64,000 bases of DNA from Frigoribacterium sp. CG_9.8 (GTDB taxonomy: Bacteria > Actinomycetota > Actinomycetes > Actinomycetales > Microbacteriaceae), in NCBI RefSeq assembly GCF_015751965.1, contig NZ_JADOVH010000003.1, forward strand, positions 248,001-312,000, written 5' to 3'. The first letter of the stretch is position 1; each line of letters begins with the position of its first letter. The notes beneath the pieces are model-generated. The model searched no databases, had not been told where the DNA came from, and was given only the letters and a program-made list of their open reading frames with translations. Shown here one piece after another: positions 1-64,000 of the stretch. The position numbers were made by a program, and so were the translations under genes.

Positions 1-498
1 TTCACCGGAGTCGGGCTGGTCGAGCCACTCGTTTGCGCTGGTGATCCGCTTGGCAACATCGGAGCGGGAGAAGGTTTGACCGCAGGTGAGACAGCGCACG
101 CGGTCCATGGTGCCGTGCAGGTCAACGACCCGCTGCGATCCGGCTCTCAGGTGTAATCCATCCACGTTTTGCGTGATGATTCCGTTGACGATGCCGCCGG
201 TCTCGAGTTCGGCAAGTGTGCGGTGTCCGTCATTGGGCGAGGCACCATCGAAGCGCTTCCAGCCCAGATGACTTCCCGCCCAGTAGCGTTTGCGATACTC
301 GGCATCTTTCATAAATTGCTGGAAGGTCATGGGATTACGCACGGGTGCGCCGTCGCCGCGGTAATCCGGGATGCCGGAGTCGGTGCTCATCCCCGCACCG
401 GTGAGCACGGCGAGCGTGCGCCCGCGGAGAGCTTCAGCGGCGGCATCCAACTCGGCGGAGGTGGCCATTGGCCAATTACGAAGTGACACACCGGCCAT
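1..498 (-). CDS. Sir2-family NAD-dependent protein deacylase (partial, 3' end off window)
   Basis: The reverse strand translates without a stop from an ATG at 498 to the window edge (166 codons). It shows the sirtuin signature blocks: LTGAGMSTDSGIPDYRG (NAD-binding GAG motif with the usual SGIPDFR variant) at about residues 29-45, and TQNVDGLH near residue 115. Then comes an HG catalytic histidine (VDLHGTM), followed by a CLTCG zinc-knuckle pair. Sirtuins remove acyl groups from lysine using NAD+. The start at 498 was chosen because a GGGAGGG ribosome site lies about 8 bases upstream; an in-frame ATG at 525 has a poorer site, and one at 468 is also possible. It is divergent from the RNA methyltransferase. 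The C-terminal half is outside the window. Confidence 0.93.
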   Translation of the reverse strand, partial: MAGVSLRNWPMATSAELDAAAEALRGRTLAVLTGAGMSTDSGIPDYRGDGAPVRNPMTFQQFMKDAEYRKRYWAGSHLGWKRFDGASPNDGHRTLAELETGGIVNGIITQNVDGLHLRAGSQRVVDLHGTMDRVRCLTCGQTFSRSDVAKRITSANEWLDQPDSGE

Positions 499-653
499 GA
501 TCACTGTCCCTCCCACTGTCGACATGGCACGTCAGCACCTGCTTTAGAGTAAACAATCGAGTTTGCGGTTATGTTTCCGAATGCTGACAGTGTGAGCCGG
601 CCAGGCTAAGAATTCAATCCGGCACCAAATGGATGCGCGGCAGAGAGAGACCC

Positions 654-1457
654 ATGCACACTGTGCGAATCGACGACCTCGACCACGCGGGCCTTGCCGA
701 TTACTGCGGCTTGACCGACGCGGCTCTGCGGCGCATGAGCGAACCCGCCGGAGGGCTGTATATCGCCGAGTCGTCGAAGGTAATCACGCGGGCGATCGCG
801 GCGGGTCATCGGCCACGTTCGGTTCTCGTTCAGGAGCAGTGGCTCGCCGAGATGGAGCTGCTTCTAGCGGACTGGGATATTCCGATTTACGTCGGCACCC
901 CCGGTTTACTCGAGAGTCTGACGGGTTTCAACCTGCATCGCGGCGCCCTCGCGGCAATGCATCGGCCGCCCCTTCGACCGGTTGCGGAGGTGGTTGCTGG
1001 CGCGCGCCGTGTCGTTGTGATCGAAGATGTCGTGGACCATACCAATGTCGGCGCTATTTTCCGGGCGGCTGCGGGCCTGGGGGCGGATGCCGTGCTCGTG
1101 ACCCCGCGCTGCGCCGATCCGCTGTACCGCCGGAGCGTGCGAGTGAGCATGGGAACAGTGCTGCAGGTGCCCTGGACGCGCTTACCGGAGTGGCCGGAGG
1201 GAGCGCTCATGCTCAAGAGCGCAGGTTTTCACCTGGCTGCCCTCGCTCTCTCGGATTCCGCCATCGATCTCGACGTGCTTGCCGCGAATCCGCCAGAGAA
1301 GCTCGCGCTGCTGCTCGGGACCGAAGGAGACGGGCTGAGCCGGAACGCCATCAGCCACGCCGACACCGTGATCACCATCCCGATGCTGCACGGTGTCGAC
1401 TCACTCAATGTCGCATCAGCGAGCGCCGTGGCCCTGTGGGCGCTCCGGGTGCGATGA
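654..1457 (+). CDS. TrmH/SpoU-family RNA 2'-O-methyltransferase
   Basis: A 267-residue protein with an N-terminal substrate-binding region (residues about 1-105) and a C-terminal SPOUT fold. The three SpoU motifs are visible: DHTNVGAIFRAA (motif 1, with the Asn-Val-Gly and Arg used in catalysis), LLLGTEGDGLS (motif 2, SAM-binding knot) and IPMLHGVDSLNVASASAV (motif 3). Such enzymes methylate a ribose 2'-OH in tRNA or rRNA using S-adenosylmethionine; the RNA target cannot be told from sequence. ATG 654 follows a GAGAGAGA purine tract; an in-frame ATG at 633 would add seven residues. The carboxypeptidase gene follows at 1495. Confidence 0.93.
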   Translation: MHTVRIDDLDHAGLADYCGLTDAALRRMSEPAGGLYIAESSKVITRAIAAGHRPRSVLVQEQWLAEMELLLADWDIPIYVGTPGLLESLTGFNLHRGALAAMHRPPLRPVAEVVAGARRVVVIEDVVDHTNVGAIFRAAAGLGADAVLVTPRCADPLYRRSVRVSMGTVLQVPWTRLPEWPEGALMLKSAGFHLAALALSDSAIDLDVLAANPPEKLALLLGTEGDGLSRNAISHADTVITIPMLHGVDSLNVASASAVALWALRVR

Positions 1458-1494
1458 TCACGGCGACCCGGGAGGCGAAAAGTATTATTGCCCC

Positions 1495-2832
1495 ATGACG
1501 GTGACTGAGGTATTCGAGCCTGCGGTGCCGCGAGATCCAGGGCGGCGCAGGCGGCCGACCCGGCGGCAACTGATCCGCCGGCGTCTGATTGTGTTCTCCG
1601 CAGCCGCCATGGTGATCGGGCTGGGGATCTATCTCCCGGTGACATTGCTCGCCCCGCTCGGTGCCACGGCGGGCGAGCTTGTGCAATTCACCGATGCAGC
1701 CCGCGGTGCAGCGACGCCAACGCTACCGGATTACGGAGCCAGTGCAGTGAGAGTGATCGGATATCCCGAGGCATCAGCGTCAGCCGGGAGCACGGCACCG
1801 CTGCCGATCGCGAGCATCAGCAAGATCATCACCACTCTCGTCGTGTTGGAGGCAAAGCCGCTCTCCCCGGGAGATTCTGGCCCGACGATCACGTTCACAG
1901 CCGCAGACGCCTCTCTGCGTGCCACCTACGTCGCGCAAAACGGTGAGACCAAACCGCTCACTGCGGGGTCGACCATCAGTCAACTCGACCTCATGCGAGT
2001 CACCCTTGTCGCTTCAGCGAACAACTATGCGGATGCTCTCGCCAACTGGGCTTTTGGTGCTGGAGCTGGCTTCGACATCGCGGTGTCAGCGTGGCTGGGT
2101 GCACACGGGCTCAACCACACCACGATCGTCGAGCCCACCGGCATCAACCCGAACAACCGGAGCACCGTCGCGGATCTCCTCGAGATAGGGACGCTCGCAC
2201 TTGCCAATCCGGTGATTGCTCAGATCGTCTCGATCCGGTCGATGGCACTTGACGGTGTCGGCACCTTCGGAAACACCAACACTCTCCTGGGCAGTGCGGG
2301 AGTCGAGGGGATCAAGACGGGCACGCTGAACGGATCGTCAAATCTGCTCTTCGCCGCCAGGTACAGCTATGGGAGCCACCGGGTCACCGTCGTCGGTGTG
2401 GTGGTCGGGGCGACCGACCACAGGGCTGTGGATGCCGCGGTGTCCACTCTCCTCGCCGGCGTGCAGGCTGGATTCCATGAGGTAATCCTCGCTAAGAAGG
2501 GTCAGACCTTCGCGTATTTCACGACGGCGTGGTCGCAGAAAGTGCGTGCCATATCCACGAAAACGGCCTCGGTTCTTCTCTGGAGCAATACCCCGGTGAC
2601 CGCAGTGACCAGTGCTCTGTCCCTGCGAGTCGGACAGGGCACGGGGTCGGTTGGTACCGGGTCGATCGGCACGGGGTCGATCGGCACGGGGTCGATCGGC
2701 ACAGGGTCGGTTGGCACAGTGACTTTCACCGCCGGTACCCGCACGGTGCGGCTTGCACTTGCCCTCGATCATCCCCTTGTCGACCCGGGGCCATGGTGGC
2801 GCCTGAGTAACCCGGCGCTGCTCTTCAAATAG
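1495..2832 (+). CDS. D-alanyl-D-alanine carboxypeptidase (peptidase S11, membrane-anchored)
   Basis: A 445-residue protein. An Arg-rich cytoplasmic start (RRRRPTRRQLIRRRL) is followed by one transmembrane segment at about residues 28-50, then the extracytoplasmic penicillin-binding fold. The S11 active-site motifs are SISK (SxxK nucleophile; IASISKIITT), SANNYAD (SxN) and GIKTGTLNGS (KTG). The enzyme trims the terminal D-Ala of peptidoglycan pentapeptides outside the membrane. A short tail with five copies of a Gly-Thr-Gly-Ser-Ile/Val unit lies near residues 383-407. ATG 1495 was chosen because the longer reading frame upstream overlaps the methyltransferase gene. Its ribosome site (GGAGGCG) is rather far away, so the start is moderately certain. 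Confidence 0.92.
   Translation: MTVTEVFEPAVPRDPGRRRRPTRRQLIRRRLIVFSAAAMVIGLGIYLPVTLLAPLGATAGELVQFTDAARGAATPTLPDYGASAVRVIGYPEASASAGSTAPLPIASISKIITTLVVLEAKPLSPGDSGPTITFTAADASLRATYVAQNGETKPLTAGSTISQLDLMRVTLVASANNYADALANWAFGAGAGFDIAVSAWLGAHGLNHTTIVEPTGINPNNRSTVADLLEIGTLALANPVIAQIVSIRSMALDGVGTFGNTNTLLGSAGVEGIKTGTLNGSSNLLFAARYSYGSHRVTVVGVVVGATDHRAVDAAVSTLLAGVQAGFHEVILAKKGQTFAYFTTAWSQKVRAISTKTASVLLWSNTPVTAVTSALSLRVGQGTGSVGTGSIGTGSIGTGSIGTGSVGTVTFTAGTRTVRLALALDHPLVDPGPWWRLSNPALLFK
2641..2715. repeat. 15-bp tandem repeat, five units, inside the carboxypeptidase 3' region
   Basis: Five 15-bp units, consensus ACGGGGTCGATCGGC, run head to tail and in frame. They encode a GTGSI/GTGSV linker between the catalytic domain and the final C-terminal strand segment. 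The outer units carry GGTTGG in place of GATCGG, as expected for an array whose centre was copied most recently. Confidence 0.9.
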
Positions 2833-2864
2833 AGCTGCTCCACTCACCCAGAAGACACGCCGAG

Positions 2865-2882
2865 TATGCCTAAACAGGCATA
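2865..2882. promoter_or_regulatory. 18-bp perfect inverted repeat upstream of the desaturase gene
   Basis: TATGCCT-AAAC-AGGCATA is a 7-bp perfect inverted repeat with a 4-base spacer, 33 bp after the carboxypeptidase stop and about 100 bp before the desaturase start. No T-run follows, so it is more likely a protein-binding operator than an intrinsic terminator (inference). The binding protein is unknown. Confidence 0.45.
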
Positions 2883-2981
2883 AATGCATACCTCTCTCAG
2901 GGTTTGCGCTTAGGGTCGGAATATCCGATTGAGCACCTGCTCGCCTACCCTGACTGGGAAGTCATTTCGAATCGAGGTATC

Positions 2982-4079
2982 GTGAGCGATGCAGTCATGT
3001 CACCGGTTGTGACCTTCACCAAGACCAAACCGGGTGGCTCGCGGGAGAACCCCACGACGGAGTACTCGTCTCTCCTACGCACTGTGCGCGACGCCGGGCT
3101 CCTACACCGCCGAACCGGCTTCTATGTGATGGTGTTTTCCATCATCACAGTCGCTCTCGGCGGAGCTATTACCGGATTCATCCTGCTTGGAGATTCCTGG
3201 TTCCAACTTCTCATCGCTGGTGCTCTTGGCATCATCTTCACGCAATATGCGTTTCTCGCCCACGAAGCTTCTCACCGCCAGGTCTTTGAATCGGGCCGCG
3301 CAAACGACGTCGCCGGGCGCATTCTTGCGAACCTTTTCGTCGGCATCAGCTACTCCTGGTGGATGACCAAGCACAGCCGCCATCACGCGAACCCTAACGT
3401 CATCGGCAAAGACACTGACATCGAGCGAGACTTCGTCTCCTTCACTCCGGAAGACGCAGCCCGTGCGAAGGGGCTGTACGCCTGGGCCACCCGTCGTCAG
3501 GGTTACCTATTCTTCCCAGCACTCCTCCTTGAGGGCATCAACTTGCACATCCTCGGATTCAAGACGGTATTCGGGCGCGGCCGCGTCGACCGCAGAGGCC
3601 TCGAAATCGGCATGCTCGTCCCTCGCATCCTGCTGTACGTCGCGGTGATTTTTGCATTCCTACCCCTCGGAATGGCATTCGCATTCCTCGGCGTCCAGGC
3701 TGGAATCTTTGGGCTGTACATGGGGGCATCCTTCGCCCCGAACCACAAGGGCATGCCCCTGCTGGCCCACGACAGCAATGTCGACTTCTTACGTCGCCAG
3801 GTGCTCACCTCCCGCAACATCACCGGCCTCGGAACAACCACCTTCATGGGCGGCCTAAACTATCAAATCGAGCACCACCTCTTCCCGAACATGCCACGCC
3901 CACACTTGGCCAAGGCGCGCGCGATCGCGAAAGAATACTGCGACTCGCACAACATCCTGTATACGGAAACCACTCTCACCCAGTCGTACGGCATTGTGAT
4001 CGCCTACCTCAACCGGGTGGGTCTCTCCGCCGGCGGCGATCCCTTTGACTGCCCCGCAGCCACACAATTCGGCCGTTAG
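2982..4079 (+). CDS. Membrane fatty acid desaturase
   Basis: A 365-residue integral membrane di-iron desaturase. Three histidine boxes are visible: HEASH (FLAHEASHRQVF), HSRHHANPN and QIEHHLFPNMPRPH; the last has the QxxHH form of acyl-lipid desaturases. Two hydrophobic hairpins lie before box 1 and between boxes 2 and 3. These enzymes introduce cis double bonds into membrane acyl chains with O2 and an electron donor, and in bacteria are often tied to growth in the cold. GTG 2982 follows a CGAGG site 4 bases upstream; ATG 2997 is the alternative, and reading on to 2904 would run into the upstream palindrome region. Double-bond position cannot be assigned. Confidence 0.9.
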   Translation: MSDAVMSPVVTFTKTKPGGSRENPTTEYSSLLRTVRDAGLLHRRTGFYVMVFSIITVALGGAITGFILLGDSWFQLLIAGALGIIFTQYAFLAHEASHRQVFESGRANDVAGRILANLFVGISYSWWMTKHSRHHANPNVIGKDTDIERDFVSFTPEDAARAKGLYAWATRRQGYLFFPALLLEGINLHILGFKTVFGRGRVDRRGLEIGMLVPRILLYVAVIFAFLPLGMAFAFLGVQAGIFGLYMGASFAPNHKGMPLLAHDSNVDFLRRQVLTSRNITGLGTTTFMGGLNYQIEHHLFPNMPRPHLAKARAIAKEYCDSHNILYTETTLTQSYGIVIAYLNRVGLSAGGDPFDCPAATQFGR

Positions 4080-4111
4080 GCCGTTCGTATCGCGTCAGGT
4101 TTAGAGCAGAA

Positions 4112-4151
4112 AATTCACCGGCTGCTCCGCTCGATGGGCAGCCGGTGAATT
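4112..4151. terminator. Bidirectional hairpin between convergent genes
   Basis: A perfect 14-bp inverted repeat (AATTCACCGGCTGC ... GCAGCCGGTGAATT) with a 12-base loop lies between the converging desaturase and SGNH hydrolase genes. A-rich and T-rich flanks (AGAAAATT and AATTGTTTGT) let it end transcripts from both sides. Confidence 0.85.
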
Positions 4152-4169
4152 GTTTGTCCGTTTCGATGG

Positions 4170-4961
4170 CTATTCGGTGCGTGCATGGCTGAGGTACGGA
4201 CCAGCCAGCGGGCGCTTGGGAGCGATGCCATCTCCGGATGATTGATGGCGGATCCGACGCAACACCCAGGGCACCAGGTACTCCCGTGCCCAGCCCATGT
4301 CCTCAACGCGGGCTTGTCGCCAGGGAACCCGTGCCAGAGCGACGGGGTTGTACGACTCGAGATTGTTTTCCACGTTGAGGGCCTCGAGCACCATCCGCGC
4401 GATCGCAGTATGGCCGACCGGTGAGAAGTGCAGGCGGTCAGGAGCCCACATCCTCGGATCTTTTAGTTCTCGGAGCGCCCACATGTCCGCGACGACAAGG
4501 TCGTGGCGCAGGGCGATTGCATGCAGGTTCTCGTTGTAGATCGCGACCTTGCCCCGTGACCGGTTGAGTACAGGTGTCATTCCGATGTCCGGTCCGTTGA
4601 ACAGCACAACGGTGGCACCATCTTTCCGAAGCCGAGCTACCCCGGCCTCAAGAATCGTCGCAAGCCGGTCGGGATCAGTGTTGGGCCGGATGATGTCATT
4701 GCCCCCCGCCGAGATGGAGATGAGGTCCGGGCGGAGGGCGAGCGCGACATCTACCTGCTCGTCGAGGATTTGTCGGAGCAGTCGACCGCGAATGGCAAGA
4801 TTCGCATAGGCGAAATCATCCGTCTGCTCGCTGAGTTCCTCCGCCACGCGGTCAGCCCACCCACGATTACCCCCGGGGCTCTTGGGTTGAGGATCGCCAA
4901 TACCCTCGGTGAACGAGTCCCCGAGCGCGACGTATCGGGACCACGGATGCTGCTGAGTCAT
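4170..4961 (-). CDS. SGNH/GDSL-type hydrolase (lipase/esterase family)
   Basis: A 263-residue protein with the SGNH signatures: ALGDSFTEG at residues about 11-19 (block I, nucleophile Ser), SAGGNDIIRP (block III, Asn) and DRLHFSPVGH (block V, Asp and His of the triad). There is no signal peptide, so it is probably cytoplasmic. The family cleaves esters, including lipids, thioesters and acylated sugars; the substrate is unknown. ATG 4961 begins four residues before the conserved core; in-frame ATGs at 4976 and 4997 are less likely because GDSL proteins of this group start close to block I. It converges with the desaturase gene through the hairpin at 4112-4151. Confidence 0.9.
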   Translation of the reverse strand: MTQQHPWSRYVALGDSFTEGIGDPQPKSPGGNRGWADRVAEELSEQTDDFAYANLAIRGRLLRQILDEQVDVALALRPDLISISAGGNDIIRPNTDPDRLATILEAGVARLRKDGATVVLFNGPDIGMTPVLNRSRGKVAIYNENLHAIALRHDLVVADMWALRELKDPRMWAPDRLHFSPVGHTAIARMVLEALNVENNLESYNPVALARVPWRQARVEDMGWAREYLVPWVLRRIRHQSSGDGIAPKRPLAGPYLSHARTE

Positions 4962-5086
4962 GGTTACAGCCTGCATCACGCGGGCCCGGCGCACCACTTT
5001 CTCGGCTCGGCGTTTTTTTCCTGTTTGATTTCACTCGGCCGCGTCGGCGTGATCGCGGTGTCAGCCGCCGCAGTTAAACTTCACTG

Positions 5087-6886
5087 ATGAACAGTGCGCT
5101 GCCCTTTGGCTCCCAGGTGGGCACCTCGGCGGCAGAACATCTCTCCCCGTCTTTCCCCGAGCGAGCGGCCCGCGGTACCGCCGACAAGCTGAGGGCCTGG
5201 CAACAGGAGGCGATTGCTGAATACTTCTTGCGAGAGCCGAAGGATTTTCTTGTTGCAGCCACCCCCGGCGCCGGCAAGACCACGTTCGCACTTCGGCTCG
5301 TCACCGAATTGCTTGCCCAACGCAAGATCGACCGGGTCACGGTCGTAGCACCGACAGAGCATCTGAAGCGTCAGTGGGCCGATGCCGCCCACCGCGTCGG
5401 GGTGCGACTCGATCCGAGTTTCACAAACGCGCAGGGCTGGGCAGGGAAACACTTCCACGGGGTCGCAGTCACCTATGCGCAGGTCGCCACTCGAGCGGCT
5501 CTTCATCGTTCGATGACCGAGGGTGGGCGCACCCTGGTAATCCTCGATGAAGTTCATCACGGAGGTGATGCACTGAGCTGGGGGGATGCCATCCGAGAGG
5601 CGTTCGAACCAGCGACCCGACGGCTCTCACTGACCGGCACGCCGTTTCGATCGGACACTTCGCCGATTCCCTTCGTCACCTACTACCCGGACGAGCACGG
5701 CATCCGCACCTCCCAGGCGAATTACGCCTACGGCTATGGACGTGCTCTTGCCGATGGTGTGGTTCGCCCGGTGATCTTCCTGGCCTACGCGGGACGCATG
5801 CGCTGGCGCACCCGCACCGGCGATGAAATGGAAGCCAGGCTGGGTGAGGGCGATACGAAGGACATCACGGCCCAGGCCTGGCGTACTGCCCTCGATCCAG
5901 AGGGCGAATGGGTTCCCGCAGTGCTCAAGGCTGCTAATCGACGGCTCACTGAGGTGCGCCGTAGCATCCCCGATGCCGGGGGCCTGGTGATCGCCACAGA
6001 TCATTACGCCGCGCGTGCCTACGCCGATATTCTCGAAAGGGTGAGCGGCGAGACACCGACCATCGTGCTCTCCGACGAAAAGGCGGCGAGCGGCCGGATC
6101 GCCGAGTTCGCTGTCTCGGACTCGCGCTGGATGGTGGCGGTGCGCATGGTGTCGGAGGGTGTTGACATTCCTCGCCTCGGAGTGGGTGTTTACGCGACAT
6201 CCGCCGCAACTCCGCTGTACTTCGCCCAGGCAATCGGACGCTTCGTGCGTACGAGACGCCGCGGTGAGACGGCGTCGATCTTCCTGCCGAGTGTGCCCTC
6301 ACTTCTCGGGCTGGCCGCAGCGATGGAGCTGCAACGCGATCACGCTCTCGATCGGGATCCCGGCGAAGGACTCGAAGAAATTCTGCTCGACGACGATGCA
6401 GCAGACGACGCGAACCGGGTGGAATCGGCATCTGGAGATGCACTGTTATTCGATTTCGCCGCGCTCGGCTCCGAGGCTGCATTCGACCGGGTGTTATTCG
6501 ACGGAGATGAATTCGGTGCGGGAGCTGCACCCGATAGCGCCGAGGAACTCGATTTCATCGGCATCCCCGGCCTTCTCGAGCCCGACCAGGTGAAGGAACT
6601 GCTGCGTCACCGTCACCAGCGCCAGGCTCGGCGGATCGGCGACCGCCAGCGACAGGTCGACGAGTCGGGCGTTGCCGCCGAGATCGTGCCGCTCTATCGC
6701 ACGCTCAAGGAGCAGCGCGCACTTCTGAACAGCCTCGTGGGTATGCGGGCAAAGGGCAGTGGAGAGCCACACGGCATCATCCATGCCGAGCTGCGCCGGA
6801 TGGCGGGAGGTCCAGCGGTGCCGCACGCAAGCGTCTCCCAGCTGCAGGCCCGCATCGATTTGCTCCGGCGGGGGTTGCGCAGCTAA
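5087..6886 (+). CDS. Superfamily 2 DEAD/DEAH-box helicase
   Basis: A 599-residue ATPase with helicase motifs in order: motif I ATPGAGKTTFA (residues about 58-68), motif II LDEVHH (DEVH box), motif III LTGTPFRSD, and in the second RecA domain a VRMVSEGVDIPRL segment and motif VI QAIGRFVRTRR. This is the ResIII/UvrB-like branch of SF2 also found as stand-alone helicases in actinobacteria. The C-terminal 150 residues are acidic, then basic and coiled (RHRHQRQARRIGDRQRQ), perhaps a nucleic-acid contact. No methylase or nuclease gene is adjacent, so a restriction role is not supported. The ATG at 5087 is the first in the open frame. Confidence 0.88.
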   Translation: MNSALPFGSQVGTSAAEHLSPSFPERAARGTADKLRAWQQEAIAEYFLREPKDFLVAATPGAGKTTFALRLVTELLAQRKIDRVTVVAPTEHLKRQWADAAHRVGVRLDPSFTNAQGWAGKHFHGVAVTYAQVATRAALHRSMTEGGRTLVILDEVHHGGDALSWGDAIREAFEPATRRLSLTGTPFRSDTSPIPFVTYYPDEHGIRTSQANYAYGYGRALADGVVRPVIFLAYAGRMRWRTRTGDEMEARLGEGDTKDITAQAWRTALDPEGEWVPAVLKAANRRLTEVRRSIPDAGGLVIATDHYAARAYADILERVSGETPTIVLSDEKAASGRIAEFAVSDSRWMVAVRMVSEGVDIPRLGVGVYATSAATPLYFAQAIGRFVRTRRRGETASIFLPSVPSLLGLAAAMELQRDHALDRDPGEGLEEILLDDDAADDANRVESASGDALLFDFAALGSEAAFDRVLFDGDEFGAGAAPDSAEELDFIGIPGLLEPDQVKELLRHRHQRQARRIGDRQRQVDESGVAAEIVPLYRTLKEQRALLNSLVGMRAKGSGEPHGIIHAELRRMAGGPAVPHASVSQLQARIDLLRRGLRS

Positions 6887-6892
6887 TACCAG

Positions 6893-6946
6893 CGCCGCTG
6901 GTCGGGTCAGCGCCGCTGGTCGGGTCAGCGCCGCTGGTCGGGTCAG
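6893..6946. repeat. 18-bp tandem repeat (x3) that copies the dnaE2 stop codon
   Basis: Three perfect 18-bp units, CGCCGCTGGTCGGGTCAG, fill the 56-bp gap between the convergent helicase and dnaE2 genes. Each contains TCA, which is TGA on the minus strand. The copy nearest dnaE2 is its stop codon (6943-6945), so the stop is present three times in frame. Confidence 0.95.
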
Positions 6947-9900
6947 CGGAAGTCGCGGGATGCCGAGCGGGTGGACATCGGCAGCGCCTCGAGACGATCG
7001 GCGAGCAGGTTCGTCACCCCCTCTGGGGAGCGTTCGAGGATGCCACGCACGATGAGCGCGGGGGAGTCGCGGGCGATGCGACGGTAGCGGTTCCACACGC
7101 CGACGCTGCAGATCACGTTGACGAGTCCGCTCTCGTCCTCGAGGTTCATGAAAGTGATGCCGCTTGCCGTGGCTGGCCGCTGTCGATGGGTCACGACCCC
7201 GCCCACTTCGATACGGCGGCCGGATTCCGCCGTTTTCAAGTCATCGGAGCGAAGGGCACCTCGCTGCCGAAGAGCCTCACGCAGGTGGCGGATCGGATGG
7301 TCGTCGGGGGAGATGCCAGTGGCCCAGAGGTCGGACGCAAGGATCTCCGAGGTACTGGGCATTGAAAATAGCGGCGGTTGCACAGTGACCATGCTTCCGG
7401 CGAGAAACTCCTCCCGATCCCGGGCTGCATCACCCGCAGCCCAGAGCGCTTCACGAACGCTGAGACCGAGGGATTCGAACGCCCCGGCAGCGGCGAGAGC
7501 CTCGAGCTGCGGGGTGCTGAGCCCGACCCGGCGCACGAGGTTCGCAAGATCACTGAAGTCGCCGCCCTCCTCACGATCGGCCACGATCTTCTTGGCAAGG
7601 ATCTCTCCGACGCCGGTGACCGCGGCAAGACCGAGGCGCACTGCGAGGGCTCCGTCGCGACGGTGGTCGTCGGTGTCGAAAGGGGCGGTTCGGTCATACC
7701 TGCCGACCGGTGGCTGGTGAGGATCGAGGCAGGAGTGGTTACCTGTTGGTTGGGTCTCGAGACTCCCGCTGGCGTTCGCTCCTCGGCCGGCCGGATGCGA
7801 GGCCTCGAGACCTTCGAGCCCGGGCTGCCAGCCGGAGCGCAGAATGTCGGGACGCCGCACTTCGACGCCGTGTCGCCGGGCATCCGCCACCAGGGAGAGC
7901 GGCGAATAAAAACCCATCGGCTGGGCGCGCAACAGCGACGCGAGAAAGGCCCCCGGGTAGTGCAGCCGCAGCCAGGAGCTGGCATAGACGAGCAAGCCGA
8001 AGCTGAGGCTGTGACTCTCGGCGAACCCGAAGTTGGCGAAGGCCTCGATTTTGGCGTAGATGTCGTCGGCGACCTCACCACCAATTCCGTTGCTCGCCAT
8101 GCCCGTGTAGAGAGTGGCCCTCAGCGAGGCGATCTTCTCCTGTCCGCGCTTTGACCCCATGGCGCGACGCAGCAGGTCCGCGTCATCCGCGCTGCAGCCC
8201 CCGACCGCCATGGCCATCTGCATCAGCTGTTCCTGGAACACCGGAATGCCGAGCGTGCGTTCGAGCGGCTCTTTAAGCTTCGGATGCTGGTAGGTGATCG
8301 CCTCCTCGCCGAGCTTGCGCCGCACGAACGGATGCACCGCCCCGCCCTGGATCGGACCGGGGCGCACCATCGCGATCTGTACCACGAGATCGTAAAACCG
8401 GCGGGGCTGCAGCCGGGGGAGCAATCCCATCTGCGCCCGACTCTCCACCTGGAAGACACCGATCGAATCGGCGCGACAGAGTTGGTCGTAGACACCCTGC
8501 TCCTCTTTTGGGATCGTGGCGAGCTCCCATTCCTCGCCGAGATGCTTTTTTACGAGATCGAAGGTGTGCTGGATGGCGTTGAGTATGCCGAGGCCAAGCA
8601 GATCGAACTTGACCAGCCCCATCCAGGCGCAGTCGTCCTTGTCCCACTGCAATACCGTTCGGCCATCCATGCGCCCGTGCTCGATCGGACAGACCTCGCC
8701 GACCGGGCGGTCGGTGAGCACCATGCCGCCCGAGTGAATGCCGAGGTGTCTCGGGAGCGCCAACGCTTCGAGCGCGAGGCGTGACACGGCATCCGGGATA
8801 TCGTGGTCGACACTCGACAGCACGGCTCCGTTACGCTCCACCTGCTTCGACCACGCGTCCTGCTGCCCCGGGCTCGCGCCGAGCGCCTTGGCCATATCCC
8901 GCACTGCGAACTTGGGCCGGTACTGGATCACATTGGCCACCTGCGCTGCGTTCTGCCGACCGTACTTCTCATAGACGTACTGGATCGCCTCCTCGCGCCG
9001 GTTGGAGTCGAAATCGACGTCGATGTCCGGCGCCTCCTCTCGCATGCTCGAGAGGAAGCGTTCAAACGGCAGTTTGTACCCGATCGGGTCGACAGCGGTG
9101 ATACCCAGCAGATAGCAGACCGCAGAGTTCGCAGCCGATCCGCGACCCTGACAGAGGATCCCGCGGTCTCTAGCGAACTTCACGATGTCCCAGACAATGA
9201 GGAAGTAGCCGGGAAAGTCCTTCGCCTCGATGACATCGAGTTCGTGGGCGATGCGGTCACGATCGCTCTGTGCGAGCTGCGGATAGCGCACCGGCACAGC
9301 ATCCCAGACCAACTGGCGGAGGTAGCTCATCGGGGTGTAGCCCTCGGGGACCTGCTGCTGTGGCAGCTTCGGTCGAGCGCGGCGCAACTGGAACGAGAGG
9401 TCGTCGGCGACTACGGTGGTGTGCTCGACGGCCCCGGGATAGCGGGCAAAGCGCGCCGCCATCTCAGCGCCGGAGCGCAGGTGGGCGGCCCCGGATGCTG
9501 GCAGCCAGCCGTCCATGTCGTCGAGGGTGCGGCGGGCGCGCACCGCCGCAAGCGCCGCAGCCAGCCGGTACTGCTCTGGCTTGGCATAGTGCACATTGCC
9601 GGTCGCGACCACCGGCAGCCCGCGCCGATCCGCGATCTCGAACAGCGCGTCATTGTGGTCGCTGGCGAGCGGGGTGCCGTGATCGAAGAGCTCGACGATC
9701 ACATTGCTGTGACCGAACAGGTCAACCAGCCGGTCGATCTCGCGGGTGGCGGCCGCGGGTGACTGCTCCAGCCCCTGTCGCACGGCACCCTTGCGGCATC
9801 CGGTGAGAATAGTCCAGTGCCCCTCTGTGCCGTGCGCCTGCGCCTGCGCAGCAAGCTCATCGAGGTCGTAGACCGGGCGCCCCTTCTCAAGACCGGCGAG

Positions 9901-10479
9901 CTGGGCTGCGGTGAGCGCACCGGCCAACCGGTGGTAACCCTCCTCTCGGCGGGCGAGCACGAGCAGGTGGCTCCCCTCGGGATCGGCGGCACCGTTCTGG
10001 GGTCGGCTGAGGCCGAGAGAGAGCTCAGCACCGAAGACCGTGGCGATACGCGGATGCTGCTCCGCCGCTTCCGCGAGGCGCACGATCCCGTAGAAGCCGT
10101 CATGATCCGTTATCGCGAGAGCGTGCAGCCCGAGACGGGAGGACTCCTCGAGCAGCTGCTCGGGGGAGGATGCCCCGTCGAGAAAGCTGAAGCTGGAGTG
10201 AGCGTGCAGCTCGGCGTATGGCACGAGGTCGCCTGCCGGTGCGCCATCGGCTGCAGCGTTGCCGGCTGCAGCGTTGCCGGCTGCAGCGTTGTTGCCTGCA
10301 GCGTTGCCGGCCCGCACCGCCTGGACGTGTTCGGACGGCAGCTCGTAGGCGCCGCGCTTGTGCGACCAGCCGGGGCTATCCCCGCCGTCCGCTCCGACTG
10401 GCGCGTTTCGGGGACGACGAACATCTGACAGCGCCTTCTCGAACTCGGACCAGGGGATCGGTGGGTTGTTCCAGCCCAT
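6943..10479 (-). CDS. dnaE2: Error-prone DNA polymerase DnaE2 (C-family)
   Basis: A 1178-residue polymerase. After a divergent N-terminus comes the PHP domain (YAELHAHSSFSFLDGASSP from residue about 88, then ITDHDGFYG). The polymerase palm follows, with GRGSAANSAVCYLLGI and the catalytic aspartates in PDIDVDFDS, then fingers, a helix-hairpin-helix region (AAVTGVGEILAKKI) and a C-terminal OB fold (IEVGGVVTHRQRP, MNLEDESGLVNVI). DnaE2 lacks the beta-clamp and proofreading partners of DnaE1 and performs mutagenic translesion synthesis with ImuA' and ImuB. The start at 10479 (MGWNNPP) matches the family; the open frame runs further upstream only because it overlaps imuB out of frame. An Ala-Gly-Asn repeat sits at residues about 57-80. 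Confidence 0.95.
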   Translation of the reverse strand: MGWNNPPIPWSEFEKALSDVRRPRNAPVGADGGDSPGWSHKRGAYELPSEHVQAVRAGNAAGNNAAAGNAAAGNAAADGAPAGDLVPYAELHAHSSFSFLDGASSPEQLLEESSRLGLHALAITDHDGFYGIVRLAEAAEQHPRIATVFGAELSLGLSRPQNGAADPEGSHLLVLARREEGYHRLAGALTAAQLAGLEKGRPVYDLDELAAQAQAHGTEGHWTILTGCRKGAVRQGLEQSPAAATREIDRLVDLFGHSNVIVELFDHGTPLASDHNDALFEIADRRGLPVVATGNVHYAKPEQYRLAAALAAVRARRTLDDMDGWLPASGAAHLRSGAEMAARFARYPGAVEHTTVVADDLSFQLRRARPKLPQQQVPEGYTPMSYLRQLVWDAVPVRYPQLAQSDRDRIAHELDVIEAKDFPGYFLIVWDIVKFARDRGILCQGRGSAANSAVCYLLGITAVDPIGYKLPFERFLSSMREEAPDIDVDFDSNRREEAIQYVYEKYGRQNAAQVANVIQYRPKFAVRDMAKALGASPGQQDAWSKQVERNGAVLSSVDHDIPDAVSRLALEALALPRHLGIHSGGMVLTDRPVGEVCPIEHGRMDGRTVLQWDKDDCAWMGLVKFDLLGLGILNAIQHTFDLVKKHLGEEWELATIPKEEQGVYDQLCRADSIGVFQVESRAQMGLLPRLQPRRFYDLVVQIAMVRPGPIQGGAVHPFVRRKLGEEAITYQHPKLKEPLERTLGIPVFQEQLMQMAMAVGGCSADDADLLRRAMGSKRGQEKIASLRATLYTGMASNGIGGEVADDIYAKIEAFANFGFAESHSLSFGLLVYASSWLRLHYPGAFLASLLRAQPMGFYSPLSLVADARRHGVEVRRPDILRSGWQPGLEGLEASHPAGRGANASGSLETQPTGNHSCLDPHQPPVGRYDRTAPFDTDDHRRDGALAVRLGLAAVTGVGEILAKKIVADREEGGDFSDLANLVRRVGLSTPQLEALAAAGAFESLGLSVREALWAAGDAARDREEFLAGSMVTVQPPLFSMPSTSEILASDLWATGISPDDHPIRHLREALRQRGALRSDDLKTAESGRRIEVGGVVTHRQRPATASGITFMNLEDESGLVNVICSVGVWNRYRRIARDSPALIVRGILERSPEGVTNLLADRLEALPMSTRSASRDFR
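10243..10312. repeat. 15-bp tandem repeat in the dnaE2 N-terminal linker
   Basis: About four to five units of GTTGCCGGCTGCAGC, in frame on the minus strand. They encode GNAAA-type units just before the PHP domain, giving a flexible linker. The outermost units are diverged. Confidence 0.88.
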
Positions 10480-10592
10480 CAGCACACCCCCGGTATCCCG
10501 GCCGCCGCCGCGTGTCGCGCGTGTGACCGCGTGTTGGGTTGGGCGGTTGGTTGAGTGTGGGGTCGGGTGTGGGGTCGAGCGAGAGTCTCTAA

Positions 10593-10650
10593 CGGGCGAG
10601 TACGGACAATCGGGGCCAGCGTGCCAGCCCGGATTGTCCGAATTCGCCCG
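10593..10650. other. Large imperfect inverted repeat in the imuB-dnaE2 gap
   Basis: Arms at 10593-10616 and 10627-10650 match at 21 of 24 positions around a 10-base loop; the cores are CGGACAATC and GATTGTCCG. It lies between imuB and dnaE2, which are otherwise co-directional. It could form a strong stem in RNA (attenuator or transcript-processing site) or be a decayed mobile repeat. No T-run follows on the minus strand. Confidence 0.75.
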
Positions 10651-10653
10651 GAA

Positions 10654-10725
10654 TTCGGGTGGCACAGGTGGTTTGGGTGGCACAGTTGGTTCGGGGCGCA
10701 CAGGTAGTTCGGGTGGCAGCCCATC
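10654..10725. repeat. 18-bp degenerate tandem repeat starting at the imuB stop codon
   Basis: Four 18-bp units of the form TTCGGGTGGCACAGGTGG (variants TTTGGG..., TTCGGGGCG...). The last overlaps the imuB stop (10724-10726) and the first abuts the large inverted repeat. The gap between imuB and dnaE2 is therefore mostly repeat and hairpin, with no own promoter recognised. Confidence 0.85.
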
Positions 10726-12376
10726 AGTCGTACCTCGCTTCGGCCCACCACACGCGACGCTCGAGCACGAGCAGCCAGGCCGCGCCGGCATCGTCGACGA
10801 CCTGAAAGCGGCTCGCCCGGTGAAAAGTCTCGGCATCCCACCAGCGTTCGTCGATCGTCCAGGGGCCGGCCCAGGCGGTGATCGGGTGCAGGGTACGACC
10901 GTCGGTAGAAAACCGGGCCGGGATGCCCGAGAGCACCCCACGTTCATCCAGATCGACGGCACGGCCCGCAGAGTCGATCACCATCGCCGGCTGTGGCGCC
11001 TCGAATACCGTACCCGGTGTCGGAGTAGGTAGTTGCCCGGGCCAGGGCAACGCATCGGGTCGTGCCCTCTCTGTTCTGGCTTTCTCGGTGCGGTCGCCCC
11101 AGGCTACGAGGCTCTGCCTATCGAGCAGAGTGCGCCCGCCACCGACCGCGGCGGTGACGACTGCGCCGTGCCCCAGCATGCTCTGCACCCGGGACAGCCC
11201 GTGGTGGATGCGCTCGTCATGCCCGGTGCCCCAGAGTCCCTGCTCGTGGTTGCCGATGGCGTCGACACTTTCGGGTACGACTCGCACCCGGGTGATCCCC
11301 GAACTGAGGCCACTGCCAAACGGGTTACCGGCGATGGTGCCGCTGCCCTGCAGTTGCCAGCGCACCCGATCTACGACATCCGCCGCCGTGAAGGAGCGCG
11401 GATGCAGCCAGGTGCGTTCCGACAGCTCTCCCGCCTCGGAATCCACCTCGATACGGATCGACGTGCAGACGAGCCTCGCCCGCACCAGCTGTTCGATGAA
11501 GTGGTCTGCGGATGCCCGGAAGCCGAAGGTCACCTGGTCGATGCGGTCGAGCGGTGGCTCGAATCCCATGGAGCTGTCGAGTTCCTCCGGCACGACGCGG
11601 GGAACAACGGGGCGACTATCGAGGCCGCAGGCGAGGGCGTGCACCCGAGCGCCGGTGTCTCCGAAGCGCGCCTCGACATCCCGTGGTTCCAACTGGGCAA
11701 AATCGCCGAGTGTGCGGATGCCTAGCCGCCGCAGGAGAGTTGCGAGGGCTTCCTCGCCGAGCAACCCCACCGGCATACCGGCAAGAAAATCGGCGGATCC
11801 TCCCTCTGGCACGATACAGATGCGCTGCCGCTGCGGACTGCGAGCCGCATGCTCAGCGGTGAACGGCCCATCGGCGATGCCCACCCGTGAACCGTGGATG
11901 CCGAGCGCATCGAGCGCATCGAGCAGCCACAGCGCGGCCTCCTCTTCACTGCCGTAATAGCGGGCGGGTCCGCGTGCCCGCACCGCACAGGTGCCCGGGC
12001 GCAGCACTTGCGCTCCGGGCATCGTCTCCTCGATCGCCTCAAGCACCGGTTCGAAGGCTCGGATGTCGAGTGCAGGATCGTAGTCGAGCACCTGGAGCCG
12101 CGGACAGCGAGCCTGGGCCTCGCGGAGGCGAATGCCACGTCTCACCCCCTCGCTGCGAGCCGATGCCGAACAGGCAAAAACCTGGCCGGCGTCAATCAAG
12201 GCGAGGGGGGCATCCGTTACGGCCAGATCACGCGTGGTTCCGGCGCCACGTTTGGATGCGAGAGCACCGGTACCCAGAAGGCGTAGGGCTGCCGTGATGG
12301 GCCAGTCGGGGCACCACAGCACGATGGTGCGGGTGGGAGCGCTGGGCGGGGAGAGTGATGTGGCGCGGCGCATCAT
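10724..12376 (-). CDS. imuB: ImuB, catalytically inactive Y-family polymerase-like mutasome subunit
   Basis: A 550-residue protein of the Y-family DNA polymerase fold. The N-terminus reads TIVLWCPDWPITAALR, where active Y polymerases carry an Asp that binds metal; this WCPDWP form is typical of ImuB, which lost catalysis and instead acts as the hub binding the beta clamp, ImuA' and DnaE2. A palm/thumb segment with an HhH-like stretch (LLRRLGIRTLGDFAQL) lies mid-protein. The long C-terminal tail (about 350-550) is the partner-interaction region. Its ATGATG start overlaps the imuA' stop by 4 bases, implying translational coupling. Confidence 0.93.
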   Translation of the reverse strand: MMRRATSLSPPSAPTRTIVLWCPDWPITAALRLLGTGALASKRGAGTTRDLAVTDAPLALIDAGQVFACSASARSEGVRRGIRLREAQARCPRLQVLDYDPALDIRAFEPVLEAIEETMPGAQVLRPGTCAVRARGPARYYGSEEEAALWLLDALDALGIHGSRVGIADGPFTAEHAARSPQRQRICIVPEGGSADFLAGMPVGLLGEEALATLLRRLGIRTLGDFAQLEPRDVEARFGDTGARVHALACGLDSRPVVPRVVPEELDSSMGFEPPLDRIDQVTFGFRASADHFIEQLVRARLVCTSIRIEVDSEAGELSERTWLHPRSFTAADVVDRVRWQLQGSGTIAGNPFGSGLSSGITRVRVVPESVDAIGNHEQGLWGTGHDERIHHGLSRVQSMLGHGAVVTAAVGGGRTLLDRQSLVAWGDRTEKARTERARPDALPWPGQLPTPTPGTVFEAPQPAMVIDSAGRAVDLDERGVLSGIPARFSTDGRTLHPITAWAGPWTIDERWWDAETFHRASRFQVVDDAGAAWLLVLERRVWWAEARYD

Positions 12377-13149
12377 CCGGCTGCCTCGCGCAGCCCCGCC
12401 TCTTCCCGGAAGCCTGCCTCTTCCCGGAAGCCTGCCTCTTCCCGGAAACCTGCGGCTTCACGCAGCCGGGCCACCTCGGGCTGCGTGAACCTGTCGACCT
12501 CGCAGAACTGCTCGTGGAGGTCTGGTAGCCAGAGACGTGCACTGCGCGGTCGTGCCGCTCGACTGGTGACCGTGACCGTAGCCTGCCGGGCGCTGAGATG
12601 CCCGTTGCCTTGGCCGATACCGCTCCAGTGGCTGTCCGATAGGCTCAGCATCGCCTCGCTCTGCGGCCACGGCCCCACCACGATGAGAGTTGCCCCACGT
12701 TGTCGCAGCCGGGCACTCAGACGCGCGACGCTCGAATCGCTTGCGCGTTTGGGAGGCCGAGTGACAACCACTCCGAGCACATCGGCGATCGCTGCGGTGA
12801 CACCCAGCCACTGCTCCCCGGGATGCGGCACCAACACGAGCCGCTCCAGGTCGATACCGAAGTGCGCAGCGGCCTCCACTCCAAACTCGGGAACCCCGAT
12901 GACGCCGCACCACGAGCCGGCCGCAGAAGGACCGGCGAGCAGTGCCATCAGCAGGGTTGCAGAGTTGTCTACCGAATAGGTTGCACCCTCTTTGAGCCCT
13001 CCGCCGGGCAGCAGCCGCGCAATCGCCGGGTGGGTGGGGATCGTGCGAGTATCGAGGGTAGTGACCTGCATCGAGCGGATGCGCGCCTGAAGCTCTTCGA
13101 CGGTGGCTCGCGTGGGCGAGTCGTCGAGAACTGCTGCTGCGGAGGCCAT
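12373..13149 (-). CDS. imuA': ImuA', RecA-like mutasome accessory protein
   Basis: A 258-residue protein of the actinobacterial ImuA' type: a degenerate RecA/SulA-like core (LLPGGGLKEGATYSVDNSAT, where the P-loop lysine region is altered) followed by a LERLVLVPHPGEQW-type strand. It is the first gene of imuA'-imuB-dnaE2 and helps translesion synthesis after DNA damage. The start at 13149 is supported by the promoter geometry: a -35/-10 pair and LexA-type palindrome lie immediately upstream, so the mRNA would begin at or next to the ATG (leaderless). A longer frame starting at 13197 would translate through the promoter. The C-terminus ends in a FREEAG repeat encoded by 18-bp units. Confidence 0.88.
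   Translation of the reverse strand: MASAAAVLDDSPTRATVEELQARIRSMQVTTLDTRTIPTHPAIARLLPGGGLKEGATYSVDNSATLLMALLAGPSAAGSWCGVIGVPEFGVEAAAHFGIDLERLVLVPHPGEQWLGVTAAIADVLGVVVTRPPKRASDSSVARLSARLRQRGATLIVVGPWPQSEAMLSLSDSHWSGIGQGNGHLSARQATVTVTSRAARPRSARLWLPDLHEQFCEVDRFTQPEVARLREAAGFREEAGFREEAGFREEAGLREAAG
12395..12448. repeat. 18-bp tandem repeat (x3) at the 3' end of imuA'
   Basis: Three units of CCTGCCTCTTCCCGGAAG, in frame. They give the protein repeated FREEAG motifs plus a diverged LREAAG next to the stop codon, an acidic-basic helical tail not expected in the family. Confidence 0.92.
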
Positions 13150-13154
13150 TCCCT

Positions 13155-13184
13155 TATATTCGAACATACATTCGAATATGTCAA
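13155..13184 (-). promoter_or_regulatory. SOS promoter of imuA'-imuB-dnaE2 with LexA box
   Basis: On the minus strand a consensus -35 TTGACA (13179-13184) is followed after 18 bases by a -10-like AATATA (13155-13160). The palindrome TCGAACATACATTCGA (13160-13175, plus-strand reading) fills the spacer; it extends to 9-bp arms over 13156-13179. It fits the actinobacterial LexA box (TCGAAC-N4-GTTCGA) with one base changed in the core of one half-site. LexA bound here would cover both promoter elements. Predicted transcript start is about 13148-13149, i.e. at the ATG. Confidence 0.85.
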
Positions 13185-13323
13185 TTGCCACCGACATTCG
13201 TACGGCGTGTCGGCAGATCCGCGCTGCGGCTCGTCAGCCAAGCGCCCAAAGATTCGAGCGCATGGCTGACTTTCGGGCGCATGGTCAGAATGCGCGACGC
13301 CCAGAAGAAGCGCCGCCGAAGAG

Positions 13324-13833
13324 CTACGGCGCGAGCACCCCACTGCGCGAAGGCACCGGATCGGTGACGGCAACAGCACCCCGACGGCGACCGGAGAAGA
13401 CCCAGAACCGGTACAGGCCGAACCGGAAGGCCGTGCCGAGCGCGAGACCAACCACGTTGGTGGCAATATTGTCGTCGAGCACAGAGGTGAGACCGAGTCC
13501 GTAATGTGAGATCCAGAGACAGCCGAGCGCGATTGCGGCGCCACCGAGGCTCACCGTGGCGAACTCGACACCCTCCCGCAGCACAGCTGCGCGGGTCTCC
13601 GTTCGACGTTCGGTGCGGAAGGTCCAGAGGCGGTTGCCGATCCAGTTGACCACGATCGCGATCGAGGTGGAGATCGCCTTCGCGATGATCGGGCCGCCAT
13701 GAACGAGGTGGGGTTCGAGCACCGTCGTGCGTAACGCGTTGAACACGACTATGTCGATGACCAGTCCTACTGCGCCGACAAGCCCGAAGCTGACCAGCTG
13801 GCGCACTAGGGCGGCTCCGGGCTTACGGGACAC
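13324..13833 (-). CDS. GtrA-family membrane protein
   Basis: A 169-residue protein with four hydrophobic segments and GtrA-type features: VRQLVSFGLVGAVGLVIDIVV in TM1, then IAKAISTSIAIVVNWIGNRLWTF, where the NWxxNRxWTF stretch is the family hallmark. GtrA-like proteins are thought to help flip or present polyprenyl-phosphate sugars for envelope glycosylation. The GTG start at 13833 lies inside the 3' end of the upstream polyprenol-phosphomannose synthase gene, with GGGGAG 8 bases before it, so the two are probably translationally coupled. Confidence 0.88.
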   Translation of the reverse strand: MSRKPGAALVRQLVSFGLVGAVGLVIDIVVFNALRTTVLEPHLVHGGPIIAKAISTSIAIVVNWIGNRLWTFRTERRTETRAAVLREGVEFATVSLGGAAIALGCLWISHYGLGLTSVLDDNIATNVVGLALGTAFRFGLYRFWVFSGRRRGAVAVTDPVPSRSGVLAP

Positions 13834-14725
13834 GGTTGTGCTCCCCGTCAAAGTTGCCACGCAACACACGCAGACCCGCATCCGGTGCGCCAGCACCCAC
13901 CACTCCAGCACCCGGCACTCCCGCACCCCCGACTCCGCCCGATTCGCGAGCAAGTCGCACAGCGGATGCCGCAGCCACGGCCGCCCGGTGGTCACCGCGC
14001 AGGCGCGCCGGCAGCGACTGCAGCCCCCACAGTGTCACTCGAAGAATGGCTTCCTTGACGATGCCAGAGCTCATCTTGGATTCACCGTGCACCCGATCGA
14101 CAAAGGTGATCGGCACCTCCGAAATTCGCAGGCCAGCGTTATATGCCTTCCAGAGCATGTCAATCTGGAAACAATAACCCTGGCTCACGACTTCCTCGTA
14201 ACCGATCTCCCACAGTGCATCAGCGGTAAAGGCACGGTAGCCGCCGGTGACATCACGCACCGGGAGCCCGAGTGCGACGCGGGCATAGAGGCTGCCAGCC
14301 TGCGACAGCAACCTGCGTCGCAGCGGCCAGTTCACAACGGAACCATCGTGCACCCAGCGGGATCCGAGCACTACATCCGCATCGTCGAGCGCGGTGAGAA
14401 GACGTTCGAGCTGCTCCGGCTGGTGGGAACCATCGGCATCCATCTCGACCAATCGCTGGTACCCGCGCTCGAGGCCCCAGGCGAATCCGGCGCGATAGGC
14501 CGCCCCGAGTCCCTCCTTGCCGACCCGGTGCAGCACGTTGATGCGGTCATGGCCCGAGGCGAGCGCCGAGGCGAGTGCTCCGGTGCCGTCGGGGGAGTTG
14601 TCGTCGACGACGAGCACGTCGATCCCCGGCGCACTTCGCAGCACTCGAGCGATGATCTCCGCGATGTTTGCCCGCTCGTTATAAGTTGGCACGACCACGA
14701 GTGTGCGGTTGCCAGTCTGGTTCAT
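13823..14725 (-). CDS. Polyprenol monophosphomannose synthase (GT2, DPM1-type)
   Basis: A 300-residue family 2 glycosyltransferase: VVVPTYNERANIAEII near the N-terminus, LVVDDNSPDGTG, and the metal-binding DADGSH (residues about 95-100). It also has the DPM-type VTGGYRAF and YCFQIDMLWKA blocks. It transfers mannose from GDP-mannose to polyprenyl phosphate on the cytoplasmic face, supplying lipid-linked mannose to membrane mannosyltransferases. A Gly/Ala/Pro-rich tail follows the core. ATG 14725 has a GGGAG site and overlaps the preceding stop (ATGA), so it is in an operon with the GT39-like gene and GtrA. Confidence 0.92.
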   Translation of the reverse strand: MNQTGNRTLVVVPTYNERANIAEIIARVLRSAPGIDVLVVDDNSPDGTGALASALASGHDRINVLHRVGKEGLGAAYRAGFAWGLERGYQRLVEMDADGSHQPEQLERLLTALDDADVVLGSRWVHDGSVVNWPLRRRLLSQAGSLYARVALGLPVRDVTGGYRAFTADALWEIGYEEVVSQGYCFQIDMLWKAYNAGLRISEVPITFVDRVHGESKMSSGIVKEAILRVTLWGLQSLPARLRGDHRAAVAAASAVRLARESGGVGGAGVPGAGVVGAGAPDAGLRVLRGNFDGEHNRVP

Positions 14726-16287
14726 GGTGTCTCCCGGGTGAGTTCGTAGACGACGGTGCGATGGACGGGTAGCTGGCGGGAAATCGTGTAACCCAATCTT
14801 TCGAGCGCGACGATGTTCGCTGGGGTGACGGTATTTCCGGGGGTCGTGAGCTCGAGGTCCCACACGGTCACCGACGCCTGCAACGACGCCTGCAACGACG
14901 GTGCGACCTCGGCGATCGGCCACACCGAATCCCAGATGCCTGGGCGCTGCGTGTAGACAGTGCGCAGCGTGACATCCGAGCGCCCACTGAAGTACTGCGG
15001 GTAGAGACGCAGAGCTAGGCGCGGTCTCCGGGAGGCTCGAGACGTCTCGTCGAAGACCACGGCGTCTCCCGCCTTGGCGTGGGTTCCGATCACCTGGGCC
15101 ACCTGGCGCAGATCGCTTCCGTCGTCTTTAGCGAATTCGGTGCGCTGGAAGATATCGGTGGGGAGGGCGAGCCCGATGAGGGCGAGCACAGCGGCCGCAC
15201 GGACCCAGCCCGCTGCTGCTCCGCGAGAAGCGAGCGCGTACACCCCAACAGCGATGAGGATTGCAACCGCTGGCGTGCAGAAGGACAGATAGCGGATCGT
15301 GTACATCGGAGCGATGAACTCGTTTCCCAAGATCAAGATCCCCGTCGGCAGGACCAACCAGCTGACCAGGAGCGTCGTGGAGCGCGCGCGCGACCGGATG
15401 AGCGCAACCACGCCGACCACGGTCAGCACCCAACACGTGATGGCAAGCGCCGGGTTGCCGAACCACTGAATCACGAAGAGCCGCGTGAATGTGAGGTAAC
15501 CGCGGTGAGCGATAATCGTGATTTGTCCGCGCTCACCCAGCGCATAGACGATCAACGGTGCCGCAAGCACAACTCCGCCTGCAATCGAAGCGAGCCACCG
15601 AGAGATGAATGCACGGCCGGGGCGGGCAACGAGCACGGTAACGCCATAGACCACCGCAAGGAGCGCCAGGTAGAGGAAAACATAAATTGCGACCGCGAAC
15701 AGCACCGCGAAGAGCAGCCACGGCAGCAGACGGGTCACCCTGCGTTGCAGCAGCGCCACGAAGAAGACCGTCAGCCAGGTGGCGAGTGCGGTGCCGAGTG
15801 CGTAGGAGCGACCTTCGGCAGCCATGTAATCGACCCGCGGCAGCAGGATCATGACGATGCCAGCGAGTGCCGCGATCGAGCGGGCGGAGGCATGGCGGGC
15901 AAACAGCTGATGCGCCAGTACGACTGTGCCCGTGATCGCGACACCGACGGCGATGACACTCGGCAACCGCACTGACAGTTCGGATGCCCCGAATGCGGCG
16001 ATCCACACGTGCAGGAACACGTAATAGGCCCCGTGCACCGCATCGACCCGTCCGAGTTCACCCCAGATCGTTGTGAGCGGACGCTCGGCTGACATGATGC
16101 TTGCAGCTTCATCGCCCCAGAAAGCGGGGATCCAGGATCCGATGAAGTGGGTCACCAGCCCGATTGCTCCAAGTAGCGCAGCCACCGAGCCGATACTGGC
16201 GTCTCTCCCGAACCAGCGAGTGCGCGACCGTGAAGGCGGCTCGGCACCTAGGATCGGTGGGCCGACGCTGATTTCGGTGGTGCTCAC
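14722..16287 (-). CDS. GT39-like membrane glycosyltransferase (GT-C fold)
   Basis: A 521-residue protein with roughly ten transmembrane helices and the GT-C/PMT first-loop acidic motif (WGDEAASI at about residues 56-63), followed by a GAYYVFLHVW segment usual in family 39-like transferases. Such enzymes use polyprenyl-phosphate sugars as donors outside the membrane. The C-terminal 120 residues are soluble and extracytoplasmic. It begins with GTG at 16287 and its stop overlaps the start of the synthase that would make its donor, a strong functional link. The acceptor (protein, glycan or lipid) is not predictable. Confidence 0.82.
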   Translation of the reverse strand: MSTTEISVGPPILGAEPPSRSRTRWFGRDASIGSVAALLGAIGLVTHFIGSWIPAFWGDEAASIMSAERPLTTIWGELGRVDAVHGAYYVFLHVWIAAFGASELSVRLPSVIAVGVAITGTVVLAHQLFARHASARSIAALAGIVMILLPRVDYMAAEGRSYALGTALATWLTVFFVALLQRRVTRLLPWLLFAVLFAVAIYVFLYLALLAVVYGVTVLVARPGRAFISRWLASIAGGVVLAAPLIVYALGERGQITIIAHRGYLTFTRLFVIQWFGNPALAITCWVLTVVGVVALIRSRARSTTLLVSWLVLPTGILILGNEFIAPMYTIRYLSFCTPAVAILIAVGVYALASRGAAAGWVRAAAVLALIGLALPTDIFQRTEFAKDDGSDLRQVAQVIGTHAKAGDAVVFDETSRASRRPRLALRLYPQYFSGRSDVTLRTVYTQRPGIWDSVWPIAEVAPSLQASLQASVTVWDLELTTPGNTVTPANIVALERLGYTISRQLPVHRTVVYELTRETP

Positions 16288-16408
16288 TCGCCGTTCCCCC
16301 CGGGAAGATGATTCCCGACTTCGGTCAGGCAGTTCCCATATTGGTCAGCGGGACTTGGCGTTCTAGACGGATCCGGCCCTGTCGGCGTGAGAGTTCATAC
16401 AGGTTGGA

Positions 16409-17797
16409 CTAGACCGTTCCTGCCACGGCGTCAGTTGATAAAGGCACGGTGGGGAGCGACACCGTGACGGTGAACCCGTCTGCATTCGAGAGGGTCACCG
16501 AGCCGCGGGCGGCCTGCACGATGGCGTGCACGATGGCCAGACCGAGGCCGCTGCCGGCGTCGTGGGCTGCGCGCGCGGCATCCGGTCGGCTGAACCGGTC
16601 GAAGGCAACGGGCAGAAAGCTCTCCGGCATGCCCGGTCCGGAGTCGACGACGGTGAGCAGCAACTCTGAGGTGGAGTGCCGCAGCGCAATTCGCACCGAT
16701 CCACCGGTGGGTACTGCCGCGATCGCGTTGTTTGTCAGGTTATTGACAACACGACCGAAGTTTTCCACTGCGATTCGGTAGGTCGACGACGTCGGCGTGC
16801 CAGCCACGTCAAAGTCGATAGTTACCCGAGAGGCCACGGCAAGCATCCGCGCACGGTCGACGGATGCGGCAAGCTCAGCACCCAATTGCGTCCAACTGCT
16901 CTGGATGTCCGGCGCGCCCGAATCGAGCTGCGACAGTTCGAGAAGACCGGTCGCCAGCCCGGACAACCGTGCGACGGACTGCTGGGCAATAACGATCTGT
17001 GCCTCGAGCGCCGGAGCGTCGCCGCGGGAGAGATGAGCGAGTTCGAGCTGCGCCATGAGGATGGCTAGCGGGGTACGCAACTCGTGGCTGGCATCCGAAA
17101 CCAGTTGGCGCTCACGATCGACAGACTGCCGCACGTCACTGATGAACAGGTTGAGAGTCGTCGCCAGCGCGGAGAGTTCATCGGTCGCGGAGCCGATCGG
17201 CAACGGCTCGGTCGATCCCTCTGCAGCGATCGCCTCGGCCTGCTTGCGCATGCGTGTCACCGGCCGAAGCGCAGCACCGGTGAGAAGCCAGGAGGCGACA
17301 CCGAACCCGAGCACGATCACGAGAGTGCTCACGATGAGAGCCTGGGTGATGCGGTCAAGGGAAAGCACCGACGAATCTTCGTTGCGCACGGTGATGACCT
17401 TCCACTCGCCCGTATTGGTGATCACGCTTGCGCGGTAGAGCCGATAGGACTCATCACCCTGCACGAGGGTCTCCACGTTCACCGGGAGAAGTGCGATCTC
17501 GGCGAGTTGGTTGTCAAAGCTCCGTGGAAGGCTCGACACCACGACTTTTCCGGTGGGGTCGATGACAGCGGCAAGTTGCCCTCGCGCTGGACGTTCAAAA
17601 CTCGGGCTGCCGCTGGAGGTGAGATCGTTCACGTAGGGAGCAGCATCGTAGCGAAGCAGCGTTGTAGTCGTGGTGTTCAGGATGCGCTCGACCTGGGAGC
17701 GGAAGAGCACCACCGCGGCAGTGGACAGCACGATTGCCACGACGAGTGTGCCGATAGTGATGCGCCACCGGATGGTGACCCGGCGCAGAATTCTCAC
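16409..17797 (-). CDS. Sensor histidine kinase (HAMP, HisKA, HATPase)
   Basis: A 462-residue kinase with transmembrane helices at about 13-33 and 152-173 enclosing a ~115-residue extracellular sensor. A HAMP linker (LRPVTRMRKQAEAI) follows, then the H-box SDASHELRTPLAI with the phosphoacceptor at about His238. ATPase boxes are NNLTNNAIAA (N), DSGPGMP (G1) and GSGLGLAIVHAI (G2). It starts 10 bases after the response regulator gene and so forms one operon with it. The signal is unknown; the divergent DrrAB-like exporter next door is a candidate target. Confidence 0.95.
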   Translation of the reverse strand: MRILRRVTIRWRITIGTLVVAIVLSTAAVVLFRSQVERILNTTTTTLLRYDAAPYVNDLTSSGSPSFERPARGQLAAVIDPTGKVVVSSLPRSFDNQLAEIALLPVNVETLVQGDESYRLYRASVITNTGEWKVITVRNEDSSVLSLDRITQALIVSTLVIVLGFGVASWLLTGAALRPVTRMRKQAEAIAAEGSTEPLPIGSATDELSALATTLNLFISDVRQSVDRERQLVSDASHELRTPLAILMAQLELAHLSRGDAPALEAQIVIAQQSVARLSGLATGLLELSQLDSGAPDIQSSWTQLGAELAASVDRARMLAVASRVTIDFDVAGTPTSSTYRIAVENFGRVVNNLTNNAIAAVPTGGSVRIALRHSTSELLLTVVDSGPGMPESFLPVAFDRFSRPDAARAAHDAGSGLGLAIVHAIVQAARGSVTLSNADGFTVTVSLPTVPLSTDAVAGTV

Positions 17798-17807
17798 TGG
17801 AGAGTCT

Positions 17808-18482
17808 TCATCGAGCGGTCTCGAGCAGATAGCCCGAGCCGCGTTTGGTCACGATCCGGACCCCGGCGTTTACCGGCTCGAGTTTGCGCCGAAGGTAGCT
17901 CACATACTGGTCGACGATATTCGGATCGATATTCTGGGTCGACCCCCACACCTCTTCGAGGATGTTCGTGCGACTCACCACAGAGCCGGCGGCTCCGGCG
18001 AGCAGGCGAAGCAGCGCGAACTCTTTGGGACTCATCGACAGCGGATGCCCGGCTACGGTAACCGCCACGGCCAGCGAGTCGATGCGCAGCCCGCCGACGG
18101 TGAGTACGAGCTTGTCTGCGTTGGCGTCCCGCCGCAGCAGCGCCCGCACGCGCGCGCTGAGTTCGACGAAAGCGAAGGGCTTGGTGAGATAGTCGTCGGC
18201 CCCCGCGTCGAGTCCGAACACGCGGTCCTCCACGGCGGTGCGGGCGGTGAGCAACAGCAACGGCATCGAACTGCCCGACTGGCGGATGCGACGACAGATC
18301 TCGAACCCCGACATCTGCGGCAGCATCACGTCGATAGCGGCGAGAGCGAACTCTTCGCTGGAAACGGCGATCAGGGCGTCCACTCCGTTGTCCACCACAC
18401 GAGTTTCGTAGCCTTCCGCGGTGAGGCCGCGGTCGATAAGCTCACCCATCTGCGGATCATCCTCCACGATCAGGATCTTCAC
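17808..18482 (-). CDS. OmpR/PhoB-family response regulator
   Basis: A 224-residue regulator. The receiver domain carries the acidic pair EDD (7-9), phosphoacceptor Asp51 (AIDVMLPQMSG), Thr79 in LLLTAR and Lys101 (LTKPF). The C-terminal winged-helix domain ends IVTKRGSGYLLETAR. It is first in the operon with the histidine kinase. ATG 18482 gives the standard family length. It is divergent from the ABC exporter at 18625, and the 142-bp space between them probably holds both promoters. Confidence 0.96.
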   Translation of the reverse strand: MKILIVEDDPQMGELIDRGLTAEGYETRVVDNGVDALIAVSSEEFALAAIDVMLPQMSGFEICRRIRQSGSSMPLLLLTARTAVEDRVFGLDAGADDYLTKPFAFVELSARVRALLRRDANADKLVLTVGGLRIDSLAVAVTVAGHPLSMSPKEFALLRLLAGAAGSVVSRTNILEEVWGSTQNIDPNIVDQYVSYLRRKLEPVNAGVRIVTKRGSGYLLETAR

Positions 18483-18624
18483 CGGTTCTCACCCCTTCGA
18501 TTCGCTCACGCTCGAGCGGTGCAATGTTTGCATCTTTTCATGGGGACTGCGTCGTCGGGCAAGTTCTTGCGCCGGCATCGGCTGCAGTGTTTCGGATGTC
18601 ACCGGCATTCGTTAGCGTATTGAC

Positions 18625-19689
18625 GTGGCTTTTATCGAGGCGTCAGGCCTGACCAAGACCTATACCCCCAGGGGTGCGGGGCCCGTGCACGCGCTTGACG
18701 GGCTCGAGCTTGGCGTCGCTCAGGGCACGGTCACAGCCCTTCTGGGCCCGAACGGGGCGGGAAAGACAACCGCAGTGAAGGTGTTCACCACCCTCATCCG
18801 CCCGACGGCGGGCATCGCACGCATTGACGGCATCGACGTACTCACTCAGCCCGAACGCATCCGTCCGATCATCGGCGTTTCCGGCCAGTACGCCGCCGTG
18901 GACGAGAACCTCACCGGTTTCGAAAACCTCGATATGGTTGGGCGTCTCTACCACCTCGGAGCCGTGCAGTCCCGGATCCGGGCGCAGGAGCTCATCACCC
19001 TGTTCGATCTGGAAGAGGCGAAGAACCGCCCAGTGAAGGGGTTTTCCGGTGGAATGCGACGGCGCATTGACCTCGCGGGCGCACTGGTCACCCGGCCGAA
19101 AGTGCTGTTCCTCGACGAACCGACAACCGGGCTCGATCCGCGGAGTCGCTTGGGTATGTGGGACATCATCAACACCCTCGTTGGGCAGGGCACGACGGTG
19201 CTCCTGACCACGCAATACCTCGAAGAGGCCGACCAGCTGGCTGACAGTATCTCGGTGATCGATTACGGCAAGGTCATCGCGAAAGGCACTTCGGACGAAC
19301 TGAAGGCATCGATCGGTGGTCAGCGCGTGGAGATCACCCTTGTCGACCCGGCCGACAGCGCAGCGACAGTCGAGGTGCTGCGACGTTTCGGAGATTCCGA
19401 GCCGACGACCACGGCGGAGGGCCGCGAACTCACCGTAAACGCATCCGATGCGCCTCGGGCTCTGCAGTCGATCCTGGCGGAACTTGGCGACCGCGGCATC
19501 CGCCTGTTCGATGCCGGTATGCGACGCCCGACCCTCGACGACGTCTTCCTGCGCCTCACCGGCCATTCCGCGACCGCTGAGGCTGCAGATGCGGCGTCGG
19601 CGGAAGCGTCGTCGGCTAGTGCGGCGCCGGCTAAGGCGGCGTCGGCTAAAAGAGAACGCACCACGAAAAAAGAGCGGAGCCGATCATGA
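18625..19689 (+). CDS. ABC transporter ATP-binding protein, DrrA family
   Basis: A 354-residue ATPase: Walker A GPNGAGKTT (residues about 40-48), Q-loop (ISGQYAAVDENL as part of GVSGQYAAV), signature FSGGMRRRIDLAGAL, Walker B VLFLDEPTTGLDP and the H-loop replaced by TTQYLEEAD, as is usual for DrrA (Gln instead of His). A C-terminal regulatory domain follows, then a 40-residue Ala/Ser/Lys tail of degenerate repeats. It powers efflux of a hydrophobic compound with the permease that follows; its stop overlaps the permease start (ATGA). GTG start at 18625. Confidence 0.93.
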   Translation: MAFIEASGLTKTYTPRGAGPVHALDGLELGVAQGTVTALLGPNGAGKTTAVKVFTTLIRPTAGIARIDGIDVLTQPERIRPIIGVSGQYAAVDENLTGFENLDMVGRLYHLGAVQSRIRAQELITLFDLEEAKNRPVKGFSGGMRRRIDLAGALVTRPKVLFLDEPTTGLDPRSRLGMWDIINTLVGQGTTVLLTTQYLEEADQLADSISVIDYGKVIAKGTSDELKASIGGQRVEITLVDPADSAATVEVLRRFGDSEPTTTAEGRELTVNASDAPRALQSILAELGDRGIRLFDAGMRRPTLDDVFLRLTGHSATAEAADAASAEASSASAAPAKAASAKRERTTKKERSRS

Positions 19690-20504
19690 CACCGGGGCCG
19701 GGTACGACTGTCTCCCACTGGTTCTCCGACGGCTGGATCACCACGCGCCGCAACCTCATCAAGATCAAACGCGTGCCCGACATCCTCGTGTTCACGACGC
19801 TTCAGCCCATCATGTTCGTGCTGCTTTTCACCTACGTCTACGCGGGCGTGATCAATATTCCGGGCAGCAGCTACAAGGAATTCATCATGGCGGGCATCTT
19901 TGCCCAGACGATCGTGTTCGGATCGACCTACTCTGGCTCTGCCATGGCGCAAGATCTCAAGGACGGGATCATCGACAGGTTCCGAACGTTGCCGATGAGC
20001 CCGTCGGCCGTGCTGATCGGGCGCACGAACGGTGACCTGTTCATCAATGCGGTATCTCTCGTGGTGATGATGACGACCGGGTTCATCGTCGGCTGGCGCA
20101 TCCGCTCGAGCTTTCTCGAGGCACTCGGAGCAATCGCGCTGCTCCTGCTGTTCGCCTATGCCTTCTCCTGGGTGATGGCGTTTATTGGGATGAGCGTGCG
20201 CAGCCCCGAGGTCATCAACAATGTCTCGTTCCTTATTCTGTTCCCCCTCACCTTCGTCTCCAACGCATTCGTTCCCAGCGCCACACTGCCGACCCCGTTG
20301 CGAGTGTTCGCAGAGTTCAATCCGGTGTCTGCGCTCGTCTCTGCGGTGCGTAATCTCTTCGGAAACACTCCACCGAATTCCCCGATCGCTGATAATTGGG
20401 CCCAGCAAAACCCCGAGGTGGCCGTGTTGATTGGCATTCTCGTGCTGCTCGTGGTGTTCGTTCCGCTGGCGATACGTAAGTTCGCGAGTGTGAGCAGCCG
20501 CTGA
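19686..20504 (+). CDS. ABC-2 type transporter permease, DrrB family
   Basis: A 272-residue integral membrane protein with six helices. It shows the ABC-2 pattern DGIIDRFRTLPMSPSAVLIGR between TM2 and TM3 and FPLTFVSNAFVPSATLPTPLR before the last helix, the LTF(V/I)SNAFVP block being typical of DrrB-type permeases. It couples to the upstream ATPase through a 4-base overlap. The substrate is unknown; relatives export antibiotics and lipids. Confidence 0.93.
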   Translation: MTPGPGTTVSHWFSDGWITTRRNLIKIKRVPDILVFTTLQPIMFVLLFTYVYAGVINIPGSSYKEFIMAGIFAQTIVFGSTYSGSAMAQDLKDGIIDRFRTLPMSPSAVLIGRTNGDLFINAVSLVVMMTTGFIVGWRIRSSFLEALGAIALLLLFAYAFSWVMAFIGMSVRSPEVINNVSFLILFPLTFVSNAFVPSATLPTPLRVFAEFNPVSALVSAVRNLFGNTPPNSPIADNWAQQNPEVAVLIGILVLLVVFVPLAIRKFASVSSR

Positions 20505-20550
20505 GGGAACACCGAGGTTACTCCCACATTTGCTGGCTAATGTTAGGGAC

Positions 20551-21399
20551 ATGGATGTCGTTGCGATCACCGGTTCCACCGGGCACATTGGCCGATTGGT
20601 CGCCGACAAGCTCGCCGACCTCTCACCCACCCTTGTCGTGCGCGATCCCGCTCGGGCTCCGGCTATTTCAGGTTCGCACGTTGTCGTGGCGGACTACACG
20701 GATGCCTCCAATTCGGTCTACGCCCTCGACGGTGTCGACGTGTTGTTCATGGTCTCGGCGTCGGAAAACAAATTCCGCCGAGTTCAACACCGCACCTTCA
20801 TCGAGGCGGCAGCCACCGCGGGGGTGCGCCACATCGTCTACACGTCGTTCTTCGGGGCCGACCCTAACGCCGTCTTCACCCTCGGACGGGATCACGCCGA
20901 CGCCGAAGCCGCGATACGCGGAAGCGGAATGCAGTTCACCCTGCTGCAAAACAATTTCTACTCCGATCTAATCCCCTTCTTCGCCGACGAGTCCGGCGTT
21001 ATCCGCGGTCCAGCCGGCGACGGAAGGGTCTCCGCATTGGCGCGAGCGGATGTCGCCGACGTCGCAGCCCAAATTCTGCGCGATCCCGCCTCCCATGCCG
21101 GGGCCACCTATGAGCTCACCGGTCCCGAAGCGCTCTCGCTCGATGAAATCTCAACGCGTGCCGGTGCCGTGATCGGGCAACACCTCAGCTACACCCGTGA
21201 AACCGTCGAAGAAGCCTTCGCATCGCGCGCCCACTATGGAGCCGAACAGTGGCAGCTCGGTGCCTGGGTGAGCACCTATACGGCCATCGCCCAGGGAAAG
21301 ACCGAACGGGTGACAGACCACGTTGCACTCGTCACCGGGCATCCTGCGCGCACTATCGAAGAGTCTCTTACTGCGACGCTGCACCCGGTACGCAGCTAA
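20551..21399 (+). CDS. NmrA-like NAD(P)-binding oxidoreductase
   Basis: A 282-residue atypical short-chain reductase with the Rossmann motif AITGSTGHIGRLVADKL at the N-terminus and a VLFMVSASEN strand. It has RHIVYTSFFGADPNAVF and TLLQNNFYSDLI in place of a YxxxK dyad, the pattern of quinone reductase 2/NmrA-like proteins that sense or reduce with NADPH. ATG 20551 is preceded by AGGGAC, though the spacing is tight; an in-frame TTG at 20530 is less likely. The neighbours offer no pathway. Confidence 0.87.
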   Translation: MDVVAITGSTGHIGRLVADKLADLSPTLVVRDPARAPAISGSHVVVADYTDASNSVYALDGVDVLFMVSASENKFRRVQHRTFIEAAATAGVRHIVYTSFFGADPNAVFTLGRDHADAEAAIRGSGMQFTLLQNNFYSDLIPFFADESGVIRGPAGDGRVSALARADVADVAAQILRDPASHAGATYELTGPEALSLDEISTRAGAVIGQHLSYTRETVEEAFASRAHYGAEQWQLGAWVSTYTAIAQGKTERVTDHVALVTGHPARTIEESLTATLHPVRS

Positions 21400-21496
21400 C
21401 CGGTACTTCCGTCTGTTGAACGCAGTTGCGCACAAGCGCTGTGCGGAGGAACTGGGATTGCGGTTGGGCACCGAGGTCGCTGTCACACCACCATTC

Positions 21497-21524
21497 GCGA
21501 CGTCGGCTTCGGGCCGACGGTCGC
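21497..21524. terminator. Hairpin between convergent reductase and gamma-glutamyltransferase genes
   Basis: GTCGGC-TTCGG-GCCGAC with extra GCGA/TCGC pairing across a one-base bulge forms a stable GC stem with a UUCG-type loop just outside both stop codons. There is no T-run, so termination strength is uncertain. Confidence 0.55.
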
Positions 21525-21530
21525 GGTGCG

Positions 21531-23354
21531 TCAGCGTCCGGCCGCGTAGCCCTGTGAACCGCGCGGATTCGCCGCGGCGCTGAGCAGCCCAGTGCTGACG
21601 TCCCGGCCAACCGCGGAGAGCCTCCCGAGACTCCAGTCACCAGCCACGGTGACCCGGTGGCCACGACTTCGCAACTCGGCGATGACGTCCGCCCCCAGCC
21701 GCCCTTCGACTAGCGCAGCACCCGGCTGCCAGTTTCGCGGCCAGAAGGACTCGGGAAATGAGGTCGTGTGAAATGCCGGTGCGTCGATCGCTTCCTGCGG
21801 CGAATAGCCGCCGACCAGCGTGCGGAGAAGGTAGAGCAATTGCCACTGGTCCTGCTGGTCGCCACCGGGCGTGCCGAGGGCGGCGATCGGATGTCCGTCG
21901 CGCAACAGCATCGTCGGCGTGAGGGTGGTGCGTGGCCGCCGACCGGGAGCAAGAGCCGACGGGGCTATCGGGTCGAGCCACATCATCTGGAGTCGGCTGC
22001 CCAGACAGAACCCGAGCTCGGGGATTGTGGGGGAGGACTGCAGCCACCCTCCTGAGGGAGTCACCGAGATCATGTTGCCCCAGACGTCGACCACATCAAT
22101 GTGACAGGTGTCTCCGGCGGTGACCCCGGCGGGGGACACAGTCGGCTCACCGCTCCCGGCGAAACCCGTGTCGTCTGGCGCTGTGCCGGAGGGTTCGACT
22201 GCGACTCGCAGTGGCGGTCGGTACCCCTCCACGCCCGGCACCGAACCTGGCCGGAATTCACTCGACGCACGCTCGGTGACGAGGGCACGCCGTTGGTTCG
22301 CGTAGCCGGCAGAGAGCAAGTGCTGCAGCGGCACGTCCACGTCACCGTAGTAGGCCTCCCGATCTGCAAAGCTCAATTTCTGCACCTCGAGGATGGTGTG
22401 TGCACCCAGCGCTGTCGATGGATCGAGCTGGGCGTCATCGAAGCCGTCAAGAACGGCGAGGGATTGCAGCAGCGCCGGGCCCTGGCCCCACGCACCGGAC
22501 TTCGCGACGGTGACACCACGAAAATCCAGCGTGGTGGCCGGCTCATAGCTCGCCTGGAAATTCGCAAAGTCCTGCACGTCAATCACTCCCGCGTGATCGG
22601 TACCCGAGGAGTGACGGTGCTTCTCGCGCACGAACGTGGCCGCAGCATCCGCGACGAATCCGGTTCTCCAGGCCACGCGGGCGGCATCAATGCGGCCCTG
22701 GCGCGAGGTGGAGTCGCGCCCGGCAGCCACGAGCCGGTCGAGGGTGTCGGCATAGGCGGGGTTCATGAAGAGCTCGCCCGCGCGAGGAACCCTGCCCTGC
22801 GGCATCCACAGGGCGGCAGAGGTCGGCCAGTGTGTCGTGAAGAGTGCGGAGACACTGACAATTGTGGATCTCACCCGGTCGAGCAGTGGATGCCCGTGCC
22901 TGGCGTAGTCGCGGGCGAAGGCGAGTACCTCCTCGAGCTCCCAGCTACCATGATCTCTCAGCAGTAGCAGCCAGGCATCGACCGCACCGGGCACCGCAGC
23001 CGCCAGTGCACCGGCTCCCGGCACAAGATCCAGACCCTCGGCGAGATAGTGCTCGATCGTTGCATTTCGCGGCGCCGGTCCCTGCCCCATGAGCACTACC
23101 GGCTCCGACGGGTTGCCAGCCGTGGCGAAGATACCGACGAGGTCACCACCGGCACCGTTGAGGTGCGGCTCGACCACGTGGAGCACGAACGCCCCCGCAG
23201 TTGCAGCATCGAAGGCGTTCCCTCCGCGCTCCAACACCGCCTGGGCGGATGCCGTTGCGATCCAGTGGGTCGAGGCGACCATCCCGAAACTGCCACGGAG
23301 GGTCGGTCGGGTGGTCTGAGGATCGGCTGGGGTGAAGGGGGGCGCAGGAGTCAC
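21531..23354 (-). CDS. ggt: Gamma-glutamyltransferase family protein
   Basis: A 607-residue Ntn-hydrolase family member with GGT hallmarks: GMVASTHWIATASAQAVLERGGNAFDAA, GAGGDLVGI, and the autoprocessing Thr in TAGDTCHIDVVDVWGNMIS, which begins the small subunit. SVTPSGGWLQSSPTI and the C-terminal LGTPGGDQQ and LRSRGHRV motifs follow. The canonical Arg-binding residues of classical GGT are less clear, so it may be one of the cephalosporin-acylase/GGT-like members. No obvious signal peptide is seen. GTG 23354 is chosen; the frame is open upstream to a GTG at 23414, adding a His-rich stretch, so the start is uncertain. It is divergent from the DUF2834 gene. Confidence 0.85.
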   Translation of the reverse strand: MTPAPPFTPADPQTTRPTLRGSFGMVASTHWIATASAQAVLERGGNAFDAATAGAFVLHVVEPHLNGAGGDLVGIFATAGNPSEPVVLMGQGPAPRNATIEHYLAEGLDLVPGAGALAAAVPGAVDAWLLLLRDHGSWELEEVLAFARDYARHGHPLLDRVRSTIVSVSALFTTHWPTSAALWMPQGRVPRAGELFMNPAYADTLDRLVAAGRDSTSRQGRIDAARVAWRTGFVADAAATFVREKHRHSSGTDHAGVIDVQDFANFQASYEPATTLDFRGVTVAKSGAWGQGPALLQSLAVLDGFDDAQLDPSTALGAHTILEVQKLSFADREAYYGDVDVPLQHLLSAGYANQRRALVTERASSEFRPGSVPGVEGYRPPLRVAVEPSGTAPDDTGFAGSGEPTVSPAGVTAGDTCHIDVVDVWGNMISVTPSGGWLQSSPTIPELGFCLGSRLQMMWLDPIAPSALAPGRRPRTTLTPTMLLRDGHPIAALGTPGGDQQDQWQLLYLLRTLVGGYSPQEAIDAPAFHTTSFPESFWPRNWQPGAALVEGRLGADVIAELRSRGHRVTVAGDWSLGRLSAVGRDVSTGLLSAAANPRGSQGYAAGR

Positions 23355-23427
23355 GGTCTGCAAGTGTAGGCGCGTGTCGTGTGGGTGGCCGGGGTGCGAT
23401 TCGCTCGATTGCACGCATCATAGGAAA

Positions 23428-23823
23428 ATGACTACTCCTGACGCATCCCCGAATACCCGCACACCCGGCTCGCTCTCCCGGCACTGGACCCCACTGGCCA
23501 CCACCTATCTCGTGCTCGCCGTCGGTGGGCTGATCGGCACCTGGACGTTCAACATCTCCGCGATCGTGCAGATGCGCGATTTCATCGGTGACGTCGTGAA
23601 CAGCGGTCCGGCAGTGTCATCCCTCACGGTCGACCTGCTCGTCGTCGCGGTGGCCGGCAGCATCCTGATCATTGTTGAATCCCGACGGCTCGGTCTTCGG
23701 GGCGGCTGGATCTACGTGCTGCTCGCCGGGCTCACGGCGTTCGCCTTCGTGTTCCCGTTGTTCCTGGCAATGCGCGAGCGAGCCATCACGAAGCGACTGG
23801 CTGATGCTGCGGCGCTAACCTGA
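23428..23823 (+). CDS. DUF2834 membrane protein
   Basis: A 131-residue protein with three to four transmembrane helices. TYLVLAVGGLIGTWTFNI, a central SSLTVDLLVVAVAGSILI helix and RLGLRGGWIYVLLAGLTAFAFVFPLFL match the DUF2834 layout. Function unknown. ATG 23428 follows TAGGA. It ends 4 bases before the antiporter gene and is probably co-transcribed with it. Confidence 0.8.
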   Translation: MTTPDASPNTRTPGSLSRHWTPLATTYLVLAVGGLIGTWTFNISAIVQMRDFIGDVVNSGPAVSSLTVDLLVVAVAGSILIIVESRRLGLRGGWIYVLLAGLTAFAFVFPLFLAMRERAITKRLADAAALT

Positions 23824-23827
23824 CGCC

Positions 23828-24964
23828 ATGAGCTTCACCCTGCTCGCGCTCGTAGTGCTCGTCGGCCTCCTCGGTCCACTCCTTGCGGGCCGCCAGTCAT
23901 GACACCTGCCCGCCGTGGTGGGGGAGTTGCTCGCGGGGCTACTGGTCGGAGCATCCGGTCTTCGGCTACTCGACTCGAGTGAACCGACCTTCACCGTGCT
24001 CGCGGATGTCGGTTTTGCGCTCGTGATGTTTGTGGTCGGCTCGCATGTGCCGGTGCGCGACATGTCGGTGTGGAGGTCGCTTCGCCGGGGAATCGTGGGT
24101 GCGGCGCTGGTGGGAGTGCTCGCCGCTTTCGCGGGGATCGGTCTCGCGGATCTATTCGCAACGGGGCATGGAGCGCTGTACGCGGTGGTGATCGCCTCGT
24201 CATCCGCAGCTCTTGTCCTGCCGATTGTCGGCTCGCTGAAACTCGGCAACACGGCTCAACTGATCACACAAGTGGCGATAGCGGATGCGGTCTGCATCGT
24301 CGCTCTTCCGCTCGCGATCGACCCGGCGCGGGGGGCGACGACGGCTCTCGGTGCCTGTGCGGTGATCGCCAGTGCGGCGTTCCTATTCCTGGCATTGCGG
24401 CGGCTCGATCGCAGCGGCCTGCGCAAGCGGGTGCACCACCTGTCTGAGCGGCGCAAATTCGCCCTGGAAATGCGACTCAACCTTCTTGTGCTGTTTGGCC
24501 TCGCCGCACTCGCGCAATTCGCGCATGTCTCCGTACTCCCCGCCGGATTTTGCCTCGGACTCGTCGTGGCGGCGATCGGCGAGCCGCGGCGGCTCGCCCG
24601 TCAACTCTTCGGAATCACCGAAGGATTCTTCAGACCGCTGTTCTTCGTCTGGCTCGGCGCATCGATCAGTCTCTCCGAGCTCGGCAGAAACCCGGGAATG
24701 ATCCTGCTCGGACTCTGTCTGGGGGCAGCCGCGATTCTCAGTCATCTGGTCGCCAGGATCGTCGGCCAGCCGCTGCTTCTTGCTGTGGTGGCTAGCGGAC
24801 AGCTCGGGGTACCGATCGCAGCAGCGGCGCTCGGTACCCAGCTCCACCTGCTTCAGCCAGGAGAGGATGCCGCGCTTCTGATCGGGGCACTGCTCACGAT
24901 TGCGACGACAACCGTGGCCGCGAGTGTGCGCGCACGCCGCGAGTGCGCCGCGCTGGCGGCATGA
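23828..24964 (+). pseudogene. Cation:proton antiporter with in-frame TGA at codon 25
   Basis: The frame from ATG 23828 encodes a normal first helix (SFTLLALVVLVGLLGPLLAG). It meets TGA at 23900-23902 and continues in the same frame with HLPAVVGELLAGLLVGASG, which is the conserved second segment of CPA2 Na+/H+ or K+/H+ exchangers (PAVVGELLAG). The rest, to 24964, is intact with about 11 helices. A Trp (TGG) normally stands near this position, so a single TGG-to-TGA change would explain it. Either the gene is inactive, or translation restarts at GTG 23912/23915 to give a protein lacking TM1. There is no sign of selenocysteine insertion. Confidence 0.8.
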
Positions 24965-25180
24965 CCTGCGGCCTCGCCATCCGCTTCGGTTTTGATCCCT
25001 GTTTGCGTGTTGTCTACTTCCTGCCTGCTTGCTGCCTGCTTTCCGTCCGCACTGCGCCGCGAGCCGTCACAGCGGCCCTTCGGACTGCGCTGCCAGCGGT
25101 CGGGGCGCGCAGATTTCGTAGACTTCCATGTGCGGTCGAGTCCCGAACCCTATGACACCGCAGCGGAGGTGGACAGCACG

Positions 25181-25903
25181 GTGAAGTTACGGGTGACCTT
25201 TGGCGCCCTCCGGCTGCTGATGGCAGTTGTCTGCCTCCTGGCACTCATCTCCCGTTTTCTGTGGGGACTCGGCTCGGCAACCTTCACCCCGGGCAACTTC
25301 TTCGCCTATCTCACGATCCAGAGCAGCATTCTGTTCCTGGTCGTCACTGTCATTGCTGCAATTGTCACGCTTCGAGGGATGGATGATCCGCCCTGGTTGG
25401 ATCTGGCGCGAGCGACGGTGCTCAGTTGCACCGTCTCCTGCGGCGTGATCTTCGCCCTCATCGTCGAGCAGTCGGGCGAGCGCGGCTTTCGCATCGACGT
25501 GCCCTGGTCCGATGTCGTGCTGCATTTTGTGCTCCCAACCGTCGCAGTGCTCGACTGGATCATCGGGCCGGGCCGAGGTGTTGCCCCCTGGCGCAGCATC
25601 GCACTAGTTCTCGTGTTCATGATCGGTTGGGGATTTGTCACGCTGGTGCGTGGGCCGATCGTCGGCTGGTACCCGTATTTTTTCCTCGACCCGGCCCAGC
25701 TGGCGAATACGGGCCAGTTCTTGACCTACTCCACGATCGCTGTGCTGCTGTTCGGGGGAATTTCGGCCGCGCTGGTGGCCGCGAGTCGCTCCACGCCACT
25801 CGCCGAGCGCTGGGCAACGCGCTGGGCGGTGCGCGCGGTACTCAGTACGCCACGAACGGAGCAAGCGCAGTCATTACGGACTGGAGCAGGTCGTCGTCGC
25901 TGA
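25181..25903 (+). CDS. Pr6Pr-family membrane protein (copy A)
   Basis: A 240-residue protein with six predicted helices. FTPGNFFAYLTIQSSILF, VLHFVLPTVAVLDWIIGPG and RGPIVGWYPYFFLDP are the conserved blocks of the Pr6Pr (FAR-17a/AIG1-like) family, whose bacterial role is unknown; animal relatives hydrolyse fatty-acid esters of hydroxy fatty acids. GTG 25181 has GGAGGT about 10 bases upstream; GTG 25169 is an alternative. The last 62 bases overlap the end of the convergent amine oxidase gene. A paralogue lies at 27288-27974 on the other side of that gene. Confidence 0.85.
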   Translation: MKLRVTFGALRLLMAVVCLLALISRFLWGLGSATFTPGNFFAYLTIQSSILFLVVTVIAAIVTLRGMDDPPWLDLARATVLSCTVSCGVIFALIVEQSGERGFRIDVPWSDVVLHFVLPTVAVLDWIIGPGRGVAPWRSIALVLVFMIGWGFVTLVRGPIVGWYPYFFLDPAQLANTGQFLTYSTIAVLLFGGISAALVAASRSTPLAERWATRWAVRAVLSTPRTEQAQSLRTGAGRRR

Positions 25904-27239
25904 GTTTGGCCACGCGCCGCGCTGCCTTCCCCCCGACGATTCCCACCAGTACCGGTTCGCCGGTAATTGCCTGGAGGTTAACCCAGTCGGTGATATCGCT
26001 ATCGGTTCCGACGAGACTCCAAATCGCCGCATCCGTCGACCAGAATGGCGTGTCGAAGCGCAACCAGACCGTTTCGATTGATCCCATACCCAGTGCGCTA
26101 ATCGCACTGCGATGGGTGAATGGGAGCAGCGGATCGAAGGCAATCGCGTTCTTTTTCAGCACCCCGAGAGGCACGGTGATCACGACACGGTCTACGGTCA
26201 GCGATTCACCGGTGCCGAGCTTGAGGCTCACGGCGGAGCCGCCATGCGACACGCCGAGCACCGCGGTCGACAGTGACACCCGTACCCCCTTAAGGGCATC
26301 AGCGATCACTCCTGAGAAGCCGCCGGTGACGATCCTGTCTCGCGCGGGCAGATCCGCCAGCCCGTACCAGGCGGATAGTTGCGACGCGTTGGCCCCGGTA
26401 TTGCCGGCGAGCGAGGAGAGAGCCGCAGTGAGCAGATCGGCACCGGCAAGGCCACCAACAGAAGCCCCGGCTGCCTTCGCCACCGCTCCCGACCCGTCGA
26501 GGGCCGCAGTGAGTGAAGAATCCGCGGGTTGCGCTTCGGCCCAGGTCGATGCAGTCGCGACAGCAGATGAGCCGATGGCGTTGCTGGCGCTTCGCCCAGT
26601 CGCTCCCACTGCGAGCAGGTCGGTGAGTGAATTAGTTTCGGTGCCGAGATTCGCCAGGCGCGTAAGGAGCGACTGATCCTCCACCGCTGAGAGTCGCCAC
26701 GCTCCCAGCTCAACGTCGAGTGGCCAAGACTGCGGTGTCCGGGTGTGAATGCGACCGCCCACTCGGTCCCGGGCCTCAAGCACAATCACGTCAAAACCCT
26801 GCAGCACGAGCGCGCGCGCCGCTTCGGCCCCCGCTGCTCCTGCTCCGACGACCGCGATCTTCTCGCCGGACGATGCCACCCCAAGCACTTCGGTTGCAAC
26901 CCGGGCGCCGGATTGCTGGGCACCGAGCACCGTTCCCGCGAGATCGGCAGAGGTCGCCTCGCCCGCGAAGAACACCCGGCCGCCCACCGGCCGGGACAGG
27001 TCATCACGATGCTGGGGGGTGGATCCAGGGGCGAGGAAACTCTGGGACCCGCGCGCGAACGGATCACTCGACCACGAGCTCCGCTCGATTCCCGAGGGTG
27101 CAGGCACCGCCGATGACGGGGTGGGGGAGGGAATGGCCGACGTGGTTGGGACAGGAGATTTCTCGGTGCACGCCGTCACGACGAGCAGGGAAAGACCTGA
27201 CCCTGCCCCGAGGAGGAAACTGCGGCGGCTGAACGACAT
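25842..27239 (-). CDS. Circularly permuted flavin monoamine oxidase-like protein with Tat/lipoprotein signal
   Basis: A 465-residue protein. Residues 1-24 read SRRSFLLGAG... VVTAC, a twin-arginine signal ending in a lipobox Cys24, so it is probably folded with FAD in the cytoplasm, exported and lipid-anchored. A Ser/Pro linker follows. Residues 56-119 (WSSDPFARGSQSF ... GRVFFAGEATS ... GTVLGAQQSGARVATEVL) are the segment that ends normal amine oxidases. Only then come the normal N-terminal FAD motif IAVVGAGAAGAEAA (128-141) and VLEARDRVGGRI (153-164). The protein stops at LAPFVAY, just where WxxDPFARGS would normally continue. Each half is present once, so this is a permutation, not a duplication. 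The polyamine/amine substrate is unknown. Confidence 0.88.
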   Translation of the reverse strand: MSFSRRSFLLGAGSGLSLLVVTACTEKSPVPTTSAIPSPTPSSAVPAPSGIERSSWSSDPFARGSQSFLAPGSTPQHRDDLSRPVGGRVFFAGEATSADLAGTVLGAQQSGARVATEVLGVASSGEKIAVVGAGAAGAEAARALVLQGFDVIVLEARDRVGGRIHTRTPQSWPLDVELGAWRLSAVEDQSLLTRLANLGTETNSLTDLLAVGATGRSASNAIGSSAVATASTWAEAQPADSSLTAALDGSGAVAKAAGASVGGLAGADLLTAALSSLAGNTGANASQLSAWYGLADLPARDRIVTGGFSGVIADALKGVRVSLSTAVLGVSHGGSAVSLKLGTGESLTVDRVVITVPLGVLKKNAIAFDPLLPFTHRSAISALGMGSIETVWLRFDTPFWSTDAAIWSLVGTDSDITDWVNLQAITGEPVLVGIVGGKAARRVAKLSDDDLLQSVMTALAPFVAY

Positions 27240-27287
27240 CTCAGCGCCACTGTACCCGCAAAGAGCATCAGACCGGGGCCGTACGAC

Positions 27288-27974
27288 TCAGGATGCGGTG
27301 TGCTCACGCCGTGCGGTGATATGCGCGAACCCGATTGCGACCGCCGCTACCACCACGATGAAGGCCGCTATCCCGACGATGTAAATCAGAAGGCTCGGGA
27401 TACCTCCCGGCCCTGCCGGCTGCAGAAATGGGTACGGATACCAGCCGGTGATGGCGCCTCGGATCATTGTGAATGCCAGCCAGGCGAGAGGGAATGACAC
27501 GACAAGCCACAGCCTCTTGAACGGCACCCGAACACGACCGGGTGCCAAGAACCAATCGAGCACGATGAAGATCGGCACCCATACATGCATGACCTCGTTG
27601 CACCAGCGCGGGGGTTCGTAACTCCCGTCGCCCGGCAGGTTGCGCAACAGCACGTTGTAGACGACTCCCGTGATCACCGCATAGGAGAGGATGGCGACCC
27701 GCACGCTGGTGAAAAGTTCAGTATCCCTCGGCAGACGAAGGGCCAAAAAAGCCCCGACGAGCAATACGACCACGTTCATCATGCTGGATTCGATGGTGAA
27801 GTAGCTGAAGTATTCCCCGGGCGTAAAGGCGTTGTTGAGGATCTTTGCCACCACCTGGGTGATGAGCGCGGCGAGAACCAGCAGCCCCATCATCAGTCGC
27901 GCGATCGCGAACACCCGACGCAGGGTGGGCACTCCGGTGTGCGCAGGGGCATCCACTGTCGTCAGGATCGTCAT
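27288..27974 (-). CDS. Pr6Pr-family membrane protein (copy B)
   Basis: A 228-residue six-helix paralogue of copy A at 25181: FTPGEYFSYFTIESSMMN, VMHVWVPIFIVLDWFLAPG and RGAITGWYPYPFLQPA align block by block with it. ATG 27974 is preceded by GTGGGGAG with very short spacing; the open frame continues upstream to 28136, but without family similarity. It lies directly upstream of, and on the same strand as, the permuted oxidase, 48 bases apart, so the two may form an operon. Confidence 0.85.
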   Translation of the reverse strand: MTILTTVDAPAHTGVPTLRRVFAIARLMMGLLVLAALITQVVAKILNNAFTPGEYFSYFTIESSMMNVVVLLVGAFLALRLPRDTELFTSVRVAILSYAVITGVVYNVLLRNLPGDGSYEPPRWCNEVMHVWVPIFIVLDWFLAPGRVRVPFKRLWLVVSFPLAWLAFTMIRGAITGWYPYPFLQPAGPGGIPSLLIYIVGIAAFIVVVAAVAIGFAHITARREHTAS

Positions 27975-28121
27975 CTCCCCACGATAATGTGCCCCACTAG
28001 CGGTATTAACCAGTGCGAATGACACCCAGCTTTTCCCCAGCAACCATGGGGCGCCTGCGTGAGCACCGACATCCTCCCTCCAGAACACACGAGTTTCTCG
28101 CGATCTGTTTAGGCTGGCCGG

Positions 28122-28628
28122 ATGCCACTGCCGCAAGTTTGCGTCTGTTACCTGCTCCAGCCGGGTCCCGATGGTGAGCGCGTGCTGCTCGGGCGGAAGA
28201 AGCTCGGACTCGGTGAGGGCAATCTCGTGGGGCCCGGCGGGAAAATCGAACCGGGTGAGACACCCGAACTGGCAATCCGGCGGGAGGTCATGGAGGAGGT
28301 CTCTCTGCTGCCCGGCCGCGTCGAGCTAATGGGCGATCTCACATATGAGTTCCCCTTCCGACCGGCGTGGAGCCAAAGGTCGTGGGTGTTTCTGTGTCGC
28401 GACTGGCAGGGCGAACCGCGCGAGTCAAATGAACTGAGTCCCGAATGGTATCCGGTAGCCGACATGCCGACCGCGAGGATGTGGGATGACGCCCAGTACT
28501 GGGTGCGTGATGCCCTGGCCGGTCGGTTCGTGAGAGCGACATTTCGGTTCGGCGCTGATCTGCGCACCGTGTCGGCTTCGGATCATCCAGCATTCGCACC
28601 GGGGTCCGCAGGAAACACGCGCTTGTAG
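28122..28628 (+). CDS. NUDIX hydrolase
   Basis: A 168-residue protein with the Nudix box GGKIEPGETPELAIRREVMEEVSL (written here only to mark REVMEE as the catalytic metal-binding core) at about residues 33-56. The usual penultimate Gly is Ser here. The fold and the RAWSQRSWVFLC / SPEWYPVADMPTARMWDDA segments resemble MutT/MTH1-type (8-oxo-dGTP) enzymes, so nucleotide-pool cleaning is a fair guess. The 3' end overlaps the convergent HTH gene by 46 bases. Confidence 0.87.
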   Translation: MPLPQVCVCYLLQPGPDGERVLLGRKKLGLGEGNLVGPGGKIEPGETPELAIRREVMEEVSLLPGRVELMGDLTYEFPFRPAWSQRSWVFLCRDWQGEPRESNELSPEWYPVADMPTARMWDDAQYWVRDALAGRFVRATFRFGADLRTVSASDHPAFAPGSAGNTRL

Positions 28629-29050
28629 GAGCGGCCATCCTCGAGCGTCACGGTGGTAGCCCGCAGTGTTCCGCGGCTGATGCGCAAATACACCGCTTGC
28701 GCCGTCAACCCGAGTGCACGCGCGGTGTCGGCCACCGACTGACCGGGGAGATCGGCGGGCACGCTGCTGGGGCGGGAAGAACGTTTGCGGCCGGCTGCCT
28801 GGCGGTCAGCGATCTGGTCATCGGTGCCCTGCCACCGCCATTTCGCGGCGGCGACTCCGAGGCCAGCCGCATCCGCTACCGTCTCCCAGGTCGCGTCGGC
28901 CGCGAGAGATTCGCGCACCGCCGCGAGCAGTGCGGGTTCTCGTTCGAGGGCGGCGGAAGCGTGCCGCACCGCCGCGACGCGCTCCAGCGGGTCGATGGCT
29001 TCCGCCAGGGCAGCAATGGCACGCCGGGATGCACCCGACAGGTACGTCAT
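28583..29050 (-). CDS. Putative helix-turn-helix protein, function unknown
   Basis: A 155-residue, Ala/Arg-rich protein. The C-terminal SVADTARALGLTAQAVYLRISRG stretch (about 115-137) has the spacing of a HTH used by sigma-70-like or excisionase regulators; an N-terminal second HTH-like helix pair (TWETVADAAGLGVAAAKWRW) precedes it. A role as a small transcription or recombination factor is only an inference. ATG 29050 overlaps the mycoredoxin stop by 4 bases (ATGA), so the two genes are co-translated. Confidence 0.72.
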   Translation of the reverse strand: MTYLSGASRRAIAALAEAIDPLERVAAVRHASAALEREPALLAAVRESLAADATWETVADAAGLGVAAAKWRWQGTDDQIADRQAAGRKRSSRPSSVPADLPGQSVADTARALGLTAQAVYLRISRGTLRATTVTLEDGRSYKRVFPADPGANAG

Positions 29051-29334
29051 CGACCGGCGGAAGCCGCATCCGACAGGCGCGCCTGTACAGTCGCGAGCGA
29101 GGGGTTGGTGGCAGAGGAGCCGTCGGGAAAAATGAGGGTCGGAACAGTTTGGTTGCCGCCGTTGACTTCGGCAACCAACTCGGCTGTGCCCTCTACCTCC
29201 TCGATGTTGACCTCGGTGTAGGCAATACCGGCGCGATCGAGCTGACCCTTCAGGTTGCGACAGTAGCCGCACCAGGTAGTAGAGAACATCAGTACGGAAC
29301 CGGCGGGTGGAGTGAATTCGGCAACAGTAGGCAT
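29047..29334 (-). CDS. Mycoredoxin (glutaredoxin-like thiol oxidoreductase)
   Basis: A 95-residue thioredoxin-fold protein with active site WCGYC (residues about 21-25), the cis-Pro loop TVPTLIF and a final SSATNPS block, all features of actinobacterial mycoredoxin-1. It reduces mycothiol mixed disulfides. It precedes the HTH gene with a 4-base overlap. Upstream, at 29388-29435, is a 16-bp tandem repeat in the promoter region. Confidence 0.93.
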   Translation of the reverse strand: MPTVAEFTPPAGSVLMFSTTWCGYCRNLKGQLDRAGIAYTEVNIEEVEGTAELVAEVNGGNQTVPTLIFPDGSSATNPSLATVQARLSDAASAGR

Positions 29335-29387
29335 AGCTCGAGCCTACGACGGGACGCTGGTGGTTATCGCAGGCTTCGGCCCGTGCC

Positions 29388-29435
29388 TCTCGATGCCCGT
29401 AACTCTCGATGCCCATATCTATCGATACCCGATCT
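29388..29435. repeat. 16-bp tandem repeat (x3) upstream of the mycoredoxin gene
   Basis: Units TCTCGATGCCCGTAAC, TCTCGATGCCCATATC and TATCGATACCCGATCT follow one another between the divergent mycoredoxin and DarT-like genes. They could be an operator array or a slippage product. Confidence 0.7.
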
Positions 29436-29540
29436 GACACCGCGAAACAGAGCATGTGACGTGACTTGGTGTAATGATGCACTTTCTGCGCAAAACGTCC
29501 GTAAAATTAGGAGGGACCCTGTTACCAACGGGGGCCGTAA

Positions 29541-30359
29541 ATGAAGGGTTGTGCAGTGGTCGAATGTATTCATGGACTCGAGGCGGGCCTGTGTGACCAG
29601 TGCTTCCCCAAAGCCGCCCCGGTGCTTGAAATTGTCACCGCAGCCGGTCAGCGAAATGCACGAGCTAAGGCTGCCGTCACCAGACGGGCCGCATCTGCTG
29701 CGACGAAGACCGTGGAGAGCGTCGGCGACCAGCGCATCTATCACCTGACCCACATTCGTAACCTCGCCAGCATCCTTGCCTCGGGTGCGATCCTCGCCGA
29801 CGGCAATGAAACCTGGGCCACAGACCCGTTGGTGAATCTCTCGTCCGCCGAGAACAGGGAGTCACGACGCAGCACCGCCGTGTCGGGGCTCGGCAGCTCA
29901 AATGTGGCCGAGTTCGTGCCCTTCTTTCTTGTACCCAACTCGACCATGTGGGAGGACATCCGCTCGGATTCCCTCGATCCCCGCCTGTCAGCCCACTCCC
30001 GTCACGTTAACGTGGCCGACTTCGTCATCCTGGTGAGCACACTCACGAAAGCGACCGAGCACACCGAGGACGGCGCGATTGTGGTCGCGGATGGCGACGC
30101 TGCTCATGTGCTGACGCGCTTCGCCGCCTCCACCGAGTCGAGCGAGCGGATGCTGCGCCGCCTCCGAGCCGACGACAACGCCGAAATCATCGTCGAGGCC
30201 GAACTGCTCGTCAAGCACAGCCTGCCGTTCGAATTGGTGACCCTGATCGGTGTTGCCAACGATCGTGTGCGCGATGAAGTGCGTTCACTGCTCAAGTCCT
30301 CGGCCCACAGCACAAAGGTTTCGGTCTATCCGCCCTGGTTCCAAAAGCCAGGGTCCTGA
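29541..30359 (+). CDS. DarT-like (DUF4433) ADP-ribosyltransferase-fold protein with N-terminal zinc motif
   Basis: A 272-residue protein. Residues about 9-22 carry CIHGLEAGLCDQCFP (Cys-x-His ... Cys-x-x-Cys), a likely zinc knuckle. From residue 65 the DUF4433/DarT fold begins: IYHLTHIRNLASILASG (the YHxTHI NAD-binding motif), then FVPFFLVPNSTMWEDI, matching the VPFYFxPRSPM block, and a VEAELLVKH strand carrying the candidate catalytic Glu. DarT enzymes ADP-ribosylate thymidine in DNA and are toxins paired with the macrodomain antitoxin DarG. No macrodomain gene is adjacent, so this may be a solitary or differently controlled member. Confidence 0.8.
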   Translation: MKGCAVVECIHGLEAGLCDQCFPKAAPVLEIVTAAGQRNARAKAAVTRRAASAATKTVESVGDQRIYHLTHIRNLASILASGAILADGNETWATDPLVNLSSAENRESRRSTAVSGLGSSNVAEFVPFFLVPNSTMWEDIRSDSLDPRLSAHSRHVNVADFVILVSTLTKATEHTEDGAIVVADGDAAHVLTRFAASTESSERMLRRLRADDNAEIIVEAELLVKHSLPFELVTLIGVANDRVRDEVRSLLKSSAHSTKVSVYPPWFQKPGS

Positions 30360-30404
30360 CCGGCATCGGCAGCTCCACGACGGCAATTGCGTGTCGGTGA
30401 TCAG

Positions 30405-31178
30405 GTGCTGACCGCAGGGGTAGATCTGGCGGCAGAGCCTCGCGGAACCGCGTTGGCCGTTATCGACTGGTCGGGAACGACTGCCCGCGTTGTCGAACTG
30501 GAAGCCGGAGTGAGCGATGTGCGAATCGCATCCCTCGCACCGGACGTCGCATCTCTCGGCATCGACTGTGCTTTCGGTTGGCCGGACGACTTCGTGGCAT
30601 TTGTCACCCGCCATGCTGCGGGCGATCCGCCGCACCGTTCCGAGGGCGAGCTGACCGGATCGGGCATGGAGTGGAGACGGCGACTCGCCTACCGCGAGAC
30701 TGATCGCGCGACGCGCATGCAGACCGGGCGCTGGCCGCTGAGCGTCGCAACCGATCGGCTCGGCCTCACCGCCATGCACTGCGCCGCGCTGCTCCACTCC
30801 CTGTCCACAGTGATCGGAGCCATCGACCGGTCGGGCGGTGGTGTTGCGGCGGAGGTATATCCGTCGGCAACTCTTCGGCTGTGGGGCTTCTCCACCGTCG
30901 GATACAAAGCGGATCCCGCAATCAGGGCAACACTTCTCGGTGCGATCCAGCAGCGAGCGCCATGGCTCGAGCTCACGCGAGTGGCGGATCTCATGACGGC
31001 GTCGGATGACGCCTTCGATGCGGTTATCGCCGCTCTCGCCGCCCGGGCACATGCGCTCGGAAAATGGCACCGACCACCGCCCGAATCGCTTGAGCGGGCC
31101 GGCCGGGAGGGCTGGATTGTCCTGCCTGCGGTGGATCTTGCCGAGCTAAAGCCCAGCTCTTGGCCGGGCGCGGCGTAA
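30405..31178 (+). CDS. DUF429 protein (RNase H-like fold, function unknown)
   Basis: About 257 residues. TAGVDLAAEPRGTALAVIDW at the N-terminus is the first strand and acidic residue of an RNase H-like fold. GIDCAFGWPDDFVAFV, the RxxTYRETDR-like LAYRETDRATRM and LSVATDRLG match DUF429. Predicted nuclease-like, not demonstrated. GTG 30405 places the start just before the fold; TTG 30387 is possible. It follows the DarT-like gene by about 45 bases and may be in the same transcript. Its TAA is part of an 18-bp repeat. Confidence 0.8.
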   Translation: MLTAGVDLAAEPRGTALAVIDWSGTTARVVELEAGVSDVRIASLAPDVASLGIDCAFGWPDDFVAFVTRHAAGDPPHRSEGELTGSGMEWRRRLAYRETDRATRMQTGRWPLSVATDRLGLTAMHCAALLHSLSTVIGAIDRSGGGVAAEVYPSATLRLWGFSTVGYKADPAIRATLLGAIQQRAPWLELTRVADLMTASDDAFDAVIAALAARAHALGKWHRPPPESLERAGREGWIVLPAVDLAELKPSSWPGAA

Positions 31179-31223
31179 ACGGCCCACGCGGCGTAAACGG
31201 CCCGAGCGGTCTAAACGGCCCGC
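31170..31223. repeat. 18-bp tandem repeat (x3) that copies the DUF429 gene stop codon
   Basis: Units GCGGCGTAAACGGCCCAC, GCGGCGTAAACGGCCCGA and GCGGTCTAAACGGCCCGC. The TAA in the first unit (31176-31178) is the stop of the upstream gene, and the next two units repeat it in the same phase. Confidence 0.95.
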
Positions 31224-31253
31224 CCTGTTCTCACCAGCTCGGGCGACCGCCTC

Positions 31254-32576
31254 TCAGAACCAGATGCTGAGCCAGGGGGTGACCGGCGATCGGAACGATG
31301 CTTCGAGGGATGCGGCCGAGCCCGGACGCAGTTCGGTGACGCGACCGGCCCGGACCAGGGTGATCGGCGAGACACCGCCGAGGTACAGCGCTCCGAGATC
31401 GTCGACTGTGAGTGCGATCGCGGCCGCGTCATCCGGCGCCTCACCCGTAAGCAGCTCGACGCTCGCGCTGCCATCCGCCACGACAGTGAGCAGGAACAGG
31501 CCATCAGCGAACCCGAGGTCGTCGCTTACATCGAGCACGAAAATGCCTGGCGCGCTGTAGCGGCGAGCAGTCAGCGCGACCGGAACATCCAGGATGCGCG
31601 TCCACAGGTGTTCCCGCACACCGGTTCGCCGAACGGCGCGTTGATCGGAGAGCTGCCAGAGCAGAGGCTCATCGATCGTGCGCAACGGTGCAGAGATCGT
31701 GGAGACGAGATCTATTTCCAGCAGAAAATGCCAGAGACCGGCATACGCCTCATCGGTGGCTGACACGAGATAGGCTAGGTCGAGACGGTGACTGGTGAAG
31801 TCCTCGCCGATCTCGACGACCCGGTAGGCGGCGAATCCCTGCAGCTCGCCCTCATCGTCGTCGTAGCGCACGACTCGCAGGCTCTTGGTTGACTCCGGGT
31901 CGCCGTTCACGCCAAGAAGCCGCTCCCACAGGATGCCGGTGAACTTGACCTGCCCGGGACTCTGCAGCCGCACTCGCTGCACCAGGTCATACCCGTCCGA
32001 GAGCATCGTCTCTGGCTCGACGAAGCTCAGGGTTCCGGATGCCTCGGGGCCGATCCAGCGCGCCCGTGTGGTGTCGATAGTCCAGTCGGCGCTCATTACC
32101 GAGGGTCCGAATCCGTAACGGCCGTAGATTGTGGCCTCGGTGACGGTGAGAACCGCAACGGGCACGTTCAGAGAGGCTGCCGTTCGCAGTTCGGCCTCGA
32201 GCAGTGCACGGCCGATACCCCGGCGGCGATGAGTGGGGGAGACCGAGACGGCGGTGACAGCCCAGGCCGGGATGCTCCTCTCGCCCGGAACGGTGAGGTC
32301 CATCACCCAGGTGCTCACGGTGGCTACCGGGGAGGCGGCATCCGCAGAGTCGGGATCCCAGACCCCGGTAGTGCGACGGTGCGCAATGTGGGGGAGCTGC
32401 ACCTCGAGCTTCGACTGTGGCAGCCGCGCTCCGTGGAATCCGCGATTCTCGGCCTGGAGCCAGGTGGCCAGCGCTTCGCTGTCTGAGGTGTCGACCAGGG
32501 CGAGGTCGAGACCCTGGGTGGCGAGGCGTTCGGCTGAGACGGCATCGAGAGGAGCTGCGGCATATTCGTATTTCAC
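31254..32576 (-). CDS. Eis-like GNAT N-acetyltransferase
   Basis: A 440-residue protein of the Eis architecture: an N-terminal GNAT domain with acetyl-CoA loop VSVSPTHRRRGIGRALL (residues about 109-125) and VTEATIYGRYGFGPS, where the Tyr is the general acid. A second GNAT-like domain and a C-terminal sterol-carrier-like domain follow. The chain ends in SIWF; the free carboxylate of a terminal Phe acts as base in Eis enzymes, so this intact end supports activity. Eis proteins acetylate amines, including aminoglycosides. ATG 32576; divergent from the aminopeptidase gene. Confidence 0.9.
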   Translation of the reverse strand: MKYEYAAAPLDAVSAERLATQGLDLALVDTSDSEALATWLQAENRGFHGARLPQSKLEVQLPHIAHRRTTGVWDPDSADAASPVATVSTWVMDLTVPGERSIPAWAVTAVSVSPTHRRRGIGRALLEAELRTAASLNVPVAVLTVTEATIYGRYGFGPSVMSADWTIDTTRARWIGPEASGTLSFVEPETMLSDGYDLVQRVRLQSPGQVKFTGILWERLLGVNGDPESTKSLRVVRYDDDEGELQGFAAYRVVEIGEDFTSHRLDLAYLVSATDEAYAGLWHFLLEIDLVSTISAPLRTIDEPLLWQLSDQRAVRRTGVREHLWTRILDVPVALTARRYSAPGIFVLDVSDDLGFADGLFLLTVVADGSASVELLTGEAPDDAAAIALTVDDLGALYLGGVSPITLVRAGRVTELRPGSAASLEASFRSPVTPWLSIWF

Positions 32577-32643
32577 TCCTCGAGGCTAGCGCGGTGCAGA
32601 CGGGACTGCGGAGTCGGGCGCACCCGCATGCTTGAATGAGCAG

Positions 32644-33969
32644 ATGACCGACTCGCCTGTTTCCCCGTCTCCGGCGGTGGGTTCATCCACCGGTTCGCGC
32701 GTACCCCACCTCGTCGACCTCGCCGCATTCGTGCAGTCGTCCCCGTCGTCATTCCACGCCGTGGGGGAGGCCGCCCTGCGCCTTACGGTCGCCGGGTTCT
32801 CAGCGCTTGAGGAGTCGGAAAAGTGGCCGACAGATGCCGGAAAATACTTCGCGGTGCGGGATGGCGCAATCGTCGCCTGGATCACACCCCGGGGGGCGGA
32901 AGCGACGACACCGTTTCGAATCATCGGTGCACACACCGATTCGCCGGGATTCGCCCTCAAACCGAAGCCGACCACCGGGTCCAACGGTTGGCTGCAGGCC
33001 GGGGTCGAGATCTATGGCGGCCCGCTCTACAACTCCTGGCTCGATCGAGAGCTCGAATTCGCCGGTCGGCTCGTATTCGACGACGGCACGACCGCCCTCG
33101 TGCGCACCGGTCCGTTTCTGCGCTTTCCACAGCTCGCCGTGCACCTCGACCGCGGGGTCAACAGCGACGGGCTCACCCTCAATCCACAGCAGCACCTGAA
33201 CCCGGTAATCGGCGTCGGCACACTCGCGGATGCGGATATCGTCTCTCACCTTGCGGGACTGGCCGGCCGCGCCGGCAGCCACGTCATCGGCTACGACATT
33301 GTCACGACAGACACTGCCGCCCCGCAGGTCTTCGGCCTCGGTGGCACGCTCTTCGCCTCCGGCAGGCTGGACAACCTGTCGTCGGTGCACGCCGGATTGG
33401 TTGCGTTGCTCGCTGTCGCGGGGGAAGCCGACTCATCCTCGATCACCGTTTTCGCCGCCTTCGACCACGAAGAGGTGGGAAGCGAAACCCGCTCCGGAGC
33501 CGGTGGGCCATTTCTCGAAAACGTCCTGGCCCGGATCGGTGCTGCCACCGGGGCATCCGCCTCGGATCGCGCCCGTGCTTTCGCCGGCTCGTGGTGCCTC
33601 TCCGCGGATGCCGGCCACGCCGTGCACCCGAACTATCCGGAGCGCCATGACCCGGTCAATCGTCCCCTCGTCAATCGAGGACCCCTGCTGAAAATCAATG
33701 CGAACAAGCGGTACGCCACGGATGGACTGGGCGCGGCCGAGTGGGCACGCAGCTGTGGTCAAGCCGGTGTCGAGTACCAGGAGTTCGTGTCAAACAACTC
33801 CGTGCCGTGCGGCTCGACGATCGGCCCGATCACAGCCGCGCGCCTCGGCATCCGCACCGTGGATGTGGGTATCGCCCTGCTCTCCATGCACTCGGCGCGT
33901 GAGCTGTGCGGCGTCGATGATCCCGCCGCGCTCGCCTCGGCGATGCAGGCGTTCCTCGCCCCGGCCTGA
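32644..33969 (+). CDS. M18 family aminopeptidase
   Basis: A 441-residue dinuclear zinc peptidase. Metal-binding and catalytic blocks are IIGAHTDSPGFALKP (His and Asp), SGRLDNLSSVHA (Asp), FDHEEVGSETRSGA (Glu-Glu) and SADAGHAVHPNY near the C-terminus (His), as in aspartyl/ApeB aminopeptidases. It removes N-terminal residues, often acidic ones, in the cytoplasm as a large oligomer. ATG 32644 is used; TTG 32632 lies just upstream. Confidence 0.95.
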   Translation: MTDSPVSPSPAVGSSTGSRVPHLVDLAAFVQSSPSSFHAVGEAALRLTVAGFSALEESEKWPTDAGKYFAVRDGAIVAWITPRGAEATTPFRIIGAHTDSPGFALKPKPTTGSNGWLQAGVEIYGGPLYNSWLDRELEFAGRLVFDDGTTALVRTGPFLRFPQLAVHLDRGVNSDGLTLNPQQHLNPVIGVGTLADADIVSHLAGLAGRAGSHVIGYDIVTTDTAAPQVFGLGGTLFASGRLDNLSSVHAGLVALLAVAGEADSSSITVFAAFDHEEVGSETRSGAGGPFLENVLARIGAATGASASDRARAFAGSWCLSADAGHAVHPNYPERHDPVNRPLVNRGPLLKINANKRYATDGLGAAEWARSCGQAGVEYQEFVSNNSVPCGSTIGPITAARLGIRTVDVGIALLSMHSARELCGVDDPAALASAMQAFLAPA

Positions 33970-34016
33970 CGTGGCGCGACCTGGTGTGATGTGTGAGTCT
34001 CGTCGGTTCGTCGGGA

Positions 34017-37000
34017 CTACTCCAGAAGCCCCCGAATGTCGTCGGCTGTGAGCGCGGTGCTGAAGATCGCGTCGTCATCCATCACCGCGTCGAACAGTTT
34101 GGCCTTGCGGTCCCGCAGCGCCATCACCTTCTCTTCGATCGTGCCGGTCGCGACCAGTCGATAGACGTTCACCGGACGGGTCTGGCCGATGCGGTGCGTT
34201 CGGTCGACGGCCTGGGTCTCGGTCGCAGGATTCCACCAGGGGTCGAGCAGGAAAACGTAATCGGCCTCGGTGAGGTTGAGTCCGAATCCTCCAGCCTTGA
34301 GGCTGATCAGGAATACCGGTGCATCGCCGGACTTGAAGCGGGCGATGACGTCCGCGCGATGCAGCGTCGATCCGTCGAGGTACTCATAGGCGATCCCGGC
34401 GGCATCCAACCGGCCTGCGGCCTTGCGCAGGAACGACGTGAACTGGCTGAAAATAAGCGCGCGGTGCCCCTCGGCCACGACGTCATCCAGTTGCTCGAAC
34501 AGGGCGTCGAGCTTCGACGATGGGATGTCTGCGTGCGCCTCATCGACGAGCGAGGCATCCAGGCTCAGCATCCGCAGTAGCGTGAGCGAGCGAAACACGA
34601 TGAAGCGGTTGCGATCGAGATCATCGATCAGGCCGAGGAGCTTCTGGCGCTCTTTCTGCAGCACGATGTCATAGAGCTTGCGGTGCCGCGGAGCAAGCTC
34701 CACCCGCAGTATCTGCTCCTGTTTTGCAGGCAATTCAGAGGCGACGAGGTCCTTCGTGCGGCGCATCATGAGTGGGCGGATGCGACGGCGCAACTTCCCG
34801 ATCAGAGCCGCCGCGTTCTGCGCTGAATCTGCCGCCGCGCCCCCGGCCGAAATCGGGCGCGCATATTCCTCGGCGAACCTGCGACCCGACGCAAACAGGC
34901 CGGGTGCCGTGATCGCGAACAGTGCCCACAGGTCGGTGAGACTGTTCTCCATCGGCGTGCCCGTGATGGCCAGCTTGAACGGGGCAGTGAGAGCGACGGC
35001 GGCTCCGTGTGCCTTCGACGCGGGATTCTTCACGAACTGCGCTTCGTCGAGCACCAGCCCCGACCATCCGATGCTCTGGTACTTCTCAAAGCCGAGGCGG
35101 AACAGCGCGTAGGAGGTCACGACGATGTCGGCGCCGTCGGCCAGTGTCGCAAGCGACTGTTTGGTGGTGGTGACGCAGCGCACGGTGAGCGACGGTGTGA
35201 ACCGCGTGGCCTCGGCGAGCCAGTTGGACACGACGGAGGTGGGGGCGACGATCAGGAATGGGGCGCTCGCTCCTCCCGCTTGAGCATGGGCGATCAGGGC
35301 GAGGGCCTGCAGCGTCTTGCCGAGACCCATGTCGTCGGCCAGAATGCCGCCGAGCTTCTGACTCCAGAGAAAGGCGAGCCAGTCGAAGCCCTCCTTCTGG
35401 TAGGGCCGCAGTGTGGCGTCGACGGTGACGGGCAGTTCGGTCGGCTCAATCGATTCGATGGCGAGAAGCCCCTTCGCCGCCTCTCGCCACGCCTGCGCTT
35501 CGAGCGTCTCGTCGGCGAGATCCTCGAACTCCGACCAGAGACTGGCCTGGTAGCGGCTGATGCGCACCCCGGTCTCCCACTCGGCCAGGGTGGAGGCCTC
35601 ATCGATGAGCCGCTTCAGTTCTTCGAACACCGGCTGGTTAAGCGACAAATACGAGTTGTCGACCAGCAACACCTTCGTCATGCCCTTCGACAGGGCGGTG
35701 AACACCTTCGTGAAGGGCACGTCCCGTCCGTCGATGCGGATGTACACGCCGAGATCGAACCAGTCGCTGGTGTCTGTTGCGACGGTCGTAAAGGTCAGTT
35801 TTGGGATACCGGTGAGCTCCCGGTAGTCCGGTCTTGTTCCCACGGACTCGACCCGCAGTCCGTCAACGCGCTCGAGTGTCGGCAGTACTTTGGTGACGAA
35901 CTCGGCGGCATCGAGACCGCGCAACGTGTCATCCGTGACCGGGTCGAGAAGCCGCGTGACGGCGGCCAGCACCCGATGCTCGGTGCTGAAATCCCGATCG
36001 TCAGCTCCGCGGAGCGACTTACGCTGGCCTGAATAGTCCCAGTCCCAGGCGATCTTCACTGCCTGTTTCGGCTGGTAGCCGACCGTGAGCACGAGCACGG
36101 GGGGAGTGTGCTCTGGCAGCACCACCGAGGCATCCGCACTGGTCACCGTGATCACGCGACTCAGTCGCGGATAGAAGTCCCGCAGGAATTCATCGACGTC
36201 ACTGGCGGGTATCACCACCGGTTGAGCCGCACCGAGCAAAGCGCGCTGCTCATCGGCGAGGGGTGCGGATGTCGCGGCAAGGGTGAACCGTGGCCGCGGG
36301 TCGAACTCCCACGCGTAGATCCCGTGGTCACCGATTGCCGCGGCGGTGGCGGCCGGATGTGGCTCCCCGTCTACCTGCAGGTTCGGCGACAGCCGCAACT
36401 CGCCCTCCAGTTGCGCATCGATGCTGATCGCGGCGACACTGCCGATTGTGACGCGCGTTTCTTTCTTACCCGTGACCAGCGCGATGCCCTGCGCCTGGGC
36501 ATCCGCCAACAACTGCCAGAGCAACGGGCTATGGAAGTCGTCGAGGTAGAGCCAGTCGGGTTCCTGTCCCGAATAGACCTCTCGTGTGGAACGGTGCAGT
36601 GCGGCGAATTGCGCGAACCAACGCTGCTGATCGGTCGCGAGATCGAGGCGATTGGCCTGGTAGCCGAGCGAATTCCAGCTGATGTTGCCGCGAATCCAGT
36701 TGCCGGTGGCGCTCAGCAGCACCGGACGGACGCCGAGGCGAAGCGTGCCACGGCTCGTTGCTGTGGCTGGCTTCGCAATCGGACCGTTCCACTGGCTGCG
36801 CGAGCGCGGGATCAGCTCCCGCAGTTCCAGCAGCAGCCCGATGCGTGCGCTCCGGCTGCGGGATGCCTCTGGCCGCTCCGTGAGGGCGATGACGGCGCTC
36901 TTCCAGTCGGCCTGCTTCTGCACCACGACAGTTTTTGGCAGCGTGAGTCCGGAGAGTTGCGTCAGCGTGGTGGTGTTGCTTCGCAGGAGCAGGGCGGCAA

Positions 37001-37259
37001 CGTGCTTGCAGTCGAACCCGACCGGGCAGGAACACAGCCCGCCAGTCGGCTTGCCTGTGGTGGCCGAGATGAGTGCGCTGCACCGATAGGGCAATGGACC
37101 CGTACCGCTCACGCAGCCGCTCACAATCCGGCTCTCCGAGTCCCACCTCACCAGTGTGACGAAACCTGCCCTGGCATAGGTCAGGCCGCGCTGGAAAGAG
37201 GCGGGACCGACCAGTCGCTGGAGGTCGGTGATGTCGACCATCGGGGCGGCGTCGGGCAT
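34017..37259 (-). CDS. SWIM-domain SNF2-family DNA-dependent ATPase
   Basis: A 1080-residue protein. The N-terminus carries a SWIM zinc finger (CSCPVGFDCKH, residues about 95-105). After a ~500-residue middle region comes the SNF2 motor: motif I LADDMGLGKTLQALAL, motif II VLDEAQFVKN (DEAQ), motif III ITGTPMENSLTDLW, and in the second lobe EADYVFLLDPWWNPATETQ and motif VI DRTHRIGQTRPVNVYRL. Bacterial SNF2-SWIM proteins (HepA/RapA relatives) remodel nucleoprotein or transcription complexes; the target is unknown. It starts at 37259 and converges on the aminopeptidase with a 47-base gap. Confidence 0.93.
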   Translation of the reverse strand: MPDAAPMVDITDLQRLVGPASFQRGLTYARAGFVTLVRWDSESRIVSGCVSGTGPLPYRCSALISATTGKPTGGLCSCPVGFDCKHVAALLLRSNTTTLTQLSGLTLPKTVVVQKQADWKSAVIALTERPEASRSRSARIGLLLELRELIPRSRSQWNGPIAKPATATSRGTLRLGVRPVLLSATGNWIRGNISWNSLGYQANRLDLATDQQRWFAQFAALHRSTREVYSGQEPDWLYLDDFHSPLLWQLLADAQAQGIALVTGKKETRVTIGSVAAISIDAQLEGELRLSPNLQVDGEPHPAATAAAIGDHGIYAWEFDPRPRFTLAATSAPLADEQRALLGAAQPVVIPASDVDEFLRDFYPRLSRVITVTSADASVVLPEHTPPVLVLTVGYQPKQAVKIAWDWDYSGQRKSLRGADDRDFSTEHRVLAAVTRLLDPVTDDTLRGLDAAEFVTKVLPTLERVDGLRVESVGTRPDYRELTGIPKLTFTTVATDTSDWFDLGVYIRIDGRDVPFTKVFTALSKGMTKVLLVDNSYLSLNQPVFEELKRLIDEASTLAEWETGVRISRYQASLWSEFEDLADETLEAQAWREAAKGLLAIESIEPTELPVTVDATLRPYQKEGFDWLAFLWSQKLGGILADDMGLGKTLQALALIAHAQAGGASAPFLIVAPTSVVSNWLAEATRFTPSLTVRCVTTTKQSLATLADGADIVVTSYALFRLGFEKYQSIGWSGLVLDEAQFVKNPASKAHGAAVALTAPFKLAITGTPMENSLTDLWALFAITAPGLFASGRRFAEEYARPISAGGAAADSAQNAAALIGKLRRRIRPLMMRRTKDLVASELPAKQEQILRVELAPRHRKLYDIVLQKERQKLLGLIDDLDRNRFIVFRSLTLLRMLSLDASLVDEAHADIPSSKLDALFEQLDDVVAEGHRALIFSQFTSFLRKAAGRLDAAGIAYEYLDGSTLHRADVIARFKSGDAPVFLISLKAGGFGLNLTEADYVFLLDPWWNPATETQAVDRTHRIGQTRPVNVYRLVATGTIEEKVMALRDRKAKLFDAVMDDDAIFSTALTADDIRGLLE

Positions 37260-37303
37260 TCGACTATGGTCTCACGCGGGGGGCTGCGCAGGCTGGGGTG
37301 CCA

Positions 37304-38611
37304 TTACCGCCGGAAAACCCCGCGTCGGGCAGACCGGGCTAGCCGTCCGGCATCCCGGCTCAGACTGATTCCCACGATCGCTCCGAGCGCGATCGACAGC
37401 ACCGAGATACCCGCTGTTGCCAGCGTTTGGATGCCAGCCACGCCGCCCTCGGCCACGCCGCTCAACCCGATGAAGCCGAGTGCTCCCGGCACCAGAAGCC
37501 ACAAGCACGCGAGCGACATGACGGATGCCGGCGGCGACGTGCGAAAGTGGCTCGCGAACCGCGTAAACGGGGCAACGACAACGGCCCCGACGAACCCACT
37601 GAGACCGGCCCCGATGGCGACAGCGCCGAGCGCCTGGGCTCCGTACGTGACGGCGAGACTCAGGAAGATCCAGAGAAGCGCTCCCCTCGGAGCGGACATG
37701 AACAGGGTGAATCCCACAGCGACCAGTGCCACACCGAGAAGGCCGGCCCACGGGCCGAGAAGCGGTTGCGGCGAGGCTGTCGGCAGGCCGCCGACCAGCG
37801 TCGTTGCTGCGAAGACTCCGAAGGTGAGAAGCAGAAGCTGCGAGCCACCGTAGACGAGACGACTCGCCCCGGCGATGACCTGATTATTCGTCAGCTCGAT
37901 TGCTGCGATGGTCAGTGTGAGGCCGGGCAAGAACGAGACAAGGGGTGGTGCGATGATGCGAAGCGGTTCGTCGCCGACCACATGCACCAGCAGCGCTGTC
38001 ACCAGGGTCACGAGAAATGCCGCGATCACCGGCACCGTCGAAGCAAGCTCGGTGAACTTGCGCGCGAGAAGAACCAATAGGCCGACGCCGAACCCGAGCA
38101 CCGCATAGACCCAGATCGCGCCAAAGGTCGGGTTGATCACCATCCCGAATCCCACGGTGAGAATCACATGGCCGAGCAGTGAGACGCGCGGACCGAACCG
38201 GGGTGACGCGGTGCGAATGCGCGCGACCTCGGTAATCGCCTCCTGCGACGAGACCTCCGCTCTCAGCGCCCGCCCGACGAGTGTCTCGACGGCTCCGGTC
38301 TGATCCAGGCGACCACCGCCCGGACGCGCGGACTCGACCCGCACCTCCCCGCCCGCTGTGGACGATTGCAGCATCACGTAGGTGGGCAGAACTACCGTGC
38401 GCACGTCGTCGAGGCGATAGGCCTTGGCTACCGCGCGAAGGGTCTCTTCTACATCGTTGGTGGCTTGCCCGGTTTCAATCATGGCGAGTCCGAGGCCTTC
38501 GAGCATGCTGAGGATGCCGCGGGCATCCGTCTCCTCGCTCGAGATCGGAGCTCCCTGCACAGACTGCTTGAGGAGGCGCGAGGCCTGTCGTTGAAACCAT
38601 CCGAATGCCAT
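37304..38611 (-). CDS. ThrE-like threonine/serine exporter family protein
   Basis: A 435-residue protein. The soluble N-terminal domain (about 1-150) has the ThrE pattern ILSMLEGLGLAMIETGQATNDVEETL and a TYVMLQ strand. It is followed by about ten hydrophobic helices containing GHVILTVGFGMVINPTFGA and FLPGLTLTIAAIELTNNQVIAG. Family members export threonine/serine or related small metabolites. ATG 38611 has GGGGGA 12 bases upstream, which itself contains the alternative start at 38629. Confidence 0.9.
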   Translation of the reverse strand: MAFGWFQRQASRLLKQSVQGAPISSEETDARGILSMLEGLGLAMIETGQATNDVEETLRAVAKAYRLDDVRTVVLPTYVMLQSSTAGGEVRVESARPGGGRLDQTGAVETLVGRALRAEVSSQEAITEVARIRTASPRFGPRVSLLGHVILTVGFGMVINPTFGAIWVYAVLGFGVGLLVLLARKFTELASTVPVIAAFLVTLVTALLVHVVGDEPLRIIAPPLVSFLPGLTLTIAAIELTNNQVIAGASRLVYGGSQLLLLTFGVFAATTLVGGLPTASPQPLLGPWAGLLGVALVAVGFTLFMSAPRGALLWIFLSLAVTYGAQALGAVAIGAGLSGFVGAVVVAPFTRFASHFRTSPPASVMSLACLWLLVPGALGFIGLSGVAEGGVAGIQTLATAGISVLSIALGAIVGISLSRDAGRLARSARRGVFRR

Positions 38612-38642
38612 GCCACGATCATCCCCCATGCCCGCCCACCCC

Positions 38643-38678
38643 GCTGAGCACGCCGGTCGGGCTGAGCACGCCGGTCGA
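38643..38678. repeat. 18-bp direct repeat (x2) downstream of the histidine phosphatase gene
   Basis: Two copies of GCTGAGCACGCCGGTCGG lie between the histidine phosphatase stop and the ThrE-like gene start. They contribute to a GC-rich stretch with no other feature. Confidence 0.8.
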
Positions 38679-38707
38679 GCGGGACGCTCTCGCGCCCGTG
38701 TCGTGAC

Positions 38708-39349
38708 TCAGTGCCCGATAGCCTCGCCGGTCGGATCGCTCGCAGTGTCATCGACCAGATCCGGTCCGCCGATCGGGGCACCGGCCCACGACACCAGTGT
38801 CCACCCATCCGCGGAGGACCCCGAAAGCTCGACCACACCCGTATTGTCGAGCTCGTTATTGCCGGCGAAGATCGCGGGAATATTAGTGGCGCGCGCGGCT
38901 GTCCAGACGCGAATTGCTGCGCCGTGGCTGAACACTACGGCAGAGTCCAGGTGAGAGACAGCGGCGATTGCGCTGTCGAAGCGTCGGAAGAACGTGTGAC
39001 CATCGCTCGCGCCAGGCATCGTGACATCCAGATCTCCGGATCCCCAAGCGAACGCGGTCTTCAGATAGCGGCGAACGGATGCCCGATCGGTTTGCCCTTC
39101 CAGATCACCCGCTTCGATCTCGTGTAGGCCGTCGATCACGGTAGCGTTTCCGAAGGGCAAGGCCGTGAGCTGCGTGCGCACCAGCGTCGAGGCAAAAATC
39201 CCGCCGACATTCTGATGGCGCAGTGCCTCGGCCACGGCGATAGCCTGGCTGGTGCCGAGGGCGGTGAGTCCGGGACCGGGGTGTGCCGTATCGATCTGGC
39301 CGAGCACGTTGGCTGGGGTCTGTCCGTGACGGATGAGCAAGAGACGCAT
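38708..39349 (-). CDS. Histidine phosphatase family protein
   Basis: A 213-residue protein starting [14 protein letters not shown], the RHG motif with the phosphoryl-accepting His. [11 protein letters not shown] is the partner acidic block and [12 protein letters not shown] carries the second catalytic His. Substrates of this branch range from phosphoglycerate to small phosphoesters. ATG 39349 with GGAGAG upstream is the family-typical start; the longer open frame to 39616 overlaps the divergent monooxygenase gene. Confidence 0.92.
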
Positions 39350-39475
39350 GGTGCTCTCCAGCATACGGAGGGCAAACAGGGAGGCTCCCTGCTCACCGCT
39401 CGAGGGAACGAATCCGACGATGACACGGTTAGTGTCCATGTGCGCCGGATTGCGCACACCAGAAAGGCGCTCACG

Positions 39476-40495
39476 ATGACCATCCCAATTTCGATACTCG
39501 ACCTCGCACCAATCGCCCCGGGGCAGACCGTGGGAAAGAGTTTTGTGAACAGTGTGCGCCTCGCGCAGGTGGCGGAGTCGAGCGGGTACACCCGGGTCTG
39601 GTACGCCGAGCATCACAACATGAGCTCTATCGCATCATCCGCTACCAGCGTGCTGATCGGCCATGTCGCGGATCACACCTCCACTATTCGCCTGGGCTCC
39701 GGTGGCGTGATGCTGCCGAACCACTCGCCACTGGCCATCGCAGAGCAATTCGGAACTCTTGCCGAACTCCACCCCGGACGCATCGACCTCGGACTCGGAC
39801 GTGCCCCAGGAAGCGACCAGAACACCGCTCGGGCGATGCGACGCGACCCCCGATCGTCTGATCAATTCCCCAAGGATGTCCTGGAACTGCAGGCCTTTCT
39901 GCGCGGCGAATCGACTGTACCCGGTGTCCAAGCGGTGCCCGGCAGTGGCACCAACGTGCCGCTGTACATCCTCGGATCGTCCCTGTTCGGCGCCCAACTC
40001 GCCGCCGCATTCGGCCTGCCATATGCATTCGCGTCGCACTTCGCCCCTGGTGCGCTCCACGAAGCAATGGCGCTCTACCGCAGCGAGTTCCGCCCCTCTC
40101 GCCAACTAGCCGAGCCCTACGCGATCGCCGCGGTCAACGTGATCGCAGCGGACGACGAAGCGGATGCTCGGGTCCAGTTCGAAGCGACCCGCCGCGCGCG
40201 AGTTCGCAGCCTGATTACCCGCAGCCCCTCACCAACCGGAGAAGCGCTCATCGAATACACCGACGACCAGATCGACGCCTGCCTCACCACGCCAGAGGGG
40301 CGCAACATCGCGAACATGATGCGCTACTCGGCGGTCGGCACACCATCGCAAGTTCGCACCTTCCTCGACGAGTTCGCTGCCTCTGTGAACGCCGATGAGC
40401 TGCTCCTTGCGCATCAGTCACCGAATATCGACGATCGTCTGCGCTCGGTGGTGCTCACCGCCGAGGTTATGCACTGCCTGCAGCCGGTCCAATAA
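39476..40495 (+). CDS. LLM-class flavin-dependent oxidoreductase (luciferase-like)
   Basis: A 339-residue TIM-barrel flavoenzyme: ISILDLAPI at strand 1, [24 protein letters not shown], and [22 protein letters not shown] and [16 protein letters not shown], the blocks of the MsnO8/YhbW-like group. It uses FMNH2 with O2, or F420, on an unknown substrate. ATG 39476 follows AAAGGCG. The gene is followed 42 bases later by an SDR gene on the same strand. Confidence 0.92.
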
Positions 40496-40537
40496 TCAGC
40501 CGATCCACCACCCAGCCGCCACCAGAGATAATCGGGT

Positions 40538-41350
40538 ATGCCCGAAACCATCATCATTACCGGAGCAAGCGACGGGATCGGCGCCGCCGCCGCCCGCGCT
40601 CTCTCCGCTAGCGAGCACACCGTCGTTATCGTCGGCCGCTCTCCCGAGAAGACAGCACGAGTTGCGGATGCCCTTGGCGCCCAGCACTTCGTCGCCGACT
40701 TCTCGAAGCTGAGCGAGGTGCGTCGCCTCGCCGAAGAATTGCGCGAGCGATACCCGCGCATCGATGTACTCGCCAATAATGCCGGCGGCATCTTCGGCGA
40801 TCGCACCCTCACCGAGGATGGCCACGAGCTCACCCTCCAGGTCAATCACCTCGCGCCTTTCCTGCTCACGCACCTGCTGATGGACCGTCTCATCCTGAGC
40901 AAGACCCGTATCATCAACACCTCCAGCGTGGCGAACCTCAGCGGCAATATCGACATCAACGATCTCGATCTCGCGACGCGGTTCTCGCCCGGTCGCGCTT
41001 ACAGCAACGCAAAACTCGACAACATCCTCTTCACGAGCGAACTTGCCCGCCGGTTCGGCGCCGAGGGCATCACCACCGCAGCATTCCATCCGGGGGTCGT
41101 CGCTTCAAATTTCGCGAGCGAATCCACCAGCCCACTTCGGGTGATCTATCGAAGCCTGCTGCGCAACACGCTTATTTCATCCGAAAAGGGCGCCGACACC
41201 CTGGTCTGGCTCGCTACCACCGCTCCCGGCCGCGACTGGACATCCGGAAATTACTACATCAAACGCAAACCGGGTCGCACCAACCGGCAAGCGGATGACG
41301 CGGGGCTCGCGAGCGCGCTCTGGGAGCGCAGCATGGCGCTGGTCGAGTAG
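40538..41350 (+). CDS. Short-chain dehydrogenase/reductase
   Basis: A 270-residue classical-type SDR: Rossmann TGASDGIGAAAARAL, NNAGG, RIINTSSVANLS (catalytic Ser) and YSNAK (Tyr-xxx-Lys dyad; AYSNAKLDNILFT). The sequence resembles retinol dehydrogenase-like SDRs with the C-terminal KGADTLVWLAT segment. The substrate is unknown; NADP(H) use is likely. Probably co-transcribed with the monooxygenase upstream. Confidence 0.93.
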   Translation: MPETIIITGASDGIGAAAARALSASEHTVVIVGRSPEKTARVADALGAQHFVADFSKLSEVRRLAEELRERYPRIDVLANNAGGIFGDRTLTEDGHELTLQVNHLAPFLLTHLLMDRLILSKTRIINTSSVANLSGNIDINDLDLATRFSPGRAYSNAKLDNILFTSELARRFGAEGITTAAFHPGVVASNFASESTSPLRVIYRSLLRNTLISSEKGADTLVWLATTAPGRDWTSGNYYIKRKPGRTNRQADDAGLASALWERSMALVE

Positions 41351-41375
41351 GAACCTATATCCGGCGCATCCTGCA

Positions 41376-41423
41376 GCACTCGCAACCGCAATCGCACTCG
41401 CACTCGCAACCGCAATCGCACTG
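41376..41423. repeat. 24-bp tandem repeat (x2) between convergent genes
   Basis: Two nearly perfect copies of a 24-bp unit (GCACTCGCAACCGCAATCGC...) fill the gap between the SDR stop and the end of the phosphatase-family gene. The unit itself is built of smaller CGCAA/CGCAC steps. Confidence 0.9.
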
Positions 41424-41444
41424 GCGGGCTCGGGCTCGACCCGC

Positions 41445-42284
41445 TCAGCCAGAGGCGCGTGCGCCGGTAAGGGTGATGAGTGCCTGCACCGGCGCGTGGT
41501 CCGAGGGCCAGCCGCCATCGAATTGGTCGACGTTGATTGCGGTCTTGGAGACGTCGATACCGGGAGTTGCGAGGATCCAGTCGATGCGCTTGCGATCGAG
41601 CCTGGGGGCGCGATAGTCGGGAAAGGTGCCCCAGGCATCAGTGACCCGCTCGATCGCCGTATCCCAGGTATCCACGAGCGTCCCTCCGGCGGTGAGGGCG
41701 TCGAACGGGAGCGAACCGACGCTCGTGTTGAAGTCACCAATGACAACAGTGGCGAGGGGCGTGAGGGCGACGAGACTGCGGACCAGCGCAGCGGAATGCA
41801 TTCTCGAAGTGCGGGACCGATGATCGAAGTGGGTGTTGAGTAGCCGGAAAGTGTGGCCGGTGGCCCGATCCTGGAAGGTGACATCAACCAGCACCCGCGG
41901 CACCTTGTTGCCCCAGCTGGAAGAGCCGGCGATGGCTGGGGTATCGGACAGGGCCGTCTGGCTCCACTGCAGCAGCTTCAGCCGTCGACCATCGTAAAAG
42001 ACCGGACAGCCCTCACCACGCTGATCTGCGTTACGTCCATAGCCGATTGAGCGGAATTCGTCCCCGAGTGCGTGGCGAAGAAATCCGGCCTGATCGGGCA
42101 GTGCCTCCTGAACCCCGATGATCGTGGGCCTCTCGGCCTTCAGGAGTCGAGACACCAGCGGCCGACGCCTGCTCCAGCGATCGGGGCTGCCCGGCATCAG
42201 GTGCGGTATCCGTCGGCGGATGTTGAAACTCATCACGTGCACCAGCGGAGCGATGACCGGGCCTAATAGCGGGGTGTCCGTCAC
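41445..42284 (-). CDS. Endonuclease/exonuclease/phosphatase family protein
   Basis: A 279-residue EEP-fold protein: VMSFNIRR (first Asn), IIGVQEAL (metal-binding Glu), LLNTHFDHRS, VVIGDFNTS (Asp/Asn) and WPSDHAPV (catalytic Asp-His). No signal peptide is present. Members hydrolyse phosphodiesters in nucleic acids, lipids or inositol phosphates; the target is open. ATG 42284; its 5' end is divergent from the DUF1653 gene. Confidence 0.93.
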   Translation of the reverse strand: MTDTPLLGPVIAPLVHVMSFNIRRRIPHLMPGSPDRWSRRRPLVSRLLKAERPTIIGVQEALPDQAGFLRHALGDEFRSIGYGRNADQRGEGCPVFYDGRRLKLLQWSQTALSDTPAIAGSSSWGNKVPRVLVDVTFQDRATGHTFRLLNTHFDHRSRTSRMHSAALVRSLVALTPLATVVIGDFNTSVGSLPFDALTAGGTLVDTWDTAIERVTDAWGTFPDYRAPRLDRKRIDWILATPGIDVSKTAINVDQFDGGWPSDHAPVQALITLTGARASG

Positions 42285-42339
42285 GCAGCAAGCCTACGGT
42301 CGCAGCGATTCATATTCAGCCACGAGCTAGCCTTCTGTG

Positions 42340-42567
42340 ATGGCCGAATCATTACCCGACATCCTCCCCGGCACCTACCGTCACTACAAGGGCGGCCTGT
42401 ACGAGGTGATTGGGGCGGCAACCCACTCGGAGACCGAAGAGCCACTGGTCGTATACCGCGCACTCTACGGAGCATTCGGGTTGTGGGTACGTCCCCGCGA
42501 GATGTTTTTCGGTAACGTCCAGGTCGATGGCCAGAGCATAATCCGATTCGAACCGGTCCCGGGCTGA
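42340..42567 (+). CDS. DUF1653 protein
   Basis: A 75-residue protein, LPGTYRHYKGGLYEVIGAA, then VVYRALYGAFGLWVRPREMFF, a near-perfect DUF1653 match (a small beta-rich fold of unknown role). The start is ATG 42340 or the adjoining GTG 42337. About 100 bases of its 3' end overlap, on the opposite strand, the C-terminal extension of the antiporter gene. Confidence 0.88.
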   Translation: MAESLPDILPGTYRHYKGGLYEVIGAATHSETEEPLVVYRALYGAFGLWVRPREMFFGNVQVDGQSIIRFEPVPG

Positions 42568-43802
42568 GCGGGTCCCGCTGACCCGATCCCCGCCGACCCG
42601 ATCCCCGCCGAACCGATTCGCGCAGACGCGATCCGCTCCTGCCGGATGCTGAGCCGACGTCGGAACCAGGCCGCATCCGTCATCCGTGTGAGTAGCGGAC
42701 CGGCAATGACTGTCAGCAGCACGTAGGCCGTCGCGAGTGGAGCGAGTCGCGGTTCGATACCGGAAGCCGCAGCCAACCCGGCAATGACGATCGAAAACTC
42801 ACCGCGGGGCGTCAGTGCGAACCCGGTTCGCCACCGCCCGGGTACGCCGATACCCGCCGCAGCGGCCGCGCGGTAGCCGGTGAACGTCTTCGTCGCAATC
42901 GTGATCACCGCGAGGATGGCTGCAGGAAGGAGAACCGGCGGAATGCTTGCCGGCTCGGTGGAAAGCCCGAAAAATACGAAGAATACCGCCGCAAAGAGAT
43001 CACGCAGCGGGAAGAGGAGTTGCTGGGCATTGTGCGCAACCCGGCCGGAGAGTGCGATTCCCACCAGGAATGCACCGACTGCAGAGGAGACATTGACTTC
43101 CTGCGCGATTCCCGCCACCAGCATGGTGAGTCCAAGAACACCGAGCAGGAGGGACTCCGAGTGCCCGGCAGCGAACAGTCGCGAGACGACGCGGCCATGC
43201 CGCAGGGCAAAGTAGAGAATCATCGCAACGACCAGCACCGCGATGGTCAGCGCCGTCGCTCCCGCAAGCACACCGGCTCCGATCGCCAGAGCTGAGAGCA
43301 CAGGCAAATAGAACGCCATTGCCAGATCCTCAATGACCAGGATCGACAGGATCGTCGGCGTCTCTCGGTTGCCAAGACGCCGCAGATCCCGCAGAACCTT
43401 TGCGATCACTCCCGAAGACGATACCCAGGTGATGCCGCCGAGCGCCACGGCGGCCACCGGCCCCCACCCGAGGATGAGGGCGCACGCGGCGCCGGGCAGC
43501 GCATTGAGCAGAAAATCCAGAATGCCGGCTTTGCGCGACCGTCGAAGGCTGGTGATGAGCTCCGTCGGCGAATATTCCAGTCCGAGCATGACGAGAAGCA
43601 GGATGACTCCGAGTTCGCTTCCGAAGCTGAAAAAATCGTTGCCAGCGTCGAGCGGGACGAATCCACCCACCCCGAATGCAAGACCGGCGAGAAGATAGAG
43701 CGGGATCGCCGAGACGCCAATCCGATCGGCAAGCCGTGACAGCAGGCTGAGCCCGAGAAGCACGGCCCCGACCTCAATGAGGAGCAGTGCGGCGTCATGC
43801 AT
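42465..43802 (-). CDS. Cation:proton antiporter, KhtU/CPA2 type
   Basis: A 445-residue membrane exchanger with about 12 helices: LLAGLAFGVGGFVPL, LLLVMLGLEYSPTELI and the ion-site VSSSGVIAKVLRDL and LVIEDLAMAFYLPVL segments of CPA2 antiporters. The following TrkA-C-type regulator gene makes a KhtTU-like K+/H+ pair. The transport domain ends near RRRL; the last ~60 residues are an odd tail with IGSAG repeats (15-bp units at 42581-42625) and a stretch that is simply the antisense of the DUF1653 gene. The natural stop may therefore have been lost. ATG 43802 overlaps nothing but lies 14 bases after khtT-like. Confidence 0.87.
   Translation of the reverse strand: MHDAALLLIEVGAVLLGLSLLSRLADRIGVSAIPLYLLAGLAFGVGGFVPLDAGNDFFSFGSELGVILLLVMLGLEYSPTELITSLRRSRKAGILDFLLNALPGAACALILGWGPVAAVALGGITWVSSSGVIAKVLRDLRRLGNRETPTILSILVIEDLAMAFYLPVLSALAIGAGVLAGATALTIAVLVVAMILYFALRHGRVVSRLFAAGHSESLLLGVLGLTMLVAGIAQEVNVSSAVGAFLVGIALSGRVAHNAQQLLFPLRDLFAAVFFVFFGLSTEPASIPPVLLPAAILAVITIATKTFTGYRAAAAAGIGVPGRWRTGFALTPRGEFSIVIAGLAAASGIEPRLAPLATAYVLLTVIAGPLLTRMTDAAWFRRRLSIRQERIASARIGSAGIGSAGIGSAGPAQPGTGSNRIMLWPSTWTLPKNISRGRTHNPNAP
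42581..42625. repeat. 15-bp tandem repeat in the antiporter tail
   Basis: Two perfect ACCCGATCCCCGCCG units and one diverged unit, just after the DUF1653 stop. On the minus strand they encode IGSAG repeats in the antiporter extension. Confidence 0.9.
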
Positions 43803-43816
43803 GGGCGGAAGGGATA

Positions 43817-44305
43817 TCAGCCGTCGGTGAGCAGGCGAGCGAGGGCATCGAGCCCGGCACGGGTACCGACCGCGACAATGGTGTCTCCGGCGGCGAGGAG
43901 CGTATCCGGTGTTGGCGAGGGGATAACATCCGCCCCCCGCACAATTGCGACGATGGACGAATGCGTGCGTGTGCGGGCCTTCGTCGCGCCCAGCACCTCA
44001 CCGGCATAGGGCGAGCCAGCCGAGATCACCAGCTGCTCGGTAAATAGCCCGGCAGCTTGTTCGCGGATGCCCGCGAGTTGTCCGAGCATCAGCGACGCCC
44101 CGAGCACATCGGCCAGGGCGGCGGCCTCATCGTCGGTCAGTGCGATGGAGTCAACAGCCTCATCCGGATCATCGACGCCGAACAGCGCGAGCTCCCGCTC
44201 GCCCGACCGATGGGATACGACACCAATGCGGCGGCCTTTTTTCGTGATCACGTCATGGCGCGTGCCGATCCCCGGCAGATCGACTTTTTCGACTCGTACG
44301 CTCAC
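43817..44305 (-). CDS. TrkA-C domain antiporter regulatory subunit, KhtT-like
   Basis: A 162-residue protein. The N-terminal half (VEKVDLPGIGTRHDVITKKGRRIGVVSHRSG) is the KhtT-specific domain and the C-terminal half (SPYAGEVLGATKARTRTHSSIVAIVRG ... LLAAGDTIVAVGT) is a TrkA-C ligand-binding domain. In KhtTU the peripheral subunit gates K+/H+ antiport in response to nucleotides or electrophile stress. GTG start at 44305; the antiporter follows 14 bases after the stop, so it is an operon. Confidence 0.9.
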   Translation of the reverse strand: MSVRVEKVDLPGIGTRHDVITKKGRRIGVVSHRSGERELALFGVDDPDEAVDSIALTDDEAAALADVLGASLMLGQLAGIREQAAGLFTEQLVISAGSPYAGEVLGATKARTRTHSSIVAIVRGADVIPSPTPDTLLAAGDTIVAVGTRAGLDALARLLTDG

Positions 44306-44431
44306 GCGGCAACCCTAACAGGAGGCCCGGTCAGGGTGGGCGCGACTGGCGCGACCAACCGGGTAGCGATTTTGCCAGTCTGAAGAAGCGACGCCAATTA
44401 CTTGTCCTCCTTAAGCCTCCATCCCGTGTCC

Positions 44432-46603
44432 CTAGGCCCGAAGTGCCAACACGAAGGGCAACACGGCGGGGGTGCCGGCCCGCCGCAGTTCGCGTCCCGC
44501 CACCGTGAGCGTCCAGCGGCTATCTGCCAGGTCGTCGACCAGCAACACCGGACCCGATGTCAGATCGAAGCCAGCTGCCGGATCGCGACCCGCAGTCAGG
44601 ATGAGATCCGCCGCGCCGAACCGCTGCCAGACGCCGGCGAGTCGATACGCACTATTGCCGCCCGGGTCTCCCAAGGGCCCTCCGCCGATCAAGTCGAGCG
44701 CACCGAAGTAGGGGAGCTTGCCAACCGCGGCGATGCCTTCGGCCACAGAAGCAATGAGCAGCGGATGGCGTCGCGAGGGCATGCTCACCACTGCGACTGG
44801 GCGCTCCTGCCAGCTCCAGTCCGCGAGCACCCGCACGCAGGCAGAGATCAGTGCCGGACTCGCCCGGGCGTCCAGCGAGTCGGGAGCAAACAGTTCGCGT
44901 AGAGTGCCACCCCACCCGAGGTCGGTCAGTCGCGCCAGCGCTCGGCCGGGCTCGGTGCGCTCGGCGATCGGGATATTGCCGCGAACATCGATCCCCAGCC
45001 GATCCATGCCACGCGGCCACTGTGCCCGCGGCTCCACCGCAACACCGACTCGATCGAGCGATGCTGCAGCCGCTGCAGTGGCGTCCACCCCTATCTCCGT
45101 GGCAAACCATGTGCCCGCACAGCGATCACAACGACCGCATGGCATCGCCGTGTCATCGTCGAGCGCCCGTTGCAGAAACTCCATGCGGCATCCAGAAGTC
45201 GTTTCGTAGTCGAGCATCGATTGCTGCTCCGCTGCCCGCGCGGCGGAGATGCGCTCGTACCGTTCGGCGTCGTAAGTCCACGGAACACCGGTGGCGATCC
45301 AACCGCCGGACACGCGCCGCACTGCACCGTCAACATCCAGCACCTTGAGCAGCAGTTCGAGGGGAGTGCGCCGAAGGTCCACTCGCGCCTCGATTGCCGC
45401 CGTCGACAGCGCCGAGCTGCCCAGTGCGTCAATCACCGCAAGTGCTTTTTGCTCCACCGGCATCGACGATGTCGCAAAATAGTGCCAGATCGCTTCGTCC
45501 TCGGTGCCCGGCAAAAGCAGAACATCCGCGTTTTCCGTTGCGCGGCCCGCGCGACCGACCTGCTGATAATAGGCGACCGGCGATGAGGGCGCACCAAGAT
45601 GGAGCACGAAGCCAAGGTCGGGCTTGTCAAAGCCCATCCCGAGTGCGCTGGTCGCAACCAGAGCCTTCACGTCGTTGGACTTGAGTCGCTGCTCGAGCTG
45701 CTCACGCTCGGCGGTATCGGTGCGCCCGGTGTAGGCATGAACCTCATGGCCGGCGTCACGCAGCAGACGAGCAGTGTCCTCGGCCGCCGAAACGGTGAGG
45801 GCGTAGATGATGCCGCTTCCGGGGAGGTCTGACAGGTGGCTCAGCACCCAGGCGAGGCGGGCTTTCGAATCCGGCAGTCTCAGTACTCCGAGTCGAAGGG
45901 ATGCCCGGGCCAGCGGGCCGCGGATGGTAACGACTTCCGACCCGGTCGGTCCAGCTGCCCCGGGCGAGTTGGATACTCCGGGAGCCCCGCCCGCGCCACC
46001 GAGCTGCTCGGCAACATCCGCCACCACTCGACTGTTGGCCGTAGCCGTGGTGGCGAGTACGGGGATTCCGTGCGGCAGTTGTGCAATGAGTTCGCGCAGT
46101 CGGCGGTAGTCGGGACGAAAGTCGTGTCCCCAGTCCGAAATGCAGTGGGCTTCGTCCACCACAAGAAGTCCGGCCCGCGCCAGCAGAGTGGGAAGCTGAT
46201 CGTCTCGGAACGAGGGATTATTCAGTCGTTCGGGAGACACAAGCAGTACATCGACCTCGTCAGATCGCAGCTTGTCGAGCACCTCCCCCCACTCGTGCGC
46301 GTTAGCGGAATTTATGGCGACCGCGCGCACCCCGGCGCGAGTTGCGGCAGCCACCTGGTCACGCATCAGCGCCAGCAGTGGGGAAACCAGGATCGTGGGC
46401 CCGGCTCCCCGCTGTCGGAGAAGAAGTGTCGCAACAAAGTAGACGGCCGATTTACCCCAGCCGGTGCGCTGCACCACCAGTGCCCTCCGACGGTGTTCGA
46501 CCAGAGTCTCGATCGCTTCGAACTGACCCTCGTGAAACTCGGCATCCTCCCGGCCGACGAGAGAGCGCAGGATGGCGAGGGCGGGGGAGTGGCTGTCGGT
46601 CAT
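44432..46603 (-). CDS. recQ: RecQ-family ATP-dependent DNA helicase with C-terminal phosphoribosyltransferase-like domain
   Basis: A 723-residue protein: motif I QRTGWGKSAVYFV, DEAH box VDEAHCISDWGHDFRPDYRRL, motif VI QQVGRAGRATENADVLL, then the RecQ zinc site (CRMEFLQRALDDDTAMPCGRCDRC, four Cys). The last ~200 residues are not RecQ-C/HRDC. They end GPVLLVDDLADSRWTLTVAGRELR, which has the PRPP-loop pattern of type I phosphoribosyltransferases (VLLVDDxxxSxxT). Such RecQ-PRT fusions occur in actinobacteria; the second domain may bind a nucleotide signal. GGGGAG abuts ATG 46603. Confidence 0.9.
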   Translation of the reverse strand: MTDSHSPALAILRSLVGREDAEFHEGQFEAIETLVEHRRRALVVQRTGWGKSAVYFVATLLLRQRGAGPTILVSPLLALMRDQVAAATRAGVRAVAINSANAHEWGEVLDKLRSDEVDVLLVSPERLNNPSFRDDQLPTLLARAGLLVVDEAHCISDWGHDFRPDYRRLRELIAQLPHGIPVLATTATANSRVVADVAEQLGGAGGAPGVSNSPGAAGPTGSEVVTIRGPLARASLRLGVLRLPDSKARLAWVLSHLSDLPGSGIIYALTVSAAEDTARLLRDAGHEVHAYTGRTDTAEREQLEQRLKSNDVKALVATSALGMGFDKPDLGFVLHLGAPSSPVAYYQQVGRAGRATENADVLLLPGTEDEAIWHYFATSSMPVEQKALAVIDALGSSALSTAAIEARVDLRRTPLELLLKVLDVDGAVRRVSGGWIATGVPWTYDAERYERISAARAAEQQSMLDYETTSGCRMEFLQRALDDDTAMPCGRCDRCAGTWFATEIGVDATAAAAASLDRVGVAVEPRAQWPRGMDRLGIDVRGNIPIAERTEPGRALARLTDLGWGGTLRELFAPDSLDARASPALISACVRVLADWSWQERPVAVVSMPSRRHPLLIASVAEGIAAVGKLPYFGALDLIGGGPLGDPGGNSAYRLAGVWQRFGAADLILTAGRDPAAGFDLTSGPVLLVDDLADSRWTLTVAGRELRRAGTPAVLPFVLALRA

Positions 46604-46785
46604 CTCCCCAGCTTGTCATCAGCGCCGCGACAGCGTGCTGATGCGACCGTCGATGCGAGCATTCCGATGGTGAATCCACTGTGGTGGAGGAGAAGCCGGT
46701 CCACTCCTCCACCGGGCACTCCTGACCGTCGTTTGTCCCGGAAGCGCTGGGCTACCGGAGATCGACGGCGCAAAAGCGTCATCCT

Positions 46786-47280
46786 GTGGCAATGAAACCC
46801 CATTATGACGACACCGTCACCCAGCCCCTCACGAGCGACAACCTCATTGAAGCGAGGGTTTCCGCTCTGGTCGGCCGTGCCTGCCGACGGCAGATCTGGT
46901 TCCTGTTTCTCGACAGTGAGAACATTCAGTTGCCACTGATCATGCCGGTTGCCGATCTGCCCGCGCTCCCGGATGCGGCAGTGACACGACTGGCCGACAA
47001 CGTCGCCTTTGGGGTCGGACATCTGAATGCCCGAGCGGTGATCATCGTGCTTGAACGATATGCCGGGACACAGTTCAGTACCGCCGACACCGCCTGGGCC
47101 CGCGCGCTGGATAAGGGATTTGCTGCGGCTGGTTTGCCAGTGCGTGCCGTGCTTGTCAGCCACAGCCGCGGGGTGCGCTGGTTTGCCGCGGATGACTATC
47201 GCTGGGACTCCACTGGCACGGCAGACAAGATCGGCACAGACAAGACCAGCACAGACAAGATCAACACTGACGGGGACTAG
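46786..47280 (+). CDS. Conserved actinobacterial protein of unknown function
   Basis: A 164-residue soluble protein. RRQIWFLFLDSENIQLPLIMPVADLPALP, RAVIIVLERYAG, WARALDKGFAAAGLPVRAVLVSHSRGVRWFAADDY are blocks shared with other uncharacterised actinobacterial proteins (from memory, not searched). No catalytic motif is seen. GTG 46786 or ATG 46792 as start. The C-terminus ends in a 15-bp repeat encoding TDKxxTDK units (47216-47275). Confidence 0.72.
   Translation: MAMKPHYDDTVTQPLTSDNLIEARVSALVGRACRRQIWFLFLDSENIQLPLIMPVADLPALPDAAVTRLADNVAFGVGHLNARAVIIVLERYAGTQFSTADTAWARALDKGFAAAGLPVRAVLVSHSRGVRWFAADDYRWDSTGTADKIGTDKTSTDKINTDGD
47216..47275. repeat. 15-bp tandem repeat at a gene 3' end
   Basis: Three to four units around GGCACAGACAAGATC, in frame, just before the stop codon of the conserved hypothetical gene. 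Confidence 0.85.
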
Positions 47281-47362
47281 GCACACGTCTCACACACGGC
47301 GCATTCTGGAGGCACTCACGTGATGCGCTCCCTCCGGGTTCATGCCTGTCTGGGCAGTACAC

Positions 47363-47893
47363 CTAGCCGATGGGCAGGGAGGACTCGATGAGCGCGACGA
47401 TCTCCGGGGAGTCCGGCTGCATTGTCGGGCGGAACCGATGCACCGCACCATCCCGGGTGATGACGAACTTCTCGAAGTTCCACTTCACCTTGCCTGCTTT
47501 GCCGGAGGAGTCGGGAGCTTTGGTCAGTTCGGCGTACAGCGGATGCGCGTTCTTGCCATTGACCTTGACCTTCTCGAACATGGGAAAAGTGATGCCCCAG
47601 GTCGTCGAGCAGTATTCCTTGATTGCGTCATCAGTGCTCAGCTCCTGCAGGAACTGATTGCTGGGGAACCCGAGAACGCTGAATCCGCGGTCTCCATAGG
47701 TCTTCTGCATTTCCTCGAGCTTTTTGTACTGCGGCGCGAGCCCGCAGCGGGATGCCACGTTCACGATGAGGAACACCTTGTCACCAAGATCAGCCAGCGA
47801 TGTCGACTTTCCATCGATTGTGGTGAGCGGAATGGTTTCGAGTGGGCTGGTTTCGTGTGGGGTGGTTTCGTGTGGACTGTCGCTGATGGTCAT
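47363..47893 (-). CDS. Glutathione peroxidase-family thiol peroxidase (Cys type)
   Basis: A 176-residue protein: VNVASRCGLAPQYKKLEEM (peroxidatic Cys, not selenocysteine), LGFPSNQFLQE (Gln) and VKWNFEKFVI (Trp-Asn) complete the GPx tetrad. In bacteria lacking glutathione these Cys-GPx enzymes are usually reduced by thioredoxin. ATG 47893 precedes a 15-bp repeat that gives an N-terminal HETTPHETSPLET stretch before the fold. Confidence 0.93.
   Translation of the reverse strand: MTISDSPHETTPHETSPLETIPLTTIDGKSTSLADLGDKVFLIVNVASRCGLAPQYKKLEEMQKTYGDRGFSVLGFPSNQFLQELSTDDAIKEYCSTTWGITFPMFEKVKVNGKNAHPLYAELTKAPDSSGKAGKVKWNFEKFVITRDGAVHRFRPTMQPDSPEIVALIESSLPIG
47833..47877. repeat. 15-bp tandem repeat (x3) at the peroxidase N-terminus
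   Basis: Units TGGTTTCGAGTGGGC, TGGTTTCGTGTGGGG and TGGTTTCGTGTGGAC lie in frame near the start codon, encoding repeated His-Glu-Thr/Leu-Glu-Thr steps. Confidence 0.85.
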
Positions 47894-48140
47894 GATTACG
47901 CAATCTATCTCCCGAAACCGGGTGTTCCCAGCGAGCGAGCCCGGGTACCGATAAGTGTCGAAACGGGCCATGTCCACTCCAACGTGTTGTGCCGGCAGAA
48001 CGTCTTCACGTCGATCCCAGCCAGCCTTCGCTACTGTCGTAGGGTGATGCGCCGTTCCTTGGCATTCCGGCATCCCTACAAAACACGCCCGCAGCGAACC
48101 GTGAATCCCAGCGAACCGACAATCCCAGCGAAAGCGAGTC

Positions 48141-49061
48141 ATGCCCGACAGTCCGATCTCTGCCAGCCCCTACGAGGTGCTTGGCGTGAGCGCACTGGCG
48201 AGCCAAGATGACCTGCGACGTGCCTATCGCCGGTTGATGCGCGAAACGCATCCCGACACCGGCGGTAACGCCGCACGATTCAATGCCGTGCAGGTGGCAT
48301 GGGAGCGGATCGGCGACCCGGACGATCGCGCGGCATACGACCGCGGGCGGCCCATGCTGAAAAGCGACGATTCTCCATTCACCTGGGCACCACAACCACG
48401 ACCCAAACAGGCGGACACCCGCCCCCGCGCCCGCTCTTATGGACATCCGGGAGGCTGGAGACGGGAGCGTTATCTCGTGTTGATGCGCGAATGGGTGGGC
48501 CGGGGTGAGTCCCTCGACGATCCCTACGACCCTGCCCTGGTGAGATCAGCACCGATACACTTGCGCCACCTGCTCGCGGATGCCCTCGCCGAGGAAGCGA
48601 CCGCCCGAACACTCGCCGCGCTGGGGATCGGATTCACGGTCTGGCACGACGTGAGTACCGGCCCTCCGGAGGAGAAAATCGACCATGTGGTACTCGGTCC
48701 GACCGGGCTGTTTGCGATCCTCTCCGAAGACTATGACGAGCCAGTGCGCAGCCGTCGCGGCGAGTTGCTTGGCAAGCCGCTCGGCGAGGCGCGCCCCATG
48801 CACGACCTCTCAGTGCGCGCCAAGATCGTGTCCCGTGCCGCCCGGGTGAAGTTCACCGCGCTGCTCATCGTGTTGCCGGATGACGCTCTCGATGAACCCT
48901 TCACCGTGCTCGGTACCGCCAGAGGAGCAACGACGGTGATCACGCGTCAGTCGACGCTCCCGGCACTGCTGCGCGACGGCGTGCCCGGGGCAAAAGTGAT
49001 CGGCGGCAACGCGCTATTCGACGTGCGCACACGGCTCCAGGCTGGCATCCGCTTCGTCTGA
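48141..49061 (+). CDS. J-domain protein fused to a NERD-like domain
   Basis: A 306-residue protein. Residues about 10-70 form a J domain (YEVLGVSALASQDDLRRAYRRL, then the HPD motif in RETHPDTGGNAARFNAVQ), which would stimulate a DnaK-type ATPase. A linker follows; from about residue 165 the pattern VWHDVSTGPPEEKIDHVVLGPTGLFAI matches a NERD (nuclease-related) domain, in which the Asp of DHVVLGP is a predicted metal ligand. The role is unknown; a chaperone-guided DNA-handling protein is speculation. Confidence 0.85.
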   Translation: MPDSPISASPYEVLGVSALASQDDLRRAYRRLMRETHPDTGGNAARFNAVQVAWERIGDPDDRAAYDRGRPMLKSDDSPFTWAPQPRPKQADTRPRARSYGHPGGWRRERYLVLMREWVGRGESLDDPYDPALVRSAPIHLRHLLADALAEEATARTLAALGIGFTVWHDVSTGPPEEKIDHVVLGPTGLFAILSEDYDEPVRSRRGELLGKPLGEARPMHDLSVRAKIVSRAARVKFTALLIVLPDDALDEPFTVLGTARGATTVITRQSTLPALLRDGVPGAKVIGGNALFDVRTRLQAGIRFV

Positions 49062-49103
49062 TGTCCAAGGCACCTCTGTAACAAGCCCTCGCAACAAGCC
49101 CCG

Positions 49104-49181
49104 GTAACCAGCCACCTCAACCCGCCACCGTAACCAGCCACCTCAACCCGCCACCGTAACCAGCCACCTCAACCCGCCACC
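49104..49181. repeat. 26-bp tandem repeat (x3), non-coding
   Basis: Three identical 26-bp units (beginning GTAACCAGCCACCTCAACCC) lie after the J-domain gene, preceded by a partial ACAAGCC repeat and followed by two GATGAGCAGC copies. No open frame uses it; it makes up much of the 231-bp gap before the next gene. Confidence 0.95.
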
Positions 49182-49293
49182 GTGATGAGCAGCTGCGATG
49201 AGCAGCCGATCTGATTCCCGCCGCGACCCGGTGTCGTGGGTCCGCCCCATACTGGGCTTAGTTCACCACCACGACCCACGATGAGGATGCTGC

Positions 49294-52200
49294 ATGTTCC
49301 TGCTCAGCGACCGCACCGTCGTGCACTCGGCCTCTGACCTCAGCGCTGCGGCCAGTTGCGAATGGGCCGTGATGCGCAAACTCGACTCCCGCCTCGAGCG
49401 TATCCAAGCCCCGCCGGCAACAACCGACGACATGCTGGAGCGGGCCGCGCGTCTCGGTGACCGGCACGAGGAACGATTCCTCGAATGGCTGCGGACTCGG
49501 ATGCGCGTGGTCGAGATACCGCGCCCCGAACGTTCGAGCGATCCAGCCGCGGTGGTCGAGCTCACCACCACAGCTCTCCAGAGCGAAGCGCCGGCGGTCT
49601 ACCAGGCCGCGTTCTTCGATGGCAGATTTCTCGGCTACGCGGACTTCATCATCCGAAATCCCGACGGACTGTACGAGGTCTACGACACCAAGTTGGCCCG
49701 CCACGCCAAAATCACCGCACTGTTGCAACTCGCGGCCTATGCCGAGCAATTGCAGAAGCTCGGTATACCGACTGCGGCACGCGTGTGCCTGATTCTCGGG
49801 GATGACAGCGTGAGCGAACACCGTCTCGCAGACATCCTTCCGGTATACCGACGCCGTCGCACCCGCCTGCAGCAGCTGGTCGATGACCGAGTTGCAGACT
49901 CGAAACCGACGGCGTGGGGGGACACTCGCTATGCCGCGTGCGGGCGCTGTGCTGTGTGTGAGGAACAGGTGCAGCTGCACCATGACGTGCTGCTGGTGGC
50001 CGGACTGCGAGTGACCCAGCGCGCGCGCCTGCTCGACGCGGGGATCAGCACCATTGAGCAGCTGGCCGTGTCGACCGGGCCAGTGATCGGGCTCTCCGAA
50101 TCGACGCTCACGGCACTCCGCGAGCAAGCCAGCATGCAGACGGCCATGCCGACCGCAATACCGACACCCGAGCACACCACCGATCCCACCACCGGGCACA
50201 CTTCTCCGGGGCTGGCGTGGCGAGTCGTCGCTCCGGCAGCCCTCGGTGCTATCCCCGCTTCCGATCCGGGGGACATCTTCTTCGACTTCGAGGGTGATCC
50301 GCTGCACCAGGAGGGCACAGCGTGGGGCCTCGACTATCTCTTCGGGCTCGTCGAAGCGGACTTGACCTTCCGCTCGTTTTGGGCACATGACCTGACGCAG
50401 GAGAGACAGGCTCTTGTCGATTTTCTCGACTACGTGGGGGAGCGTCGGCGTGCGTATCCGGGTATGCACATCTACCACTACGCCTCCTACGAACGCACCC
50501 ATCTGCTGAGTATCGCCGCGAGACACGGGGTGGGCGAAGAGGCCGTCGACGACCTGTTGCGCAACGGCGTGCTCATCGACCTCTATCCGATCGTTAAACA
50601 GTCGCTTCGGGTGGGCAGCCGCAGTTACTCGCTCAAAAAGCTTGAACCGCTGTACATGGGGGACCGCGCACGAACCGGCGTCACGAACGCGGCCGATTCC
50701 ATCACCGAATACGTGCGTTCCCGGGATCTTTTCGACGAGGGGCAGGCGGATGACGCGGCCCAGGTCCTCGCCGAAATCGCCACCTATAACGAGTATGACT
50801 GCGTCTCTACCCTCGCCTTGCGTGACTGGCTTCTTGAGCGCGCCGCAGAGAACTCGGTGCGGGCGGTAGGCCGGGACGCACTCGTGCTCGACGTGCCGCT
50901 CACCGAACCGGATCCGGTCTATGTCGAGCTTGCAGCACTCGTGGCGGATTTCCCGGCGGGCGAGCGCACCGCCGATCACACGGCCATCGCCCTTGCCAGC
51001 GCCGCGATTGACTACCACCGTCGCGAGGGCAAGAGCTTCTGGTGGGATCATTTCGCCCGACTTGCAGCCCCCGTTGAAGACTGGGCCGATACGCGCAATG
51101 TGTTTGTTGTGGAGAGCGCAGAGGTAATTCGGCAGTGGGGCATCACGGGGAATGCGCGCACCGAGTCGCGCGAGCTGAGACTCACCGGAACCGCTGCCCC
51201 TGGGAGCTCCTTCAGCGCATCCGATACTCCTTGGCTGGTGTACGACCCACCATTTCCGCCGATCGACGCCGGGTGCGATCCCGGCGCTCGCGTCGCCCAT
51301 TGCCGTACCGGCATCGTTGTGTGCGACGACGGGTCACTGTTGCTCACCGAGCGCCTCAAGGCAACGGCGTCGACCTATGATCAGCTCCCGCTCGCCCTCG
51401 CTCCGAGCTCTCCGCCGAATCCGGGCACCCAGGTCACCGCCATTTCCGAGTGGGGACGGGCCGTGCTCGACGCCTATCCGCAGTTGATGCCCAACGCGGC
51501 CCTCGATGTTCTTCGCCGAATACCGCCACGTGGGCTGCGCGACGCTGTCAGCGGTTCCGGTGGAACCATCGCAGAGCGGATGCGGGACGCCCTCCTCAGC
51601 CTCGATCACTCTTACCTCGCTGTGCAGGGGCCGCCAGGTACTGGCAAGACCTGGAATGGCGCTCGGGTCATCGCCGACCTCGTGCAGAACCACGGTTGGC
51701 GCGTCGGGGTGGTCGCGCAGTCCCATGCGACAGTGGAGAACATGCTCGCCGCGGTGGTCGCTGCGGGGCTGGATCCCTCCCGGGTCGGCAAGAAACCGCG
51801 GCCGGGCAGCGACTCAGAGCCGAAGACCTGGACGGCACTCACCGACCGGTCACTCGGAGAATTCACTGCGCAACCGGGATTCGTGGTCGGCGGCACCGCC
51901 TGGCTGTTCAGTAACGAGGGTCGAGTACCGCGCGGATCCCTTGACCTGCTGGTGATCGACGAAGCCGGACAGTTCTCTCTTGCCGCCACGATCGCATCAT
52001 CCGTTGCCGCGACGCGCCTGCTGTTGCTCGGTGACCCCCAGCAACTGCCGCAGGTGAGCCAGGGCACGCATCCGGAGCCAGTGGATGTCTCAGCTCTTGG
52101 TTGGCTCAGTGACGGCCACGACGTGCTGCCGCCCGAGTTCGGCTTCTTCCTCGATGTCAGCCACCGCATGCACCCCGCGTTGTGTGCGCCGGTTTCAGAG

Positions 52201-52806
52201 CTGTCCTATGAGGGTCGCCTGCGCTCGCATCCGTCGGATCGCGATCTCGATGGGGTCGCGCCTGGGCTGCATTCGGTTTCCGTGATCGCTCACGGCAACT
52301 CCACGACCTCGGTTGAGGAGGCGACTGCCGTGCTTGCGATCGTGCGCGACGTGGTGGGGCGAGCCTGGACATCCGAAGGCAAAACAAGCGGACTTGCCCC
52401 TAATAACGTGATCGTCGTCGCGCCGTACAACGCGCAGGTTCAGCTGTTGCGCGAGACCCTCGACGCCGCGGGCTTCGGGGGAATTCCGGTCGGTACCGTT
52501 GACCGTTTTCAGGGCAAAGAGGCCGCAGTCGCAATAGTTTCGCTCGCGGCATCCTCCGCGGCAGACGTACCGCGCGGGATGGAGTTCCTTCTTCTTGCCA
52601 ACCGACTCACTGTGGCAATCTCCCGGGCACAGTGGGCGGCATGGCTGGTGTACTCGCCCGGGATCACCGAAACGTTACCCACGAGCATTGCAGCGCTTGC
52701 CCAGCTGAGTGCGTTCATCCGCCTCGTGGAGCCCGACGCGCTGGCAAACCCTCTCCTGCTAAATCGGTTGACGCGTCTCAATCCCGATGGTCGGGACGGT
52801 CCTTGA
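49294..52806 (+). CDS. RecB-like nuclease fused to SF1 (Dna2/UPF1-like) helicase, TM0106 family
   Basis: A 1170-residue protein. The N-terminal RecB/Cas4-type nuclease has GYADFIIRNPDGLYEVYDTKLARHAK (motif with the catalytic Asp ... Asp-x-Lys) and a later Cys cluster (CGRCAVC) like that of Fe-S nucleases. An RNase H-like exonuclease middle region follows (IFFDFEGDPL; Asp-x-Glu, and YNEYDCVSTLAL). The C-terminal SF1 helicase has VQGPPGTGKTWNGARV, VIDEAGQFSLA, LLGDPQQLPQ, HRMHPALC, and TVDRFQGKEAAVAIVSL. Such proteins are thought to process DNA ends or replication intermediates. Confidence 0.92.
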   Translation: MFLLSDRTVVHSASDLSAAASCEWAVMRKLDSRLERIQAPPATTDDMLERAARLGDRHEERFLEWLRTRMRVVEIPRPERSSDPAAVVELTTTALQSEAPAVYQAAFFDGRFLGYADFIIRNPDGLYEVYDTKLARHAKITALLQLAAYAEQLQKLGIPTAARVCLILGDDSVSEHRLADILPVYRRRRTRLQQLVDDRVADSKPTAWGDTRYAACGRCAVCEEQVQLHHDVLLVAGLRVTQRARLLDAGISTIEQLAVSTGPVIGLSESTLTALREQASMQTAMPTAIPTPEHTTDPTTGHTSPGLAWRVVAPAALGAIPASDPGDIFFDFEGDPLHQEGTAWGLDYLFGLVEADLTFRSFWAHDLTQERQALVDFLDYVGERRRAYPGMHIYHYASYERTHLLSIAARHGVGEEAVDDLLRNGVLIDLYPIVKQSLRVGSRSYSLKKLEPLYMGDRARTGVTNAADSITEYVRSRDLFDEGQADDAAQVLAEIATYNEYDCVSTLALRDWLLERAAENSVRAVGRDALVLDVPLTEPDPVYVELAALVADFPAGERTADHTAIALASAAIDYHRREGKSFWWDHFARLAAPVEDWADTRNVFVVESAEVIRQWGITGNARTESRELRLTGTAAPGSSFSASDTPWLVYDPPFPPIDAGCDPGARVAHCRTGIVVCDDGSLLLTERLKATASTYDQLPLALAPSSPPNPGTQVTAISEWGRAVLDAYPQLMPNAALDVLRRIPPRGLRDAVSGSGGTIAERMRDALLSLDHSYLAVQGPPGTGKTWNGARVIADLVQNHGWRVGVVAQSHATVENMLAAVVAAGLDPSRVGKKPRPGSDSEPKTWTALTDRSLGEFTAQPGFVVGGTAWLFSNEGRVPRGSLDLLVIDEAGQFSLAATIASSVAATRLLLLGDPQQLPQVSQGTHPEPVDVSALGWLSDGHDVLPPEFGFFLDVSHRMHPALCAPVSELSYEGRLRSHPSDRDLDGVAPGLHSVSVIAHGNSTTSVEEATAVLAIVRDVVGRAWTSEGKTSGLAPNNVIVVAPYNAQVQLLRETLDAAGFGGIPVGTVDRFQGKEAAVAIVSLAASSAADVPRGMEFLLLANRLTVAISRAQWAAWLVYSPGITETLPTSIAALAQLSAFIRLVEPDALANPLLLNRLTRLNPDGRDGP

Positions 52807-52948
52807 CGTCCTCGGGGATTTCCGAATCGGTGTACTCGCCATCCTCACCCTCGCTGATGGGGGTGTGCGATCCATCCGTGAATTCTTCATCCGTGAACTT
52901 GCCTTCGGTCTCTGGACCGCCGCCGGTGTTCTCTTTGTTGCCAGACAT
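52778..52948 (-). CDS. Small acidic protein, unknown
   Basis: A 56-residue hydrophilic, strongly acidic protein (SGNKENTGGGPETEGKFTDEE at the start, EGEDGEYTDSEIPED later) with no hydrophobic segment. ATG 52948 has GGAGTAATC upstream. Its 3' end overlaps the convergent helicase gene by 29 bases. The good ribosome site and biased composition support a real gene. Confidence 0.6.
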   Translation of the reverse strand: MSGNKENTGGGPETEGKFTDEEFTDGSHTPISEGEDGEYTDSEIPEDVKDRPDHRD

Positions 52949-52960
52949 GATTACTCCGTG

Positions 52961-52990
52961 TTCGTATGTTCGTATGTTCGTGTGTTCGTG
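52961..52990. repeat. 8-bp tandem repeat (about x4) upstream of the small acidic gene
   Basis: TTCGTATG, TTCGTATG, TTCGTGTG and TTCGTGGG run in tandem 12-40 bases upstream of its start codon, overlapping the promoter/leader. Confidence 0.85.
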
Positions 52991-53215
52991 GGCCAAATGT
53001 TTTCATCGAGCAGTAGTCGACGAAACCCACTCCTAGCTTCGGGCAAAGCTCCTGTGATTGCTACCCCGGGCTCCCTCGCTGATCGCTTTTCGCAGATTGA
53101 GTACTGTTCGAGTGCTTTCACAGGCACTGGGTGACGCCAGCGCACCGCGAGCGGCCTAGGCTTTTATGGGGCGTTCCGATAGGAGCGCCGAACAGGCCAG
53201 ACGAGCGGGATCCCA

Positions 53216-53908
53216 GTGATCAGAGTCATCAGCTATAATCTTCGCAAGAATCACGCCAGCGGCGAGCTCGGTGAACTCGTGGGCCGATTCGCTCCTGACG
53301 TTCTGTGCTTGCAGGAGTGCGACACAACGGATCTGCCGGTCGATGTCGGCCAGCTTCGCCTTGCTGACTCCACCAAGCGCAACCGGCTCGGACTCGCCGT
53401 TTACTACCGCACAGACCGGTTCAGCGCCCTCGAGACTCAGGCCTTTTCACTGAAAAAGTCTCTGCACGACATGGTGCTCAAGCCCGCCCACGAGCGTCTG
53501 ATCGGCACCAGGCTGGTTGACCACGAGACCGATCATGAGATCGTGGTTGCGTCATTCCACGCCGCACCGCTGACCGCGCGCAATTCGCTGCGTCGGGAGC
53601 AGATCCGCGCCGCCCACGAATTACTGCTCACTCTCGGACACGGTCTGCCGACCCTTATGGTCGGCGACTACAACTACCCTTTGTTCACCACGACCCTCAC
53701 CCAGCGGGTGAACGAGTCGGGCTACGACCTGACTCTCAGCGACCGCAGCACCTACACACGCTATAAATTTTTCCGCGGTCACTTCGACTTCGCAACATCT
53801 GTCGGTCTGGGGATCGACAACGTCGAAACCCTCGATCGCGGAGCGTCTGACCACATGCCGATAATGGTCAGCGCGTCATACCGCGAGAACGCGGTCGCGT
53901 CGCGATGA
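53216..53908 (+). CDS. Endonuclease/exonuclease/phosphatase family protein
   Basis: A 230-residue EEP protein: VISYNLRKN (Asn), VLCLQECD (metal Glu), VASFHAAPL, LMVGDYNYP (Asp) and ASDHMPIMV (Asp-His). It is a different branch from the EEP gene at 41445; a nuclease role is plausible. GTG 53216 follows GAGCGGGA. It converges on the DUF2269 gene. Confidence 0.92.
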   Translation: MIRVISYNLRKNHASGELGELVGRFAPDVLCLQECDTTDLPVDVGQLRLADSTKRNRLGLAVYYRTDRFSALETQAFSLKKSLHDMVLKPAHERLIGTRLVDHETDHEIVVASFHAAPLTARNSLRREQIRAAHELLLTLGHGLPTLMVGDYNYPLFTTTLTQRVNESGYDLTLSDRSTYTRYKFFRGHFDFATSVGLGIDNVETLDRGASDHMPIMVSASYRENAVASR

Positions 53909-53956
53909 CTTGACACCGGCAAGGACATACGGTCGATCCGTGCTGGCGAACGGGAG

Positions 53957-54415
53957 CTAGGGCTTCCAGACCATCAGCACAACCACAGCGACCAGGAGCA
54001 GGCTCGCGAGACCGGATGCGCCAGCGATCACGCTGTAGCCGGCGGGACGTGCAGCCATGATTATGCCCTCGGCGCCAGTTGATTCCGTAACGGCATCCGC
54101 AACCCTTTTCATCGACGGCACCGTGATGAAGAGGTTGATTGCCACTGCGATCACGTAGAGCACGATTGAGCCGACAATCCACCCGGTCGACAAGGTCACA
54201 TTGTTTTGTGGATCAGCAACTTCGATGAGTATGAAGCCGGATGCCAAGACTACGAGCGAGAGCAGGGTGAAAGTGGATGTCGCCCGCGCGAGGGCCTGCA
54301 CCTGGGCACCGTTGCGTGCGCGGGCGGCACGCATAGCGGTCATCGGCAGGATGGCCATAGGACCGACGATGAAGACGGCAGCGATCACGTGCAGAGCAGC
54401 AAACAGGATTTCCAA
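53957..54415 (-). CDS. DUF2269-like membrane protein
   Basis: A 152-residue four-helix membrane protein: FAALHVIAAVFIVGPMAILP at the N-terminus, GFILIEVADPQ and LSTGWIVGSIVLYVIAVAI in the middle, matching the DUF2269 layout. Function unknown. Confidence 0.8.
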   Translation of the reverse strand: MEILFAALHVIAAVFIVGPMAILPMTAMRAARARNGAQVQALARATSTFTLLSLVVLASGFILIEVADPQNNVTLSTGWIVGSIVLYVIAVAINLFITVPSMKRVADAVTESTGAEGIIMAARPAGYSVIAGASGLASLLLVAVVVLMVWKP

Positions 54416-54893
54416 GATGACCTTTCGACAGTTTTGTCAACGGCGTCAGTCCGCGCGGTTCGTGAACCAGCGATCAGGATGCCAATCACTACATGCCCAC
54501 CGAATGCCCACCACATGCCCACTCCACCGGCATGCACCAAATCGGCACTCGCGACACCGGCAGCCCATTGCCTGACCGCCAACCCGGCGCGGCACCATCA
54601 TTGATCCGAGTGGTTCTCTCCGGCATTTCCAGCAAACGAGGGCAAACCGCACACCCACGTCAACAATGAATGGGTGCGTTCAGCATGATGGATTAGTCCG
54701 GCTTCACTGGGGACTTAAGGCCCGGTGATGTTCCGAGCCATCCTGATTGCCGGCCCTCCGGTGACAGCCCTGGATAACAATCTCCGGTGACTCGCGTCGA
54801 GCACAGAAATCGAGTACAGACGTCGAGCACAGTCGTCGAGCACAGTCCCCGAACACAGGTCCGACGTCAAGTCCCGTGGAAATACCCCCGAGG
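54416..54893. other. 478-bp intergenic region with short repeats
   Basis: No gene is supported. It holds a CATGCCCACC-type repeat (54492-54533) upstream of the DUF2269 gene and a 13-bp array, unit TCGAGCACAGTCG, five degenerate copies at 54797-54861, just past the MarR gene stop. The rest shows nothing recognisable. Confidence 0.7.
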
Positions 54894-55373
54894 TCAGGCG
54901 ACGAGACCAGGCTCTGCGGACGGCGGCTGTATGCTTCCCAATTCCGCCGCGACTGACACGATGAGCTCTGCGCAGATTCGAAGGTGCTCTTCGGACATGT
55001 CCTTCGTGGCAACACCGAGGGAGACTTCGAATTCGAGGTAAAGCTCCTCCATCAGTTGATTCGCCGCGGGGGTCAGCTCCAGAAAGAGGCTGCGCCGGTC
55101 GCTGGGGTGGTCGACTCGATGCATGAGTTTCGCCTTGACCAGGCGGGTCGAAATCGCTGTGACGGCACCGGTGGTCATCTCCATCGACTCAGCGAGTTGC
55201 TTGGGAGTGAGGCTTCCAGCCTCGGCAACACGTGCCATTGCGCGCAGTTCGCTTCCGGTGATCCCGGCTTGGATCGCAATACGGTGGCGGTTACTGTCGA
55301 GTGCCCGCATCAGGATGAGCGTTGCGGCCGGAAAGCCGTTGAGAGTGTGTGCTGCCCCGAACTTTTCGTACAC
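54894..55373 (-). CDS. MarR-family transcriptional regulator
   Basis: A 159-residue regulator with the winged-helix block SLTPKQLAESMEMTTGAVTAISTRLVKAKLMHRVDHPSDRRSLF, split here: helix-turn-helix at about 55-75 and the DRR wing at about 95. It binds palindromic operators and responds to small phenolic or oxidant ligands. No partner gene is adjacent on either side; flanks are gene-free and AT-richer, so the regulated target is not evident. Confidence 0.93.
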   Translation of the reverse strand: MYEKFGAAHTLNGFPAATLILMRALDSNRHRIAIQAGITGSELRAMARVAEAGSLTPKQLAESMEMTTGAVTAISTRLVKAKLMHRVDHPSDRRSLFLELTPAANQLMEELYLEFEVSLGVATKDMSEEHLRICAELIVSVAAELGSIQPPSAEPGLVA

Positions 55374-55711
55374 AGAATCCCCTTATTCATCTGCCTGGTA
55401 AGCCGAGTTACCCGCCCGGCCTGCGTATAAATTGATCTTGAGAATGCTCTCACATGTTACTTCTTAAATGCCTCAGCGTTTGTTCCCGGAATCCTCCACG
55501 GTTCCTGTGTAGTCCCAGGGCTGCAATTGGTAGGTAAGCCGATGACTGATTCGCACCGGTGATGCACAAAATGAAAAGAGCTGGAGGCCATCCCGACGGC
55601 CCCCAGCCGCGCTTTTTATGGCGCATGTCAATTATTACAGAATAGTTTGATGATTGCGATTCTTTACTATCAAGGTAATTTCTCAACGGTTTTTTGGTGT
55701 TTGCTTCGTCG
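55374..55711. other. 338-bp AT-richer gene-free region
   Basis: Lower in GC than its surroundings, with runs such as GGTTTTTTGG. It holds the MarR gene promoter side, the bidirectional terminator at 55580-55617, and sequence that abuts the broken 3' end of the ApbE gene. No coding potential is accepted here. Confidence 0.65.
55580..55617. terminator. Bidirectional intrinsic terminator
   Basis: GCTGG(A)GGCC-loop-GGCC(C)CCAGC forms a GC stem. It is followed on the plus strand by GCTTTTT and on the minus strand by CTCTTTTC, the classic T-run on both sides. It would end minus-strand transcripts from the decayed flavin cluster. Confidence 0.9.
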
Positions 55712-56227
55712 TCATCGTGATTGCGCAAATGCGGCACGGAGACCGGTTGTTGCGGTGAGCGAACCATCCCAAGCAACGGTGAGCACGTCTACCGACCAGC
55801 GTTCCACGACCGATGCGAGAGTCGTCGGGCCGCCCGCGATGAGCACATCACCGCCCGCGTTCATGCACCAGTGGTGAAATCCGCTACCCTGCAGTGCATC
55901 GGCCGCAGCCTGCATCGCCCGTGCCTTCACTGTGCCGTTCAGATCGATGACTCCATCCGTACGGTGAGGTGTGAATGCGCCGTCGGTAGCGTCTCGCCAA
56001 CGGAGGGCACTCGCATACATCGACCTTAATTCGACGCTGGAGTCGGTGAGCACCAATTGCCCCGCTGCGATCCGGGAGAACTCAAAGCCTGGTTGGTAGA
56101 GGCTGAAACGCTCGTCGAAAGTGCGGAAGCGTGACTCGACCACCGCCACGGCATCCGCCGAGGTGGGCAAGTCAGGAAGGGTAAGAGAAACCATCGTGCC
56201 CATCGCCTCGAAGAGGTGTGTGCCCAC
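55712..56227 (-). pseudogene. apbE: FAD:protein FMN transferase (ApbE), C-terminally truncated
   Basis: 171 residues of a protein normally about 280-330. The N-terminal two-thirds are clear: FEAMGTMVSLTLPD, RFSLYQPGFEFSRIAAG, RDATDGAFTPHRTDGVIDLNGTVKA and CMNAGGDVLIAGG. It then ends 30 residues later, before the ATSG ... HIxDPxTG and Mg2+-binding VTVxGPSxxxADA blocks. The break coincides with the AT-richer region. ApbE attaches FMN to Thr in SGAT motifs of partner proteins; without the C-terminal lobe it is probably inactive. GTG 56227 starts 2 bases after the FMN-binding gene stop. Confidence 0.85.
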
Positions 56228-56231
56228 GCGC

Positions 56232-56549
56232 TCAGATAACGGCCTGGTCGAGCGCGGACTGCAGCGAGGTGAGGTAGGCATCGCTGGTGTAGGTCGCACC
56301 GCTGACGCTCGATACGATGAAGCTGCCGCTTGCCGAATCAGCCGGAGCATCGGGCGTTGCAGCCTCCGCTGCAGCAGAGGAAGACGGGGAGGCGGCAGTG
56401 CCCGTGCTCGTGCTTGTACTCGCGCCCGTGTTCTCGCCGATCGAGCTGGCCACCGTCGCATGCGTTACGGCAGCCAGGCCTGCCTGCCAGCCGACGATGA
56501 GGATAGCTACGGAGGCGAATATGCCACTGAGTGCTGCGCGTATTCTCAC
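56232..56549 (-). pseudogene. FMN-binding-domain protein with internal deletion (flavinylation motif kept)
   Basis: 105 residues: an N-terminal signal/anchor (RIRAALSGIFASVAILIVGW), a Ser/Thr/Ala-rich linker, then only the end of an FMN_bind domain, VSGATYTSDAYLTSLQSALDQA, with the ApbE target SGAT. The ~60 residues that normally form the flavin pocket between linker and SGAT are missing in frame. GTG 56549 overlaps the ferric reductase stop. It could be a decayed gene, or a minimal tether still able to be flavinylated. Confidence 0.82.
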
Positions 56550-57641
56550 CAGTCGAACCGTTCTGTGTGGAGCTGATGCTCGGGGATTCCGGCTGTGCGA
56601 GCGTCATGCTCGACCAGGTCAAGCCATGAGGTCGGTCCACAAATATAGAGGTCGGAGTTCTTCAGATCGGGAAATATGCTTCTCAACGTCACACCTCGAG
56701 AGGCGTCAGCCTGCGGCATCCACCCCGGGCATCCTCGAGAAACGCCCGCACCGGGGTGATGCCGATACCGGCGACCATGATGGCGAGCTTGGGGGCCGTT
56801 CGTGCGGTATCCGTGAACACGCCGTACGGACCCTCGAGCGACACACGGGTGCCCGGCCGCACCGCGCTGATCGCACTACTGCCGATGCCGAGTTGGCGCA
56901 CGGTGATCCGCGCGGCGTCCTCAGTGGGCACCGATGACAGAGAGTGGACACCGATGACAGGGAGATCGGGTGTGAGTGCCACCAGGTGCGAGCGGTCCAG
57001 AAACGCCAGATGAAGAATTGGCCGCCAGAGATATCGAGCGAGCGCAGGTTACGCCCGGAAAAGTGGATCGACACCACGCCGCGGGCCACGTTCTCGACCC
57101 GGCTGACGCGCACGCGATGTCGGATGGTGGAGACCAACGGTTCGATGAATCGGTAGGTAGTGATCGACCCGAAGGCGAGTACATACAGAGCGATCCAGTA
57201 GACCCTCTCGACACTTCCCGCCGAGAGGATGCCGCCGACGCTCAACTGGTGTGGAACTGCGAAGAGCACGGCAACGTAGCTCAGCAGGTGTACGAGGTGC
57301 CAGCCTTCGTAGCTGAATTTGCGGCGCACGGCCACAAGAGAAGTGATCACCACGCCGAGCGAGCGGTGCACAGCGATCGCGCGGTCGTGGCCGACGGTGC
57401 GGTCGATGCTGGGGATGCGTGCAGCGAGCTTGATCATCACGAGAATGAAGTCGGTACCGATGAGGCCGGCGACGATTCCGATGCTGGTGACGGCATCCGC
57501 AACAGAGCCGAACTTTGCCGATCCACCGGTGGCAAGAAAGAGAGCCGCTGCAGCGGCACCGACAGCCCAGAGGCACGTGACCAGGTGATCTGCTATGCGC
57601 TTACCGTGAATGGGATACCGCCAACGTGTGAGTTCTCACAT
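56546..57641 (-). pseudogene. Ferric-reductase-like membrane flavocytochrome, multiply disrupted
   Basis: Reading downward, ATG 57639-57641 is followed at once by TGA (57636-57638). The same frame then gives ELTRWRYPIHGKRIADHL, helices (AAAALFLATGG, IGIVAGLIGTDFILVMIKLAARIP) and VGHDRAIAVHRSLG. About 60 residues are missing before VAVRRKFSYEGWHLVHLLSYVAV. The FAD/NAD module starts SGGQFFIWRFW; an exact 20-bp tandem duplication at 56924-56963 shifts the frame at HPISLSSV. EDAARITVRQLG ... VAGIGITPVRAFLEDA continues in the new frame, then a deletion/frameshift precedes DLYICGPTSWLDLV and the terminal ERFDW. It would have moved electrons across the membrane with the FMN-binding protein and ApbE. 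Confidence 0.88.
56924..56963. repeat. 20-bp tandem duplication causing a frameshift in the ferric reductase gene
   Basis: Copies at 56924-56943 and 56944-56963 match at 18 of 20 positions. Removing one copy restores the continuous reading HPISLSSVPTEDAAR across the break, showing that this duplication is the frameshifting lesion. Confidence 0.93.
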
Positions 57642-57827
57642 CTGGGGAATGGCGACCAGCTCGGTCACGGAGGAATCGGAATCTGCGTCGGCCAGAGCCT
57701 GGTCTGAGGCTTCGACGATCGACACGACCTGGGCGTACCCCGCTGCGAGGGCAACTGCGAAGATCACGGCAGCGATCACCGGGTTCCCGATGGTGATCCA
57801 CGCCCGAATGGGGAGCCGTTGAAGCAC
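57636..57827 (-). pseudogene. N-terminal remnant of a sensor histidine kinase
   Basis: 63 codons: LPIRAWITIGNPVIAAVIFAVALAAGYAQVV is a cytoplasmic stub and first transmembrane helix like that of the intact kinase at 16409-17797, followed by a short extracellular stretch. The frame then runs directly into the ferric reductase start (ATG TGA). The rest of the kinase is gone, so a deletion joined the two genes. Confidence 0.7.
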
Positions 57828-57839
57828 AGACCGCTCCTG

Positions 57840-57905
57840 TGAGCCTCGAGAGAATAGCCCGACCCGCGCCGCGTCACGATAGCGAGAACTGCTTCACACT
57901 GAGCG
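57840..57905 (-). pseudogene. C-terminal remnant of an OmpR-type response regulator
   Basis: The minus strand reads LAIVTRRGSGYSLEAH, the end of an OmpR/PhoB winged helix (compare IVTKRGSGYLLETAR of the intact regulator at 17808), immediately before the kinase remnant. Nothing of the receiver domain is left; the sequence upstream is the end of the VIT-family gene. Confidence 0.68.
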
Positions 57906-57959
57906 GGCTGTTGCCGATCGCGGCCCACGAGGATTCGTGTGAGGCCGCCCCGCTGGGGG

Positions 57960-58688
57960 CTAGACAATGCCGGTGGTGCCGAGCAACGCGCCGATCGTGA
58001 AGGTCGCAACGAGCGCGAGAGCACCTCCGATGACGACGCGTGCCGCCGCACGGGCCCGACCCGCACCGCCGATGTGGGCGCTGATCAGTCCGGTGGCGGC
58101 GAGGGCGAGCAGCACGACCGCGAAGGTCACGGGAACGCGAAACTGCTCGGGCGGCAGCAGTATCGCGAGCAACGGGATGACGCCACCGGCAAGGAAGGCC
58201 GCCGCGGAAGCAAAGGTGGCGTGCCACGGACTGACCACGTCGTTCTGGTCGATGTTGAGCTCAATCGAGAGGTGGGCGGCGAGAGCGTCGTGTGCGGTCA
58301 GCTCCGTCGCGACGGTCAGTGCCGTCTCTCGACTCAGTCCCTTCGCCTGGTACATGCCAGCGAGTTCGGCGAGCTCCTCATCCGGTGTCTCCTCCAGCTC
58401 GCGTCGCTCCTTCTCGATCAGAGCGTGCTCACTGTCGCGTTGGCCGCTCACCGAGACGTATTCGCCGAGGGCCATCGAAATTGCCCCTCCGACTAGGGCG
58501 GCAAGTGCGGCGGTGAGAATGGGAGCGGTGGCGGTGGTGGCACCAGCGACACCGACGGCGATCGCGGCGACGGAGACGATGCCGTCGTTTGCGCCGAGCA
58601 CTCCGGCTCGAAGCCAGTTGAGCTTCTGCGCAACGCCGCCCATATGCGGTTCGTTCGCTTGCTGATTGGGGGCGGTCTGGTAGGTCAT
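57960..58688 (-). CDS. VIT1/CCC1-family (iron/manganese) transporter
   Basis: A 242-residue protein: WLRAGVLGANDGIVSVAAIAVGVAGA in TM1, GAISMALGEYVSVSGQRDSEHA (the Met/Glu metal-site helix), an acidic cytoplasmic ERRELEETPDEELAELAG domain, and three further helices. VIT/CCC1 proteins move Fe2+ or Mn2+ out of the cytosol. ATG 58688; the longer frame to 58724 is less likely. It stands next to a decayed ferric reductase, which suggests a former iron-handling locus. Confidence 0.92.
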   Translation of the reverse strand: MTYQTAPNQQANEPHMGGVAQKLNWLRAGVLGANDGIVSVAAIAVGVAGATTATAPILTAALAALVGGAISMALGEYVSVSGQRDSEHALIEKERRELEETPDEELAELAGMYQAKGLSRETALTVATELTAHDALAAHLSIELNIDQNDVVSPWHATFASAAAFLAGGVIPLLAILLPPEQFRVPVTFAVVLLALAATGLISAHIGGAGRARAAARVVIGGALALVATFTIGALLGTTGIV

Positions 58689-58739
58689 TTGCCTATCAAA
58701 CCCCCTTTGTGACGGGATTTCCACGAAGGAAAGGCTCTC

Positions 58740-60140
58740 CTATGCCCGCAGGTGCATAGACCTCTCACGGCGCAGTCGAATCGCCCGATAGGCCACCCCG
58801 AGAGCGAGTATTCCGACCCCGGTTGCGACAGCCGTGAGGGGGAGCGTGACCACGAGGGCGATACATCCCACCACTCCGAGCACCGGGATGATCCGCGGAT
58901 ATCGTCGCTGGTGCGCCCCCTGGCTGAGTGCCGCCAGGTTCGCCACCAGATAGTAGAGCAACACTCCGAACGAGGAAAAACCGATTGCGCCGCGCACGTC
59001 GGCAATGAGGATGATCAGGCACACCATCACCGCGAGTGTCACCTCCGCGCGGTGGGGAACTCCGAATCGCGGATGTACCGCGGCAAGCCGGCGCGGCAGG
59101 TCACCCTCCCGCGCCATCGCGAGAGTCGTGCGACCGACGCCAGCGATGAGCCCGAGCAGCGCACCGAGGCATGCTGCGGCCGCCCCAACGGTTACCAGCG
59201 GGCCAGCCCAGCTCCATCCGCTCGCCTGCACAACCGCGCCAAGAGGAGCCATCGATACGCCAAGTGCCGCACTGCCGAGACTGCCGAGAAGCACCACTGC
59301 GATGGTTGCGTAGATCATCACGGTGAGCGAGAGTGCGATCACGATAGCCCGCGGGATCGTTCGGGCGGGGTTCTGCACTTCTTCGCCCATTGTGGCGATG
59401 CGGGCGTAACCGGCGAAGGCGAAGAAGAGCAGTCCGGCGGACTGCAGCACCCCGTACCATCCGCGCCCAGTGAGGTCTGCGAATGGGTCGATGCCCAGCC
59501 GGGCAACGGATGTTCCCGCGGCGACAACCACTACAAGCACCGCCAGCACGATCACCACGAGGATGCGGATGAGCATGGCAGTGCGCGTGACACCCCGGTA
59601 ATTGACCGCCACCAGTACGATGACAGCGGCGATCGCGGCCGGCTTACCCCAGGCCGCTGGCACCGCGTAGGCGGCAAAAGTGAGTGCCATCGCCGCGCAG
59701 CTTGCGGTCTTGCCGACGACGAAACTCCAGCCGGCGAGAAAGCCCCACCACTCACCGAGCTGCTCCCGGCCGTAGACATAGGTGCCACCGGAGGTGGGGT
59801 AGGCCGCGGCGAGCTGGGCGGAGGAGGTGGCATTGCAGAACGCCACAATCGCGGCGATGACGAGGCCGACGAGCAGGCCGGCGCCCGCGGCCTGAGCAGC
59901 GGGCGCGAGGGCGGCAAAAATTCCCGCCCCGATCATCGAACCGAGTCCGATGAATACGGCACCGCCGAGACCCAGACTGCGGGCGAGCGCAGGTGCAGCC
60001 TCGGGAAAAGGCATGGCGGAGGACTCAGCGGAAGAATCGGCGGAGGGCACACGCGCACTGTACGACATCCGCGTAAACGGGTGGGCCGGGTTGCGGGCAG
60101 CGTTGTCGGCGCATGGCGAGCAGGGATCCGGGCTGGCCAT
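58740..60140 (-). CDS. APC-family amino acid permease
   Basis: A 466-residue (at most) 12-helix transporter: SLGLGGAVFIGLGSMIGAGIFAALAPAA at TM1 with the APC glycine-rich break, YPTSGGTYVYGREQLGEWWGFLAGW, FFAFAGYARIATMGEEVQNPARTIPRAI (the F-x-GY ... E motif) and VHPRFGVPHRA. Substrate unknown. The start is uncertain: ATGs at 60140, 60068 and 60014 are all in frame and none has a clear ribosome site; the last gives MPFPEAAPAL, close to the family start. Confidence 0.92.
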   Translation of the reverse strand: MASPDPCSPCADNAARNPAHPFTRMSYSARVPSADSSAESSAMPFPEAAPALARSLGLGGAVFIGLGSMIGAGIFAALAPAAQAAGAGLLVGLVIAAIVAFCNATSSAQLAAAYPTSGGTYVYGREQLGEWWGFLAGWSFVVGKTASCAAMALTFAAYAVPAAWGKPAAIAAVIVLVAVNYRGVTRTAMLIRILVVIVLAVLVVVVAAGTSVARLGIDPFADLTGRGWYGVLQSAGLLFFAFAGYARIATMGEEVQNPARTIPRAIVIALSLTVMIYATIAVVLLGSLGSAALGVSMAPLGAVVQASGWSWAGPLVTVGAAAACLGALLGLIAGVGRTTLAMAREGDLPRRLAAVHPRFGVPHRAEVTLAVMVCLIILIADVRGAIGFSSFGVLLYYLVANLAALSQGAHQRRYPRIIPVLGVVGCIALVVTLPLTAVATGVGILALGVAYRAIRLRRERSMHLRA

Positions 60141-60206
60141 GATCTAATCGAGAGCAGGTCGCCGATTGTGTGCGCGCGCAGGATGAAGGTTGGGATGGAG
60201 GCGGGA

Positions 60207-61073
60207 ATGACGCCATTCGTCACGATCATCGCAGTGGCGCTGCTCGCCGCCATCACTCTCATCGTGGTGATCGCTCTGCGGCTCGAGCATCCCTGGCTGC
60301 AGCCCTTGGCGGTTCTGCGTGCGGCAGTGCAGTTGGGCATCCTGAGCGTGATCCTCGGCGGAGTGATCAGTAATATCTGGCTAGTAGCGGCATTCCTCGC
60401 CGTGATGGTGATGGCGGCAACCTGGGTTGTGTACCGACGGTTGGGGGTTGCACCGCACTATCTGCTGCCTATCGTCGCGACCGTGGTTGCAGCATCCGCT
60501 GTTCCTCTTGCGGTGGTATTCGCCACCGGTGCCATCGCGGGCAGTCCGCGATACCTGCTCGCGCTCGGCGGCATCGTGATCGGCAACACGATGACGGTGT
60601 GCACACTGATGGGTCGCTCACTCGGATCGCTCTACCTCTCCCAACGTGACGAAATTGAAGCCTGGCTCTCGGTCGGCGCGACACCGCGTCGGTCAGCGCT
60701 TCGAGCGGTGCGCTCGGCGGCGTCACTCGCTCTCATTCCATCGACCGACCAGACTCGAACCACCGGAATCGTCACCCTTCCCGGTGCCTTTGTCGGTGCG
60801 GTGTTCGCCGGAGCATCACCGATTCAAGCTGCCCAGTTCCAGATCGTCGTGCTCGCTGCGGTGCTCGCGGCAGGAGCGCTCTCGGCCGCAACTTTTACCG
60901 CGGTCTTCGGCGCACCCGAAGTGCTGCCGCTCGAGGAGCGCGCGCTCGGCGAACGCCGCACTCCCTCGCTATCGCGCGCTTCTGGTCGACCTCACGCTCC
61001 TGGTCGACCGCACGCTCCTGATCGACCGCACGCTCCTGGTCGACCTCAAACACCCGGTCAAATCGGGTCTTAG
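60207..61073 (+). CDS. fetB: FetB-like (UPF0014) ABC transporter permease
   Basis: A 288-residue membrane protein: LRLEHPWLQPLAVLRAAVQLGILSVILGG, LLALGGIVIGNTMTVCTLMGRSLGSL, RDEIEAWLSVGATPRRSALRAV and LPGAFVGAVFAGASPIQAAQFQI are hallmark blocks of FetB/YbbM, the permease of an iron exporter. Its ATPase (FetA) is not next to it. ATG 60207 has GGAGG five bases upstream. The C-terminus carries RPHAPG repeats from an 18-bp array. Confidence 0.88.
   Translation: MTPFVTIIAVALLAAITLIVVIALRLEHPWLQPLAVLRAAVQLGILSVILGGVISNIWLVAAFLAVMVMAATWVVYRRLGVAPHYLLPIVATVVAASAVPLAVVFATGAIAGSPRYLLALGGIVIGNTMTVCTLMGRSLGSLYLSQRDEIEAWLSVGATPRRSALRAVRSAASLALIPSTDQTRTTGIVTLPGAFVGAVFAGASPIQAAQFQIVVLAAVLAAGALSAATFTAVFGAPEVLPLEERALGERRTPSLSRASGRPHAPGRPHAPDRPHAPGRPQTPGQIGS
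60984..61055. repeat. 18-bp tandem repeat (x4) at the fetB-like 3' end
   Basis: Four units of GGTCGACCGCACGCTCCT with small changes, in frame, encoding GRPHAP-type repeats up to 18 bases before the stop. Confidence 0.93.
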
Positions 61074-61113
61074 GTCCCTTGTCTCTGACAACCGCACGGC
61101 GTCAACTGGAATT

Positions 61114-61569
61114 ATGCAACCACTGAGTGACTCCGCAGCACCCCCGCAATCACCGCGCCGGGTCGGGCACATCATCGTGGGGGTGGACGGATCCAAGGCA
61201 TCCCTCCGCGCCCTCGCCAAGGCGGCCACTCTCGCCGACGCGCTGAACACCGAACTGCGAATCCTCACCACCTGGAAGTTCTTCGCCGACTACAACGGCA
61301 TCGGCGGCACCGATTGGTCACCAGAGAACGACGCCAGAGAAATTTTGGATGATGCGAGTCACCGACAGTTCGGAGACTCGCTGCCGCACTGGGTGACGAC
61401 CGGCTCAGTCGAGGGAAGCCCAGCACAGCGACTTATCGACGCGAGCGAGGGGGCGGAGATGATCGTGCTCGGCAGCCGAGGCCACGGAGGGGTGATGGGC
61501 CTTCTGCTCGGATCGGTGAGTTCAGCCTGCGCGGAGAAGGCGCACTGCCCGGTGCTCGTGGTCCACTGA
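61114..61569 (+). CDS. Universal stress protein (UspA family)
   Basis: A 151-residue single-domain Usp: HIIVGVDGSKASLRALAKAATLA at the start (strand 1 with the Asp-Gly-Ser loop) and the ATP-binding GSRGHGGVMGLLLGSVSSACAEKAHCPVLVV at the end (GxxGxGG...S pattern). ATG 61114. Its TGA is copied by the following repeat. Confidence 0.93.
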   Translation: MQPLSDSAAPPQSPRRVGHIIVGVDGSKASLRALAKAATLADALNTELRILTTWKFFADYNGIGGTDWSPENDAREILDDASHRQFGDSLPHWVTTGSVEGSPAQRLIDASEGAEMIVLGSRGHGGVMGLLLGSVSSACAEKAHCPVLVVH

Positions 61570-61611
61570 ATGCTTGTGGTCCACTGAATGCTTGTGGCCT
61601 GCTGAACGAAC
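61558..61611. repeat. 18-bp tandem repeat (x3) that copies the universal stress gene stop codon
   Basis: Units GTGGTCCACTGAATGCTT (twice) and a diverged GTGGCCTGCTGAACGAAC. The TGA of the first (61567-61569) ends the gene and recurs in phase in each unit. Confidence 0.95.
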
Positions 61612-61635
61612 GCATGTGCGGCCGCGCACGCGTGC

Positions 61636-63366
61636 CTAACCCAGCCGCACGCGTTGAGTGACCAGATCGTCAGGCACCGGAAGGTGCGAGATCACAATGA
61701 CGGTGCGCGAATCCTCGCCGCGTAGGTCGGTTGCGGCGGACAGGATGTCACGCATCAGCCCGGAGGCACGCTCAGGATCCACGTTGGCAGTCGGCTCGTC
61801 AAACACGATCACCGGAAAGTCGGCGAGCAGGGCGCGAGCGAGAGCGAGCCGCTGAGCCTGACCGCCGGAAACCAGCGCACCATCGTCGCCGACGCGAGCG
61901 GATAGCCCGCCGCGTTCGCGCATCCATTCGGCTAGGCCGACCCGGTGGAGCACCGTGACCAGCTCCTTATCGGTGGCCGAATCATGGGCGAATAGAAGAT
62001 TTTGGCGGATGTCCTCGTCGAAGAGATACGGCGTCTGCTCGCAGAGTCCCACGATGCTGCGAACGGCATCGGCCGAAAGCTCTCGCGCTTCGACTCCGCC
62101 GATGCGGTAGCTGCCGCTGTAGTCGAGAAATCGCACGAGCACATGGGCGAGGGTGGTCTTACCCGATCCCGATGCGCCTTCGACGACAACACGTTCGCCA
62201 CGCTGGATACTGAGGTCGAGTCCGCTGAACGCCGGGTCAGATTCACCCGGCCAGCGTGCACCGAGTGCCCTGAGCTGCAGCATCGGCGACGCTGCTGCGT
62301 GAGCAGCCTGTGCTGCCACCAGTGGACGTGCCGACGATGCTGACGATGCTTCTGGAGTTTCGACGGGGATTTCCACCGGTAGGCTCGCCGGCGTTGCTTT
62401 CGCCACTCGGCGCGCACTGGCACGCACCTGCCGGAACGCCCCGAGTGCCACGGGGGCGCTCGCAACAACCTCGAATACAACAAGCGGAATCAGCGCGATC
62501 ACCGCAAGCGCGGGGCCCTCCAGCCCGTGTTCGAGCGCCGGAATGCCCACCAACAGTGCGGCGACGCAGGCCAGTGTCGCCAGCGCGGAAAGAATCGCGG
62601 ATGACGCCCCAACGCCCCCGGCCTTCGCGAGCGTCGCGAGGCGCACGCGCTGGTCGGCGTGCGTGACCGCGTCAGCCCGCTGAGAACTGGCGTCGTAGGC
62701 CACGAACAGATCGAGGTTCGACACGTAATCGAGCAGCCGGTCGGAGAGCTCGCCGCGCAAGGGAGCGATCGATCGCTCTGCGCGTGCGGCGATAACGGTC
62801 TGAACGAGAGTGGCTGCACCGAAAGCGAGAATGAGCGCGCCAGCGAGAGTGACACCGGCGGAGGGAAGCACGATAGCTACCCCGATCACACTGAGGATGG
62901 CGGTCAGCAGCGTCACCACCAGCGGTTGAATCACGCGAAGAGGAAGATTCTGCAACTCATCCACATCATTCACCAGCCGGGTCAGCAGGTCACCGCGCCC
63001 GGTGCCTGACGCCTCACCCCGAAGACCGTCGGGGGCCAGTGGCACGAGTCGACGGTAAATACCGACTCGTACCGCAGAGAGTTGCCGGAACGCCGCATCA
63101 TGACTGCAGAGGCGCTCCACATAGCGCGATGCGGCCCGCAGCAAAGCGAATGCGCGCACCCCCACGATGGCCGCACCGAGAAAGAGAATGGGCGGTTGCT
63201 CGGCTGCCCGCGTGATGAGCCAGGCCGAGGTAGCGAGTAGTCCGACCGAACTGAGGGCGGAGACCAGGCCAAAAAATACCCCGGGCACAAATTGGCGAAC
63301 CGCAGGCTGGGCGAGCCGCAGCACAGCCACCGTCGGGGAATCACCACGCAGCCGAGAATCAGACAT
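61636..63366 (-). CDS. cydC: CydC, thiol reductant ABC exporter subunit
   Basis: A 576-residue half-transporter: six-helix ABC membrane domain (about 15-330; ATSAWLITRAAEQPPILFLG is the CydC-type TM1-TM2 segment). Then comes a nucleotide-binding domain with VVVEGASGSGKTTLAHVL (Walker A), VSGGQAQRLALARALL (signature) and VIVFDEPTANVDPE (Walker B). CydDC exports glutathione/cysteine or other thiols needed to assemble cytochrome bd oxidase. ATG 63366 overlaps the cydD stop by 8 bases. Confidence 0.9.
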   Translation of the reverse strand: MSDSRLRGDSPTVAVLRLAQPAVRQFVPGVFFGLVSALSSVGLLATSAWLITRAAEQPPILFLGAAIVGVRAFALLRAASRYVERLCSHDAAFRQLSAVRVGIYRRLVPLAPDGLRGEASGTGRGDLLTRLVNDVDELQNLPLRVIQPLVVTLLTAILSVIGVAIVLPSAGVTLAGALILAFGAATLVQTVIAARAERSIAPLRGELSDRLLDYVSNLDLFVAYDASSQRADAVTHADQRVRLATLAKAGGVGASSAILSALATLACVAALLVGIPALEHGLEGPALAVIALIPLVVFEVVASAPVALGAFRQVRASARRVAKATPASLPVEIPVETPEASSASSARPLVAAQAAHAAASPMLQLRALGARWPGESDPAFSGLDLSIQRGERVVVEGASGSGKTTLAHVLVRFLDYSGSYRIGGVEARELSADAVRSIVGLCEQTPYLFDEDIRQNLLFAHDSATDKELVTVLHRVGLAEWMRERGGLSARVGDDGALVSGGQAQRLALARALLADFPVIVFDEPTANVDPERASGLMRDILSAATDLRGEDSRTVIVISHLPVPDDLVTQRVRLG

Positions 63367-64000
63367 GGACGGCGACTCCCAGTTCGATGAGATCGTCAGC
63401 GGCGGCAATGACCGCGGGGCGATGGCTGACGATGAGCACGGTGTAACCAGCGTCGGCAAGAGTGCGCATTCCTCGCAATAACTCTGCCTCGGCGTGACAA
63501 TCGAGGGCGGCGCTCGGCTCATCGAATACGAGTACCGGGCAGTACCTGGTCAGACCGCGATAGATCGCCCTGGCCACTGAGACGCGTTCAGCCTGCCCGC
63601 CGGAGAGTCCGCTGCCGGTGACGGTCACTCTGGACTGCGGATCGAGCTGGGGGAGGGCGGCGAGCGCCAGCGCGCCGCGCACCAGCGCCGCATCCGGCTC
63701 TCCGTCTCCGAGAGCGACATTCTCGGCGATCGTCCCCTCGAGCAGTGCACTGCTCTGGCCGGCCCAGGCCGTAAGCGCCCGCCGATCGAGGGTGCCGCAG
63801 CTCCGATCCGAACCGATGGCACCGGCGACTTCGATCTGACCGTCGAATGGCACAAAACCGAGAAGAGCGGCAACCAGGGAGGATTTGCCCGATCCGCTTG
63901 GGCCAGCGATCACCGTGATCCGCCCGGCACGGATGACCGCAGAGAACCGATCGACGGCAACTCTGGCGTCATAGTGAACGCTCACTCGCGCGAAGCGCAG
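63359..64000 (-). CDS. cydD: CydD, thiol reductant ABC exporter subunit (partial, 5' end off window)
   Basis: The C-terminal 213 residues of the partner half-transporter: the frame is open through the window edge (LRFARVSVHYDARVAVDRF). The ATPase motifs are VIAGPSGSGKSSLVAALLG, WAGQSSALLEGTIAENV (Q-loop), LSGGQAERVSVARAIY and VLVFDEPSAALD, then VSHRP (H-loop). The membrane domain lies outside the window. Gene order cydD-cydC suggests cydAB may be further upstream on this strand. Confidence 0.9.
   Translation of the reverse strand: MRFARVSVHYDARVAVDRFSAVIRAGRITVIAGPSGSGKSSLVAALLGFVPFDGQIEVAGAIGSDRSCGTLDRRALTAWAGQSSALLEGTIAENVALGDGEPDAALVRGALALAALPQLDPQSRVTVTGSGLSGGQAERVSVARAIYRGLTRYCPVLVFDEPSAALDCHAEAELLRGMRTLADAGYTVLIVSHRPAVIAAADDLIELGVAVHV

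Follow-up and report, generated by a model that had tools for sequence, protein, structure and literature searches.

A natural circular permutant of the flavin amine oxidase superfamily in Frigoribacterium and its relatives among Actinomycetota

Can a flavin amine oxidase carry the last part of its FAD site in front of its Rossmann core and still be an intact protein? This question was raised by a gene in the 64,000-nucleotide stretch of Frigoribacterium sp. CG_9.8 DNA analysed here (the window), the features of which are collected in Table 1. In the encoded protein WSSDPFARG begins at residue 56 and FFAGEAT at residue 90, ahead of VVGAGAAG at residue 130 and EARDRVGGR at residue 155, and the chain ends with LAPFVAY. 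The original prediction was that the usual order of these segments is reversed, that each occurs once and that a permutation of the chain is the cause.

Table 1. Features of the permuted oxidase locus (positions are those of the window)
Feature	Position	Strand	Evidence and remarks
Pr6Pr family membrane protein gene	24992..25903	+	NF038065, 110.9 bits; convergent, overlaps the 3′ end of the oxidase gene; true start probably downstream of 24992
Permuted flavin amine oxidase-like CDS	25842..27239	-	465 aa, ATG start; ORF, phmmer and PF01593 matches
Rossmann and substrate-domain core, residues 126-462	25854..26864	-	phmmer, model, structure alignment; stops where the canonical chain continues into the FAD block
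Thr390 at the flavin-facing lysine site	26070..26072	-	Aligned with K in LSD2
New junction, old C-terminus to old N-terminus, residues 121-125	26865..26879	-	Linker conservation, model
Relocated C-terminal FAD-binding block, residues 44-120 (WSSDPFARG..FFAGEAT..GTVLGA..SGARVATEVL)	26880..27110	-	phmmer, tail HMM, PF01593
Tat-type RR motif and lipobox VTAC (Cys24), residues 1-24	27168..27239	-	Sequence
Second Pr6Pr membrane protein gene	27288..28136	-	NF038065 match; directly upstream of the oxidase gene, co-directional

A phmmer search against PDB sequences matched the window protein to LSD2 in two pieces. Residues 126-460 aligned to LSD2 337-692 (76.9 bits) and residues 44-118 to LSD2 699-773 (33.4 bits), so that what comes second in LSD2 comes first in the window protein. 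The Pfam model PF01593, for which the protein scores 186.9 bits (curated cut-off 19.8), gave the same picture: in a genome profile search, profile positions 367-443 matched window positions 26883-27113 (55.1 bits) and profile positions 6-367 matched 25839-26822 (130.4 bits), the latter match overrunning the oxidase stop codon by three bases, with one TGA counted by the tool. The two halves of the profile are thus swapped with no duplication and share one cut at profile position 367. The same model matched a relative of canonical order (L125) from 1 to 443 as one unbroken stretch, and the permuted relatives L083, L123 and L151 in two, two and three stretches. Because the profile does not run in N-to-C order within the chain, we class the window protein as a permuted variant rather than a standard PF01593 member. 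Homology tools call it an amine oxidase while splitting the match, and annotation therefore hides the order of its blocks. The predicted reversal is clearly borne out by both searches. The FAD motifs GxGxxG, ExxxRxGGR and GEAT are all present, and are invariant or nearly so in 38 permuted homologues. Among the matches listed for permuted ORFs (loci L115 on), the tail-domain HMM scored 47.7-116.4 bits ahead of the core, which excludes chance. With each block present once, in swapped order and with a common cut point, sequence comparison shows the window protein to be a natural circular permutant within the flavin amine oxidase superfamily (MAO/PAO/LSD fold).

Structure prediction is consistent with this assignment. 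The permuted window chain was predicted confidently (AF2; pLDDT 89.8, pTM 0.86), as was a signal-free permuted relative of 408 aa (pLDDT 92.2, pTM 0.91). In the window model, helix 104-121 passes into strand 127-131 across the junction. A sequential structure alignment of the model (TM 0.65) spans only residues 119-465 or so, and the moved block accordingly falls outside it. In the sequence, a block equivalent to the final 75 or so residues of a canonical chain, part of its FAD site, precedes the Rossmann core and is connected to it by a short linker, the new opening lying in the loop ahead of WSSDPF. As the C-terminal helix of the MAO/PAO/LSD fold comes to an end next to the first strand of the Rossmann domain, a short linker could close the old ends, and the permuted chain would most probably take up the normal two-domain FAD enzyme fold. 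The amine oxidase domain of LSD2 and LSD1 (KDM1B/KDM1A), proteins that carry extra domains, has the canonical order in place of the swapped one; the export signal of the window protein is a further difference. The known oxidases maize PAO, FMS1 and bacterial MAO 8p84 resemble the window protein in fold and FAD motifs; unlike it, maize PAO and FMS1 are canonical in order, as judged from their aligned chain ranges, and so is 8p84.

Homologues were found at E <= 1e-30 in 103 of the 299 genomes of the family. Most match rows begin at residues 1-5 and reach about residue 463, some being shorter; at least those in G031, G105 and G214 begin at 120-128, as expected of canonical members. A pattern-based contig scan covered the best 80 of 349 candidates encoding a relative, and the 80 contig records with an organism in the title were all actinobacterial. 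Separate core and tail HMMs first divided 166 ORFs into 135 permuted, 27 canonical and four unclassed. After addition of a search at class level, in which 64 of 394 genomes had a match at E <= 1e-50, 192 ORFs had been classed, 159 as permuted (130 distinct) and 33 as canonical (31 distinct); these counts take in the window's own locus and lean towards the permuted form, as the search queries were themselves permuted. By genome family, permuted ORFs occur in f1 (the family of the window, Microbacteriaceae as judged from named relatives), f5, f21, f29, f31, f70, f87, f88, f105, f112, f116 and f119, in f34 as a partial ORF (L133), probably in f121 (from match spans only), and also in named records including IMCC26207 and a Nocardia MAG. 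One genome, G142, holds both orders by classing (L121 permuted, L139 canonical), and G078, G258, G296 and G930 do so by match span only. Outside Actinomycetota, coverage consisted of the contig scan and a plasmid set, in which one remote match, from Haloarcula, covered query residues 147-459. Two MAG contigs titled Bifidobacterium breve (L085, L112) encode a permuted protein whose start and end resemble those of the IMCC26207 protein, probably through mislabelling or mis-binning of the contigs.

Every one of the 130 distinct permuted ORFs has 11-17 residues between the end of the tail and GxGxxG, the number being 12 in 91 of them. Neither the window ORF nor any other of the 192 classed ORFs has a doubled tail or looks like a tandem-duplicate intermediate, in keeping with the claim that each segment occurs once. 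Comparison of the window gene with its relative L006 gave dN/dS values of 0.072/1.07 for the tail and 0.147/1.54 for the core; three further pairs agree, dS being near saturation. The permutation is conserved and under purifying selection. The inference of a permutation in the original prediction is thus supported by the block order, the single blocks, the common cut, the 130 distinct ORFs, the low dN/dS and the confident models. Four permuted oxidases (L150-L153) of about 410-420 aa are free of a signal, keep the flavin-facing lysine and start at the new cut point, which makes them near-minimal permutants.

An assembly error masking a normal order, which the original prediction had named among its possible refutations, or a stray C-terminal fragment fused before a truncated oxidase, would account for the unusual order and has nothing else in its favour. 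We give such an artefact practically no chance: the same order, with each block once, recurs in 130 distinct ORFs from many genomes, which rules out the assembly error, and the two Pfam halves meet at one profile position. Whether the permutation arose once or several times is a finer matter. In trees of core plus tail, the permuted rows fall in several places and three to four changes of order are needed, so that more than one origin is possible. Separate permutations at the same loop might have given rise to the window clade together with the Nocardia-type rows, to the clade of f119, f116 and f112, and to the signal-free L150-L153. The unconstrained trees speak for this, as does the finding that 0% of 200 bootstrap trees have a single label change, but the deep branches are poorly supported and a single permuted clade is compatible with AU tests (p 0.104 with 58 rows, 0.153 without L150-L153, 0.26 with 53 rows). 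Furthermore, the linker of 11-17 residues is common to all distinct permuted ORFs and the cut loop looks alike by eye. We therefore consider repeated permutation possible but rather doubtful; on these sequence data a single origin is neither rejected nor shown. The permuted form probably goes back to an ancient event within Actinomycetota, either a duplication or a re-opening of the chain, and was then inherited vertically and lost in places; its old age is suggested by its spread.

The original prediction also held that the new N-terminus had gained an export signal. A Tat lipoprotein signal, with RR motif, hydrophobic stretch and lipobox cysteine, is indeed present in the window protein (SRRSFLLGAGSGLSLLVVTAC), and R5, R6 and C24 are nearly invariant (90% or more) in the 38 permuted homologues. 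Its tie to the permutation did not hold. By pattern, RR plus lipobox occurred in 126 of 134 permuted ORFs and in 5 of 27 canonical ORFs, with ORF starts assigned mechanically; two further canonical ORFs (L125, L126) show both elements by eye. Since canonical relatives (L125, L127, L154) carry Tat/lipobox signals and some permuted ORFs (L111, L150-L153, L170) have none visible by eye, the signal is common and not a consequence of the permutation. The permuted L180, L181 and L185 have Tat-like starts without a lipobox. Tat exports folded proteins. The window protein would thus be exported folded with its FAD, and Cys24 would tether it to the outer face of the membrane. Taken as a whole, we are highly confident of a permuted, FAD-folded and exported protein. 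In family, signal type and phylum it is matched by the canonical Tat-lipoprotein amine oxidases L125, L127 and L154, which differ in having the canonical order and the lysine and in showing no Pr6Pr gene in the approximately 1.25 kb of flank.

The term amine oxidase, as used in the prediction, speaks only for the fold and the family of the window protein. Oxidases of the LSD/PAO/MAO type have a flavin-facing lysine, and the window protein lacks it: Thr390 stands opposite the lysine of LSD2. This site is lysine in all 27 distinct canonical ORFs tested, four later canonical ORFs lying outside the test. Among 119 distinct permuted ORFs we counted 39 K, 40 T, 9 S, 8 V, 6 R, 5 L, 5 A, 3 Q, 1 M, 1 C and 2 gaps; with later loci, K is found in 48 of 127. 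The lysine is replaced (by T, S, V, L, A, R or Q) in most permuted members from Microbacteriaceae and retained in those from Cryobacterium, and the rows listed from outside Microbacteriaceae comprise 22 K and 2 R among 24. A quick tree requires at least seven changes at the site. In passages of PMC3184146, K661A of LSD1 is cited as abolishing activity and K300M of maize PAO as slowing flavin reduction 1400-fold. We take this to suggest, tentatively, that the window enzyme is something other than a standard amine oxidase using O2. Among nicotine flavoenzymes, as described in parts of PMC12272882, changes restraining this lysine separate oxidases from cytochrome c-using dehydrogenases. This parallel is loose, as the lysine is kept there. 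According to the same passages, NctX and NicA2 belong to the flavin amine oxidase family like the window protein, the NctX proteins are predicted lipoproteins and not all of these flavoenzymes use O2; they pair with a cytochrome c gene, in contrast to the window oxidase with its conserved Pr6Pr neighbour and absent lysine.

The two Pr6Pr proteins of the window are 35% identical over 181 residues. That encoded at 27288-28136 scores just above the cut-off of PF04750 (FAR-17a/AIG1; 27.5 against 24.5 bits), and that at 24992-25903 has no match to it. A convergent Pr6Pr gene lies within 700 nt downstream of 93 of the 130 distinct permuted ORFs (33 have none, one has it on the same strand and three are without flank) and of none of the 31 distinct canonical ORFs. 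Some of the 33 (e.g. L043, L046, L054, L068 and L084) have a Pr6Pr gene further downstream. For 100 distinct permuted ORFs with an opposite-strand Pr6Pr gene, 55 overlap it at the 3′ end, 25 lie at 0-100 nt and 20 beyond; these stop-to-stop distances are rough, at least one overlap value (-1782) and one of the 20 more distant values (+730 for L006, whose Pr6Pr match ends within the oxidase gene) being false. As 259 of the 299 family genomes have Pr6Pr genes, it is adjacency and not presence that is the signal. The window locus (L115) and L006, L007, L035 and L114 have Pr6Pr genes on both sides of the permuted oxidase gene. Cryobacterium members, which keep the lysine, mostly have Pr6Pr adjoining, and hence loss of the lysine and the Pr6Pr partner do not track. 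Outside Microbacteriaceae, no Pr6Pr gene was found beside permuted ORFs at loci with flank, many of which have only about 1.5 kb. Given also how common it is in family genomes, Pr6Pr is not a general partner, and an obligate one is ruled out. The search of the Pr6Pr neighbour against solved structures gave one match (E 1.3), taken as chance. By eye, conserved Y-L/F-T and L-H motifs of Pr6Pr resemble the sites of the catalytic-domain mutants T43A and H134A, which passages of PMC11139994 report for AIG1, a FAHFA hydrolase.

How the missing lysine and the Pr6Pr neighbours are to be read allows different answers. The window protein could be non-catalytic and persist as a lipoprotein scaffold, whether as a relative that binds FAD or as a degenerate one, as Thr390 and the replacements at this site in most Microbacteriaceae members would allow. 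We consider this unlikely, since the three FAD motifs have stayed invariant or nearly so, dN/dS is low in both pieces of the gene, and enzymes of the superfamily, as parts of PMC12272882 indicate, can switch electron acceptor rather than die. It could, on the other hand, be an extracytoplasmic amine oxidase of the ordinary sort, with a neutral permutation and with a Pr6Pr adjacency that reflects gene order retained by chance. This reading has somewhat more in its favour, though we still lean against it: the family is rich in Pr6Pr genes, the oxidase gene and its downstream neighbour converge instead of forming an operon, and permuted members elsewhere do without Pr6Pr. Yet the adjacency lasts across divergent Microbacteriaceae, in which identity of the Pr6Pr neighbours falls to about 36-40%, the lineage of the window has a second copy on the other side, and the lysine has been lost in its branch. 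As a best guess, the window protein would act at the membrane surface as a flavin dehydrogenase or as an altered amine oxidase. That loss of the lysine made it a dehydrogenase-like or altered-substrate enzyme at the membrane, perhaps working with the adjacent Pr6Pr protein, is the least certain step of the proposed mechanism and is put forward tentatively. More speculative still, and in our judgement improbable as a whole, is the full scenario in which one ancient permutation founded a phylum-wide, mostly exported flavoenzyme family, whose Microbacteriaceae branch gave up the O2/flavin lysine several times and came to serve, together with AIG1-like Pr6Pr proteins, as the redox half of a module at the membrane surface, passing electrons to a membrane acceptor and not to O2.

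Among the titles of the matches listed, our open-access literature search returned no description of a permuted amine oxidase; the kind of enzyme is known, and the permuted arrangement is new as far as that search reaches. We know of no other natural circular permutant in this superfamily, and natural permutants of a two-domain flavoenzyme fold would, in our judgement, be unusual. Both orders occur side by side within a single phylum, and within at least one genome (G142), which opens the cost and benefit of the rearrangement to direct study. Members of one permuted clade, in which the lysine was lost repeatedly, likewise offer natural pairs for the choice between O2 and other acceptors in the superfamily.

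Some further neighbours were noted. Outside Microbacteriaceae, a glycolipid-binding protein gene (PF06475) lies directly downstream of, and co-directional with, the permuted oxidase gene in L106 (5360-5938) and L108 (5238-5864), and an alpha/beta hydrolase and an esterase are neighbours in L083 and L111, respectively. These hint at lipid or ester work, but their number is too small to build on. No Rfam match fell within window positions 20000-32000, and a scan for promoters and terminators returned one promoter-like and three terminator-like sites, little above shuffled sequences. Elsewhere in the window, 29541-30359 (+) encodes a DarT-like ssDNA ADP-ribosyltransferase (PF14487), followed by a DUF429 gene at 30387-31178, and 21531-23414 (-) is an ordinary gamma-glutamyltranspeptidase gene (363 bits).
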